From assembly GCA_958510875.1 (NCBI GenBank), contig OY294068.1, positions 156,276,388 to 156,340,387 of the forward strand: a stretch of 64,000 nucleotides of DNA. Direction: 5' to 3'. This document shows, in pieces, positions 1-64,000 of the stretch. The position numbers and the translations under genes are program-made. The notes under the pieces are model-generated. The model saw only the letters and a list, made by a program, of their open reading frames with translations, was not told the origin of the DNA and ran no database searches. The stretch's first letter is position 1, and the number at the start of each line of letters is the position of its first letter. The stretch comes from Endomychus coccineus (Eukaryota; Arthropoda; Insecta; Coleoptera; Endomychidae).

Positions 1-214
1 CACTCAACCACCTCCAACTTGATTGATATTCCAAGAGTCGGCAATATTAATGGGGCATATGATCTTTCGATGTTCGTTTCCGTATAAAACAAAAATTTAT
101 AGTTGCCTCAAAATGGATAGGTTCCCCGATTCCCATGACTATAAAATTATTTTATGAAAGAATGTTTTATATTAAAAAAATTAATATTATAAACAAAAAT
201 TAAATCAGGCTGTA
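1..214. other. Unassigned sequence at window start
   Basis: AT-rich sequence with no ORF or repeat that I can assign. It probably continues the intron or TE context from outside the window. Confidence 0.4.
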
Positions 215-1645
215 ACTATAAAAAGACATGGGTAATCATTGATGAGGTAACAAATGCAGATAAAAAACTAAATTATAAGATTCATGAAATTCTTATCAAG
301 AGGGCTAAAATCAGTTCTGATGAAATGAAGGCAAACGCTTTCAATTCATTTTTTGAGGAAGTTGGTATAAATATATCAAAGGAAATCAACCAAATAAAAA
401 CAAACTTGGTCCAACCTACACAAAAAAGTATATTATGCCATCAATGTTCTTAGATTCTGTTGACAATGCTGAAGTTGAAGGGATAATAGTCAATCTAAAA
501 AATGATGCTTCCCCCGGAAAAGATTACTGCGAAATTACTGAAACTAATTAATAAAGACTTCAGCCGTCCTACCACTCATATAATTAATCTAATATATGAA
601 ACTGTAGATATTACCTGTCAGTTTAAAGACAGTGTTGTCGTTCCAATATTTAATGCGGGGAATCTCTGAATAATAGGTTAGATTAGGTTCTTGATGAACA
701 TAAAATAATTGCTAACAAGCAATTTGGATTTCAAATCGCATTGCAACTGGAGAACCTCTCCATGAACTAATATCCAATATTTAAAAAAATTTGAAACCAA
801 TAATAAGACCTTGGCGATATTTCTAGACTTATAGAAGGTCTTCGACACTTTTTCGCATGATGTCTTACTGGCAAAATTGAACGAGATCAGCGTAAGGGGT
901 GTATCAAATCTTTGTTTAAATCTTATCTCTATGATAACCAGCTAGTAAAGGTTGTCGAAGGCCATTAGTAATATTAAAACAATAAAGATGGGTGTACCTC
1001 AAGGCACAATTATAGGTCCAACGCTGATATTTATTAATAAACTGTTGAATTGTAACCAACACCCCAGAATTCTTTCATACGCAGATAATACGGTCTCAAT
1101 ATGCTCTGCAAGGTGTTGGGAACGAGTACGGCAAATATCGCAACAAGCTATCAATATTGTGAAATCTTGGTTAGATATAAACCTAGTGAAGCTAAATGTT
1201 TCGAAAATTAAATACTTACTTGGTGTTTTCGCCAACCGATACTGGTCTACCGAATAAGTTAGAACCTCTAATTTTAAATGACACCACTGATATTGTGCAA
1301 AACACCTCTATAATAGAATAGTTGGGCGTTTATATAGATCGACAACTCAAGTGGTCAACTCATGTTGATTATTTAAACAAAAAAAGCAGAAGATTATTAT
1401 GTAAATTTTATCTACTACGAAATATTCTAAACGAGAAAACTATGTTCATGACTTACAACAGTTTGGTTGCATCCTCATTTATAGATATGGGATAAGCATT
1501 TGGGACTCAGGTTATTATAATGTCTTGAAGTTTCTCAAAATTATATATTGCGAGTAATTTTTCTAAAAGAGAGCAGAAAAACTGCAAAACCTCTTTTTAT
1601 TGAAAATAATGTATTAAACATAAAAGGTCTGTACATGCTGTCAGC
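215..1645 (+). pseudogene. Degraded LINE (non-LTR) reverse transcriptase
   Basis: The translation in shifting frames follows the order of a CR1/jockey-type RT. The pre-RT linker (about 215-420) reads like 'NAFNSFFEEVG'. An 'NDASPGKD' block lies near 500. RT motif A appears as 'FLDL.KVFDTFSHD' near 820-860. 'GVPQGTIIGP' lies near 990-1020. The catalytic block is 'SYADNT' near 1077, where the second Asp of the usual YADD is Asn. The C-terminal 'LGVYIDRQLKWSTHV' block lies near 1323. Several stops and frameshifts interrupt it. The longest open piece is 952-1257. The endonuclease and 5' part are absent, so this is a dead 5'-truncated copy. Its downstream end abuts the 3' tail of the next LINE, which lies in the opposite orientation. 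Confidence 0.85.
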
Positions 1646-1669
1646 AATAATAATAATAATAATAATAAA
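1646..1669. repeat. (AAT)n microsatellite, 3' tail of the minus-strand LINE
   Basis: Eight AAT units. Read on the minus strand they form an (ATT)n tail directly after the 3' UTR of the LINE at 1646-4350. This is the usual simple-repeat 3' end of CR1/jockey-like elements. Confidence 0.75.
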
Positions 1670-1879
1670 TGAACTTTATTGTGCTTAGTAAAAATACATG
1701 TAACTATACCTATAATATAAACACAATAGGTAAAAATTCAGCCAAGGCTGATTTTCATTTTTACCCGCTATGAAAGCAAATACAGATTATTTATTCAGAT
1801 CACCTTGTCTAGAATAGATACTTCATAATATAAAGTTTAAAGTTACTTTCGTTCAAACTAAGATGTTCGATAACTTCTT

Positions 1880-2615
1880 TCAGAAGGACAGCAGCCATAT
1901 AAGCAAAACAGCTTTAAATTTTGACGTTGAATGTTTGGTTATCGTGAACGAGTCACATCTAATATTTATAAAGTGTACCATAGATCGTTTAATTAATGAG
2001 GTGAGCAAATATTCTGAGCATTTATTTTTCAATAATTTGTATAATAACATGATATATAAGTATTTGACTCTGCTTTGTATATTCAATATTTGTAACTTAT
2101 TTAGATAAGGCGATATATGTGTACGATATTTGACTCTACAGGAGTAACGAATGCAAGCATTCTGTATTTGTTGCAGTCGTTTTTTGTTGTGTGCCGATAG
2201 AAAATTAAAATAAACTGCACTGCAATAATCGATTTTTGGTTGGATAAGGGCATTACATATTTTTAATTTAGTTTTCTCAGGAATTATATTTTTGAATTGA
2301 TATAGAGATTTTAGAATAATAAAAGCTTGTTTTCTAATATTTGTCACATGAGAATCAAAACAGAGGTTTGAATCAATTGTGACACCTAAATTTTTTGCAC
2401 AATGGGCCAAGTCAATGTTTTCATTATTTAATAGTATATTTATTTGACTTATATCCAATTGATTTCTTAATTTTTCTGAGCTGATAATTAAGAACGTAGA
2501 CTTTTTTGGATTTATTTTTAGGCCATTATCATCACACCATTTGCTCAAATTCATAAGTTCACTGTTTATATTTTCTATAGTTGGGGCTATATTTAATAAT
2601 ATTTAATAGCTTACA

Positions 2616-2663
<48 letters not shown>

Positions 2664-3510
2664 AATGTAAATATACAAAAAAGAATTGGTCCAAGGATAC
2701 TCCCTTGGGTACCCCATTTTTAGTAAATGGTAAACTGGAAACACTGTTATCTAATTTTACAGCTTGACTTCTTTGGCACAAATAGTTATTGAACCATCTA
2801 AGTGCCGCACCTCTTATTCCTTTATAACTTAATTTAGCCAAAAGTAGTAGAAAATCTATCAGGGTTTCAGAATTCTTCATAATACGGGTAGGCTCTTTTA
2901 CAACTTGTACCAGATCAAAACTATCTGTTATTGAATTAAAATGTTTTGGATCTAATAAATTATTATTCAATAAGTTAATATTTATGTCACCCATTAATAA
3001 TATATAGTGTACTTGTAAATACATACTTTCCACTGTTTCACTCAAAATACCTAAGCATTCTGATGAGTTTGCCCACGGTGGCTTATACACAATACCTACA
3101 ACCACTTTTCGGTGTTTAAGTTCAGTTATAATCCATAATTGTTCTAATCCGACAGTGTTTTCTGGATAGGATGAATATATTTGAGATTTCAGGTAGCTTC
3201 TTATGTCGAATGCGAGTCCGCCTCCTCTCGTAGCTCTGTCCTTCCGTATTAATTCATATCCACGCATATTTAGGTGACTGGACGTTATTTCTTGGCTTAA
3301 CCATGTTTCAGATATACCAATTATATCGTGTTTGTGATTTAAAATATCGGATAGTTCATGAAAACAATTATTTAACGATCGTATATTTATATGGCTTAGA
3401 TTGAGGTTGAGATTATAATTTATATTCGTTCTTACGCTGTTGATTATGTGCCGTTTATTTTGCGCGGAATTCGATGTAAAAAAGGATTGATGCAAACGTA
3501 TTGAGGCCAT
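1880..3510 (-). pseudogene. LINE ORF2 (endonuclease + partial RT), deleted and interrupted
   Basis: Reading from 3510 down, residues 1-215 are an apurinic/apyrimidinic-type endonuclease. 'HINIRSLNN' starts the fold. 'ISETWLS' carries the catalytic Glu. 'GGGLAFDIRS', 'LMGDININL' and 'TLIDFLLL' follow. The ORF then jumps directly into the RT thumb-side block 'KGIRGAALRWFNNYL' and 'NGVPKGVSLDQ'. The RT fingers and motif A are missing, although the frame stays open across the junction. A (TA)n tract at 2618-2661 replaces the YADD region. RT resumes at 2554 with 'WCDDNGLKINPKKS' and 'AKNLGVTIDSNLCFDSHV' and runs through the C-terminal region to 1880. The deletion removes essential catalytic residues, so this copy cannot reverse-transcribe. 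Confidence 0.85.
2618..2661. repeat. (TA)22 microsatellite inside LINE RT
   Basis: A perfect 44-bp AT dinucleotide run, translated as Ile-Tyr repeats on the minus strand. It occupies the position where the RT catalytic block (hydrophobic-x-YADD) would be encoded. Confidence 0.9.
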
Positions 3511-4223
3511 ATCGAAGGATCCTTGAAACTTTCTACGTAATCTATAGGTATCGAAATTTTAAAAGATGAGTATTCTTCGGAATATTTCGAGTTCATCTTT
3601 TCAACTTTAGTTTTATAAAAGTTCTTTGATTTTAAGAAATTTTCTATGTCTAACACTTTATACGTCGGATCCAGATTGTATACATGGAAATCGATTAACT
3701 TAGCGACACCTCTTAACTCATTTTCTGAAGCTGTTGCACTTCCATATATTGTGTTTATATTTCGTTTTCGCCTATTTGTGACGGATTCCCATTTTTCATG
3801 CTGTTTATTATTTCGTTCTTGCGTATGTTGCGTTAACTCTTTATTTATATCATGTTGACTGTTTTTAACTGCAGGGAAGTTATCCTGGAGTTTTTCTCTT
3901 GTGTTTTTATTTAAGTTGTCGCCATCATCTGAGTTGACCTTGCCGGATTTAACACTTGTATTATTGTAAGATTTTAACTCACGTTCATTATTCTGAATAT
4001 TGATTTTTGATTTAATCGATTCATTATCATAAGATTCTTGATTTCTATTTTCGAATAATCTAATTAAATCTATATTGCTTTCTCGCAATGTTGTTACTTC
4101 CCTTTTCAGGTTTGTAATTTCTTCCCTCAGAGCTCTCGTCTCATTATTAATCACATTTTTCAATATTTCAGTAAAATTTTCACTTTTTAAAAATTTTATA
4201 ATTTCAGTTTCACTTCGTGTCAT
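3444..4223 (-). CDS. LINE ORF1 protein (RNA-binding, coiled coil)
   Basis: An open 259-residue frame starting at the ATG at 4223. The N-terminal ~60 residues show heptad-like leucine/charged spacing ('LREEITNLKREVTTLRES'), suggesting a coiled-coil trimerisation segment. The middle (~70-165) is polar and low-complexity, rich in Asn, Lys and Glu. The C-terminal third ('FHVYNLDPTYKVLDIENFLK', then 'EYSSFKISIP' and 'WPQYVCINPFLH') matches the RRM-like domain common in ORF1 proteins of CR1/jockey-type LINEs. No CCHC knuckles are seen. It overlaps the start of ORF2 by 67 bases in another frame, as in many two-ORF LINEs. In a working element it would bind element RNA to form an RNP. It is the only LINE ORF here without an obvious break, but its partner ORF2 is defective. 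Confidence 0.75.
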   Translation of the reverse strand: MTRSETEIIKFLKSENFTEILKNVINNETRALREEITNLKREVTTLRESNIDLIRLFENRNQESYDNESIKSKINIQNNERELKSYNNTSVKSGKVNSDDGDNLNKNTREKLQDNFPAVKNSQHDINKELTQHTQERNNKQHEKWESVTNRRKRNINTIYGSATASENELRGVAKLIDFHVYNLDPTYKVLDIENFLKSKNFYKTKVEKMNSKYSEEYSSFKISIPIDYVESFKDPSIWPQYVCINPFLHRIPRKINGT

Positions 4224-4350
4224 TTTATATATCGTTCAGTTCAACATTGGAACTTTATTTTCCACTTATTATTTGATTATATGTATTATTCACGCAGCTC
4301 ACCAGAAACTTCCTACTTCGTTCGCTAGCTCACTTCAATGAAATACATTC

Positions 4351-4712
4351 GTAACAGTGTCCATTTTTCTGAGATAAATCATTGTTACGACAATTAATTT
4401 TAATGATCTGTTGCCATATGAAAATTTTGGTTAAACTGTATGTCAAAAAAGTTTAAAATATTATGGAGTAAAATTATATAATATGTTAGCCAAAATATGA
4501 ATCCAAATTTCACTTAAAACGACATCTCTATGAATAGAATTTTAGTTTAGGCTAGCTTAGTTTAGCTTTACTTACCAAGAATTGTCTTTATTTTCATAGC
4601 TGCTTGACACAGTATGAGTAGCGTACTCGTATTGTATGATTTATGAACATTTTATTACACTAATATGTATGATTCATATATGCAGTAGTAAATAAATAAA
4701 TTTGAAAACAAA
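4351..4712. other. Unassigned AT-rich intronic sequence
   Basis: No coding or repeat signal recognised between the LINE leader and the SINE head. Confidence 0.4.
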
Positions 4713-4930
4713 ATCGAATTAGTGTAATCGGGGGAATAGACATCCAGGGATGTGGGTTCGAATCTCGCCTATAGTTTGATGTTTCACATTTATTCATCTT
4801 TATAAGCCTATGTTAAATTGTCTTAGTTGTCTTCATGATTCAGAAAATTAAATTCTATATCTCGTGAAGTACTTACACGAAATTTTGGCCAATTAGGCAA
4901 AGAAGAAGAACTTGTTTATACGTATCCAGA
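4713..4930 (+). mobile_element. tRNA-derived SINE (candidate)
   Basis: A pol III A-box-like string 'TAGTGTAATCGG' lies at 4720-4731 and a near-consensus B box 'GGTTCGAATCT' at 4755-4765. Their spacing is tRNA-like. The tail at 4805-4925 begins 'CCTATGTTAAATT' and ends 'AACTTGTTTATA'. It recurs at 8876-8988 at roughly 85% identity by eye, showing that it is a dispersed repeat. The tRNA-like head does not fold into an obvious functional tRNA, so this is not called a tRNA gene. Both tail copies are bordered by TATA-type sequence. Confidence 0.6.
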
Positions 4931-5313
4931 ATATTTCTCATTTCTATTGAAATATATAAGAACCAGGATGCTGTCATTGAATGAGTACTGTCAGAGTAAT
5001 CCTCAATTCAAAACGATTGAGCTTTAAATGAATGTGCGTGAATAGTTGATCAATAGCATTGCATGGAATCTCATTGTGTTCATCAATAATCTACTATCCT
5101 ATAAGAGGTTTATATTTACAAAAATGTAAGACACAAGATGAGAATTCACTTTTTATCCGTAAAACAAAAGGGCTACAGGGTAGACCGACCTCATTGACTA
5201 TGAGTTGCGCATGTGCTTCCGGGATGACGCAAATAATAAAAATATGAAAAATGCGTATTACAACGAAATAAATACATGGCCAGTATTACCCAAGTGGCTG
5301 CCATCACCCTAAT
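4931..5313. other. Unassigned intronic sequence
   Basis: Nothing recognisable. A short ORF at 5059-5247 has no family signature. Confidence 0.4.
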
Positions 5314-5583
5314 TCATCCTAAGGACTTCCTGATAATGGAGCTGCCAGACGTGAACAGAGTCTTTAATTGAACCCCATTTACTTTTTTTAATGTGAAAAA
5401 CTTGTATTCTAATGGATCTGTTGGAAATTTTCCTAACAATATGTAATTTGAATTAAGCTCATTAAAACAATACAGAATTATTCCTAAAATACCGTGAACT
5501 GTGTGTGACCTGTAATATGTGTGGATGTTGTTAATTAATTTAAACCCGAAGTAGACTTCCACGTATCTAACCAATTTAATCAT
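5314..5583 (-). pseudogene. P-element/THAP9-like transposase C-terminal remnant
   Basis: An 89-residue open frame. Its core 'YILLGKFPTDPLEYKFF' matches the conserved C-terminal signature of P-element-type (THAP9-like) transposases, whose consensus is close to LLxxKFQTDxLExRFGxYRQ. The upstream piece 'GILGIILYCFNELN' fits the preceding helix. The expected GxYRQ after the signature has degenerated ('TLKKVNG'). The THAP DNA-binding and RNase H-like catalytic domains are absent, so this is a short dead fragment. The assignment rests on one motif recognised from memory of the family, so confidence is moderate. Confidence 0.55.
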
Positions 5584-5591
5584 TTTTCATT

Positions 5592-5608
5592 TAATTGTCA
5601 ATATGATA
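5592..5608. repeat. 17-bp target site duplication, left copy (PLE 1)
   Basis: 'TAATTGTCAATATGATA' is repeated exactly at 7198-7214 on the other side of the Penelope-like element. This defines the insertion limits. Confidence 0.85.
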
Positions 5609-5689
5609 TAATAAGATTCTTGACCCAGTATGAATTATATAAAAAATTCTCGGGAATTAGGTCACATTAACACTCTGTTATAAATGTTC

Positions 5690-5731
5690 GTCTTTACGTA
5701 CGTTTCGGTCTCATGACCATCATCAGAAGAC
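5690..5731 (-). ncRNA. Hammerhead ribozyme in PLE 3' region
   Basis: Read on the minus strand from 5731. Stem I 5' strand is GUCUU. The core CUGAUGA is at 5726-5720. One unpaired U follows. Stem II is GGUC/GACC with an AUGA loop. Then come core GAAA (5706-5703), a 3-bp stem III ACG/CGU closed by a UA loop, and the cleavage nucleotide A (5695). The stem I 3' strand AAGAC pairs perfectly (5 bp) with GUCUU. All invariant core bases are present. The tiny stem III is what is known for minimal hammerheads of Penelope-like elements (Cervera and de la Pena), which tend to work as dimers. Predicted cleavage lies between 5695 and 5694 in minus-strand reading. Confidence 0.85.
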
Positions 5732-6110
5732 TTATTTTGTTAAAAAGGGGTTAACTAAAACTAATTAGCACAAGCGTCCATATCGCACAATTTTCAATCA
5801 AAAAGCTCAGGCCGTCGAAACGAACAGAACCACGAATAATCGAAAATTGTATCGTTAATATTAAAGTATAGATTTTTTTGTAACAAGAAACCACTGTTAA
5901 GTAATATTCTCATAATCTACAAACGCATATTGCTATGGTCTCAAAGCAACTGGAGTTCGAAGCTATTTGTTTGTAATAACTCGACCCAGATGTAGATTTA
6001 TGACGTACTTGAGAAGGTTTTAGACCTGCATTGGGATTCAGTTTACTTTAAGCGTTCTTCCTAAAATATACTTTTAACATTATAAAGACGTATGTAGGAA
6101 TTTGCAAGTT

Positions 6111-7151
6111 TTAATTAATCAAGTTAGTATAAATCTGACTCAATCCCTGAATATCATTCCTATGATTTACAGAATTTGAATCCCTTTTTATGTGAATCAT
6201 CTCCGAGATAGATCTTTTATAATAATTGGTTTCTTTAGTTAAAATATTAACATTTTTGTAATCAAATTGATGGTTATAAACAAAACAGTGCTTAGCAAGG
6301 GCGGTGGAATTTTCTAAGTTATTATTTCTTGTGCTATACTTATGGCCGTACATTCTGAACAATTCAATTTATATACTGTGTGGGTTTGTTTATCTTTAGG
6401 TATTACAGGTTTTAGATTTGAGAAATATTTCCCAACACAGTTAGTAGGCTCATGCGCAACATTTATATCGTACTTTTTCAAACATTTCTTAATTTTTTAT
6501 GAGGTCTATGGAATGTATGGTAAAGTTATATAATTGTCTGTATTACCTGTTATGTTATTTTTATAAGAAGAACCATTATAGATTTTGTTTATGCTCTCTT
6601 TAATGATAGGATTGTAGAAAGTTTTTGGGTAGCCATTCATTTCCAATGCATTACGAACAATTTTTAAATTTTTGGGACGGTCCTCTGCGTGGGATAATTT
6701 TACCGCGCGGTCTGTGAGGCTGTTTATGACACTTTTTTTTATAACAGGCTGGTGCAACGGAATTGAAATGAAGATAACGTTGAGACCAGACTTCCTTAGT
6801 AAACCAAGAAGTTTTCATTTTTCCATCTGCATCATGCCTAATGGTCATATCTAGAAAATTAATGTTATTGTTTATTTCTATTTCACAAGTGAATTGAAGT
6901 TTACAATGGAAATTATTAAATTTATTAATCACATATTGAATTTTATCGTTGGGAACACACATAAGGCAATCATCTACATACCGTTTAAAGAATACAGGCT
7001 GAAAATCTAATGAATTTATAACAGATTCCTCTAGGCATTCCATAACGAGGTTAGCAATGGTAGCTGAAATAGGAGATCCCATTGCTGTGCCGAAAATTTG
7101 TCCAAAATATTGCTCACCGTACTGAAAATAAGTGCATTCTAAACAAAACAT
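6111..7151 (-). pseudogene. Penelope-like RT + GIY-YIG endonuclease, broken
   Basis: The 7151-6651 frame carries PLE RT blocks in order: 'QYGEQYFGQIFGTAMGSPIS' (motif B region), 'ATIANLVMECLEE', the catalytic 'FFKRYVDDCLM' (YVDD), then 'INFLDMTIRHDADG' and 'TSWFTKEVWSQRYLHFNS'. A frameshift in a run of A codons (near 6733-6745) moves reading to the 6757-6506 frame, which ends at a premature stop. A later frame 6362-6111 carries the GIY-YIG C-terminal part ('MYGHKYSTRN', 'ALAKHCFVY'). The finger and palm part upstream of motif B is missing because of 5' truncation. Aligned by eye it is about 90% identical to the copy at 59684-61190. The catalytic YVDD is intact here, but the gene is dead. Confidence 0.85.
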
Positions 7152-7197
7152 TTATAACAGAGTGTTAATGTGACCTAATTCCCGAGAATTTTTTATA

Positions 7198-7214
7198 TAA
7201 TTGTCAATATGATA
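7198..7214. repeat. 17-bp target site duplication, right copy (PLE 1)
   Basis: Exact direct repeat of 5592-5608. Confidence 0.85.
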
Positions 7215-7519
7215 AATTGATAAAAACAATACTTTAAAAAATAAAAGACATACAAATTTCATATCTCAGTTATAAAATTAGTGTTCTTTCTCACATTAAC
7301 TTAGAAATTCATGTACATTATAGATATATCTCTCAACTGAATAACGCATCAAACAGATTTTGAGTAATTTCAAGTTAGACATTTAGTCCAGGCTATGAAC
7401 CGGAAAATAAATAAAAAAGCATGTAAGGAATCAAAAATTTTTTTCTGCATCAGCTTCAGGAGGTTCTTAGAATCATTCATACACCTTAAAATCTTTTGGG
7501 AACCCCAACCCCACCCACC
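7215..7519. other. Unassigned sequence
   Basis: No coding or repeat signal recognised. It may include the untranslatable 5' edge of the LINE that follows. Confidence 0.4.
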
Positions 7520-8842
7520 TTAATATTTTAAATGAGCCAAAAATGGACTTAGTTAATATCTTGCGTATCTTCAATAATAATAATCTTTCTGAATTTAATT
7601 CTTATTTCTATAATTATAACTGGAGTTCGTTTTCACTTATAACAGGTGCTGAAAATGAATTGAACTTTTTTTATAATTCAATAGCTAAAGCATTCCATGG
7701 TAGTTTCTCTCTAAGAAGAACCGTTCACAGAAGTAAAAAGCCCTGGGTATCGGAAGGAATTAAAATATCATCAAAAACAAAACGTGATTTATTCTTACTT
7801 AAGACCATTTTTAGTAATCCAATTATCTCAAATTATTATAAGAAATATTCTAATTTACTTAGCAAAATAGTGTGAATGGCTAAAAAGAAACATAATGATA
7901 AAATAATCAGTGAATCTGCATGTGTTTCCAAAACAGTCTGGCAGATAATTAATAGGGAAAGGGGAAAAGCGTCTGAATATAAGTCAGTGAATAGTATTGT
8001 TCACTTGGGTCATAAAGTAAATGATTCTCAAACTATAAGTGAGCTTTTTGTTAATCACCTCAGCATTACACCGGGGGCACATGAACATTGCAGTAACCTC
8101 GACCATCCACACATTTCAACTTGTAATAGTCTGTTCCTTTCTCCAGTAACAAAAAATGAAATTTTTAATATAGTCCATAATTTAAAAAACACCAACTCTA
8201 CTGGTATTGATGAATTGCCTGTTGTATTGATAAAAAATTCTATTGAACACATTTATCCTCCTATATTGGAAATTGCTAATTCTTCTTTTCAAGATGGATA
8301 CGTACCTTCTCAATTGAAAGTCTCAAAGGTGGTACCTGTATTTAAAAAAGGGAATCGAGAATGTATGAATAGTTATCGACCCATAAGTTTGAATTCAATA
8401 TTGGGGAAAATTCTAGAGAATGCTATGAAAATCGCGTTATTGACTATCTAGAAAAAAATAAAATTATTGTTGATAATCAGCATGGTTTTCGTGCTTGTAA
8501 ATCTACAAATAGTGCTGCATATGAATTATTAAGCAATATTTAAAACAAGACTAATAATAAAAGAGTTAGTGTAGTATTAGTGTGTGACCTGTCAAAGGCA
8601 TTTGACATGGTAAATCATAAAATATTAATAAATAAAATGAAAGCGTATGGTATTCGAGGTATTGCTAGTGAATGGTTTGTTTGATACTTAGGAAATAGGT
8701 TAAACTATGTTTCAATCAAGAACGATGGATGCGAGTATAAATCGAGTCAAGTTAGAGTGAAAATCGGTGTTCCACAAGGATCCATTCTTGGACCCATTTT
8801 ATTTAATATTTTTGTAAATGACTTACCCAAACATATTCAAGC

Positions 8843-8844
<2 letters not shown>
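7520..8844 (+). pseudogene. LINE RT, 5' half of a split element
   Basis: Reading starts in the endonuclease-RT linker near 7520. 'RSKKPWVSEGIK' and 'LFVNHLS' precede the RT block 'NLKNTNSTGIDELPVVLIK'. RT fingers follow as 'PSQLKVSKVVPVFKKGN' and 'NSYRPISLNSILGKILE'. After a frameshift near 8440, 'DNQHGFRACKSTNSA' appears. Motif A is '[16 protein letters not shown]'. Then come '[10 protein letters not shown]' and motif B 'GVPQGSILGPILFNIFVNDL' (8770-8823). The copy has stops at 7873-7875, 8541 and 8682. It breaks off exactly at a (TA)n tract where 'IYxYADD' should be encoded. The missing YADD and C-terminal half are found 8.3 kb away at 17185. Confidence 0.88.

Positions 8845-8875
<31 letters not shown>
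8845..8875. repeat. (AT)n tract at LINE break, left
   Basis: About 31 bp of AT dinucleotides following the RT codons for 'KHIQAD'. Confidence 0.9.
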
Positions 8876-8877
<2 letters not shown>

Positions 8878-8984
8878 CCTATGTTAAATTATCTAAGTTA
8901 TCTTCATAATTCAGAAAATTTAATTCTATATCTCTTAAGTTACATACACGATAGTGGCCAATTAGGCAAAGAAACTTTAAACTT

Positions 8985-8988
<4 letters not shown>
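8876..8988 (+). mobile_element. SINE tail fragment between two (TA)n tracts
   Basis: It begins 'CCTATGTTAAATTATCTAAG' and ends 'AACTTGTTTATA'. It is homologous to the SINE tail at 4805-4925, sharing for example 'GGCCAATTAGGCAAAGAA'. The tRNA-like head is missing. It lies precisely between two AT-dinucleotide tracts. Confidence 0.65.

Positions 8989-9048
<60 letters not shown>
8989..9048. repeat. (AT)30 tract, left border of the 8-kb TIR segment
   Basis: A 60-bp perfect AT run directly before the left terminal inverted repeat. Confidence 0.92.
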
Positions 9049-9054
<6 letters not shown>

Positions 9055-9265
9055 CAATCCTACACTTTGAGGACCTAAAACTGCAAGGATCCTACAGTTC
9101 GGACCCAAAGCCTACACTTCGGGGACGACCCCAAAGTGCAAGCCATAGTTTAGGTCAACATATACTACACTTTGGGTACGAGGTCCCCAAACTGTTGGAT
9201 TCTTGAATATCGTACACTTTGAGGACATTTCACTAATTTGTTCATATTACAGTTTGAGGACTTGA
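9055..9265. repeat. Subterminal TACACTTTGGGGAC-type repeats
   Basis: Degenerate copies of the same 12-14-bp motif occur near 9060, 9099, 9113, 9168, 9219 and 9248, with some inverted ('CCCCAAAGTG' near 9131). The clustering next to a TIR is typical of transposase-binding arrays. Function is inferred. Confidence 0.55.
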
Positions 9266-9829
9266 ACATTTTCTTGAATTTTGAGATGTTAAACTGTAGT
9301 GCCTAATTCAATTTCTATATCTATAAAATCATTACTTAATTTTTATTCCCTCACAATACGTGGTACATAGTGTAAGGGAAGTATTGTGGTCCCCACAAAA
9401 ACAAATAACGGACTTTTCCTGATATATCCAATTCGAACATTTTTGAATTGATCTAGACTATTTTTGAAATGGAATTATACTATCTTATCGAATCATAAAT
9501 ACAACCATGATGACTTATAAATATATATCACACGCAAATATTTAACTCGCAGAACTTTCTGAAATTATTATTTTAAGATTCAAGTGACGCCATCGATATA
9601 ACGTTACCTTCTATGTTATATCTTCACTCTGTGGCAAATTTTAATAGTTCATATGACAGCAAGTATCTATATGAAACATAGTGTTGTGAAATACATCATA
9701 ATTTCAATGTGACAGAGTATAATACAAAGTGATTTCATTAGCGGTTTCTAAATCAAGCTTTTATTTAACTTGCCTTGTTCGGGTGACGTGTTATGACATA
9801 TGTATGAAAGAAATAAACAAGATGGCGTC
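9266..9829. other. Unassigned interior of the TIR segment
   Basis: AT-rich, with no ORF over 60 codons and no repeat recognised. Confidence 0.4.
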
Positions 9830-10140
9830 TCCAAGATGACGGGCGGGTCTTGTGATTATAGTACGATTATGATTTAAAATTGGTATAAGAGGGTTTTTGT
9901 AGTCAGCAGCAGCATGAATTTTCAATCAAAATTTGAAAATTTTAGATGGCGGACGAGTTGTGTGATCATGGTCCGATTTTTCTTTAAATTGATATGTGGG
10001 ATTTTTGGGGCCGTAGGTTATACCATGAAAGTCAAAGTTCAAAAATTCAATATGGGGGCTAAAATGACAGACGTTTTGTGAATACAGTCCGATTCTATTC
10101 GGAACTTGTATATGGGATTTTTGGGGTCGGAAATTATGAT
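9830..10140. repeat. ~110-bp degenerate tandem repeat, about 3 units
   Basis: The pattern 'GGCGG(A/G)..G..TTGTGAT.ATAGTCCGATT...GG.ATTTTTGGGGTCG' recurs near 9840, 9950 and 10065 with moderate divergence. Each unit ends in a 'GGGATTTTTGGGG'-like string. Confidence 0.6.
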
Positions 10141-10959
10141 TTATTATTTCCTTCTATCACACTTTAATATGAAAGCTTGTCCTGATAAAATTCATCACTT
10201 CTGATTCCATCTCCCTATATATTTTCTGTTCCTACAATTATATACATGTCCGACAGCTATTTTACCAACAAAATCTAGGGAAGTCATGTGATCAATTCTT
10301 CACAGTTCATAAAACTGTATATATACATACATATTTATGATGACACGATGAACTTTCCTATCAATACTAAAATTGGACGATTTCATAGTGATTAGTGATT
10401 AGTAAATTTATCTTTCATTTTAAGATTTATTCTCTTGGAGAATTTCTGTTACTAGGTTACTATAAGAAAATTGTAGATGTTAGAAACACATCTGAGTCTT
10501 CTACTGAAACCTTCAGATAGTTAATTCCTATAATTCATCAAACAACCATAGCAGGTTCGCAAAAAGATCCACCGCAAAAAAAAATATATGTGAAACCTGA
10601 TATAGGTACAGGGCTCCCCTTATATTTACCATTTTTAATACAGAAGGATTGTGAGTGATAGATAGCTTTTTTAAGGTAGTAATGTATTTCGAGTCTTACG
10701 ACCTATGACTGACCAATCCTAGAAGGCAAATTAATAAATGAAATGCTTCATTGGTAAGATCTTTCAAATGTTGAGTTGAATAGATGGAACTTATTTTGAA
10801 TAAATAAAGTAATTTTGGGAATATTCAACCTTAAATAATCGAATGATGTAAATGGATAATTTTCTGTGATGTTATTAAATACTAAAAATGTGAGATTGAT
10901 CATGAAGAAAATGAATCATGTGTACGTTTCAATTCATAATAGGGTTTTGAGGTTGTCTA
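10141..10959. other. Unassigned interior of the TIR segment
   Basis: No recognisable feature. Confidence 0.4.
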
Positions 10960-11550
10960 GTCTATTAACGTTAACTCGACTTATTAGATACCCCCACAAA
11001 TAAAATCGAGTGGCGCCAAGTCTAGTTACTTCGTCATTCTATAATTCCTGATCGACCCCTCCATCTGATTGGCTGGTTTTGATTCAATAAATTTGGGAAC
11101 AGAAGCCTAAGTTGAGGAATGGCATTTGTCTAGTTGCCATTTATGAAAAAATCTAAAACTAGTTAACTCAAATTGAGAACTTTGGTATCCATCATTAACT
11201 TCCTGACAGTAATGCTACGCATGAGTGCTGCCTTGAATTGAGTTTTTCTACCAAATAAGAGGTATATCGACAATTTTTTGTCGAATCTGTAATTGAGATC
11301 TTGTGTGATCTATTAACGTACACCCGACTTTTTTGATACCTCCAAGTTTGGTTACCTCGCCGGCATCCTATACTTCCTCGTCGACTGATCCATTAGTTTG
11401 AGGGGGTACCTATTATTAGAAACTGTCTACAGTTGAAGGCATAATGTAGTGGTGCATCATTTTCATGTAACTATATTTCCTGGTTTTGATTTAATGAATT
11501 TTGAAACAGACGCCTATGTTGAGAGATGATATTTTCCCTCGAAAGATCTA
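10960..11550. repeat. ~350-bp degenerate direct duplication
   Basis: Blocks near 10965-11140 and 11308-11530 share, in the same order, 'TCTATTAACGT..ACYCGACTT', 'AAGT.T.GTTACTTCG', 'CTGGTTTTGATT.AATGAATTT' and 'CCTA.GTTGAG'. The right copy carries an extra ~80 bp. It looks like an old tandem duplication. Confidence 0.5.
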
Positions 11551-12349
11551 AATCTCTATCAATGAGAAAAGGTCCCACAATATTGTTGGCGCTAAATCGC
11601 AGCCAAATATTTATTTTTTGGGAATACTGTATATGAACCTGATCCATTTAGTTCAGACTATCATCAGGATTATTATTTTTTTATCATAACTTTGTAAATT
11701 TCTATTCTACGATCTCTCTTGCAGTAATTATATTTTGTGAAGATAAAAGTGATTATTTTTCATACTGAGCGTCGTCGACACATGTTATAGCTTAGAGCTA
11801 ATTGTTGCACGGAACATTGTCTACTACATTAATTGAAACATTCAACAAATTTTCGTCATTGGTTTTTGTCTTCCCAATTTTGAACTATCCTTAACACAGC
11901 CTGCCTCTCTGAATATTTACACCGTTTTTGAAACAATTGCCCAGTGATGTTTTTATTCAGGTGTATTTTATTGAATACTCCACAAACCTGAGCCTAAATG
12001 CACAGTCTCAGTTTCCAACAATTGTTGTTAGTATAGTAGTTATTTCTGTTTCAGTTGAATATATCTTAATTCCATAAAAAAATTAAGCAAACTTGAAATT
12101 CACAAATTTCCATTAACAGTTATCAAATATAATCAAATACTTAATCCGTTGTTTCATAGTCTACAAAATGAAAAATGTATCTACCCCAAGAGGAACACTT
12201 TATTGCCACTTTGATCTATTTTGGAATTTGAAAAAAATCTATTTTTGACGATGATGAATTGAAGCACTGTTGCGTGTTTTCAATACGCGAAAAAAAACCA
12301 ACTAGGATTTACTACAGAAATGTCAATGTTCCCTAATGCTTGTGCACAA
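11551..12349. other. Unassigned interior of the TIR segment
   Basis: No coding or repeat signal recognised. Confidence 0.4.
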
Positions 12350-12840
12350 AATGTTATCAACATATCTCGGAACTATTATTATAGAAAGAATTATGGTTTT
12401 GAATATTAAAACTTTCAGGAATTATTTGCCATGTTCCAGTTAGTATAATAAATCCAAAATTATGATTCTGAATAGAGTTCAGAAGAATTTTCAATTTATC
12501 AAAATGACGTGAAAGGCTGCATATATTCAAGTGGAAAATTGATAATTTGCTATTTGTAAAGTATGTTGATCTCATAATATACGTTCCTAGATTAACTGTA
12601 TCAATGTTCAAACCATTTTCAATAATACTGGAGATATTTCTAAATGTTATTTGGAAGTATTATTATGAATCAGGCCGGTGGAAGTATTCCATAAAACTCG
12701 GCTATATTCAAGGGTAGGTACGTGACCTTGTATGTTGATTTCAACTTGTTTATTGCTGGGAACTATGAAACAGATGTTTTGGCTTGAATTATTATTAATA
12801 CCTTGATCGTCTTTGTTGTTATCGAAAAGGAGCAATATTC
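12350..12840 (-). pseudogene. LINE endonuclease N-terminal fragment
   Basis: Frame 12611-12357 reads 'LSIFHLNICSLSRHFDKLK' followed by 'FGFIILTGTW'. These are the first two blocks of an AP-type LINE endonuclease (HLNIxSL and TETW, here 'TGTW' with the catalytic Glu lost). A second frame at 12835-12647 lies just upstream on the same strand and may be the end of ORF1 or a leader, but I recognise no domain in it. The rest of ORF2 is absent. The fragment is nested in the TIR segment. Confidence 0.6.
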
Positions 12841-13330
12841 ATCATGCATTTTTAATTGTGTTTGAATGTAATCAAAATTGTTCCAAATGATTTCTATATT
12901 ACCTAATCAGGATTATAGTTATAACATAGCTTTAAACGTATTGTATTTCGAGCCATCAATTGACTGCATTTTACTCTGATACTCATATATTTTATTGTTA
13001 TTTTCATATCAGACTTTTTCATTCTTATAAAAAACATGATAAAAAACCAGAAACCAATAATAAATTCATATAACATCTTTTCTTTGTATCACCTTATAAT
13101 GTTTGGAATACCGACGTTGCTATGAAGATATAAAATGATACATAATAATCATAATGTATTATGGAGTAATGATTTATATAAAGGAAAAATATTCAAAACT
13201 ACCGTCAGAAATATTCTGTTGAACTTCCGCTAGTGTATCTAGTTTCATCGTCAGATTTTTTGTTATCTGTATACTAAGAGAATATGTATGCACATATTCT
13301 ATCTGACCAATGAAATTACGCTAGTTGTCA
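12841..13330. other. Unassigned interior of the TIR segment
   Basis: No recognisable feature. Confidence 0.4.
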
Positions 13331-13950
13331 CATATTGGCTAAATTTCGATGTTTTAATAGTAAATCTCCATAATTATAAGAAAGAGATATAAAAAATTAA
13401 CCTTCCATACTCGATCTCTTTTTTTGAAAAAATGTTCATGGTGGAATAAAACTTGGCTATCGTCTTTTGTTTCATTTGATAAATCTCAATTTTTCGAGTT
13501 TTTGTTTTTCTGGTATCTCAGTTACTTATGGAATTGGGGAGGAGTATTTCTTCAATAAAGCATTTTCTAAATGACGTAAGCCTACTAGGTATTTGGAGAA
13601 AAGAAGTTTTAAGAATTATTATGTAAGTACCAGATCTAGTAAAAATGATGGAATCGACCCAACATTATACATATATTTGAAATGAGAAAAAATTATTATG
13701 ATTTTTTTTTGGAAAAATGACTTCGCCTCTGTATTCTGTAGTGAAAAAGACTCGATAATGTAGAAACTATTTCAATCCAAATTCATGAATAACTGAAAAA
13801 CAAAAACTCGAAAAATCAAGTTTTCTCAAATATCTCGAAAACAAAAGACGACATTTTTCGAAGGGAGAGATAGAAGATGATGGATTCGTTTCTTTCTACC
13901 TCGTATACTTATCGAGAATTCCTATTAAAAAATCGACATTTAGCTACATG
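13331..13950. mobile_element. MITE/foldback-like inverted repeat (~620 bp)
   Basis: The arms at about 13335-13530 and 13760-13945 are reverse complements with moderate divergence. The outer pair is 'GGCTAAATTTCGATGTTTTA' against the complement of 13925-13945. The inner pair 'TTTTCGAGTTTTTGTTTTTC' (13493-13512) matches the complement of 13796-13815. The ~230-bp centre has no ORF. This fits a non-autonomous TIR element. No clear target duplication was seen. Confidence 0.65.
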
Positions 13951-15764
13951 TACCTTCATAAATACGGAATGTATAAATGCTGATTGACGAAGTTTGTACC
14001 TGAAGAACAGTGTTCAATCTGGCATTGTTGTAAACAACTTTTTCTCAGAATTACTCTTAAGTAACACAATGGAGTGTTTCCAAATGAGAACTCCAGATGA
14101 GTGTTCTCATTTTCGTTCCAAAATAGTTTCAACCAGAGTAATATGCTGTGATTCTACCTACTTTTTGCTTGTTACCAATTTTATGTTGAGAAGTGAAGAG
14201 TCATTGATATATTCATGCTGGAAATTCCAGCTACCTAGATATGTAGGCATTGTCGTGTAATAAATCTTTTGTGAAATTTATGAATAAATATTATATCTAT
14301 GGCAAGTCCAGTGACATTATATTTGAATATTTTTTAATCTCATTGTTAACGGCTTAATCTTATGCTAACATGGATAGTTTCCTGGATATTTCAAAAAACT
14401 TTGCTAAAAGATGTGTTTGATTAGGACAAAACAAATAGTAAAGTGCATCGTATCTATCTATTAATGAGTTGTAGATTATACCGGGTGCGTAACTGATTAT
14501 ACGTACCGAAGGTAACCTTTTTTTTCTTTGGTTTTTGTTTTTAGTACTTGACCATAACTTCATTCTGTGAATTTATAAGTTATAATTATTCGAACAATTT
14601 GTCATCGTTTTAAAGGAATTGAACTCGTTGTCAACTTTGAATTTTTATTTCTTTCAAATTATACCTATTGAGACTGCATTCAAATTTTTTTTTCCGCCCT
14701 CGTTTTTTAATCCTTTATTCCATTGTTGATCGCACGTTGAGGTTGGAATACAATTCTGAATTGTTCCTAACATAATATTCAATTGGAAATTCTTGTTTGA
14801 TGTATTCATTACAGCTACAATTGATATAATTACGTGAGGTGTTAAGGGGGTTGTGTTTGTCAAGTTTTATGTTTTATTCATGTATATTCACAGAGATTGT
14901 TTTTATTTATGGTCATTTAATGGATTATTTCATTTATTTTTTTAATATTATCTGTGATTGTTCTATATACACAATAGTTAGCCTTGTGAAATTGTTTTAG
15001 AATTACAAAAGATTTGTTTTCAATAACAACTGATAATATTCATCTTTCAATGAACTATACAATTTTATACTTCATCCTAATTCAAATAAATATAATTCTT
15101 ATATTGGATCATTTAATTTATTTAACGGAGAATCAACATCCAATATGTGTTCCCCTAGTTAGAGAAACAAATGAATTTATATTTTTGTTATTTATTATTT
15201 GTAAATTATGATACATTAAAAATCTTATGACTTGAAAAGTGCACTGCAAAAGCTAGCCTGTTCATCAAATTAGAATTCCAAAATGAAACTTAATAATCAT
15301 AATAGAAGAATTCAAAATTTAAATAAATTCAATTTAAAAGATTCAGTTCCATCTTCTTCCTAGTTTGTGATTTTACCAAATTCATGATAGAAAACCGACG
15401 CCCAACGCAAAATTTTTCAATTGTGATTTTGGACAAAAATCAAGCACAAATTATCTTCAAAGAAACCTGCGTAATTTGCGGAACTGTGAGTTAATCCGGA
15501 TATCACTGTTATTACATTGTTATGGATATTTAGAATTCCCTAATGGCGAACTTAGCTGGGTAGTTCCGTAACAGCTGTGTCTATAACCCTGTCTTATCCT
15601 CAATTTCGTTCCAGAACTAAGTTTTCGAAGTTCATAGATTGTCGTATACCTAAGTATATGCACTTTATATGCTTTCGTTCGTCCCTTCCGGAATTGTAAG
15701 TGATTGGTTGTGCTTCACTTCGGTACCTATTTATTCCAAGATGTGAGAAAAATGGAAAGGACAT
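13951..15764. other. Unassigned interior of the TIR segment
   Basis: About 1.8 kb of AT-rich sequence. Short ORFs (13994-14260, 14360-14563, 14654-14863, 15014-15211) show no family motifs and are probably chance. Confidence 0.4.
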
Positions 15765-16710
15765 TTTTTTAAAATATCACGTAGAACGTATTTTCCTTTA
15801 GATTTGAAGCTCAAGTGCGCAAAACTTCAATATCGGTAGTGACTTCAAGGGGTGAGCAATGGAGATGAGATAGTTTTTTCGAAATATAATTTGGACAGCG
15901 ACTTTCCTTTTGCTTGGAGGTCAAGTCCGCAAAATTCCATCACGATCGATACTTATCTATTTCAACTGATGAGGGAGGGTGATGTGGAAGTTTCTTCGTG
16001 ATCTTATGTAGAAAGTTAGTTTCTTTTTGATTTGAAGGTCAATTATTCAAAATTTCATCAAGGTCGGAAATGGTTTGCTCTGAGGGGTGGAGGAGTGAGT
16101 TGGGGCTGTTTTTTCCAAATCTCATCTAGAAAGTGTTTCGAAGGACAAGTAAGCAAAATTTCATCAGGATTGGTACTTATCTGCTTTAAGAAGGGGAAAT
16201 GGGAATGCGCTAGTTTTTTCGGAATCTCATGTACTCAGTGACTTTCCTTTTGTTAAGGTCAAGATTGCAAAATTTTATAACGATATGGTACTTGTCTGCT
16301 TTAAGAGGTGGCAAAGGATATTGGGTTATTTTTTTCGAAATCTCATGCAGACTGTGACTCGTCGTGTTTTGAAGGTCAAGTGTGCAAAATATCATCAAGA
16401 TCTCAATTAAATATATATAGATATAGATATAGATTCAAATAGAATACAAACAAACATTCTTCTTTGTATATATACCAGCTCAAATTCTCGGCGTTGGCTG
16501 GCTACAGAATTTAATACTGACAATTTTTTTCAGTCAATATACGTAGTAAGCCAACTGCTAGCGACGACGGCCTCATATTTCTCTTGGTTTTGCTGCGCTT
16601 CATTTCAATTCGTTTCGCCGTAGTTTTTCCGTTATCTCATAAGACAACGACTTTCCTCTTGTTTTAAAGGTAAAGTGAGCAAAATTAAGTTCAGTACCTA
16701 CTGATCTGAT
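15765..16710. repeat. ~115-120-bp degenerate tandem repeat, 5-6 units
   Basis: Each unit carries, in order: 'GGTCAAGT..GCAAAAT', 'TCATCA.GATCGGTACTTATC', a G-rich stretch, 'TTTTTTCGAAATCTCAT' and 'GACTTTCCTTTTG'. Units begin near 15805, 15925, 16036, 16150, 16255 and 16370. A sixth, separated by a ~200-bp insert (16410-16610), lies near 16615-16710. Divergence is substantial, so this is an old array. Confidence 0.65.
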
Positions 16711-17040
16711 TTGAGGTTAGACGAGAAATAAAAATATTTCTGGAACGGCGATTCTAACCAAATCAGATTTTATGATAATCATGGAAAGTACTCGTGACTA
16801 CAGCTCACTTCGTTCTCGGAGATTTTATTCACACTCACATGAAGAATAAATTTACACCTCTTAAATAAAAATTATTCTCTGTGAAAGTTCCTAATGTGAC
16901 ATTGCCTGAAGGTTTTTTATAATTGTTGAACAAAATAAAGTTTTCGATTTGCATAGGTTCCCACCACACTATAAATGAGACGTATAACCGTATAAAGTTT
17001 CTATAGTCAATACACTTTGGGGACGTCTTTAACCGTATAA
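16711..17040. other. Right subterminal part of the TIR segment
   Basis: Contains 'TACACTTTGGGGACGTC' near 17010, matching the left subterminal motif, and several GTATAA-rich repeats. No ORF. Confidence 0.45.
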
Positions 17041-17096
17041 GCTGTATAAGTTGTATAAAGTGTATATATTATACGAGTTCCCAAACTGTAGGATTG

Positions 17097-17102
<6 letters not shown>

Positions 17103-17184
<82 letters not shown>
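17103..17184. repeat. (AT)41 tract, right border of the 8-kb insertion
   Basis: An 82-bp AT-dinucleotide run between the right TIR and the RT codons 'YADDTT'. Confidence 0.92.
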
Positions 17185-17188
<4 letters not shown>

Positions 17189-17900
17189 ATGATACTACTG
17201 TAGTGTCCACAGGTACAAATATTGATGAATTATTAGAGAGAGCTAGGATAATAAGTAACCAGCTAGAACAATGATGGTTTTTGAAAAATAATTCAGTTAT
17301 TAATACTGATAAAACCAATTTTATTGCTCTGAATAATTATGTTAATTTAAATTTGTAACATCATCAAAATGGGCAATACTTACCTTAAACAGGTTGAATC
17401 TGTAAAATTCCTTGGGTTAACCTTAGATTGCAAATTATCATATACTTTACATATTGAAAATATTAACCATAAATTGAGCTCTGCATGTTTTGTTCTCAGA
17501 TCAATTAAATAAATTGTTTCTAAGATTGCACTTCGTTCTGTTTATTATGATCTTTTAGATAGCAATCTACGATACTGCGTTCAATTTTGGGGAAACTCAT
17601 CATCATCTCATTCATGTTTTGTGTGGCAAAAAAAGCTTTACGAATAATTGCTGGCTCGGGATGGCGAGCTTCTTGCAGAGAGGTTTTCAAAATCCACAAT
17701 ATTTTAACTGTGCCGTCAATGTAGAATGTACATATATGGGTTGCTGCTTTTGGTTTATAATAGAAGAAAAATTATTCTAAAAAATAACGATGTTCATAGT
17801 TGTCCAACGAGGCAAAGAGAATTATATATATAATCAAAAATTATTTAAGAAATCCATATTCTCATTACTAGCCAGTAAAGCTTATTATTCTGTGAAAGAA
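17181..17900 (+). pseudogene. LINE RT, 3' half of the split element
   Basis: Starts at the catalytic block 'YADDTTVVSTGTNIDE' immediately after the (AT)n tract. It continues with 'FLKNNSVINTDKTNFIAL', 'VESVKFLGLTLDCKLSY' and the C-terminal 'SKIALRSVYYDLLDSNLRYC', interrupted by frameshifts and stops. Register, strand and content continue the half at 7520-8844, which stops right before this block. Joined conceptually, the spacing between 'VNDLP' and YADD fits LINE RTs. The 3' end is uncertain, near 17900. Confidence 0.85.
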
Positions 17901-18348
17901 TACGAATGTGATGAAAAGAACTTATGACACATATCTAGTAAATTCTCAATTTTATACTCTTATAATTCATATTTTTTTTATTCATGTGGTATGTTTCCTC
18001 TATAAAAATAATCAATGCTTCTATTACAGTTACTATAATTTGTTTTATCTCATCAATGATTCATTTTATGTTCTAGTTTAGTATTAAGGTTAGGTTTAGG
18101 TATAAGTTTAAAATTTTGTAAATCATGTTGATGTTAATCCGTAGCCACATTCACATGCAATCCATCGTAGGGGTGGTAAAATTTCAATGTGATAGATAAA
18201 ATAAATCAATATCTTAATAACACCAATCGCTGATATTTCTAGAGTAGTATAATATATCACAACGCTATTATGATGTGAAATGATGTCGATTCAAATATCT
18301 TCGAAACACTCAGATTCAGTCGAAATCTTATTTATTCATATGTTGCAG
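17901..18348 (+). other. Intron sequence upstream of eag exon
   Basis: Noncoding, AT-rich. It ends in the acceptor: a T-rich stretch followed by 'GTTGCAG' at 18342-18348. Confidence 0.7.
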
Positions 18349-18582
18349 CTGACAGCAGCTTTCTTTTGGCCAACGCACAGATAGTGGACTTCCCCATCGT
18401 GTACTGCAACGAATCTTTCTGCAAGATCTCCGGCTACAACAGGGCGGAAGTTATGCAGAAATCATGCCGATGCACGTTCATGTATGGCGAACTGACTGAC
18501 AAAGAAACAATCAACAGGATCGATCAAGTTTTGGAACACCAGCTCTACGATCAGTTCGAAATTTTATTATATAAGAAAAACA
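18349..18582 (+). CDS. eag: ether-a-go-go potassium channel, PAS-domain exon
   Basis: A 234-bp internal exon of the KCNH/eag voltage-gated K+ channel. The acceptor AG ends at 18348 and the donor 'GTGAGT' starts at 18583; both flanking introns are phase 1. The translation contains '[15 protein letters not shown]', '[20 protein letters not shown]', '[10 protein letters not shown]' and '[10 protein letters not shown]'. This is the core of the N-terminal PAS ('eag') domain, nearly identical to what I know of arthropod Eag. In the channel this cytoplasmic domain packs on the C-terminal cyclic-nucleotide-binding homology domain and slows or tunes gating at the plasma membrane. Reading continues past the donor to a stop at 18657-18659, but that is intron. 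Base composition is clearly more GC-rich than the surroundings. Codons flow uninterrupted, so the exon looks functional. Erg or Elk paralogues are less likely given the close Eag match. Confidence 0.93.
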
Positions 18583-18904
18583 GTGAGTATATTCTCTTAT
18601 TAATACATCTATTTACTGCACGATTAATCACGAACATTTACTTAAATTTATTATGTTGATTGTGATCAATTCTGCTATCAGTGTTCTGATTCTGGAAGTA
18701 TGATTCTTCACTTACTTACTTAATTTGTATTTACTCTTTTGAATCTAGTAATTGAACTTGTTTGTTTGGATAGATCAGAAATAGCAATGTTTTTGTATTT
18801 ATGGCCTATCGGTGTATTTGAATATATAAGAACATTAACATGTTATTAAAATATATATTAATTATTTCACTACCATATAACTAGGATATCATTTTTTTAT
18901 GAAG
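18583..18904 (+). other. Start of the downstream eag intron
   Basis: Consensus donor 'GTGAGTAT' at 18583, then noncoding AT-rich sequence. No downstream eag exon was found in the rest of the window. Confidence 0.7.
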
Positions 18905-19390
18905 AGGCAGGCAAAGAAATTATAATCAGAAGAGATATTACGACTGCATTAACTCAAGAAAAAACAGATTCAGAATACTAACGGTAATGCTAAGAGGGCA
19001 CTGCCGTTTGAAAGGACACCTCAAGGAGCTCGGATTATTAGAAGAAGAAGAGCGCAAGTTCTGCGGAGAAAAGGAAGAAACCTCTATCTGCATCTCCACA
19101 GATTGTACTGCTTTGCAAAAAACCCATGGGCACGAGCTCTCGAAGCGTATCAAATAAAACCTAACGTGGAGCCATGCGACATCCTGAACTTCCTCAAAGC
19201 GTCAGGGTTGGAGGAACTGCTGTAGCCGCTGAGATATCCTGAACGGCGCAGCAGCATAAGAAGAAACAACAGATATATCAGGGTGCAGTTTGTAAATATC
19301 CCCAACGCCATGCAATACTATAAATACATCGTTCCACCAACAATCCAATATTCAAGAAAGAAATATGCCCAAACTACAATCGTCGCCTCT
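18905..19390 (+). pseudogene. C-terminal tail of an RNase H-type LINE
   Basis: From 18951 one frame reads 'RFRILTVMLRGHCRLKGHLK', then 'ELGLLEEEERKFCGEKEET'. After a single frameshift it reads 'FLKASGLEELL' and a stop at 19225. This is the characteristic C-terminus after the RNase H domain of I/jockey-like LINEs (LTGHCxLxxHLxxxGL, CxxCxEExET, FLxxSGL). The 3' UTR continues to about 19370. Everything upstream is missing, so it is a strongly 5'-truncated insertion. Confidence 0.75.
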
Positions 19391-20705
19391 TACTCATCAC
19401 TAGAATCGCTCCCCAGAGGGTCTTATTCACATTGCTAAGCAGATAATAGTCAATGGGGATCATATCAGCACTGTACGGGGGGTGATTGGTATTGGTATTG
19501 GATGAGATGGTAGCAGGCTTGATATAAAGTTCAGTGCACTCCACTTTGTTTCCCTCCCATCTCATACAGAAGGAAGTGCCGCTTTTCCCCACTGTATGTT
19601 TGAATTTCATCAGATTTCTGTGACCTGAAAGATCTAGGACGTTATCCTGATGCTTTGCCTACTCAGCGAGAGTATCTCGCTTGCCCTTAAGCCTACCTCA
19701 TTTCCAAGCAGCTCTTTGGCAGCTCGGTAGCCGCCAATGCTTCTACATGCTAAGGTATGTTGATATCTCAGATTGTTCAACGAGATCTGTATACCCCCGT
19801 TGTAGGGGATACCAGCAAGGGGGTCTTGAGCACCGTTCAAACTGGACCCCGATCTGGCCAGTTCTGAGTTGCGGCTTCCGTAATTCCAGGAGTTGCATTG
19901 TCGTGCATAAACAGTCAGTTTTCTCACGAATATTTTATCATACATAATATATTCAGGAGTGCTGCATGCTATGCCCCGGTGATTCTAATATTGCTTTCTT
20001 CAAAGTCTATAACAAGAATGCCTTCAAAATTCCATTCGAGTGCAGACCCTAAACTTTATTGGTGGTATTTCTTCTTTTCACATTTATTCTATCGACTCCC
20101 CCTTGCACAAAGATTCATAGTGCAGAACAATGGTTTCGTCTTTTGTGACAAATGTCTTTGACATGCTCATAAAGGTTTCCTACCCAAAGCTCCAAAAAAG
20201 GACCGACATAATTCAATATTGACGAAACTCATTCGGGAACTCATCTTGCACTAACTTTATCCATGCCCAAATGTTCGTGGATGATTTGGCGGATCCTGGT
20301 ATCTGAAAGTCCCGACATTTGTGCTATTTCTTTCATCTTCAAGCATCGATCGGCTTCTAAGAGCTCCCCAATAAGGTAAATTTTGTCGCCTGTTACCACC
20401 ACTATTTTTCCTGATCTAGCGTAATCTTCCAAGGATTCCAGCTTCATTCGAAACCGGTTTGGTCAATCTTTCACCATCGAATGAGATGGTGAACGTCCCC
20501 CGTACACCCCATCTAGCGAATCTTTGATGCTTTCAGGAGAAAGACCTTCTCGTGTTAAAAATTTGAAAACAGCTCGATACTCAACTGTCGTGAGTTCAGA
20601 CATCGTGATCCGGAGATTTTTGGCGCTGCGCTCATAAGTGAGGATAAAACGCGAAATTAAAATAGCCATATGACAACTCACATGGAGATGTGAAATCTTC
20701 ATTGT
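19374..20705 (-). pseudogene. Mariner (DD34D-type) transposase, broken and interrupted
   Basis: Minus-strand order: an N-terminal HTH region 'LTTVEYRAVFKFLTREG' and 'IKDSLDGVYGGRSPSHSMVK' (20612-20463). Next is 'ESLEDYARSGK' and 'ELLEADRCLKMKEIAQMSGL' (20440-20300). Then 'SDTRIRQIIHEHLGM', a D1 region 'FVTKDETIVLHY' (~20140), a D2 region 'MHDNATP' (~19900) and a D3 region 'HPPYSADMIPIDYYLL' (~19475). The reading frame is broken by several stops and frameshifts. A ~250-bp block (19630-19885) with no transposase similarity interrupts it between D2 and D3. TIRs were not located. A working copy would cut and paste mariner at TA; this one is dead. Confidence 0.8.
19630..19885. other. Unidentified GC-richer insert inside mariner
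   Basis: Sits between mariner D2 and D3 and is notably less AT-rich than its surroundings. It contains a local hairpin 'GTATACCCCCGTTGTAGGGG'. I do not recognise the source. A LINE 3' UTR or another retroelement piece is possible. Confidence 0.35.
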
Positions 20706-21798
20706 GTAGTTTATTTCTAATAATATCTCATGTGTGTTCGAGTTGAGTGCTGAGGTCTCGAATCAGTAATCCTTGATGACAAAAACTAGTTCTTGGTTTT
20801 TTTACTTTGATTTTGATTCCCAATATGTCCACTTCTATTTATTAATTTATTATAGACTACTGGCGGCCTAAGTAACACAAACAAAATACATCATGTTGTT
20901 TTCAAAAGTTATATCGTAAAACTCTAAAAGTGCATTATTTTGTAATTCATGATCACAATGTTCATTAAGCAAAGCTTTTCGAAATAATTAAAAACAAGAT
21001 TACATTTTAAACTATGTTGTGTTAAATTGGCATCCTGCAGTGCAATAAAAAGATGCCATGTTGATACATCAAAGTTCAAAGTGTTAGAAATTCTGTTGAC
21101 GATGCTGCTATAAAACCGGACGATGACAAATTGATATATTAAAGTTTAAAATGTAATCTCGTTTTTGACTATTTGGAAAACTTTTCCTCAATGATATTAT
21201 GAATTTACATAAAGTCGCAGTTAACTTAATCAAATATGACAATTCTCTTCCGCAAAACTTGATTCAATGCAATAAACTTGCTGTTACCAATCTATCCAAC
21301 TGAATGTATTTCATTGTCTTCACTTATTCGAATTTTAGTTAGAAAATATTCGAGTGGAGCCTAATCTAACTGGCCCATTTGAAGAATACAGGATCTACCG
21401 ACGTACATTTAAGGGGAACTGCATTATTCGAATAGCAGATTATCGTACGAAATGCGTATCTTAATAGATTTATCGCTTGGAATAGTACTTCTCTGGAACT
21501 ATTCGCCTGTTTATACCGTTTAACATTCTTCGAGATTCATCTCCGAACTCAGCGCAGCTATAACGCCGCCTATAAATCTGATGTCTGTAGCTGCCCTCAA
21601 AATGCCCGTAAACTCATTTAACTTGGTAATCCTGGTTTGAGCAACTAATATGCTTGAAGTTGCGTATCGAATCCTAGGAAACTATGACATTTCCTCGTTG
21701 AACAACTATTGTGAACATGAATTTGATTAATTCTCTTGTTTCTCGTATTAGTTTCATATGTACGAGGTATGTGTTCTTCGTTTTGAATATTTCAATAT
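20706..21798. other. Unassigned intronic sequence
   Basis: No coding or repeat signal recognised. Confidence 0.4.
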
Positions 21799-23083
21799 AG
21801 TCGAGTCAATTTAGCAAAAAAGCTCGGAATTTTTTCCAAACAGACGAATCAACTTAATTTTTCTTGCAAATCGTTCCTGGACGGATACTGAACGATATTG
21901 AACTTTAAGATCTAGTCGCTCGACCATTTTTCACCTGTTAAACCGGAAATTGGCCAATTTTCACGGGAAAATTTGCAAAATTGGCAAGTATTGCCAAAAT
22001 TGGCTGGAAAACTCCACTCGGGGGTTCTCGGGGTCGCTGATCACGATTCCGAAGTTAGATTTACCATTTTCCACCGCGGTAGCTAGAAATTGGCCAATTT
22101 TATGTCAGAAAAATGGATATATTAGATAATTTCGTAATTTTTGTTGAAAATGGCTAGATAATATCGTTTGGGGGTTTCGTGATTCTGGAGTAACATTTTT
22201 TATTGTTATACCATTTAGAAATTTACCAATTTCATGGCAAAGAAATATTTCATACCCGAAATTGGTCAACCGTCTAGAAACAAAATGGACAAATTCAAAT
22301 AAGAACAAGAATTTATGAATATATTTTTATTAAACATTTTAATATTTCATTTATTTTTTTACATTTTATTATTTACAATTTATATTTTACAATTTCTTAC
22401 ATTTACATTTACACTTACATCCTAATGTTTATGAATTTGAAAATAATATTAATAAAATTCTGGATACCATTCCAAAACTATAATTTGCAAGAGACAGGTT
22501 ATCAGAAATTACTGATTCTCGAACGCAAGCGTCATTTGATATTGGATATGAAACAAATGATTTACGGTCACGGGTAAATTTGCCATTTTCAACAAAAATT
22601 ACGAAATTATATAATTTATCCATTTTTCTGACATAATTGGCCAATTTCTATATAAAATGGTACATCTAACTTCGGAATCGTGATCAGCGACCTCGAAAGC
22701 CCCGAGTGAAATGTTTTAGTTATTTTCAACAAAAATTACGAAATTATTAAATTTGGCTATTTTTCGGACATATAATTTGCCAATTTCTAGATACTGCGGT
22801 CGATAATGGTAAATCTAACTTCGGAATCCTGATCAGCGACCCCGAAAACCCTCCAGTGAAGTTTTCCAGCCAATTTTGGCAATACTTACCAATTTTGCAA
22901 ATTTTCCCATGAAAATTGGCCAATTTCCGGTTTAACAGGTGAAAAACGGTCGAGCGACTAGATCTTAAAGTTCAATATCGTTCAGTATCCGTTCAGGAAC
23001 GATTTGCAAAAAAAATTAAGTTGATTGGTCTGTTTGGAAAAAATTCCGAACTTTCACAATTTGTACGTCTAATTTGACCAGAC
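21799..23083. mobile_element. Long inverted-repeat (foldback) element, ~1.29 kb
   Basis: The left arm (about 21799-22200) and right arm (about 22640-23083) are reverse complements at high identity. 'GGAATTTTTTCCAAACAGAC' (21829-21848) is mirrored near 23030-23050, and 'GAAATTGGCCAATTTTCACG' (21950 on) near 22915-22930. Inside each arm a ~150-bp unit with 'CTTCGGAATCGTGATCAGCG' is repeated (22670 and 22820 on the right; 22030 inverted on the left). The centre (22310-22430) is very AT-rich with no transposase. It is a non-autonomous TIR element able to fold into a ~400-bp hairpin. Confidence 0.75.
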
Positions 23084-23260
23084 TAATATGTCCGTTCCGG
23101 TTATTAAGTGAGCTCATGGTTTGATGTGTTCAGAGTAAACAATATTAGCTATTACATAGTCCATAGACTAGATGGAGTTGATTTTGATATAGTTCTCAAA
23201 AATGTGGCATAATCAGACCAGAAGAGAACAGAGTTTGAGATTGAACCATAACTTTTAGTC
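23084..23260. other. Short spacer between two foldback elements
   Basis: No recognisable feature. Confidence 0.4.
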
Positions 23261-26200
23261 CAGTCAAAAGTATGAAGAACATCTAAAGTTTTATAGAACG
23301 CACGGAACTGTAAAATTCCTTTTGCATCGTGTTCAGGATGGCTTACACATCGTTAGTCAGAAAAAAGGAGGTCTCGTGCTTATTACTATTATTAAACAAT
23401 GAAAAACCATTTTTAATTAACAAATGGAATATCTCGGGGTCTTTTAACCCAAAATTTCCGAAATTTGGTGTCAAGAGGTTTTGTTGGTCAACTGAATCCT
23501 AATCTGAAGTCGGAAAATATAGAAATCCTACCCGTTTGCTGGAAAATCCGGAAAATTTTATCAAATCTTAGCAACAAGCAAACTTTGTTCTCGAGCTTTG
23601 GTATTGAAATAAGAAGATGTTGTGATATATCTCGGTACAATTTTCACTAAAAGAAGGAAAATTGTGGAAAATAGCGTCGTTTTTCCTTCATATTCCTATC
23701 TCGGTCCTCGTCCAACGTGTCTAATTATATGTTTTCGTGGTCGCTAACTATTATCTTATGATCATAAAATCAAAAACTATGATAGTCTCCCGGAAAACTT
23801 TGGCAAATGAAAATTTACCATTAATACACGACAAACTTCAATTATTTTGTTTTTCAAAGAATGTTAGTCGGTGTTATTGGAATAATAAAGTAAAGTGATG
23901 GTTCCCATTACACATTTCACTAAAAGAAGGAAAATTCTTGAAAATTTCGTCGTTTTCCTTCATATTCCTGTCTCAGTCCTCGTCCAACGTGTCAAAATAT
24001 AGGTTTTTGTGGTTGCATTATTTTATGGTTACAAGATCAAAGGCAGCTATAATTATCCGGAAGACTCCGAAAATGAGGATTTGATAAGACTTTATGAAAT
24101 TTTCATATTTGGCATATATTTCATATTATATGAAATTTTTCCGAATTTTTCATATTTTTAACTATTTTTTTTAATTTTTAGCATATCTGTAACAATTTTA
24201 CAAACAATTCCTTCCTATACAATACAACCAAAACATTTTATTATTCTTGCGAGTAAAGTAAATTTAAAAGCTCTCAATTTGTGTTGCTTGACTGGTTTTG
24301 CATGTAGCAGGTGTAATTTAAAAAAAAAGGACAATTACTGGTAAATCTCAATAATATTGTTGAAGTTTAAAATATTTTTTAAATCCGGAAGTAGATACTA
24401 AGAATTAATTATCCGACACCGTTGAGGTCGATTTATTTGTTGCCAAACTAAGAACACGAGGAGGGGCATGATTATCAAAAGTTTTCTTTTAAGTTATGTC
24501 GATAATTTTAGAGTCAATTTGAATTTAGATTTTGAAGTGAGCCAGTGTGTCTATTTAAAATGGCAAGTGGTATCAAAGTGTCTATGTGGATTAAACCATT
24601 TCCAGAGTTGTCTATGGATATGGGAAAAGTATTTTGCTCAGTCTGGAGCAAAATTGTTTGTACAAATTTATTATTTTCAAAGCTATACAGACTTTTCAAC
24701 ATAAAGAATGTTTCTAAAAAACAAGCTATACAAAGTGTGTCATGAAGAGGGTTTATTAAATATGCACAAGGTGTATTTTACGTAACTTTTCAAGATTTCA
24801 AATATTACGATTTTTCGGTATAAAGAATGTTCCTTGCCTCTGGGATACAGGGTAGGCCAACTTTGATCGTAGTTTCATAACTCCTTTGAAACAAAACTAA
24901 GCAATTTTTTTGAATGAAACCGGTCAATGTTGAACAAAAGCAAATATTCCAAAAAAGTTCAGGGTTACGTAGCGGTAATTATAACGGCTCCAAAAAAATA
25001 AAAAAGTTGGTCATCTAATAATTTTTGAAAAAGTAGGTTATATTTGCATAATTCATTATTGGGTTATCCTGTATACATGAAAATAATTATAGAATACGTG
25101 TTTTCGTCCACCATTGACCAGTTTTATTTCAAAGGAGCTATACTACGAGCGAGGTTTACCCCAGCCTGTAGTCCAATATGATTTGAGAAGATACAAACAA
25201 ATTGAATTAAATCTCCATGTTTAAAAATATATAGGGGCTCGTATATTGAGGAAGCAAAATTGTTTTGGTACATATATTTTCAAATAACAAAATATTGAAC
25301 TATGTTTTGTTTTATTTCAAACTACCCCATTAAAAAGCAATCGATTGTGAAAATATATTAATAAAAATTTTTTTTTACATAATTTCATATTTAAATTTTT
25401 TTTTTCATATTTTAACTAAATTTCTTTCATATATATGATCATATTTCCTACTTTTTTTCTTCATATTTGCCTCACTCTAGTCATGATAATTGTCTAAAAC
25501 TAAAAACAAAATAATAATTAAACATTAATTGTAAATATTAAAATTTTTCATTTTTCGGAGTTTTCCAGAAAAATATATTGATTTTGATTTTATCATGAAA
25601 TAATACTCAGAGGAGGAAAACGACACATTTTCCACCAATTTCGGGATTTTCCTCCTTTTAGTGAAATTTGTACCAAGAACCATTACGGTGCCTTATTATT
25701 TCAATAACACTGACTAAAATTTATCGAAAACCAAAATAATCAAAGTGTAGAAATGGTGAATTTTTGTTTTCCGGAGTTTTCCGGAAAACTATCTCCGTTT
25801 TTTATTTTATGATCATTAGATGATACTCAGCGACTACAAAAACATATAATTAGATACGTTGAACGAGGACCGAAATATGGAGGAAAGACGACGCAATTCT
25901 GTACCATTTTTACAGAATTTTCCTTCTCTTAGTGAAAATTGTATCGAGACACTTCAGGGCATCTTATTATTTTAATATCATTTACCGGACATCAAGTCCG
26001 GTTGGTTGCTAAGATTTGGTGAAATTTTCCCGGTTTTCCAGCAAACTTCAGATTCGAGTTCAACGGACCAAAAAATCTTCTGATACCAAATTTCAGGAAC
26101 AATAGATTATTGAAAGAGCCCGAGATATTCCGTTTGTTATAAGAGACATTCCATTTGTTAATTGCAAATGGTTTTTCATTGTTTATTAATAGTAATAATC

Positions 26201-26314
26201 ACAATCCCCTTTTTTCCTAACTATGTGTTGTAAGTCATCCTGAACACGATGGAAAAAAAATTTGCATTTTCGTGCGGTCTATAAAATTTTAGATGTTTTT
26301 CACACTTTTGACTG
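23261..26314. mobile_element. Long inverted-repeat (foldback) element, ~3.05 kb
   Basis: Outer ends 'CAGTCAAAAGT' (23261) and 'ACTTTTGACTG' (26304-26314) are inverted. The arms run about 800 bp each (23261-24060 and 25520-26314). 'TGTTCAGGATG', 'AAACAATGAAAAACCATTT', 'TTTCACTAAAAGAAGGAAAA' and 'TCGGTCCTCGTCCAACGTGT' all reappear as reverse complements in the same order. Within each arm the 'CACTAAAAGAAGGAAAAT' block occurs twice ~280 bp apart. The ~1.45-kb centre has no transposase and hosts another small inverted-repeat element. It is probably a non-autonomous DNA element. Confidence 0.75.
24843..25173. mobile_element. MITE with TIRs nested in the foldback centre
   Basis: 'GATACAGGGTAGGCCAAC' at the left and the complement of 'GTTTACCCCAGCCTGTAGTC' at the right form TIRs. 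The inner arms 'AACTCCTTTGAAACAAAAC' (24890) and 'GTTTTATTTCAAAGGAGCTA' (25120) extend them to ~60 bp. The ends resemble 'ACAGGGTG'-type mariner/Tc1 MITEs. No ORF. Confidence 0.6.
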
Positions 26315-27229
26315 TATTATCATTAATTTTTGTGCGATAAGTATTTTTCGAGATATAACGTCTTCCGGTATAACAGAAAAAGTTATTTGCGATCACTTTT
26401 TTTGGGCAATCCATGGAAATTAACTCAAAATATCAAATACATGAATGACACATTTCGGTTCTGCGATTTTATATCCCGATTATCTTCGAGACTAGCTAGA
26501 GCTATAAAGTGTTTAATAAAATGTATGCCTTCATTAGTTCGATATTTGATGAGTTATGTGATTTATGTAGGTTACGTTACTAATCTTTTTATATCTGCAA
26601 GGTTACCGGTATATGTTTGATTTACGTTCAAAGTTTGCGGAAAGAGTGGCATCAAGCACGACAAACATTCGACCTCGTACAAACTTTTTGTTTACACATT
26701 TATCGTAAGTAAGCAGTTTCATTTTTCGCTTGATTCTTAGAAACAATTTCTAAAACCTGCTTCATAACTCATCCGCACACCAATTCGCTGTAGTTTACCT
26801 ATCGTCGTATAATGGAAATAGATTCCTTGTCATCTTTCATCGTAAACGTGATCGTTTCCTTCCGTACTATGCTATTATCGATGCTACTATTTCGCATTTT
26901 ACTACCACTGTTTATGAATCGTGGCCATAAAATGTGAAGAACAAATAATGTCACTGAATGGTACCACTGCATCAATCATGCGCCAAACTTGCATTGTAAT
27001 TGCCTGTCTTTGAGTTATAATTCCCATTATTATTCTACTAAGGAATGATCGAGTTCTGAGAAAACATAAACTATGTTTTCATAATGCCAAATGACCATGG
27101 GCAGAATGTCGCAACTATAACCACCTGTAATACTAGTTGGAGGAGGAAACGAATAGTTGAATTTTGTACTTTGAAATTAAACGTTTGCATGATATTCTTT
27201 AATTATAAAAAAATTATGATGTTTTTCTT
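26315..27229. other. Unassigned intronic sequence
   Basis: No TE signature. An ORF at 26330-26620 has no recognisable family. 26640-26960 is less AT-rich than its surroundings and could be host intronic sequence. Confidence 0.4.
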
Positions 27230-27231
27230 TA

Positions 27232-27840
27232 TACAGGTTGTCCTCGAACTGCGTGTCTAAAATAGAACCGAAGATTCTTTGATTCGAAAAAAATTTGATG
27301 AGCCTTTTTACTTTTGCCTCAAGTGTCTTGTTTAGCCGGTAGAGGGCTTCAAAGTTGCAAAAACAATTTTGTTTTTTCGGTATAACTTGAGAACGTGATA
27401 AAGGACTTCTACAATATTTGGCAGGTGAGTTACTGTCAATAATAGCCGTTTTTGAGAGTGGAGCATAGAGCCTTAGAGACCATTGAAATGGCTCAAACTT
27501 GAGGATGTAACGGGAAAAGTGTCCAGAACTTTTTTGTGGTCAATGTAATTCACTCTATATTTTTTATGTAGATAGCTTATCTAATTTGAAAACTTTTCTT
27601 ACTCTTAGAAAATTTTGATCAAATGAACGGATTAGCTTGAAAAAAATAATTTTCGAGTCTCTGCAATTTTGGCTTACTAATTTTACTTGATTAAAATACT
27701 TTAGTTGCCTTTGCTTTTCTAATGTCATTTTGGCATTTGGAGAATTTATTCTCAAAACTGTCAGTTTTTACTTTGCTTTCCGTAAAAATTTTATAAAATT
27801 ATGGCTCAAAATTTCACTAACACTGAAATGGTTAATATCT
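27232..27840. repeat. Left TIR of element copy 1
   Basis: About 609 bp, inverted match to 28912-29515 with only scattered mismatches by eye. It includes the 'TTCACTAACACTGAAATGG' inner edge. Confidence 0.85.
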
Positions 27841-27946
27841 CGGTAAAACACGAATAATAAAAACAATAGAAATGGGGAAACGATGTGATTATTTAGGAAA
27901 AACAAATGCTAAATTGAAAGAAACAACAAAACTTTTTGGGAAATCG

Positions 27947-28898
27947 CTAAGGCATCAATTGTTCGAAATGTTGCCCATTTTCCTGAATACACAAATTAAT
28001 TCGTTTCAAGAAATTGGATTCAACTCTGGCTAGTACTTCAGGATCATTCTTCAATAAATCCGCTTCATGATTAATTCGTTGCAACAATTCCTCTCGTGTG
28101 TTCACTGGAGCTGCATAAACTTTCGACTTCAAAGCGCCCCATAGAAAGAAGTCGCAGAGCGTCAAATCAGGGGAGCGGGCCGGCCAGTTCACTGGTGCAT
28201 CGTGTCCTCTACCTATCCAGCGATCTGGATATTCCGCATTCAAATGTCGCCTCACAGCTAATGTGAAATGAGGAGGTGCACCATCATGGATAAGCCAGGC
28301 CACGACGAACGTTTAAGGGCAAGTCTTCCAACAGTTCAAGTAGCCTTTGTTCCAAAAAGTTCAAGTAGTTCTCCCCGTTCAATCGATCGGGTATAACGGT
28401 AGGGCCAATAATAAAGTTATCCACAATTCCAACCCAAACATTGACTTTAGTTTGATTCTGAAAATATGTAACTTCCGTTTCATGAGGATTTTCATCAGCA
28501 TAGAAATGTTCATTATGGAGGTTAAAAAGACCACATCTCGTGAAAGTATTTTCGTCCGTGAACAGAATTCTTCTACAAAAATTGGGGTTTGCGTTTTGTC
28601 TTTGGACAATAAGCCGACAGAAATCTAGCCGATGACCTGGATCCATGAGCAATAAGTCTTAAACTGTTTTAATATGATAGGGATACAACAGTTCTTCTTT
28701 CAGTACATCATGAACTAATGATTTTGAGGCTCCAATACGAAGTCCCAAACGTAATGTGCTTATCCCAGGTTCAGTTTCAACCGCTTCCAGTATCGCTTTT
28801 TCGAGCTCTAACGTCCTTCTTGTCCGTCTGCGTCCAGTTTCTCTGCGATTTGCTTCAAATTTGCCAGTTTCTCCGGCCATTGCAATGTCAAAGTCCAT
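27947..28898 (-). pseudogene. DD(41-43)D-type transposase, broken (copy 1)
   Basis: Three frames in order. 28898-28659 is the N-terminal HTH region ('ISTLRLGLRIGASKSLVHDV', ending 'LYPYHIKTV' and a TAA). 28652-28284 carries 'FCRRILFTDENTF' (first catalytic Asp), then 'VNVWVGIVDNFIIGPTVIPD' and 'NGENYLNFL'. 28303-27947 carries 'WLIHDGAPPHF' (second Asp), 'RSPDLTLCDFFLWGALKSKV' (third Asp) and the C-terminal 'NQ.ENGQHFEQLMP' end. About 43 residues separate the second and third Asp, longer than mariner's 34 and near the DD41D 'Visitor'-type lineage. A +1 shift at about 28300 and the stop at 28656 disable this copy. The intact protein would be about 330 residues, the usual size. Confidence 0.85.
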
Positions 28899-28911
28899 AA
28901 ATCAATAACAT

Positions 28912-29515
28912 ATCAACCATTTCAGTGTTAGTGAAATTTTGAGCCATAATTTTATAAAATTTTTACAGAAAGCAAAGTAAAACTTACAGTTTAGAGAATA
29001 AATTCTTCAAATGCCAAAATGACATTAGAAAAGCAAAGGCAACTAAGGTATTTTAATCAAGTAAAATTAGTAAGCCAAAATTGCAGAGACTCGAAAATTA
29101 ATTTTTTCAAGCTAATCCGTTGATTTTATCAAAATTTCCTGAGAGTAAGAAAAGTTTTCAAATTAGATAAGCTATCTACATAAGAAATATCGAGTGGATT
29201 ACATTGACCACAAAAAAGTTCTGGACACTTTTCCCGTTACATCCTCAAGTTTGAGCCATTTCTATGGTCTCTAAGGCTCTGTGCTCCACTCTCAAAAATG
29301 GCCATTATTGACAGTAACTCACCTGCTAAATATTGTAAAAGTTCTTCATCACGTTCTCAAGTTATACCGAAAAAACAAAATTATTTTTGCAATTTTGAAG
29401 CCCTCTACCGGGTAAACAAGACACTTGAGGCAAAAGTAAAAAGGCTCATCAACTTTTTTTCGAATCAAAGAATCTTCGGCTTTATTTTTGCCACGCAGTT
29501 CGAGGACACCCTGTA
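28912..29515. repeat. Right TIR of element copy 1
   Basis: Inverted partner of 27232-27840. Its inner edge lies only ~14 bp from the transposase start, so the TIR probably also contains the promoter (inference). Confidence 0.85.
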
Positions 29516-29621
29516 TATTGACAGTTCTATTAGGTATATGTTCTTCATGAAGATCCCCAGGTACAGACATTCAAATTGGGTTAATATGAACTTAATGCTT
29601 TGTGTGAATCTTTTGATTTAT

Positions 29622-30203
29622 TTGTGTTTCAGGCGTCGCGTTTTTTGGATTATGAGACCTTCTCGTTTCGGGCGTACCCCCTAGATGCAATAAAATGTAT
29701 TTGCAATACCTTCTCGTTTCGTGCGACTTAAACTGAACGTCGGAAACTGAATAATTATATAGGGACTTATTATATTTTTTATTTCTTGAAGTTTTACATT
29801 TGGGATACAAATTGACATGTCATAATAATAGTATTTACTGGTATTTACTCACACAATCGTTTAGTAGAAAGGGCAAAAATTACAAAAATAATAGACTTAT
29901 AGATATTAACATCAATGTTAATAGTAGATACCTAATTCAAGAAAAATAATACATACTATGCTCCTATTACTTACAACCTATTCCTGGCCGTCGTCTATTA
30001 GCACAAGGTGTTGCATTGTCTCCGGGATGACGATTTCTTCCCGTTTCTTTGGCAAAGATTTAACTTCCAAAGCTTTTTGCTTGCCTCGGTAGAATCTATC
30101 TTTGAAGCACGAAATGATAGGAATAAACTCGATAATCCGCCCGAAACGAGAGGGTTACAGGTAGTTTTCGATTTACGCACGAAACGCGTCGCCCGAAACA
30201 AGA
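29622..30203. mobile_element. Candidate MITE (~580 bp)
   Basis: The left end 'TTGTGTTTCAGGCGTCGCGT' and the complement of the right end (30183-30203) are imperfect inverted repeats. A second inner inverted pair 'TCTCGTTTCGGGCG' (29661) and 'CGCCCGAAACGAGA' (30137) supports it. The core 'TTTCGGGCG'/'TTTCGTGCG' motif is repeated at both ends. No ORF of note. Confidence 0.6.
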
Positions 30204-30339
30204 AATCATCAATCTTTTAGTAGATCTTCTACGGCGCATTACGATTTAAGCAATAACTTCACACTATTCTAGAAGTTAGGTTACGTTACTCCTCCTTTTT
30301 AGATAAAACCACCAACATGTACCACAACACTGTCGAAAT

Positions 30340-32540
30340 CATATGACAAGACTCAGCACGTAAGCTGTGAAAAGCCAAGCCGCCCAAGAAGGATCTATTG
30401 CATCAAGAACAGCAAGCACTCAAGACACTTCGGAAAAACTATGAGCATCAATTGCACCAGCCGATAAATATTTCCCAACCGCAATCATGGATTACAAACA
30501 CTATCATTCAAAAATTGAAATACTTCTGGGTGATCCTACTTATAGGGCAATCGCCATAGTCCAAAGAGGAAGAAATCAAAATGCAGCTACTTCCAAGGGA
30601 AAAATTACAATATATTCTAAATTCTAGGGTCTTGATACAGTCGGATGTGGGAGCTTCAGTAAGGGAGCCCACTGACTGGTTTGCATCCAACTAGCTAGCT
30701 TCCTGGGAATAGAAAATATATACACAAAGACACTGGGGCTCTGTTTATTACTGCAGGTTATACAAACAGTGGATAAATACAGAGGACGATGAAAAAGGTG
30801 CGATGCTAAATCTGCCTAGAATGTTATACCAGGTATATTTAGCGCGTAGGGCGAGAGAGAGATCTAAGGTTCAAATACACACAATATACAAGGATCACTG
30901 TTCACTAGACAGTTTTTGTTGCACTGGTCTATATACCAAAGGTATATGTAAAGTTCGGGCGAAATTATGGCTACGTTATATTAGTGCAGCCCTATGTAGA
31001 ATTAGTTATACAATAGAGTGATGAAAATATAACGAAATCACAATAATTCATTGGATAAATGAAACAACAACTTACATAGACAAGAACACAAGCAGAGCGA
31101 GCACGCAGCGTCGTAGGCCTAGATGGTGGGGGGCGAAAAACAGTTGGAATGTGCGGGATGGCGAGACGGCTAGGCCTGCGGATCCGGGCGACGAGTAGAA
31201 GTCAACGGCGTAGTACTATCGATCAGCGAAGTTACGTCCTTTAGGGAGCATAGCCTCCGGCTGATAAGCGAAAAACAGCGATCTAGTACCATAGAGTCAG
31301 GTAAGGAGTACACAGAAGGCGGCGATGGAATAGCAACTGATACCTCAGCCAGTGTAGGTAGGGAGTAAACAGAAGTTCGTAGCGAAGAAAAAATCAGCTG
31401 ACCTAGCCTTGGTAGTGGTCTCAACAGAAACCTTTGGCAATGCAGATCTAGAGCGTCGCTAGCAATGTATGACAATGCTGCATTTTGAGGTTCCTATCGT
31501 CACAGGATCGATGGGTCATAGCGACTTGTAACATATCGGCCACCTGACGGCCGACAAGAGAGTGACCGATCCAAACCATAGCGCTGAAGGCAGGGCTTTC
31601 ACTGCATCACGGGAATTCGGGGGAAAGCCGTTTATTCCGCGAGTTCCATAATCGGTCGTGGACGGGCGAACTAATCAACTTTCGAGCGGGGTGGTGGAGT
31701 CAGTAAGTTAAGAGATGACAAACTCATTTGTCATCTGTGACTTTTGGGCTGGTATCAGTCTACCTAAAATTCATTACCATGGTGCTCCCTTGCTCCATAG
31801 GATTACCAATTCAGCACTTTTGACGATATCAAGCAAGGCTACTTGAACACCATGCAGAGATTGTGGCATCATATGTCAAGAACGCTGACCATTCCATTTA
31901 ACATTCGAGCTTTCAAACTATATTCTGATGTCTCATCGCTTTTCACGAATATACCAATAAAAGAATCATTGAAGGGAATTCAGAAAAAACTTCAACTAGA
32001 AGACCATATTATATTGTTTTCCCTTTAACTAAACATTGCCTGGAGAGTATTCATTTCATTCATAACGGGCGGCGGTTCAAAGAAGCATAGAGCACCTATG
32101 TGACCACTTGCAACGCCAGTCGTTGCAAATCTGTTCATGCAACATTTGGAATTCCGGGCACTGCTCCAATAGAACCAAACCTCTGGTTGAGATACGTGGA
32201 GAATACCTTCACAATATGGACTCATGAAAACAGCAACCAAATCTTGGAACAATGTTAATGTTAAAATAATGTTCACGATGGAAGTGGAGGAATATCATCA
32301 GGTCCCGTTAGATATTCTAGTAGAGAAGATGGAATTGGTACCTTAGGACACAACGTAAACCCAACTTCACCGATATTTGAACCCCGGTTCTCATTATCAT
32401 CGTCAAGTTGGTACAAGATCTCGGAGATTAACTTATTTTGAGAACATCAAAGTAGAAATGGCAGATATTGGATGCGAGGAAACCAAGTTGAAAATACACC
32501 CGACGAAGAAAAGAACTATTTCATAGTCATGGAATACTTA
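30340..32540 (+). pseudogene. Second, highly decayed Penelope-like RT with insertion
   Basis: N-terminal PLE blocks occur in shifting frames: 'KKDLLHQEQQALKTLRKN', then 'PADKYFPTAIMDYKHYHSKI' and 'LLGDPTYRAIA' (30390-30545), then 'LQYILNSRV' (30607). A 1113-bp insertion follows (30643-31755). Reading resumes with 'SLPKIHYHGAPL' (YGLPKIH block, 31757), 'YSDVSSLFTNIPIKESL' (31921-31970), 'CLESIHFIHNGRRF' (32037), a 'LWLRYVENTFTIWTHE' block (RYVDDTF with DD replaced by EN, 32183-32230) and 'GTLGHNV' (32338). The GIY-YIG domain was not found. This lineage differs from the 5.6/59.5-kb PLE family. It is dead. Confidence 0.75.
30643..31755. mobile_element. 1.1-kb insertion in the old PLE, 5-bp TSD
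   Basis: 'CAGTC' at 30638-30642 is repeated at 31756-31760. Removing the insert rejoins codons for a YSLPKIH block, the expected PLE motif, so the limits are well supported. The insert is GC-richer in 31080-31740, lacks TIRs, and has one minus-strand frame (31475-31170) without recognisable domains. Size and 5-bp duplication would fit a solo LTR of a BEL/Pao- or Gypsy-type element, but the ends are not canonical TG...CA. Identity is open. Confidence 0.6.
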
Positions 32541-34679
32541 ATTCGTGCGAGAGGGACATAAAATCAGCTTAATCTTGAAAACACCCAACATACAATATAA
32601 CCGATCAAAAAAAAATTAAGGAAATGAAATCAGAGAATAAAGATTCAGTTACATTTGATTGTGCATATGAAATGCATTAATTTTCCTTCTAACCTAAAAT
32701 TCTACTCAATGAATGCAATTATTTACAATTTTATCATGAGATTCTCCAACTGGATTTAGCTCCACAGAAAAGCCTCATAAGACTTATATTTGATGTTCAA
32801 CCTTCAGACTCATATAAGCCACACTAAATTTCAAATAAACTTCTGACGACGATTTATTTTATAGACTATTAAATACATGAGCAAGCATATAGAACAATTT
32901 GGAACAATCTCTAATACACTTCAATATCGTACCATTTGTGTAATGGCTACTAAGTAATACATTTTCTAGATCCTAGCAAAAATCGCCAGATCATATAGGA
33001 ATGACAATTCACAATAACTTATCAGTATCGATTAGGTTGATTGGAAATTAAATTTTTGATATGTTCGCAACTCTCCCTCCCTCTCAACGTTTCGGAAGTT
33101 ACCAACTTATAATTTTCTTATTAATGGTCAGTTATTATCTCCGGGAACTAGTTCGAGATATTTAATTTTAGAAAGAGACAACCTGCGGCCTCTATTGTTG
33201 AATAGCGCAATCTAAGTATGTCAATGCGGTAGCGGGTCTTAGAAGAAACAGGAGATTGACATCAAAGGTTCCACGTTACAAGACGTTTGGGGAGAGGTTG
33301 AATGCGGATGATGAGATCGCCATCTTTTGTATGAACTTTAATATGTATTTCAAATTTTAGTGCTTTGGCTCTTACTACGAATAAATTCATCACGAAATCA
33401 AAAATGCATTCTTTCACATAAATCTATACTTCAATAACAATACATTGGCTTAGTTTACTATAGAATGATTATAACATTATTTGTTCCAAAATACAATGGT
33501 AAAGGTATTTGATTGGGAATAGAAATAAGAATAGATATGCTTGTGATAGAAATGAGTTTTCGAACAGTATATCAAACACATTGTATAATAATAATGCTGT
33601 CAACTAGTGATGAGAATAATCGACATATTTCAATAATCTATTAATTTGATAACTACATTACTCATTCATGTTCTATTAGTATAGATGAATCATTTCTACT
33701 ACTTTTCTACCACTATTTCTTGAATATACGTAATTCATTGACTTCACATGTGGCATGCTTAATACGAGTAACAAGTATTCAATTTTTATAGCAGGGAGCT
33801 ACAATTTTTTTAGCCGCGTATTGATTTATGACTTGCTATCTCGATATTGATTGTCACCCACCTAATGTTAAAGACTCACGTTTATTATTTCGACATTCAT
33901 TATGATCGCATTTTGAATTCTTGACATTGTATTTGTGCATCTGTTTTATACAGCAAAATGATGGCCATAGCGGCATTCAATGACCAGCGTGCAAAGCAGA
34001 ATTTTATTACCCTTGTCACTGTATGTCTAACAGCTTATGTTCTATTATTATATTGTTAAGGCGTTAAAAAGGTATATTGAATGGAAAGGAAATCTTCAAA
34101 TCTCGGATTTAGATTTATTTTTTGGTTTTTCAATGTATTTATATTGAAATTCTAGGTGGAAAAGTATGTCCTGTTCCAGAATATGTTTAGAGAAAGATGA
34201 AAGTTCCATAAAGTTCAAGGATCTATATTCCTCATATTCATTTCTTATATTACGACTTGATTTCTCTGAATCTAATAATTCAAAGAACATCCAAAAACAA
34301 GTCCCACATTTGCAGATAATAACCATCCCTTCCCTGAAATAGAAAATGCACATTCACTATTAATAAGGAACAATCTGTCTTATCCACCAAACATATTACG
34401 ATGTCATTCAAAAACGGTAACCCGAATTCAACGAATCCATATACTTATCATTCACTGCGTGTCTGGGTAGTGAGCAACAAGTACGAGTGCTTGAATTTTA
34501 CGGAACCAAGCTTGAGTTGAGTGAAATTAACATCCACGTAAACTTCCTGGACAAGTTGATCGCAGTGCCTCGTGAATTGCCAATCGAAACTCACAACCAC
34601 TTCATATGAAAAAAGTATATACCATAATTTCGACATTTATTTATGATTAATTGGAATGAATTTTCGTTTTTCAAATTTT
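32541..34679. other. Unassigned intronic sequence
   Basis: About 2.1 kb with no recognised TE or coding signal. Small ORFs at 34096-34353 and 34448-34636 show no family motifs. Confidence 0.4.
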
Positions 34680-36060
34680 TAAATTACTCCTTTTATATTT
34701 ACTAGTATAACTTGAATTTTGAAATAGATAAAATATGTCTATGCTTTTATTACTAAATAAAATTTAATTTAACTAAAACATTTTTCATCGTTATCGTTTT
34801 TTAGATGAAATTTTTAAAAGTACATATTTGTAATTTTTTATGAGTAATTTTATTATTAGATTTATTATATATTCATGATTTTTGAACGTGACAACTATTT
34901 ATATTTATAATCGAGCAGTAGGGAACTATTTTCAATTTTTATTTTATCAATAAAATATATAAAAAGTATAAATTAATTAATTATTCATAATTAAAATACG
35001 AAAAGTAATTTTTAAAACTTTCTGATTCAAATTTAAAAGCAACATCATTTTTAAGAAAATATTAATTTAATTATATTTTATTAGTATTGAAAAAGATTTA
35101 AAAAAATAAATACCATTTTAATAAATGTAAGAAATTGTCTTTTTCAGCATTTTTTTGGTGAATTCTTAGAAGTGCTGTTTTGTAAGATCTTTCAATTTTA
35201 AAACATTGTTCATAAACAGTTTTAATGAAAATTTTACTTAAATTCATGAATTTTTTCTTTTATGACTACTATCACTTAAATTTCAAAATAAATAAAATAT
35301 GTAGGTACTCATTCCTTTATCAGTATATAAAGTTTTATTCAATTAAAAAACTTTCATTTTTATTGTTTTTTAGATAAAATGTTAATGGTACATTTTGATA
35401 ATTTCTGATTTTTATTTTTTATAAGACATTTTATCAATTAATCTATTAAATTTTCATGATTTTTGAATATAATAGATTTATTTATATTTATAAATATATA
35501 ATATAAAATTAAGAGTTCAATCTTAAAATAATTTGTAGGGAATTTATATTGATTTTTATTTCATTAATTAAATAAATAAAACGTATGAATCAATTATTTA
35601 TTATTGAAATATCTAGTTGAATTTATCAGTTTGTAGGGAATTAGATTTGTTTAATTATTCTTCGAAAATTTATAGGGAATTTTCGAAAATTCGGAATAAA
35701 TAAGAATGTGAGGCATAAATAATTTGAAATATTCATAGAAATTTTTATTTATCAACTATAATTAAATTTCATATTTTCATTATTAAATATAAATTATTCA
35801 TTAATAATATTCAAATAGCTTAATCAATAAGTTCAATCAATAACTTTATTGATAAAAATACATTTTCTTTTTTATCTAATTAAATCAAAATTCTGTTAAA
35901 GTGAGAAATTATCTTTTTCAGCATTTTTGGATGAAATTTTATTAGTGCTTTTTTGTGAATTTTTTTAAGTGCAAAACTTTATATATAAATAATTTCACTG
36001 AATATCATAAATTTAATTCAAATGTATGAATTTTTTGATAAAAAAGTGGCTTCTTTCAGT
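34680..36060. repeat. Extremely AT-rich degenerate tandem repeat (~570-650 bp units)
   Basis: Unit 1 starts near 34680, unit 2 near 35255, and a partial third near 35885. Shared ordered blocks include 'ATAAAATATGT..', 'GTTTTTTAGAT.AAAT', 'TTCATGATTTTTGAA' and 'TCTTTTTCAGCATTTTT' (35141 and 35911). The region is almost pure A/T. A separate ~200-bp piece enlarges unit 2. It is an ancient satellite-like duplication. Confidence 0.55.
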
Positions 36061-37200
36061 TCTTTCTAGTATAATTTATCATTCTTTATGCGATTGATCA
36101 ATTGATTATAGTGCTTGACGCAATATCCAAATATCCCATATATATAGGTAGAGAAGCTGATGAGGTGTTCTCATTTCCCCACAAGAATCTCAATCCAGGA
36201 AAGGTTCCGTAAACTACTATAATTCGTTGCAGGTGGTTGATAAGACCATTACATCGCTGTCCATAGTCGAAATCTTATTGTTTCCGACCATCCACTTGAT
36301 CATTTTGTGAGTTTCTTGTCGATTTATAGGATTTTCTGGATACTCCGATCTATATTACATAATTCATTAAATTTCGAATTTCACTCGGAGAGATCAAGGG
36401 CGACCCAGGTCACAAAATTTGGCCTGAACAATAGGTAACCTTCGTGCGCTACAGAACCATCCGGTCCGCGTGATAGACTTTAGAAAAAGAGATTATGTTT
36501 TACCCCCTGCACGCTAGACGTAGACGACCCTTATAACTACATTTGCAAGTTGAAACCGTATAATAAAGTGCCAATTTTTCATTTTTATTTACTCCCGCAA
36601 TTTATGGTTCAGTTTCAGTAATTTTGTTATATCTAGATATCGACTCGATTATTCACACCACTAGTTGTGTCGTGTCGTGAATGATCAAGAGAACAATTTA
36701 AATTAGCGAATGCAAGTATTAATATAGTCGAATATCGAATAGTCGCGCTCATGTGACGAATAACGAAAACCGCTACATAAGTAAAATAATTTCGTACTAC
36801 TAATTTTCGAAAGCATTATTCATTATATCTATCTAATCGACTAAATCGATTTTCATAATTATCTCGATTATTCCCATCACCCTCTCAACACATTTTCTGG
36901 AAGGTCTGCAATTTAACGAATTGCGTCTTTGTTATATCCAGTATATTCAGTATAATGAGGCCACTGGGTCGTGAAACAATTTGTTGATATATTGTTATTC
37001 AAGTGTCTCATATTCACAATATGTTATTCAATAAGTATTTTTGATTGTATCACTTGTTTTGCATTGAAACGCATTGACGATGATCTATGAATTTATTTGT
37101 ACAGAGTATGGATTGCTATTTATCCTCTGTTATATATGTATTATCAAGTGGAAAGTACAACCAATGGGCGAATGAATGTGGGATCGTACGGTAGAGTATC
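36061..37200. other. Unassigned intronic sequence
   Basis: No recognised feature. 36390-36540 is noticeably less AT-rich but has no ORF. Confidence 0.4.
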
Positions 37201-37204
37201 TTTT

Positions 37205-37330
37205 GATATACAGGATGTTCCTTAATGATATGCAAATATTATAGGGGGTGATTCCTGGGTCAATTTTAAGTAAAAAAGTTCCTACAAGCCTGTTTTCGAT
37301 ATACAGGGTAGGAGAGTTTTATTTTTTCTT
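37205..37330. mobile_element. Possible MITE end fragment
   Basis: Begins 'TATACAGGATGTTCCTTAAT' and contains a second 'GATATACAGGGTAGGA' at 37299. Both resemble 'ACAGGGTG'-type mariner MITE termini. No matching inverted partner was found nearby. Confidence 0.3.
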
Positions 37331-37421
37331 AGGTTTTTTCAGAAATCTAGAAAATATTTTGAGATATTTAACTGAGTTTTGAGACAGATTAATGTGATTT
37401 AAGGAAACGCTTTTTCATTTA

Positions 37422-37965
37422 ACGAATTGTTTTTAAATTGAATCAGTAGTGGGTTAGCCTTACAGCAATTTTAACAAAAAAAGTGGGACGCCGCAGAAAT
37501 TTTCCGATCTAGATATCTTTTTTGGATAGCCTGGTCAATTCATTCTGTATCAACAAGATATGTGAGATTTTTTCGCCAGGGACGCCGTTTTTCAGTAAAA
37601 AAATTGAAACCGTTGTACTGATTGAAAAAAATTTATGAATTTATTGATAAATACAATTTTGCAATAAATCTAGTTGGCCGCTGTCATTCATATAACGAAT
37701 TGTTTTTAAATTGAATCAGTGTCGTAGTTGTGGGTTAGCCTTACAGCAATTTTAACAAAAAAAGTGGAACGTCGCAGAAATTTTCCGATCTAGATATCTT
37801 TTTTGGATAGCCTGGTCAATTCTGTATCAACAAGATATGTGAGATTTTTTTGCCAGGGACGCCGTTTTTCAGTAAAAAAATTGAAACCGTTGTACTGATT
37901 GAAAAAAATTTATGAATTTATTGATAAATACAATTTTGCAATAAATCTAGTTGGCCGCTGTCACT
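37422..37965. repeat. Tandem duplication of a ~270-bp left-TIR block
   Basis: 37422-37695 and 37696-37965 are near-identical direct copies, each containing 'AACGAATTGTTTTTAAATTG', 'TTTTCCGATCTAGATATC' and 'AAACCGTTGTACTGATTG'. Differences are a ~12-bp insertion and a few substitutions, so the duplication is recent compared with the element around it. Confidence 0.85.
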
Positions 37966-38092
37966 TGAATTTAACATTCCACATTTTGAAGTAAGTCGTT
38001 CAAATCTGTTCGCTGTGAGTATCTTATTATTATAATTTTATTAACTATGGTGAATCATTCAAATTTGGAAATGGCATAAATGCATTACGTGT

Positions 38093-39300
38093 ATGGCCTC
38101 GCCGACGGTAATGCAAAGAAAACTACGTATTTATCACCAGAGATGTGTCAATCGTACCTTGTCAGATAGTCGAATCTTTTCTAATGTTCATCGTCGTCTT
38201 GTGGAAACTGGCAATTTGCACAAACGTAGATCTGAAGGCATACCTCGAAGTGTAAGAACACCAGAAATTGAAGAAATGGTGCTGCACGAAGTCGATGAAT
38301 ATCCTGAAATTAGTACGAGGAAGATCGTTTGAAACTTGAACATTTGCCACCAAATTGTTTGGAAAATTTTAGTGGATTTTAGGAGTACAGGCATAACTTC
38401 CCAGAGATTTTAGAAAGCGTATAAGCTTTTGTCAGTGGTATCTTCATAATGTTGCTCAAAATCCAATTTTGAATCACACATTATGTTCACAGATGAAGCA
38501 AATTTTTCAAGAAATGCAATTGAAAATTTTCCAACATTCATTTGTGGGCGAATAAAAATCCTCACGCAACAACCGAAACCCATTTCCAGCAACAATTTTC
38601 GGTGAACGTATGGACAGGAATCATTTGTGACTACTTTTTTGGCCCATTTTTTCTATCAGGACGACTTGACGGACAATCTAACTGCTTGCTTGAGGATGTT
38701 CCGTTAGCAACAAGAAACCAATTTCCAGCACCAATTTCGGTGAACGTATGGGCAGGAATCATTGGTGACTACTTTATTGGCTCATTCTTTCTACTAGGAC
38801 GACTTGACGGACAATCTTACTGCTTGCTAGAGGATGTTCCGTTAGCAACAAGGAACCAATTTTCGGTAAGCGTATGGGTGGGAATCATTGGTGACTACTT
38901 TATTGCCTCATTCTTTCTACCAGGACGACTTGACGGACAATCTAACTGCGCGCTTGAGGATGTTCCGTTAGCAACATGAAACCAAATGTGGTACATGCAC
39001 GATGACGCACCAGCATATTTCAGGATAACAGTTCTCAATTATTCACGAACTGTTTAGTCAAATCGTTGGAATGGCCGCTGTGGGTCGCAAGAATGGCCAC
39101 CAAGGTCTCCTGACCTCAATAGTTTAGACTTATTTTTGTGGGGCCACCTCAAGACGATAGTATAAACAATTCACATCAACACTGTTGTCGGAATTGAGAG
39201 AAAGGTTGTGATACAATAAAAAAACGATTGCCCAAATCCATGAGAAGGAGAGCCGAAGCGTGCATATTAGCCGGAGGGAGCCATTTTCATCAACTTCTGA
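38093..39300 (+). pseudogene. Mariner-like transposase, broken, with internal triplication
   Basis: 38093-38332 is an HTH-type N-terminal part ('VNRTLSDSRIFSNVHRRLVE', then 'EYPEISTRKIV'). After stops, 'MFTDEANFSRN' (near 38481) is the first catalytic Asp block. 'HLWANKNPHATTETHF' and 'VNVWTGIICDYFFGPFFL' follow. A segment of ~46 codons is then repeated three times in frame (38542-38979). The D2 block is degraded to 'TCTMTHQHI' (~38990) in a shifted frame, and later blocks ('GHLKTIV' region near 39140) are barely readable. The 'TDEANF' motif and 'GRLDGQSY' step show kinship to the 27.2/62.5-kb family, but these are different elements. Nonfunctional. Confidence 0.75.
38579..38979 (+). repeat. 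Three in-frame tandem copies of a transposase segment
   Basis: The anchor 'ACGACTTGACGGACAATCT' occurs at 38661, 38799 and 38925, with spacings of 138 and 126 bp, both multiples of three. The third copy lacks 12 bp. All three copies lie in one open frame of 145 codons. Confidence 0.9.
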
Positions 39301-39568
39301 AATGATACTTAACTTCAAATATTATGTTAATAATGTATGTTGTTAGATTTTGTTGCGATTATTCCAGGCCAATTAGATTATTGCAAAATTGTATATATTC
39401 TTCAATAAAATTCATTCCATCAATTTTTTCGGCCAATACAACGGTTTTTATTTTTTTACCTCAAAACGGCACATGTGGCGAAAAATCTCAGGACAGCTTT
39501 TTCATACAGAATTGACCAAACTGTCCAAAAAAAAAATCTGGATCGAAAAATCTCTGCGGCGTTAACAG

Positions 39569-39739
39569 AAATTTTTCATACATTGCATATCAATTGGCAA
39601 GTTGTTGAAAATTTGATGCACATATGACAATTTTTCTATTTGAGTGTAAGCGTATGTGCTGAATATATATATGCATTTTTCTGGAATCTACAAAGAATCT
39701 CTTATGTTTGAAAGTGAAAAGGAGGGATTGATGAATATA
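39569..39739. other. Unassigned spacer
   Basis: Nothing recognised. Confidence 0.35.
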
Positions 39740-40190
39740 TATCCAATAACAGTAAGCTAGTTGTTTTTCTTAAAAAAACCTCTGCAACTTTGTTTATACC
39801 CCAATCCAAAAATTATTCGTACTGCTCTTTTTTGCTGCCTGAATATCATTTCAACCTGGTAGCTGTTACCCCGAAAAAGTACCCCAAAACTCAACAGAGA
39901 TGGAAAGTTGGCGTAATAAAGACTTTTAATGTATTTTCCTAAAGTTGTGGTTTGATGACACGTAAAGTATAAATGATGGATCTCAGCCTTCCACATCGTT
40001 GTTCGATTTCTTTACACTAGTTGAGGTTTTCATCTATTTTTATTCCAAGACATTTCGAATAATCCCTCATTTCCAAAATGTTATTATTTAGATTTAATGT
40101 TTCTGGTATTTGCAGTCTACTATGGTTTGACGTGAAGATGATGTTTGTTCAATGTGAGTTTGTTATAATAAGTCTATGCGGTTACAATAC
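39740..40190 (-). pseudogene. LINE RT C-terminal fragment
   Basis: From ~40170 down: 'TNIIFTSNHSRLQIPETLN', then 'RDYSKCLGIKIDENLN' (the FLGIxxDxxL block after YADD). Next, from 39996, 'YYANFPSLLSFGVLFRGNSY' and 'IFRQQKRAVRIIFGL'. These are the thumb and C-terminal blocks of a CR1/jockey-like LINE RT, with stops and frameshifts. The catalytic part is missing. It belongs to a family different from the RT at 17185. Confidence 0.75.
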
Positions 40191-40329
40191 CAAAACTAGT
40201 AACGATAGTTTCAATTACTTTTGTTTATATAATTTAGTTTACACTATCACCCATTTCCACTTAAATTTAAAATTTGGAAAACGGTTACTTACAACCAGTA
40301 ATGAAGCGGCCGTTATGCTAATTCTAATG

Positions 40330-40880
40330 AATGAAATTGTAATTGTTAGCTGAAATAAACATCAAATAATCCAGGTGGTCATTAATCCTATTGGCAAACA
40401 AGTAATTACTTCACTTCTGGAGTTGACCTGGGGCTTTTTGAAGTTGTTTCCAATCGGAGATGGATCAAAATGCAATGAATGATATCTATTTTCATGCATT
40501 ATAGCTTCCAAATTTCCTAAAAATGGTTCGTTGCTATGTTTTAAAAAGGAAGAACTCGATTTTAAAATTGTATGACCAGTTCGTAATACACGGTTTGCTA
40601 TGAACATGATGAAAATGATCTTTGAAGCTGATAGGAATTTTCCTCTCAGTTAAGCCAACATAACGTTCATCGTTCCAGTGGATTTTATATATACCGGATT
40701 AATCAAGATCTGAAAATTTTACTGAACGTGTTATTGAGTAAGTGTTTTAATTCAGATTTGCATTTGAATGTTGGGTTAACGTTGACTCTGTCGAATGTAT
40801 TAGTTAGTTTATTAGCGAAGATGAAATTATGAGTGAAAGACTTGGTGTCACTTCATGCTGGTATAAATTTGGTATGTTTT
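40330..40880 (-). pseudogene. Penelope-like element, GIY-YIG 3' fragment
   Basis: From 40850 down: 'ANKLTNTFDRVNVNPTFKCK', then 'SELKHLLNNTFS'. After a frameshift comes 'SGIYKIHWNDERYVGLTERK' (GIY...YVG of the GIY-YIG nuclease, 40700-40640) and 'FKDHFHH'. This is the inter-domain and endonuclease part of a PLE, in which GIY-YIG nicks the target for priming. The RT is missing, and later frames (40607-40362) are only weakly readable. The lineage appears distinct from the 5.6/59.5-kb family. Confidence 0.65.
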
Positions 40881-41684
40881 CAGTTGAATTCGTCGTTTTT
40901 GTTTGTTTATTAATTTTTTCTGTAAGGAAAGGGGAATTCACATAGCAGATCTCCATGTGATTGTTCGTAAAATTTTTCATGAAAAGAAAAAAACATTTTT
41001 GTTCATGCAGAATGAAGTAACTGATTAATTTTCCGTGACTTCTATGTCTGAGAGGTTATTTGACTTGAGCCATTCTTTAAAAACTCTTACAATGGTAGAG
41101 ATATGGAGAAACTTGGAAGCAATAAAAACATATCAAAAGAAATAAGTCGATCGCCGTGACCTGAATATTTCTTCGGATAAGGTATAATTTTAAGTGGAAA
41201 AAGGTAGATTGTGTGAAACTAAATTATGTCATTTTACATTCCACAGTGGTACCTCATCATATAGTATTGCATCTGTTCAATTAACCCAATTTGTCCTCCG
41301 ATCTAAAATAATATAATGTGTACGAAGCTCAGTACATACATGAACATGTAATAAATACACTGCTCAATAAAATTAGAGGTACACTTCCTTGTACCTCTGC
41401 AATATTCATTGTAGAGATAATATACATATGAGAAATTTATATCTCTAATAAATTAATGAATTAAAAAATCAAGAAACCATTTATTCTTAAGATATGATTA
41501 CCAATTCAAAACAATAATTCTTGTACTGCAGCAGTAGAATAACGTTCGCTGGGACGTATATAAACGGTGCTCGATGAAAACATGTAAGACGTAATCTTGA
41601 CTGGTCGGTGAAGAGTACTTGTGTCTAATGTCGAAGTTGCCAATTAATACGGTAACGAGCGAAATTTACAAGGCATATTTTGTG
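40881..41684. other. Mostly unassigned, with a short palindrome
   Basis: At 41358-41398 a string 'CACTGCTCAATAAAATTAGA' is followed by a perfect short palindrome with arms AGAGGTACA/TGTACCTCT. It resembles a Tc1/Bari-type terminus, but no partner end was found. The rest shows nothing. Confidence 0.35.
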
Positions 41685-42535
41685 ATTATTATTATTATTA
41701 TTAGGAATGGGGGGAGGGCCATTGCGGTCTGTTAATGATGTTCTTCATTGGAAAAGTTCCCACCAACGAGTTTTCACTAGGCCACCAGAGGGTTAACGAT
41801 TGACGTGTCACCCATTCAGTGGTTCCCACTCACGAGAGCTTCACCATTCTCCTCCAGGTGAACGATTCCTCAAGAGGTTAACACCAACTTCGTGATATAT
41901 TATTTAAACGTCGTCCTAGTGAAGTGATTCCTACTCGAGGGTGTTCACCTGCCTTCAGAGGTAGGCGGGATCGGTTCCCACTCCAGTGTTCACCGGGTGC
42001 CCGAGGTGGATAAACATCCACCTACTCAATTCTTAGTCGGGACTGGGTAGGTGGTTAATACCCTGAAGAGGTTTAGCACCATCTTCGTATCTAGTTTCTA
42101 GATCTCCTGAGAGTCGCATAGCTCTACCAAGAATACTCTGCGTCTTGAGAGATCAGCGTCACGCATCTGCACAGGATGTGCATTGATGTTTCGTTTTTCC
42201 GTTTTTACCACATTCACAAAGACGAGCTGAGGTTCATTCTGTGGAGGTGGTAGTTAAACGGTACGTGTCCTTTCAGTATCTGTGTCAGCAGTTTGGCATC
42301 GGTTTTAACCATGTTCCTCACTTGCTTCCAGACTGGTCTCCCCTGATGTTCAATCAGTGCTGTCGACTGTCTGCAACCGTTCGCTAGTTTCCACTTTTCC
42401 GAGTGTTATGTTTTGACCCAGCAATGGATTGCCTCTTTGATGTTACTCTTCGAGATAGTCACCGCTGGTTAGGGCCCTATTAGGGGTTCTATAGCCACCA
42501 GTTTTGCAAACTCATCAGCTATTTCGTTTTACTTT
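41685..42535 (-). pseudogene. LINE RNase H domain and 3' UTR with (ATT)n tail
   Basis: From 42530 down: 'NEIADEFAKL' (RNase H last catalytic block GNExADxLAK), then 'EAIHCWVKT' and 'KWKLANGCRQS', then 'LLTQILKGHVPFNYHLHRM' (LLTGHxxLxxHLxxM block). The cysteine block after it is degraded. The 3' UTR (41705-42060) contains about four degenerate ~75-bp repeats of 'GGTTCCCACTC..G.GTTCACC'. The element ends in (ATT)n at 41685-41703. It is the same family as the remnant at 56800-57870. Severely 5'-truncated. Confidence 0.7.
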
Positions 42536-42551
42536 ATTTATTTATTTATTT
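42533..42551. repeat. (TTTA)n microsatellite
   Basis: About five TTTA units, possibly another LINE tail in minus orientation. Confidence 0.6.
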
Positions 42552-44074
42552 GATTTTGGGTGGTTGGATAACAGACGAACTGCTATTAAACATTCTTGAA
42601 ACTTGCCAAATACTATATTCTTTTTCAATAAAAGAAACAGCACGAGAAACTTCTACTTCATTTCATCTCAGCCTACGTCTAATTGAGTTTTGGAACAATA
42701 TGTACTGTATACTGTTAATATGCTCACTACATCTCAAAAATAAGCATAAGTCGTTTCATCACAATTATGGTTTTCGTATTGTTTTAAAATTGTTAATCAT
42801 AGCTTAAGGATAAATGGTTTCTTGATTCTAAAATTCATTACCTTAATTGTTTTGTGCAGTGTATGTGAATATCTACGCTGTACATTTCCAATTTGAATTC
42901 AATTCAATTCAGAAGAAGCCATCATAAAATTATATTCCTTTCATTATCTTTGCAAGTATCTGAATGTACTAAGAACGTTGTTCAGTTATTGCATTAAATT
43001 TTCAATATAATCTGACATCTTTCAGTTTTCATCAGAAAATTCAGCTTGAAGAGAGCTGGTTAGATTGAGCTTTAAATTGGCCTTGAAACTTTGTACAATG
43101 TTTCCGCAAGAATATTCTCATAAGAACAACATTATAACTTAGTTTAATATATGGGCAATTACCGGAATTGTTTCATGAATACTCGTACATGTTGAGAATG
43201 GATAAGGTTCCAATATCAGAAATTGGAATTGATCCTTTGAACACAGTTAATGCATATTGAATGTTATTGCCAGAGAAATTCATGGAAGTTTTTGTCCAAT
43301 TAAAACTTCGAAAACATGAAAGAATTTCATTTAGGTTGAATATTTCAGTTAGTATTTATGAAACACTTATCAAATGCTTTTCCAACGGGTCCGAATCTTG
43401 ATAAAAAACAGGTACATTTTATTTCAGATAGACTACTTTCGAAATATTCTTAGATTCAATATAGGTTATTTCCAGGTCAATCTTGGTCCACTATGTTCAA
43501 CTATACAATTCAAGAATCTGACAGTTGAATATAAGATGAGTGAGATAATTCTATTAGTCCCTGTTATTCATAACTTGGCAACCAAAAATACCAATTTGAC
43601 AGAGAGAAAAACGTGTTGATGAAAGTTGTAACACATTCTAATTCCAGTATTCACAGTACTTCAGTTTGGTTTAAAAAGTATCTAAGGTTTATTCAAACTC
43701 AACTGGCAACAGAGGTACAAATAAGTCGAACATATGTTATCGTTTGATTGAATTTTATTCGCATTCCCAATGGTTTATCAACTCTAAAACGCCACATGTT
43801 TCCAATATTTCTCCAGAGACAGATTAGTAACTCGGTGACTCGACTTGGTCGTGATTTATATTCACCTGTCGGCTTGTGAGTTTTCATACTAGGAGGTCAG
43901 TACGCTTCGCATTCCCGAATGGTTAAACAATAAATTTATTCAATTTTAATTGTACCTACCTAATACATACTTTTAACAGTGAGTTATCTCTGCTTTACAC
44001 TCAATTTAACGCATCATAGCATCGGTGAAAATTTTGCTACGGTCACTCCGTCTTAAAGTGCCGTTCAAGTGGAG
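42552..44074. other. Unassigned intronic sequence
   Basis: No recognised element. ORFs 42550-42807, 43374-43619 and 43699-43887 lack family signatures. Confidence 0.4.
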
Positions 44075-44260
44075 GAGAGCTACTTCGTTCCGTACGCTCA
44101 CTCCGTCTTTCGCAGAGGCCAATCAAACGCGCGAGCTGCAGTCTTACTAGTTGCGCGGCGAGCCGCAGTCTACTTCGTTCGCTACACTCAGTCTGTATTC
44201 CGTATAAGCCGATCAAGACCGCGAGCCGCGGTCTGTTTAGTTTCGCGAGCTCGATTCTTC
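44075..44260. repeat. GC-rich ~87-bp tandem duplication
   Basis: 44080-44163 and 44168-44252 share 'CTACTTCGTTC.', 'CACTC.GTCT', 'GCCRATCAA' and 'GCGCGAGC.GC.GTCT'. This block is markedly GC-rich in an AT-rich region. The 'CTACTTCGTTCGCT' string also occurs in the leader of the LINE at 4309, so it may be an isolated LINE 5' UTR. Confidence 0.55.
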
Positions 44261-44680
44261 ACACCTATTCCTCTCTGCAATCGACCAGATAGTTAGCGTA
44301 CCGAACAGTACACGAAACAAAGCAAATAGCGTCGAGTATTTCGATGAACCGCTAGCTCGATAACTCGAAAATGGCTTAAAGTACGACATTGAATTTAGAA
44401 ACCAGTAAATTTAATGCATGAACCGATATGAGGAATGATAATCTCCTATGTATCATTCCGGCGAGTATTACCGATTCACAATTTGTCCTTTTCTAAGTGC
44501 CAGTTGGTTTTGAACGAATTATACTTAGTCAACAGGTTCTAACAGTATTTTTTACCACCAAAATTCTGACATTAACTGTGAAAGCTTCCTTATTTGTAAA
44601 TTCTTTTGATGCAACAATCACCTTATTCTGAAATAAAATTAATTAAACAAGTAACTGATGAAATAAGGTAATGAAGTATA
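44261..44680. other. Unassigned intronic sequence
   Basis: No recognised feature. Confidence 0.4.
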
Positions 44681-45466
44681 GGGGAGAGTGGAGCAACTCG
44701 GTCACCTTGAACCTTCAATGATTGTAAAACTTGAAAATAAAATAAAACACATAAATTTACGTTTTTACTCAACTCTTTAGTAAGTTATTGAATAACTGTC
44801 TATATCAGTGCAAATAATAAATGAATCTTATTTTCTCCTAAATACAAGCTTGTCACACTAGTGGGGTAAGTTAGCCAACCATCTACATCTTTGAATTTCT
44901 CCGTAGATCTCAAATGAAAATGGCCCAATATTATAGTTAAAAGTCAGTGCAATCCTCGAGAGATCACCGCTTAGACTCGCTACATTATATTCATCATTCT
45001 TGGGTCGATCCATATTTCCCTCTACAATAAGGATAGTAGATATCCTCTCCTTCTATCTAACTATTTGAAATGTGACCTTATTTTAGGCGGGAGACTGGTG
45101 CACTTGCCCCACTATTTAAAAGAATAGCAAAATATCATTTTGTCTAATATAGAGTAATCAGTTGGTAGCTCCTCAAATGCAAATAAATGTTGTCAGCTCA
45201 CCAAAAAAAGTAGGCACTGCTTGAATAAATTTTAAAACAGAGAAAATATAAGGTCCTAGAATATATAAAAATCGGGACGTTCCGTTTTCGAAAATGATAA
45301 CTTGAAACCACGTGCGTCTGTTTAGACCTATGCTGCATTCGTACCAACAGAGTAGCAATCAATTGAACATATCTGAAAAATCATGAACCCGCCCAAAACG
45401 TAGAAATCGCATTGGTTAACTTGCCCTGTATGGCCAACTTGCAACACTTCCCCCTGTATAAGTTGG
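44681..45466. mobile_element. Candidate MITE (~785 bp)
   Basis: 'TATAGGGGAGAGTGGAGCAA' at the left and the complement of 45440-45466 ('TATACAGGGGGAAGTGTTGC') are imperfect inverted repeats with flanking TATA. Internal copies of a 'GGGGTAAGTTAGCC'-type motif occur near 44872, 45098 (inverted) and 45420 (inverted). No transposase. A 61-residue minus ORF at 45173-45358 is unassigned. Confidence 0.5.
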
Positions 45467-45972
45467 AGTGTTTGTTTTCCGAGCACGGAAAATAAAAAAA
45501 AGTTTAGGTATCAAATATTGAATTATTGGTATTACCGCACATTGTCTCATATAAAATTTCTAATCATACGTGATGCTGTACCTAACACATGATGGTCTGG
45601 TCTATTACGAAGGTAGTACTGTACTAGGACAAAGGTATTGCAAATACTGTATTCTCGCTTACACTCATCTCTTAACTCGGAAGACATGATTAAACATTGT
45701 TGTCAGTACAATTTCGTCGAACGAAAACAAGAGTTGTTGCAATTGTTTGAGTTCGACACAAATATTTTCGACACGTCTTATACACACCATTTTTCATACT
45801 CCTGCAACAAAAAGTCTTCAAAATGGATATTCATGATTCTCTCGCATATATCTTTATCACAGCAGCTAAAAAATCCCTGGGAAGGCTAATACTTCATCGA
45901 GCAGTTCCAGTCCACCTAACATATCTAGTGGAAGTCGTGGCAGATTTTGAAAATGAAATGTGATTGGTGATC
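45467..45972. other. Unassigned intronic sequence
   Basis: Nothing recognised. Confidence 0.4.
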
Positions 45973-47718
45973 GGTAATTATTTACAAGAAGGGCCTCACC
46001 CCCGAATTCGATGAAAATTTTTTTACATACTACTTACGTGTTCCTTATGAACGATCAAAAAAGAAAAATCTGCGGAAATGCACCGTTTTCAAGAAAAAAA
46101 ATAAAATCTTCTCATAATTAGCACCATGTTTATCTCAAGATATTGACCTCACAAGCACATAACAACTAGCCTAAACGTCATGAAATATGTCTTTTCCAAC
46201 TATATTCCAATATTTTGATAATGAAACGTAGTAAAAATAGAAACTTTGCATTTGAAGTAAATAAACAGCATCTGACATTTAATCGTAGCCCCCTACAAGG
46301 TATTTCGTTTTCGTGTCGTCTAAAATGTCGCTTTCATAGATAAGTTCCGTTATCATTTGGATAAGTCATAGAGAAACTATACTCCAAGAAGTCTGGACTT
46401 ATTCCTATTTGAATGTGTATTTTTGTTGAATGAATTCTGTCTAGCAGCCTATTTTCCTCATTGTTTTTATAGTTCCAAGTGACAATCCATAGGTCTGAGG
46501 TTATTGGACGTATATTTTTGTAAGATGCATTCTGCAAACAGCCTATTTTCTTGATGTACTTCCAAGCGGCAATCCATAAATAGGAACAGCGTATTTCTCT
46601 AATACTTTTTGTAGGTCCAAGCGGCAATCCGTAGGGCTGAGGTTATTGGAAGAATATTTTTAGAACAGCATGTTCACCTCATTTCACAAAGAGGAATGTA
46701 TGCTCTTCAAGAATGTGCACCAAAAATACACTCTCAATAACTTCAGACCTACGCATCGCCGCTTGGAACTATGAAAAGAATGAAGGAAATAGGAAGTTCT
46801 ACATAATGCATGTGGCAAAAATACAATTTCAATAACCTCAGACCTACGAATTGCCGCTCTTCCTGATGTCTTCCAAGGAGCAATCCGTAGGTAGGAAAAA
46901 CGTATTTCCCTAATACTTGTTGTAGGTCCAAGCGGCAATCCGTAGATCTGAGGTTATTGAAAGTGTATTCTTAGAACAGCATATTCACCTCATTTCACAA
47001 AGAGGAATGTATGCTCTTCAAGAATGTGTACCAAAAATACACTTTCGAAAACTTCAGACCTACGCATTGCTGCTTGGAACTATAAAAAGAATGAAGGAAA
47101 TAGGCTACATCATGCATGTAGCAAAAATACAATTTCAATAACCTCAGACCTACGAATTGCCGCTTTTCCTGATGTCTTCCGAAGAGCAATCCGTAGGTAG
47201 AAAAAACGTAATTGCCCTAATTCTTTTTGTAGGTCCAAGCAACAAAATAAAAAAAATGAATTTAGGAACTGGCAGAGAAGTACTGACATAATTATACAGC
47301 AGTCTATGAGACTCCGAACAGCCAAACATATCATAATAATGATATCTATGGGAATAAGATATCTATGACACCAGCCTCTCAAATGAAACAAGAAGAAATA
47401 CCTTGTAGGGAAACTACAATTAAATGGCAGATGCTGTTTATTCACTTTAAATGCAAAATTTCCATTTTCACTGCGTTTCATCATCAAAATAATGGAATAT
47501 AGTTGAGAGAGACATATTTCATGACATTTAGGCTAGTTGCTTTTGAGGTCAATATCTTGAGATAAACATGGTGCTAATTATGAGAAGATTTTTTTTTTCT
47601 GGAAAACGGTGCATTTCCGCAGATTTCTCTTTTTCGATCGTTCGTAAGGAACACGTAAGTAGTCTGTACAAGAATTTTCATCAACATCGGGGGTGAGGTC
47701 TTTCTTGTAAATAATTAC
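45973..47718. mobile_element. Foldback element (~1.75 kb) with internal minisatellite
   Basis: The left arm 45973-46310 and right arm ~47390-47718 are reverse complements. 'GGTAATTATTTACAAGAA' is mirrored by 'TTTCTTGTAAATAATTACC', and 'CTCATAATTAGCACCATG' by 'CATGGTGCTAATTATGAG'. The centre holds a ~310-bp tandem repeat. No transposase is seen. It is a non-autonomous long-TIR element. Confidence 0.75.
46440..47240. repeat. ~310-bp tandem repeat built from short inverted motifs
   Basis: The anchor 'TAGGTCCAAGCGGCAATCCG' occurs at 46612 and 46922, with a decayed form at 47230 (spacing 310 and 308). A partial unit precedes at 46440. Within each unit 'GCAATCCGTAGGTCTGAGG' and its complement alternate, about ten occurrences in all, so each unit can form smaller hairpins. 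Confidence 0.8.
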
Positions 47719-48504
47719 CCCCAAATAAAATGTTATCGTTCTAATATTCCTAATAAAAACGCATTTAAATTGTTTCCGACTTGACTTTTTCAAAAATTAG
47801 GAACTGTGTTGCACAATGTGCAACTAGTGTGGAAAATAGGATATGGATAAATTACCAGTTCGCGCAAGATTCACACACTAAACTTTTCCGAGGACCTACC
47901 TGAATAACAAAATATGGCGACTCATGATGTTCGTAACAAAAAGTAGATTGACCAGACATGATTTGGCCATGTTGATCAATGAAATAACCTTGGAAAAGAT
48001 TATTTAATTTTTTTTCCATGCCATATAATTATTATATTCGCCAAATTATTTTTGTGCTTCGATTTTTGTAGTAGCACTCCTGCTGTCATTTCATTGCTAA
48101 ATTGCGAACTGGGGGAGTAGAATCTAGTATTCCGTAGTTGGATGGAAATTTCTCCTTACAGCCAAGGGAATTTTGTACGATTTATAAGTAGGTATCTATT
48201 TGATAAATTGGAATGAATAAAATTAATAACACACACTGACTACAATATCATAAATTTATTTGTAGATTCGTCATTGTCATAGCAGCCTATAATTTAAAGA
48301 AATTATACCATTGGCTAATAGATAACCCCCTCAATCCCACAGCGAGGGAACTGTGTGGGATATTCATTTCGAACGGAAATGAAATACTACGCACTGTTGT
48401 GAGATCCATTATTTTCTGTGCTAGTTCACAGTGATCACGGTTTTCAGTTAGGGTTTCGGAAATCGCTATCGACATCAAAATTAATGTTGAAAGTTGACTT
48501 TGGA
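47719..48504. other. Unassigned intronic sequence
   Basis: No recognised feature. Confidence 0.4.
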
Positions 48505-51500
48505 AAAGCAGGAGTAGAAAAATATTACTCATTCATTTACATGCAAACCGCTAGTGTATTCAACAGAAACACACGAAAATCTGAAAAGGAGGAAAGCACG
48601 TCATTACTAATTGTTTCATTATTGGCAATTTCATCAGTGCAGGGATCAATAAGATAAACGTCGTTCGAATGTAATCAGGACATGTGACGTAATTTTCAAG
48701 ATATTTTAGTAACATCTAGCAAAACAAAATCAAAAAACTAACGAGTCAGATTATACAAAATGGTGGATGCTACAGTCAAACTATGTTTTTCGATTAGGAC
48801 GTTGCGAATTGCCGAATATACTATAATGTAATAGATACGATAGTAGCTATATGTAAAAAAAGGAGGAGTGAACTCGTGAACTCTCTTAACTACTCCGAAA
48901 AACCTGATTAATAATTATTTATAGATTCTCTGTTAGAACATAGAGGAACCTAAGTGAATCAAGTTACGCATACATATAGTATAGATACACAGCAACATTG
49001 AACGTAATGATATCATAACCTAACCTAACCTAACTTCATAATACCCTATTTTATTAGCCATATAATATGATTTGTTCTAACATGACTAAAATAAAGCATG
49101 TTTGGAACCCCTCTATCCCCAAAACGTCTGGTAGTGCCATTTTGTGCAGAAGTAGAAAAATAATTATCTTTCACTTACGTGCAAACCGCTTTCGTCAAAT
49201 TGTGTATCCAACAGAAAAACGCGAAAATCAGAATGGAAAAAGGACGTTAGTGGCAAGTGATTTCATCAGTGCAAGTTTCAATAGCATGAAGGTCATTCGA
49301 ATTCAATCAGGGTATGTAACTTTGTAACTACTTTACATTCTAGTAACGTCTAGTAAAATAAAATCAAAAACACTGACCTACGATTCGGATTATACAAAAT
49401 GGTGAATGCGACAGGTAAACTCAGATTTCCCATTAGGGAAGGCTGCGAATTGCTGAATCTACGATAATATTGAACAGCAAAGAATATATGCAATACAATA
49501 GATACGTGATAGGCATATGTAACCAAGGAGGAGTAAACTCGTAAACTAGCTTAACTATTCCAAAAAAACTGATTATAAATTACTTATAGTTCCTCTGTTA
49601 GAACATACAGGAACATAAGTGAATCAAGTTACGTATACATATAATTCAGATACCCAGCAACATTGAACGTAATGATATCATAGCCTAGCCTAACCTCAGA
49701 TTATCCCATTTTCTTAGCCATATCCTGATATGAATTGGTCTAACCTGACTAAAATAAAGCAAGTTTGGAACCCCTCTGGCCTCAAAACGTCTTGTAGTTT
49801 CACTCTGTGCAGGAGTAGAAAAATAGTTATTGTTTACTTACGTGAAATTGTGTATTCAACAGAAACACACAAAAATCAGAATGGGAAAAGCACGATTACT
49901 AAGTGAACCCATTATTGGTAGTTTCGTCAGTGCAAATTTCAAAAGCATGGAGATTATTCGAATGTTATCAGAATATATAACGTAGTTTCTAATACGTTAC
50001 ATCCTAGTAACATCTATTAAGATAAAATCAAAAACACTGATTCACGTCGCATTATACAAAATGGTGGATGCGACAGGCAAGCTCAGATGTCCTATTAGGA
50101 AAGGCTGCCGATTGTTGAATCTACGATAATATTAGACAAACCAAAGCCAAGTATAGATGCAATGCAGTAGATACGCGATAGCTATATGTAGAAAAAGGGG
50201 AGTAAAATCTTCAGATACCCAGCAGCATTGAACGTAATGATCTCATAGTCTAACCTAACTTCAGAATATCCCATTTTCTTAGCCATATACTGATATGAGT
50301 TGTTCTATCCTGACTAACATGGAGCATGTTTGGAACCCTCTACCCCTACATTTGATAGTGCCATTTTGTGCAGGAGTAGAAAAATAATCATTTTTCACTT
50401 AAGCGCAAACCGCTTCCGTCAAGTTGTGTATTCAACAGAAACACACTAACATCAGAATGGGAAAAGCATGTTATAGCTAAGTGATCCATTATTGGTCATT
50501 TCATCTGTGCAAGATTCAATAAGAATGAAGATTACTTAAATGTAATTGAGATATGTAGCGTAATTTTTAGGATCATTCTAGTAACGTCTAGCAAAATAAA
50601 ATCCAAAAAAACTGACATACGGTATGAGTTATATAAAATGGTGGATGCGACAGGCAAACGCAATTTTCCTCTTGGGAAAGGTTACGAATTGGTGAATCTA
50701 CGATATTATTAGACATATCGAAGCAAAGTATAGATGCAATACAATAGGTACAATAGCTATACGTGAAAAAATCGGAATATACTGGTAAGCTCACTGTTCC
50801 AAAACAACTGAATAATAATTATTTATAGTTCCTCTGTTAAAATATAGAGGAACCTAAATGAATCATGTTAGGTATTCATACTAATATAGCACAATTCAAC
50901 GTAATGATTCCATAACCTAACCTAGCTTCAGAATATCCCATTTTCTTAACACTATACTTAGGAATTTTAAACCTATTCAACGCTGAATCGATTCAAAGGT
51001 GTCGATGTATCGGGATGAATGAATCGATTCAAATTATCTAGATTATTTGGTGGAACGATTCGATGGTTTCGACTATCTAATTCGATAACGATCGCTTCAT
51101 TTTGATGACCTCTATTAAGCGGTAGTCTAACTTCTTGCTTCGATCATAAATTTCTACCAGTCAAAATCTATCAATAATAAAACTGCTTAATATCTCATAG
51201 AAGATCGGTTATCAGCCAAAAGATTAGCAAAACTCTTGTTTGGAACAATCCGGGGAAATCCCCAACTTGGACAGGGGAAATTCATCGAAGCACGGATAGG
51301 AGAAGCGATTACGATGAAAACGGTTGGAAGGTATTGCGTGCTAAGCATGGAATAACGTTAGACACATATTGATCAAAAATATAGAGGCTTCACTTATGTG
51401 TTTACATATTTAGTGTAGTTCTTTCGGATGTATTCAAGTTTTGTTTCATTAAAACCTCTAAAACTTTTTCCTAGGTTCATTACATAAGACAACATGGAAT

Positions 51501-51850
51501 TTACTTTTTCTGTATTATTTAATGTTTTCAATAAATTTCGTATTGTGTAATAATGAATATGAGATTTTGAACTCCTTTCCTTGCCGAAACTTATATTTAT
51601 ACGCATAAACAGTATTTTTCAAATTTGTTTTAAATCGTTTTCGATCAATTGAATAGAATTTCCACCCATTGGTAAAAAGGAAACGATTAATTAATCAGAT
51701 CAAACTATTACATTGAGATGCGAATCGATTCTTCGAGAAGTTTGCCCATCCCTACATATACTGATATGATCTATTCTAACCTGACTAAAATAGAGCATGT
51801 CTGAAACCCCTCTACCTACAAAACATTTGATAGTGACATTTTATGGTTTC
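48505..51850. repeat. ~666-bp tandem satellite, about 4 units
   Basis: The anchor 'AACGTAATGATATCATA' lies at 49001, 49666, 50231 and 50898: spacings 665, 565 and 667, so one unit has lost ~100 bp. All units share 'TTCAACAGAAACACAC', 'AAAATGGTGGATGCGACAGG' and 'TTTGGAACCCCTCTA' in order. Divergence by eye is ~10-15%. A last partial unit (51752-51850) lies beyond a hAT-like insertion. 'CCTAACCTAACCTAAC' appears in the first unit at 49018-49033. ORFs in it are chance. Confidence 0.85.
50957..51752. mobile_element. hAT-like non-autonomous element inside the satellite
   Basis: Interrupts a satellite unit exactly between 'TTTTCTTA.C.CTATACT' and 'CATATACTGATATGA', which are contiguous in other units. 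The ends 'TAGGAATTTTAAACCTATTC' and the complement of 51718-51752 ('TAGGGATGGGCAAACTTCTC') are imperfect TIRs sharing 'AATCGATTC' inside. 'TAGGGATGGGCAAAC' is a typical hAT terminus. A degenerate 8-bp duplication (ACTATACT/CATATACT) fits hAT. No transposase. Confidence 0.65.
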
Positions 51851-53968
51851 CGAGGATGAAAACAATCGTATACTAATTAAGCAATTTGGTTACTATATGA
51901 TCTGGTTTTTTATATTATATATATTTTCAAATGTTTTCTATAACCGTTCCGTCGATAGATTATTAATACATAACCAATAATGTATATTGAGATATAAACT
52001 GTATTAAATCAGTTAGAAGCTGATTATTTAATTACCCGACTATTCATATTGTGTTACTGTATCCACAGAATCGTATCCGCATAATATATATTCTGTGCTG
52101 ATTATGACAATTATGAGTGAGGTAAAATGTGAGTGACTGAACTCAAATCTTCGATAAAAATTGCTTGTGAGGCAAGAAAATAACACTTCCTGTGTGTGAA
52201 ATTTTCATGGACATATATCGCATCTTCTATGCTTCAATATATTATATTTCTATGATGATTAATGATGAAAAGTTGGAATTTGTACGTTCCATGCCTGAGG
52301 TTTAACGAGATGCACATAGACATATACCCTATATTATTTTCTTCAATCCGTAATATTTGATAATGATTAATTGAAATTTAATTACTTCATGATGACCATG
52401 AATAAATTTGAACTCTGTAAATATTTTCTTGTAACTTGTCTATGTGTTTGCCTCGGTCCGTCCGCCCGCAACTCGCATGATCTGTATAGAAAACAAAGGT
52501 ATGTAGCTTTTACACTATGTTAGAATGTGAATGGTTGTCTAGCTTTACAACATAGAATAAACGTCAATGTATTCGATGTTAGAGCATAAGTATACCGTGT
52601 ATCTACAGGTCACTTGATGTTAACAAACAATGTTCCATTTTAACTGCACTGCAGAGTGTTTGCTCCCTTCATGTGGTCCACAACCTTTATGAGGGTCGTA
52701 ATAATTTTTTGAATCATTGTCCTTCCTTTGCTAAGGTGAATCAATGATCAAGAAACATCGCGACTAACAAACATGTTGAATATTCCTAGCTCAATTTTAG
52801 AGGTCTAGGTACTCAGACATGGATTTCACCTATCCTAAACCTGGCAGAAACTCTGTTGGAATTCCGATAACTCAATCGGGATTCAAAAAACGGATTACTA
52901 CAAGAAATTGTATATGTAGTATCAGATTAGCAATTGCTGAATTCTGATAGGTCGTTAATGTTTCCGAACTTTAGGGCGTACTCAGGAATTCAAGAGATAC
53001 GACCGTTAAACCACTCAATTTATTGTTTGTCTCGAAGGTAAACCCTGGGTAAACATGTAGTTATCGTCAAAACATTTGGAAGAGTTTTGATAAACAAGAA
53101 CGAAAATGCTGAAATAAATGAAACGTTACAGAATAAAGACATTTCTATAATTTCACTAAGTTTCAAAAAGGTAATGTTTTCAATCAAGAAATTCTTGTAA
53201 ATCAGAGGAACTTGCAAAATTTTTTCCAAAAGACAGATGAATTGTATGGTGCTCTGGAATCGAATTTCAGTTCTCTATTCAATTGAATTTTATACGACTA
53301 TTCTCTTCATTATGCTGCTTAATATATGATTAAACTACACATTGAATTGAAAAGTTTTAGACTTATCTATAGAAATACCAAAAAACTCTCAAGAATTTAC
53401 GTATTCATAGAGAATTTTTGAGAACACAGAGAAGATCGATTGTTTGTATCTCTTGAATTCACATGAGTAAGGGCGTGTTTCAACTTTATAACGAACATAC
53501 TAAAGCTGGATCTGTGACAAAACTGATATACGATTCCTTTGTAAGAATCAGCTGTTGAAATTTTGTTTTAAAAATAGGGCTTGGTGCAATGTTTCACTGA
53601 TTTTTTTCTTATACGGGTGCATTCAAATTGACTGTGAGAAAATTGAAAAGTCGTTATTTGAAAATTTCAAAATCAAGCTCACTTTGTTAAATAGACATAA
53701 TTTTAAGGTTTTCATTCTTCGACTTTCAAACCACCCGAAAGATACTAACCTAATTTGAATTATCATGCGACCTAGTTGCCTCTCACCATAAAAACAATAG
53801 CTGCAGTAAGTAAGCAGTGTCAAGCATATGAATAATTATTCAAATCATTCAAGAAGAAATGCAATACAGCTTTGTGAAAAATCAAATTCTATTGCCTTGT
53901 TGAATGTTAAAAACTCAATTCTGTAAAAAAGTTGTTTTACGTTTTATATTTTATGACATATTTGCGAT
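51851..53968. other. Unassigned intronic sequence
   Basis: About 2.1 kb without recognised elements. ORFs at 53020-53229 and 53555-53758 have no family motif. Confidence 0.4.
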
Positions 53969-56140
53969 ATTTATTTATTTATTTATTTATTACAAACGAA
54001 AGATACATTTCATTTTCACAGTTGAGAGAAAAAAAAAACAAATACAGATAATTATTTAAAATAAAATTATCAAAAATAACAATACTATACTTGTTGTGCA
54101 CAAACATATACAATATAACTAAAAATTAAATAGAACGAGGAAGTTTAAGATTATAAAGGAAGTACTAGAAAGGGAAGTTAAATCCACAAGTTTGGTATAC
54201 TGATTGGCATTTCTCATTATGCGTTTAAGTGGAGAGTAAAAAGAATAATTTGTTGTACAGTAGGGAACATAAAAAATTTGAGTTGAGTTCACAGTTTGTC
54301 GTGTAAGACGTTTGGGATTGTGAAAGTTAGCTCTAAAGTAAAGTGAGATAACTTCGCAAGAAATTATATTATTAATAGACTTAAAAAGTAGTTTAAGATC
54401 GAAGTGTAATCTTCTCACAGTAAGTGGAACAATGTTAAAAATAGTTTCAAGAATGTTATAATCCCAGTTCCACTTGTCATAACGTATTCCACGTTTGAAA
54501 GCCAAATATCTCAAAAATTAATGCTGGATCTTTTCAATATTGTAGGAATAAACGTTATAGTAAGGACACCAGACGGTCGAGCAGAAATCAAGATGTGACC
54601 TGACAAGAGAAAAATATAATGTTTTCAAAGCATTTATATTTCTGAAATCAACAGTCAATTTTTTTATAAGTCCCAACATCTGAAGAGATTTGCCGATAAT
54701 ATGATTAATATGAGGGACAAAACTTACAGATATATCAAAAATCACGCCCAAATCTCTAACATTCAATTTACTGTCCAACGATGTATCAATAATTCGATAA
54801 TTGTAAGTAATGGGACTTCTCAGACGATAAAATCTCATAACATTGCACTTTGAAATATTAAATTCCATTTTGTTAATAGTGCACCAGTTCGACATGTTAT
54901 CTAAAGCTTTTTGTATCAATAAACATTGATCTACAGATTTTATTTTGAAAAATATTTTCAAGTCGTCCGCAAATAGTAAGAACTTGATATCACAAGGAAA
55001 AACATCCTCAATATCATTAATAAAAAGTAAAAAAGTAATGGACCAAGATGTGAGCCCTGAGGAACTATAGAGTGGACATTTATTACCTTGGAGTAGTTAT
55101 TTTTTATTCGAACTATTTGCAAACGATTGGAAAGATAGCTCTTGATACAAGAAAGTATTGAGCCATCTATGCCAAGTGATAAAAGCTTAGAAAGAAGTAT
55201 AGAATGACTTACCCTATCGAATGCCTTGGAAAAATCAGTATAAATACCATCTACCTGATACCCATCCTCCAAAGCATCGACAATGTAATTCATGTATACT
55301 AACAAGTTAGTTTCAACTGAGCGACCACTTACGAAGCCATGTTGTTCAGCCATAATATGATGTTTTAAACTAGCAGTGAGTTGATCAGTTACTAAACTTT
55401 TAAATACTTTCAGAATCGATGACAGAATGGAGATTGGGCGGTAATTTTTTATATTCTCACGGTCACTAGATTTGAATATGGGTGTAACAAAACTAGTTTT
55501 CCAAATATCAGCAAATTTACCTTCGACGAGGGATCTATTAAAAATTGTATGTAATGGTCTGGAGAGTACAAATGAACATGTTTTGAGAAGAATAGGTGGA
55601 ACGCCATCAGGACCTGGACTGGTTTCACTTTTAAGAGAATTTAACTTGTTTCATATATCACTAATTGAAATTGAGAATGAATTTGCAGTTATGTGAACTA
55701 CGTTATTTGTGGTGTCATCCGAAGCAGGTTCATCATCCACTTCAAATACAGAAGAAAAGTGTTCAGCGAATGCGTCAGCAATATCCTGAACGTTATTAAG
55801 GATTGTATTATCATAAGACATCAAGTTAGGATATTCATTAGAATTCCTTTTACTATTGACAAAGCTCCAAAAACTTTTAGGATTTAATGAGATACTGGTT
55901 TCAATTTTCCTAATAAAATTGGAATAATCTGTATATTCCATACGACCACATTTCGATCTTAAACTAGAAAAAATATGATAGTCAGCTTCAGATCCAAAAA
56001 TTTTAAATTTTTTGTGTGCTTCTTTTTTAAAAAATATATTTTTCTTTAATTCATGAGAATACCAAAATGGAAAATTAAATAATTTACGTAAGCCAAACTT
56101 TTTTAGAGGAACGAATAAATTTATTGCTTCCAATAATTTA
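53969..56140 (-). mobile_element. 5'-truncated LINE with (TAAA)n tail
   Basis: A minus-strand LINE whose 3' end is a (TAAA)n tail (53969-53991 read on plus as TTTA). Coding runs from ~56133 to 54119. The endonuclease half is missing. It is the best-preserved LINE RT in the window. Confidence 0.85.
54119..56133 (-). pseudogene. LINE reverse transcriptase, few frameshifts
   Basis: 56133-55651 is the linker before RT ('SFWSFVNSKRN', 'IADAFAEHFSSVF'). The RT then continues through finger blocks (~55640-55360, read in other frames). From 55353 it reads 'EQHGFVSGRSVETNL', motif A 'YTDFSKAFDRVSHSIL', 'GIDGSILSCIKSYLSNRLQI' and motif B 'SIVPQGSHLGPLLF'. After a frameshift near 55010 comes the intact catalytic 'LLFADDLKIF' (about 54955-54985). 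Frame 54961-54518 continues with 'NMSNWCTINKMEFNISKCNV', 'VRDLGVIFDISVSFVPHI' and 'RSHLDFCSTVWCPYYNV'. 54514-54119 is the C-terminus. Only a handful of lesions separate it from a complete RT domain, but the missing endonuclease makes it inactive. CR1/jockey-like clade by motifs. Confidence 0.88.
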
Positions 56141-56189
56141 TCATAAAATATTTAGTAGTTTAATTTATCTAACATTACCTATGTAAATT

Positions 56190-56760
56190 TATATTCAACA
56201 ATAAACGATATAAGTTCCAAACGACAGCTACAGAACTCATTGAAATGACAGCTCGCGTCCGAAACACAGGCGTCCGCTCTTGTTTGAAAAGAATTTCGAA
56301 TATCGGAGTATTTCGAATCGTATCACATCAAGCCATTATGCAGTTCATCAGATCTTCTTGATTCTGAACAGGTGTAGTATGAACTACAAATTTCAGATGT
56401 CCCCAAACAGAGTCTACTGTATTTAAATCGGGAGCCTTCGGGGGCCACCTTGGTATAGAAGGTGAACGCCCTGACTGATCCACCGATTCGGAAATTGTAC
56501 TTCTGACAATTCCTGCACTTGACGACTGAAGTGGATTGGGGCGCCATCGTACAAAAACCACATGATAGTTCTGATGGCAAGTTGAACTTCTGAAAGGGGA
56601 GGTAGCGCAATTTCGAGAAACAGTCTGTATGCGGCATTATCTGGAAAACGGGACCAATCAAGTCCTCTCCAATAACTTCCACCAATACGCTTAGCGAAAA
56701 TTGTTCCCGAAAGTGCGTTGCAATTATCGCGGAGGATTGTCCTCACAACATAAATGGTAA
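56190..56760 (-). pseudogene. Tc1/mariner-superfamily transposase C-terminal remnant
   Basis: From ~56746 down: 'GTIFAKRIGGSYWRGLDW', then 'TIMWFLYDGAPIHFSRQVQE' (second catalytic Asp block, xxHDGAPxHF with H replaced by Y), 'FPNRWI', 'PKAPDLNTVDSVWGHLK' (third Asp block) and 'TTPVQNQEDLMNCI'. Reading switches between frames. It is the same broad DD41D-like lineage as the 27.2-kb element but clearly a different family. N-terminal half and TIRs not found. Confidence 0.75.
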
Positions 56761-56799
56761 CTATGAAAATTAATTATAGCCTCATTATTATTTATATAG

Positions 56800-57870
56800 G
56801 GAGAGATTGGCACATCACTTTATTTCTCTTTGCTCCTCATATCACCTAGTGGGAGGGTTCCTACTCAAGAAGGTTCACCAAGCTCCCGAGGTGAACGAAC
56901 ATCCATCTTTCCAACACACAGTCAATTCTGCATGTACCTATGGCTACTGCCTTGGAAAGGCTTAACACCGTTCCTGTTTCCAGTTTCTGGATCTCCTCAA
57001 TGCCGCATAGCATAGGAAGAGTGCTCTGCATCTTGGTATAATCAGTCTTATGTAACGTCACGATATCTGCATTGTCATTTCGTTTTTTCTTTGGTTGCAC
57101 CATCTTTCACAAGGGTGAATCTATGCGTTTGATTTTATGAAGATGTTAGCTAGATGGTTCACGTCCCATAAGGATATCTGTCAACAGTTCAGCAACGATT
57201 TTAACCATCTACCTCACATGCTGAGCCTTCCTCAGTGTGCGGTCGAATATGTGCTTGACAATGTCGACAACCTTTCACTTTTTGCGCCATTTTTTCGAGT
57301 TTTGTGCTTTGACCCAGCAAAGCATCTTCTCTTTGATTCTACTCATGGAGACGCCTACCACTGGTTCGAGGCCTATTTCTGCTTTTTGGCCTCCAGTTTA
57401 GCAAGATCATCAGCTACTTCGTTTCTCCTTATTCCAAAGTGGCTTGGGCCCAGAATAGGGTGACTCTCCTTTCGTCTCCGCAAGGTTGTTCAGCGTGTTA
57501 ATGAAAAAAAATTTAACACGAGCTATGATTTTATTTTCATTTTTTTTCAGTGCAGCAGTATGCGGTCGAATAAGTGCTTTATAATATCTGCAACCTTCCA
57601 CTTCTTGTGCAATTGTTTCGAGATTTGTGATCTGACCCAGCAATGGATCTTCTCTTTGATTTTACCATTGGAGACGACCACCATTACATTGAGGCCTATT
57701 GAGGGATCTTAGCCTCCAGCCAAGATCTTCGGCAACGCCGTTTCCCCTTATTCCAGAGTTGCTTGAGCGCAGAATAGGATGAGTTCTTTCATCCCGCAAG
57801 GTTGTTCAGTGTACCAATGAGAAAAAAATTCAACACGAGTTTTGATGTTATTTTCGTGCTTTTCAGCGCA
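56800..57870 (-). pseudogene. LINE RNase H remnant with tandem duplication
   Basis: On the minus strand: 'ALKSTKITSKLVLNFF' and 'HTLNNLAG' (RNase H helix region), 'ERRVTLFWAQATL' (VxLxWVPGHxG block), 'ETK*LMILLNWRPK' (GNExADxLAK decayed) and 'STKLEKMAQKVKGCRHCQAH'. The 3' region near 56850-56990 has the same 'GGTTCCTACTC..GGTTCACC' repeats as the element at 41685-42535. The coding part occurs twice in tandem, 57237-57552 and 57553-57870, at about 80% identity. Dead. Confidence 0.7.
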
Positions 57871-59204
57871 GCTAGAGCTGCTTTGCCGTCTGGTCATATG
57901 CTGATGTTATTTTGCGTTCTCACTTCAAACGTTGTTTGAAACCAGCGCGTTATAGTTAGTATTTGCATTTAGAACATAGTGGCGTGTTTTCCTAGAGGTA
58001 TAATGATACCTTCGCCTTCATAAACCACGAACGCCAAGGCAAAGGTATTATTTTATAGCTTCATTGGTAAACCAGATTTCGCAATTGGATGGTAGTACTG
58101 ATTGTTTGTTATTGAGTCAATCTTCTCTGGAGGGTATACTTATACATAGCCTCAAGCGAGAAACTTGGATGATCTGTAAAGAGCACCGTCGCGTTGAACA
58201 GAAGTTGCACTGCTGTTTTTTGAACTATCCAATTGCAAAAAAGCATGATCAGTTAGAAATCTCACAGCAACAATGCTTTAACATGAAGTAGATGATAGGG
58301 GTTTATTTTCGTCCTCTTAAAATTACCCATAATAACTGAAATATATTTCTGTTTGTTTGAAATATGTTTTTGCGTGTTGGTCTGTTCCATTGACTTCAGC
58401 TTCCTCTCATTCAGGAGTTCTAGTTGCTTAAAATCTTCCTGCAGTAGTGCAGTATTACTCACTCTTGCAAATGATCCCGTTGCATAAAGGCGTATGAATG
58501 CTTTTAAAAGTATGAGTATTAGACAGTTGACGTTAAGGATACTTATTTCCGTGAATACGATGAGCTCTACAAGCATTCATCACAGCAAGTTCATGAACGA
58601 AATGCATGTCGGCCATTTCATGATAATAATCAAATAAATTAAATGGAAGTTTGAATAGGTACTAACTCTAATGATTACAACTTCCAATACAAAATATGTA
58701 AATTTTTGATAAATAGGTTACATTAACACATGAGTCAACTATATTTTATTCTTTACGTTCGTTGACATGTTCGAAAACGAATTCACGTTACAAAATCCCA
58801 TGGTTCCTTAAACTACTTTCACTAAGCAAAGCATGGAGTCTCTTTATCGTATTAATTTCAAATAAAGATATCTATGTTCCAACAATGAACAAAACACGAA
58901 TAACTGAAGATGTAACATAATAATGTGTAATATATGTATGTATTAGAAAACAATTACATAGTAATGTTTCTATAATTGAAGACGTCATATATCGCGAAAG
59001 AAACAGAACGGTCTGACCTGACAACAAGGTTCACTTTGCGCAAAATCGGTGAATTGTTAAACAGATCTATTTACAATTTTATGACTACGATATTAAATTT
59101 ATTTGCTGTACCGGTATTACTGATATATCGTATCAGCTTTCTACATTAACACGATTTTAAACAATATAAGGAAATACGTATAAACGTGTAAGTGCTTAGT
59201 TAAT
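57871..59204. other. Unassigned intronic sequence
   Basis: No recognised element. The 104-residue minus frame at 58262-58576 has no known domain by eye. Confidence 0.4.
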
Positions 59205-59480
59205 TAAATTTGTATAAATTAGACTCAATGATTGTACATCAGTTCTATGATTTACAGAATAAGCATCACGATATATGTGAATCATCAGGTTAGATCTGTT
59301 ATAATAAATAATTGGTTTCTTCAACTAAAATATTAATAGCACTGATGGTTATAATGGAACCATTTTTGTTTTTAATACTATAATTTTGGCCATACACTCC
59401 TTTTCACCCGAGGACGAGAATATAGCTGACGTATGTGTTAATGTGCTCTATTTCCTGAGAATTTATATTTAATTCGTACC
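59205..59480 (-). mobile_element. Short PLE derivative (internal deletion), copy 3
   Basis: On the minus strand, 59480-59430 matches the inverted tail of the PLE family ('TCTCAGGAAATAGAG.ACAT' region). It is directly followed by the decayed C-terminal coding end (59400-59205), which parallels 6360-6105: 'TTATAATAA.TAATTGGTTTC' and 'TTCTATGATTTACAGAAT' are shared. RT and most of GIY-YIG are gone. It lies head-to-head with the large copy that starts at 59502. Confidence 0.65.
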
Positions 59481-59491
59481 TTCATTATCAT

Positions 59492-59501
59492 ACTTTCAAT
59501 A
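59492..59501. repeat. 10-bp target site duplication, left (PLE 2)
   Basis: 'ACTTTCAATA' is repeated at 61660-61669. Confidence 0.7.
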
Positions 59502-59599
59502 ATAATAAAGATTCTTGACCCAGTATGAATTATATATAAAAATTCTCGGGAAATAGGTCATATTAACACTTTGTTTTAAATATTCGTCTTTAAAAAAAA

Positions 59600-61190
59600 A
59601 TATGTGAAATAGGAAACCTTTTAAATGATGAAACAACTTATAAAAAATTAAAATCTGATCCTACTTTATCAGTACAAAGTAACATGAATAAATTGATAAA
59701 TAAATGGCATAAGAATAAGATAACCCCTATTGAATTAAAAAATAAATTAATTTGCCATATTGGGCTAGCACCTTATATCTATGGGCTTCCAAAACTACAT
59801 AAAAATGATATACCTCTAAGACCCATTGTTAGTAATATTGGAGCGCCTACTTACAATTTATCAAAATTTCTATCAAAATCTATCAATAATATAATAGGAA
59901 GAAATGAATTCTATGTAAAAGACTCATGGCACTAATGAATTTATAAAAAATCGATCCGTACCCGTAAACCATCAACTGATTTCCTTGGACGTTGTTTCTT
60001 TATTTACAAATATACCTGTCGTTTTGGCATTGAATAGCATCAAAAAACGTTTGGCAGAGATTAAAAACCACGCACCTCTAGATCAATCGGAATTTATAAA
60101 TGCTGTAAAATTTTGTTTAGAATGCATATACTTTCAGTATGGTGAGCAATATTTTGGACAAATATTCGACACAGCAATGAGATCTCTTATTTCAGCTATC
60201 ATTGCTAACCTCGTTATGGAGTGCCTAGAAGAATCTGTTATGAGTTCATTAGATTTCCGGGCTGTATTCTTTAAACGGTATGTAGATGATTGCCTTATGT
60301 GTGTTCCCAACGATAAAATTTAATATGTGATTGATAAATTTAACAAGTTCCACTGTGAACTTCAATTCACTTGTGAAATAGAATTAAACAAAAACATAAA
60401 TTTCCTAGATATGAACATTAGGCATGCTGCAGATGGAAAAATAAAAACCTCTTGGTTTACTAAAGAAGTTTGGTCTCAACGTTATCTTCATTTCAATTCC
60501 GTTGCACCAGCTTGTTATAAAAAAAGTGTCATAAACAGTCTTACAGACCGCGCGATTAAATTGACCCACGCAGATGACCGCCCCAAAAATTAAAAAATTG
60601 TTCGTAATACACTAGAAATGAATGGCTACCCAAAAACTTTTTTCAATCCAATCATTAAAGAAAGAATAAACAAAATCTATAATGGTTCGTCGTATAAGAA
60701 TAACATAAAAGGTAATACAGACAATTTTATAACTTTACCATACATTCCGGAGACCTCAGAGGAAATCGAAAAATGTTTGAAAAAGTATGATATAAATGTT
60801 GCGCATAAACCTACTAACTGTGTTGGGAAATATTTCTCAAATCTAAAACCTGTAATACCTAAAGATAAACAAACTCACACAGTGTATAAATTGAATTGTT
60901 CAGATTGTGATGGAACCTATACTGGAACCTCTAAACAATATTTACAAAAAAGAATGTACGGCCATAAATATAGCACAAGAAATAAAAACTTAGAAAATTC
61001 CACCGCCCTTGCTAAGCACTGCTTTGATTACAACGATCAATTTGATTACAAAGATGTTAATATCTTAACTAAGGAAACCGATTATTATAAAAGATCTATC
61101 CTGGAGATGATTCACATAAAACGGGATTCCAAATCCGTAAATCATAGGGTAGACACACAAAATCATATTTATACTAATTTGATTAAATAA
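59600..61190 (+). pseudogene. Penelope-like RT + GIY-YIG, near-complete reading with few lesions
   Basis: RT blocks in order: 'PYIYGLPKLHKNDIPLRPIV' (59770-59830), 'GAPTYNLSKFLSKS', 'LDVVSLFTNIPVV' (motif A, 59980), then 'QYGEQYFGQIFDTAMRSLIS' (motif B; the usual MGSPIS is changed to MRSLIS), the catalytic 'FKRYVDDCLM' (YVDD, 60277), 'INFLDMNIRHAADG' and 'SWFTKEVWSQRYLHFNS'. Then 'PKTFFNPIIKERINKIYN', and the endonuclease 'HTVYKLNCSDCDGTYTGTSK', in which VYKL...YTG is the GIY-YIG core with a CxxC knuckle, followed by 'QYLQKRMYGHKYSTRN'. Lesions: a frameshift/stop near 59934, TAA at 60321 (CAA in copy 1) and TAA at 60591. The endonuclease frame 60618-61190 is fully open. RT would copy element RNA at a GIY-YIG nick. 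Confidence 0.88.
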
Positions 61191-61590
61191 TAATCTCTTG
61201 CAAATTCTTACATACGTCTTTATGATTGTTGAAAATGTTTTTAGGAAGAAAGCGTAGTAGTAATTTTCCAGTACAGGTCTGAAACCTTTCTTAAGTACCT
61301 ACTCATAAATCTTACACATCTGGTTTCGAAAGTAGATACTGGACAAATAACTTCGTTGTGAGAATACCAACATGCACTTATACATTTTAATAATATTACT
61401 GAATAGCGGATTCTTACTACAAAAAATTTTTATACTTTAATACTTACTGACGATACAATTTCAATTATTCGTGGGTCTGTTCGTTTTGACGGCGTGGGCT
61501 CTTTTGATTGAAATTAAATTTGTGCGATTTGTGCGATTTGGACGCTTGTGCTATAATTAGTTTTAATAAACCCCTTTTTAGACATAGTGA

Positions 61591-61632
61591 GTCTTCTGAT
61601 GATGGTCGTGAGACCGAAACGTACGTACAGAC
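61591..61632 (+). ncRNA. Hammerhead ribozyme in PLE copy 2
   Basis: Stem I 5' strand is GUCUU (61591-61595). CUGAUGA is at 61596-61602, then one unpaired U. Stem II is GGUC-GUGA-GACC (61604-61615). GAAA is at 61616-61619. Stem III ACG/CGU has a UA loop. The cleavage base A is at 61627. The stem I 3' strand CAGAC pairs at four of five positions. Compared with copy 1 the only changes are in the stem II loop (GUGA versus AUGA) and the first base of the stem I 3' strand, so structure is conserved between copies. Confidence 0.85.
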
Positions 61633-61659
61633 GAATATTTCCCGAGATTTTTTATATAC

Positions 61660-61669
61660 ACTTTCAATA
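61660..61669. repeat. 10-bp target site duplication, right (PLE 2)
   Basis: Exact repeat of 59492-59501. Confidence 0.7.
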
Positions 61670-62498
61670 TATACAATTTGAAGAAATATCCAACAATGCC
61701 TGACATTTTTGCTTCGCTCGTATCATCGATCGAATGACACACTTATATTCATGCAATTTTAAATATTTGAAGTTTGAATCTCACAATTCATTTTCAATTC
61801 TTGACTAAAAGTTCCAAATGTTTTGGTGCTTCTCATTATCAAGTATCCATAATTGGGTGCACCAATATATTCGGAGTGGTAAAGATCTAAAAATGTATCG
61901 TGAGAATCACTTCTAATATTTGGAATTGTTCAAAATTAAGTGAAACTTGAGTAACACCAATTCATTATATTTATTCGTTTTACCAATTAATTTTTTTAAA
62001 TGCAATTAATCATTAAATGATGACAACTTGAGACAGGTCCTTGCCAGACTAAGTTCCACGTTCAACAAAGCGTTAAAATGTGATTCTCACAGAGCTATTG
62101 CTTCTTTCCTTAAATAATTTGAATGATTTTCAAATCTCTCCTAATGCTTGCTCACTGAACATTATATCCTTATGGTTAATCCCACTGAATTTCGTCACAT
62201 GGTATACCAACTTTGGTTAGAATATCTTAATTTCCCGAATTTTAAAGCCTTATATGTCGTAAATGACATATGTTTATTTGACAAAGTCTCATTTTTGAAC
62301 AAACAATACACACACACATTTTTTCACATGGAATTTTGAAACATCCTGTATATATTCTCATATAGTAATTTCAAAAACAATGTGTGCGAGTTCATGTAGC
62401 GTATGTTGTGTTGTCAGAAATGGGTCTCCCCTGAAGAAACAGAAAATCTTGGAAATGTTACTGTTTCCTAAGTGTAGTATTTCCATCCCGCTTTTCAA
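61670..62498. other. Unassigned intronic sequence
   Basis: No recognised element. A short ORF at 62148-62339 has no family motif. Confidence 0.4.
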
Positions 62499-62500
62499 TA

Positions 62501-64000
62501 TACAGGGTGTCCTCGAACTGCGTGGCTAAAGTAAAACCGAAGATTCTTCGATTCGAAAAAAAATTGATGAGGCTTTTTACTTTTGCCTCAAGTGTCTTGT
62601 TTAGCCGGTAGAGGGCTTCAAAGTTGCAAAAATAATTTTGTTTTTCTGTATAACTTGAGAACGTGATGGAGTACTTTTACAATATTTGGCAGGTGAGTTA
62701 CTGTCAATAATAGCCATTTTGAGAGCGGAGCATAGAGCCTTAGAGACCATATAAATGGCTCAAACTTGAGGATGTAACGGGAAAAGTGTCCAGAACTTTT
62801 TTGTGGTCGATGTAATTCACTCTATATTTTTTATGTAGATAGCTCATCTAATTTAAAAACTTTTCCTACTCTTAGAAAATTTTGATAAAATCAACGGATT
62901 AGCTTGAAAAAAATTATTTTCGAGTCTCTGCAATTTTGGCTTACTAATTTTACTTGATTAAAATACCTTAGTTGCCTTTGCTTTTCTAATGTTATTTTGG
63001 CATTTGGAGAATTTATTCTCAAAACTGTCAGTTTTTACTTTGCTTTCCGTAAAAATTTTATAAAATTATGGCTCAAAATTTCACTAACACTGAAATGGTT
63101 AATATCTCGGTAAAACACGAATAATAAAAACAATAGAAATGGGGAAACTATGTGATTATTCAGGAAAAACAAATGCTAATTCAAAAGAAACAACAAAACT
63201 TTTTTGGAAATCGCTAAGGCATCAATTGTTCGAAATGTTGCCCATTTTCCTGAATACACAAATTAATTCGTTTCAAGAAATTGGATTGAACTCTGGCTAG
63301 TACTTCAGGATCATTCTTCAATAAATCCGCTTCATGATTGATTCGTTGCAACAATTCCTCTCGTGTGTTTACTGGAGCTGCATAAACTTTCGACTTCAAA
63401 GCGCCCCATAGAAAGAAGTCGCAGGGCGTCAAATCAGGGGAGCGGGCCGGCCAGTTCACTGGTGCATCGTGTCCTCTACCTATCCAGCGATCTGGATATT
63501 CCGCATTCAAATGTCGCCTCACCGCTAATGTGAAATTAGGAGGTGCACCATCATGGATAAACCAGGCCACGACGAATGTGTGAGGGCAAGTCTTCCAACA
63601 GTTCAAGTATCCTTTGTTCCAAAAAGTTCAAGTAGTTCTCCCCGTTCAATCGATCGGGTATAACGGTAGGGCCAATAATAAAGTTATCCACAATTCCAAC
63701 CCAAACATTGATTTTAGTTTGATTCTGAAAATATGTAACTTCTGTTTCATGAGGATTTTCATCAGCATAGAAATGTTCATTATGGAGGTTAAAAAGACCA
63801 CATCTCGTGAAAGTAGCTCCGTCCGAGAACAGAATTCTTCTACAAAAATTGGGGTTTGCGTTTTGTCTTTGGACAATAAGCCGACAGAAATCTAGCCGTT
63901 GACCTGGATCCATGGGCAGTAAGTCTTGAACTGTTTTAATATGATAGGGATACAACAGTTCTTCTTTCAGTACATTATGAACTAATGATTTTGAGGCTCC
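62501..64000 (-). mobile_element. Long-TIR Tc1/mariner-superfamily element, copy 2 (cut by window end)
   Basis: Starts after a TA (62499-62500) with 'TACAGGGTGTCCTCGAACTG'. It is roughly 95% identical by eye to 27232-28740 over its whole visible length, including the ~600-bp left TIR (62501-63110). The right part lies beyond the window. Confidence 0.92.
63214..64000 (-). pseudogene. DD(41-43)D-type transposase, broken (copy 2, partial)
   Basis: Frame 63955-63551 (and upstream to the window edge) carries 'LYPYHIKTVQDLLPMDPGQR', where copy 1 has a stop. Next comes 'FCRRILFSDGATFTRCGLFN', where the first Asp block DEN of copy 1 is DGA, and 'INVWVGIVDNFIIGPTVIPD'. It terminates at the same position as in copy 1. 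Frame 63606-63214 carries 'WFIHDGAPPNF', 'RSPDLTPCDFFLWGALKSKV' and the C-terminus. The same +1 shift separates the two parts in both copies. Apart from it, this copy is open, so it is closer to the ancestral gene than copy 1. Confidence 0.85.

What the first reader, a model, noticed from the sequence alone, without database searches (positions are those of the whole stretch)
59502..59600. Inverted 5' tail of PLE copy 2 ends exactly at the hammerhead cleavage position
The 5' end of copy 2 is an inverted copy of the 3' tail. Its inner limit (GUCUU at 59586-59590) corresponds to the first bases after the predicted cleavage site. A junction at the self-cleavage point suggests that the cleaved 3' product, or cDNA ending at the cleaved RNA terminus, was used in the insertion (for example template jumping or snap-back priming). 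This would link ribozyme activity to the odd inverted ends of PLEs.
Basis: partly seen in the sequence, partly recalled or inferred. Interest (0 to 1): 0.75.

Follow-up and report, generated by a model that had tools for sequence, protein, structure and literature searches.

The report
Retroelement arm ends at ribozyme cut
One end of a Penelope-like jumping gene in an insect-like genome stops exactly where its own RNA is predicted to cut itself, and in a limited sample other copies seem to do so more often than chance would give, which suggests that self-cut RNA is sometimes used as the template for inserting new copies.

Summary
The junction is real. Copy 2 (window 59502-61659) is one insertion flanked by a 10-bp repeat. 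Its inverted 5' arm stops at GTCTT (59586-59590), the complement of the first five bases after the predicted hammerhead cut, plus two ambiguous bases and a 14-nt filler.

The arm is not a copy of copy 2's own 3' tail: it reaches further out and lacks that tail's internal deletion. In 18 of 23 scorable two-armed insertions one tail is short and the other long, and 11 of 12 insertions share flanks of 8-17 bp. I read this as two-sided target-primed reverse transcription.

Among the copies read, most arm ends do NOT lie at the cut: they scatter through the tail, the ribozyme and up to about 1.8 kb beyond. There is a modest peak at the cut. In a nested sample, 4 of 8 arms ending within 12 nt stop exactly at +1 (p 0.003; 0.03-0.09 with wider bins); in a scan of 41 positions +1 fits best. 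Part of that list was chosen near the cut.

The parts
59492..59501 (+). left copy of the flanking repeat ACTTTCAATA (target site duplication)
59502..59592 (-). inverted 5' arm of copy 2; the match to the unit runs 59498-59592, tail +92 to -2, overlapping the flanking repeat by 4 bases
59586..59590 (-). GTCTT, complement of AAGAC, the first five bases after the predicted hammerhead cut
59593..59606 (.). filler of about 14 nt between the arms, not aligned to the unit
59607..61659 (+). long arm of copy 2: element body from U1 position -2034 through ribozyme and short tail; no full-length ORF
61596..61627 (+). hammerhead motif CTGATGATGGTCGTGAGACCGAAACGTACGTA at the 3' end of copy 2; predicted cut after 61627
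   Evidence: cut rule recalled, arrangement as in PMC11167929
61628..61659 (+). short 3' tail of copy 2, with an internal deletion of 27 nt that the 5' arm does not have
61660..61669 (+). right copy of the flanking repeat ACTTTCAATA
5608..7202 (-). copy 1, comparison case: two-armed insertion on the minus strand, inverted arm 7147-7202 with inner limit about +7, short 5' tail, long 3' tail, 17-bp shared flank
5695..5726 (-). hammerhead motif of copy 1

Best explanation
Copy 2 is one insertion of a Penelope-like element (PLE) made by two-sided target-primed reverse transcription. Both staggered target strands were cut and each 3' end primed cDNA synthesis inside the tail, one at the distal and one at the proximal start site. 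One cDNA ran about 2 kb into the body. The other was made on RNA that the hammerhead had already cut, and stopped by run-off at the new 5' end (+1). The two cDNA ends were then joined with about 14 nt of filler. Shown by sequence: the two arms, the flanking repeat, the unequal tails, and the arm end at the predicted cut here and in several other copies. Inferred: that the cut really happens at that bond in this RNA, that both strands were primed, and that the arm end is run-off rather than a stop on folded RNA.
For: Flanking repeats: 11 of 12 insertions share 8-17 bp, and 7 of 12 share 12 or more, against a maximum of 11 in 132 mismatched pairs (19 of these reach 8). Unequal tails: of 34 divergent tail pairs, 23 could be scored at both ends and 18 of these have one short and one long tail (p 0.004); copy 2's 5' tail is the longer. 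Published in vitro work on an Anolis PLE: both target strands are cut and extended, and synthesis starts at two adjacent internal tail sites (PMC11167929). Arm ends at the cut: copy 2 and L039, L118 and L122, L131, L132, L133 and L136. In the nested sample 4 of 8 arms end exactly at +1, and 0 of the 4 copies lost between -4 and -8 are junctions. Whole-genome exact-match loss across the cut is 218 of 2437 against 150 of 2219 across the next, identical CGTA (p 0.006).
Against: Most arms read end elsewhere. The p-values are moderate, and 10 of the 36 placed arm ends come from a sample restricted to +5 to -7. The extra loss across the cut is partly due to base changes at -1: 13 of 16 point variants read in that 4-nt window affect that base. 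For L118 the first two bases of AAGAC could belong to the partner arm, so its limit is +1 to +3. Rfam finds no hammerhead at E up to 1 at 61560-61670 or in L023, so the cut position rests on the motif rule and the Anolis arrangement. In the Anolis study ribozyme mutants inserted as well in vitro, unprocessed RNA was the main substrate, the ribozyme cut only with protein added, and no RNA-seq read began or ended at the cut. A weaker second cluster lies at +7, where helix I begins, as a stop on folded RNA would give. Exceptions to unequal tails: 4 short/short and 1 long/long, and by eye L063 and L085, both short/short (not scored).
Confidence: 0.56

Rival explanations
1. Arm ends are ordinary incomplete cDNAs. 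Reverse transcriptase falls off anywhere, with some preference for the edges of the folded ribozyme, and copy 2 happens to lie at the cut.
For: Ends are spread over +26 to -46 and far beyond. Secondary cluster at +7 and several ends at -11 to -15, where helix I and stem II begin. Outside the targeted sample and copy 2, only 3 of 25 ends are at the cut (my arithmetic). With three 4-nt bins the nested sample gives p 0.088.
Against: +1 is not the entry of a helix but the far end of one, and several ends there are exact: the base before it is T, not A, in L118, L132, L133 and L136. 4 of 8 at one prespecified position, p 0.0026.
Confidence: 0.31
2. Snap-back or self-priming: the first cDNA ran off at the cut, folded back on itself and copied its own tail to make the inverted arm (or, as proposed for Adineta PLEs, self-priming on an antisense template).
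For: L118 and L136 read as tail-tail palindromes in which a cDNA end at +1 could have primed on its own A/T run. Self-priming was inferred for Adineta PLEs from palindromes at inverted junctions (PMC3846280, passages seen).
Against: Copy 2's inverted tail is longer than, and lacks the deletion of, its own 3' tail, so it was not copied from it. Unequal tails in 18 of 23 scored pairs and shared flanks in 11 of 12 fit two separate priming events.
Confidence: 0.08
3. The inverted arm was already part of the transposed template (an inherited composite), so the junction was copied rather than formed anew.
For: L002 shares the inverted tail plus a body start near the same place (-2065 against -2034), 87% over the 199-bp query.
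Against: L002's arm ends at +17, not +1, and its body start differs by about 31 nt. Copies with an end at the cut have different partners: -2034, -2262, and tail-only. Of 12 insertions examined, 11 have flanking repeats, each with its own letters.
Confidence: 0.05

Closest known systems
Poseidon-type PLE of Anolis carolinensis (PAc), PMC11167929 (parts 1 and 2 of 4 of the text read; passages)
   Same: hammerhead just before the tail, cut 26 bp downstream of an ATG (here ATGG...GTA is also 26 nt), two internal start sites bounding the tail, both target strands cut and extended, tandem pLTR units
   Different: there ribozyme mutants did not alter insertion in vitro and no read began or ended at the cut; here a minority of the genomic arms read end at the predicted cut; and here the frame of that ATG meets a stop (TAA) at the cut, by reading, so the ORF does not start in the ribozyme
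Penelope families of the rotifer Adineta vaga, PMC3846280 (passages seen)
   Same: inverted pLTR next to a direct one, a tail extension optionally at one of the inverted pLTRs, target duplications of 8-10 bp in some copies
   Different: explained there by self-priming on an antisense template; in the passages seen the ribozyme position is not compared with the inverted junction
R2 non-LTR retrotransposon with HDV-like ribozyme, PMC3774820 (start of abstract in the search listing)
   Different: different ribozyme, site-specific element, and the junction is the element's normal 5' end rather than the inner end of an inverted arm
Twin priming in human LINE-1 (recalled)
   Same: the second target strand primes on the RNA and gives an inverted 5' part
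   Different: in L1 the second priming is internal and variable; here both primings seem to use the two tail start sites

Membership tests
Penelope-like elements (PLE) | PLE-type reverse transcriptase | tested here: met
   820-codon open frame in L055: 642 relatives at E<=0.001 among 7998 scored candidates, many of the 120 listed with PF00078. My own Pfam scans gave 0 families (copy 2 pieces at E<=0.01; L055 at E<=0.1), and no solved structure matched, so this rests on the relatives.
Penelope-like elements (PLE) | C-terminal GIY-YIG endonuclease | tested here: inconclusive
   4 of 120 listed relatives carry PF01541 and two others are named GIY-YIG by a source; no direct Pfam hit.
Penelope-like elements (PLE) | tandem units / pLTR and inverted 5' ends | tested here: met
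   three ribozymes spaced 2966 bp in L055; inverted arms in copies 1, 2 and others. Other copies have no arm that I could find, e.g. L046, L049, L053.
Penelope-like elements (PLE) | tail extension at one end only | tested here: met
   18 of 23 scored two-armed pairs; 4 short/short, 1 long/long, 11 more not scorable.
hammerhead ribozyme (PLE minimal type) | core CUGAUGA ... GAAA ... NUH with closing helix I | tested here: met
   GTCTT-CTGATGA ... GAAA-CGTACGTA^AAGAC by reading; 4120 + 4169 exact copies of the 32-nt motif, 0 in the reversed control. Core rule recalled.
hammerhead ribozyme (PLE minimal type) | match to an Rfam covariance model | tested here: not met
   no match at gathering threshold in the window, nor at E<=1 in 61560-61670 and in L023 1430-1570.
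hammerhead ribozyme (PLE minimal type) | self-cleavage at the predicted bond | not testable with these tools
   needs in vitro transcription.

The most novel reading that the evidence does not exclude
The hammerhead acts as an arm-length switch in PLE insertion. One of the two reverse transcriptase start sites works on uncut RNA and makes the long arm, while the ribozyme, cut when the protein binds the tail, supplies a tail-only template whose cDNA runs off at the cut and closes the other side of the target. The cleavage-site base is itself a variability hotspot because template passes across the cut are error-prone.
Probability: 0.22. Interest if true: 0.82.

Novelty: new variant of a known kind. 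Interest (0 to 1): 0.55.

Why it matters
PLEs carry a hammerhead whose role in transposition is unclear; in the in vitro system that I read about it was dispensable for insertion and no RNA ending at the cut was seen. Arm ends exactly at the cut would be a genomic trace that cleaved RNA is used as template in vivo. This genome has 8,289 exact ribozyme motifs, so the question can be settled by counting arm ends. The unequal short and long tails on the two arms also give a plain rule for reading PLE insertions.

Tried and rejected
Snap-back from copy 2's own 3' end: rejected because the 5' tail is longer and lacks the 3' tail's deletion. Inherited composite via L002: rejected because its arm ends at +17. 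Loss-of-match counts across the cut are confounded by variants at -1, which I wanted to count separately; that search did not complete. Rfam and Pfam gave nothing direct. A pile-up of longer-arm starts near -156 to -178 is partly an alignment artefact of diverged families and was not pursued.

Choices in the list of 36 arm ends (typed into): L080 is set at -11, while the script stopped at -3 because of a mismatch. L115 (-9), L111, L112 and L116 are estimates by eye. Dropped: L044 (-2), because the ribozyme's left flank precedes it, so it looks like a decayed ribozyme and not an arm; and the old relic in L001 (-10). L149 is not in the list. For flanking repeats L008 was dropped (other end out of view) and L004, whose other end lies in a tandem, counts as the one miss of 12.

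Full report
What is there. The window lies in an unnamed 906-Mb genome. The highest-ranked relative of the element's protein with a named organism is from the ladybird beetle Coccinella septempunctata (P0047, 42% identity over 68% of the query; closer ones up to 54% carry no name). Copy 2 is a Penelope-like element insertion at 59502-61659, flanked by ACTTTCAATA on both sides. Its order is: inverted tail (to 59592), about 14 nt of filler, body from unit position -2034, ribozyme (61596-61627) and a short tail. Copy 2 has no full-length ORF, while a tandem copy elsewhere (L055) has 820 open codons. That frame has 642 relatives among 7998 scored candidates, many of the 120 listed carrying a reverse transcriptase domain and four a GIY-YIG domain. 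My own Pfam and PDB searches found nothing.

The cut. The 32-nt motif CTGATGATGGTC(A/G)TGAGACCGAAACGTACGTA occurs 4120 + 4169 times exactly and 0 times in the reversed control. With GTCTT before it and AAGAC after it, it forms a minimal hammerhead with helix I of five pairs. The cut after GUA is my reading by the recalled hammerhead rule. [quoted passage not shown] the same stretch here is 26 nt. Rfam reports no match, so the cut is predicted, not shown. In copy 2's own 3' ribozyme the first base after the cut is C, so one pair of helix I is lost.

Copy 2's arm. The inverted arm matches the tail from +92 to +1 and by two more bases to -2. It was not copied from copy 2's own 3' tail, which ends nearer (about +58) and lacks 27 internal nt. 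Copy 1 in the same window has the opposite arrangement (short 5' tail, long 3' tail) and its arm stops at about +7.

Two-sided insertion. In 12 insertions with both ends in view, the flanks share 7-17 bp, 11 of them 8 or more. Mismatched pairs of flanks average 6.5; 19 of 132 reach 8 and the maximum is 11, which 7 of the 12 true pairs exceed. Of 34 divergent tail pairs, 23 could be scored at both ends: 18 have one short and one long tail, 4 short/short, 1 long/long (p 0.004). In my view several of these five exceptions are old or composite loci (L001, L044, L047, L073) and one has a truncated tail (L086). By eye L063 and L085 are further short/short cases. Long palindromes also occur: 1.7-kb arms in L057 and a 3.3-kb palindrome in L058. 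Other copies have no inverted arm that I could find. The picture fits the in vitro result that an Anolis PLE protein cuts and extends both strands and starts inside the RNA at two adjacent sites bounding the tail. The one-sided tail and inverted pLTRs themselves are already published for rotifer PLEs (passages).

Where arms end. From 155 fetched, partly overlapping loci and the window I placed 36 arm ends between +26 and -15 (list). They scatter; 8 have maximal matches ending at +1, -1 or -2 where 2.6 are expected (p 0.004). A one-cluster model scanned over 41 positions fits +1 best and +7, the entry of helix I, second; p for the prespecified +1 is 0.0035. This list is not unbiased: 10 of the 36 come from copies selected because their match ends between +5 and -7, and copy 2 is the case that raised the question. 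Without these, 3 of 25 lie in the cut class against 1.8 expected (my arithmetic). Many further arms include the ribozyme and end at its far edge or upstream, for example at -32, -37 and -46 and on to about -1829.

Nested counts. For two subfamilies together, exact matches from +27 leftwards number 2550 to +5, 2437 to +1, 2219 to -4 and 2069 to -8. The loss is 4.4%, then 8.9% across the cut, then 6.8% across the next identical CGTA (8.9 against 6.8%: p 0.006). Of the first 100 places matching to +1, 10 do not reach -4: 5 are point variants with the ribozyme otherwise intact (L128, L129, L130, L134, L135) and 5 are junctions (L118; L131, L132, L133, L136). Four of these have their maximal match end exactly at +1; L131 matches to -2; for L118 the limit could be +1 to +3. 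Of the first 100 places matching to +5, 6 do not reach +1: three variant or deleted ribozymes (L137, L138, L141) and three arm ends at +5, +4 and +3 (L139, L140). Of the first 100 matching to -4, 4 do not reach -8, all variants (one in L047/L019, L119, L142, L143). So 8 arms end in this 12-nt stretch, 4 of them exactly at +1 (p 0.0026); as 5 of 8 at +1 to -2, p is 0.027, and as 5 of 8 in one of three 4-nt bins, 0.088.

A third subfamily. Matches fall from 207 to 175 across the cut. Of the first 100 places, 14 are lost. L039 and L122 are arms ending at the cut. L149, of which only 18 bases were read, shows what looks like the ribozyme's left flank joined directly to +1, which I take for a ribozyme deletion. 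The other 11 are point variants, 9 of them at -1. No neighbouring bins were counted for this subfamily.

Verdict. The cut is a preferred but minority arm end in what I read; run-off on cleaved RNA during two-sided priming is the most likely cause (0.56). A general link between ribozyme activity and all inverted PLE ends is not supported. In the listings, and in the parts of papers that I read (PMC11167929 parts 1-2 and passages; passages of PMC3846280, PMC12910113 and PMC6155905), I saw no comparison of arm ends with the ribozyme cut. Cervera and de la Pena 2014 and the original Penelope papers did not appear in those listings and were not read.

Noticed in passing
L128-L136, L144-L155, cut site: The base just before the cut (A17, -1) looks like a variability hotspot: 13 of 16 point variants read in the 4-nt window affect it, mostly A to G, which should abolish cleavage. 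Both arms of one insertion (L153, L154) share the variant, so it was probably in the template.
   Followed up: partly
L001-L087 and window copies (pairs listed): One short and one long tail per two-armed insertion: 18 of 23 scorable pairs of 34.
   Followed up: partly
window 58696-59480: An older PLE relic beside copy 2: tail in inverted orientation near 58701 and in direct orientation at 59412-59480, the latter also ending at about +1 to +3 (GGACGAG at 59412).
   Followed up: partly
L061, L063, L078, L084 and others: Starts of the longer arm lie near -156 to -178 in several small insertions, possibly a transcription start or a stop, partly an alignment artefact of diverged families.
   Followed up: no
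L115: Two extra bases at the cut site (GTACGTTAAAAGAC) shared by both arms of one insertion.
   Followed up: no
window 48508-50958: Degenerate direct repeats with spacing of about 560-665 bp, several families.
   Followed up: no
window 45973-47719: Large imperfect palindrome with internal repeats (arms 129, 126 and 61 nt, 89-97% complementary).
   Followed up: no
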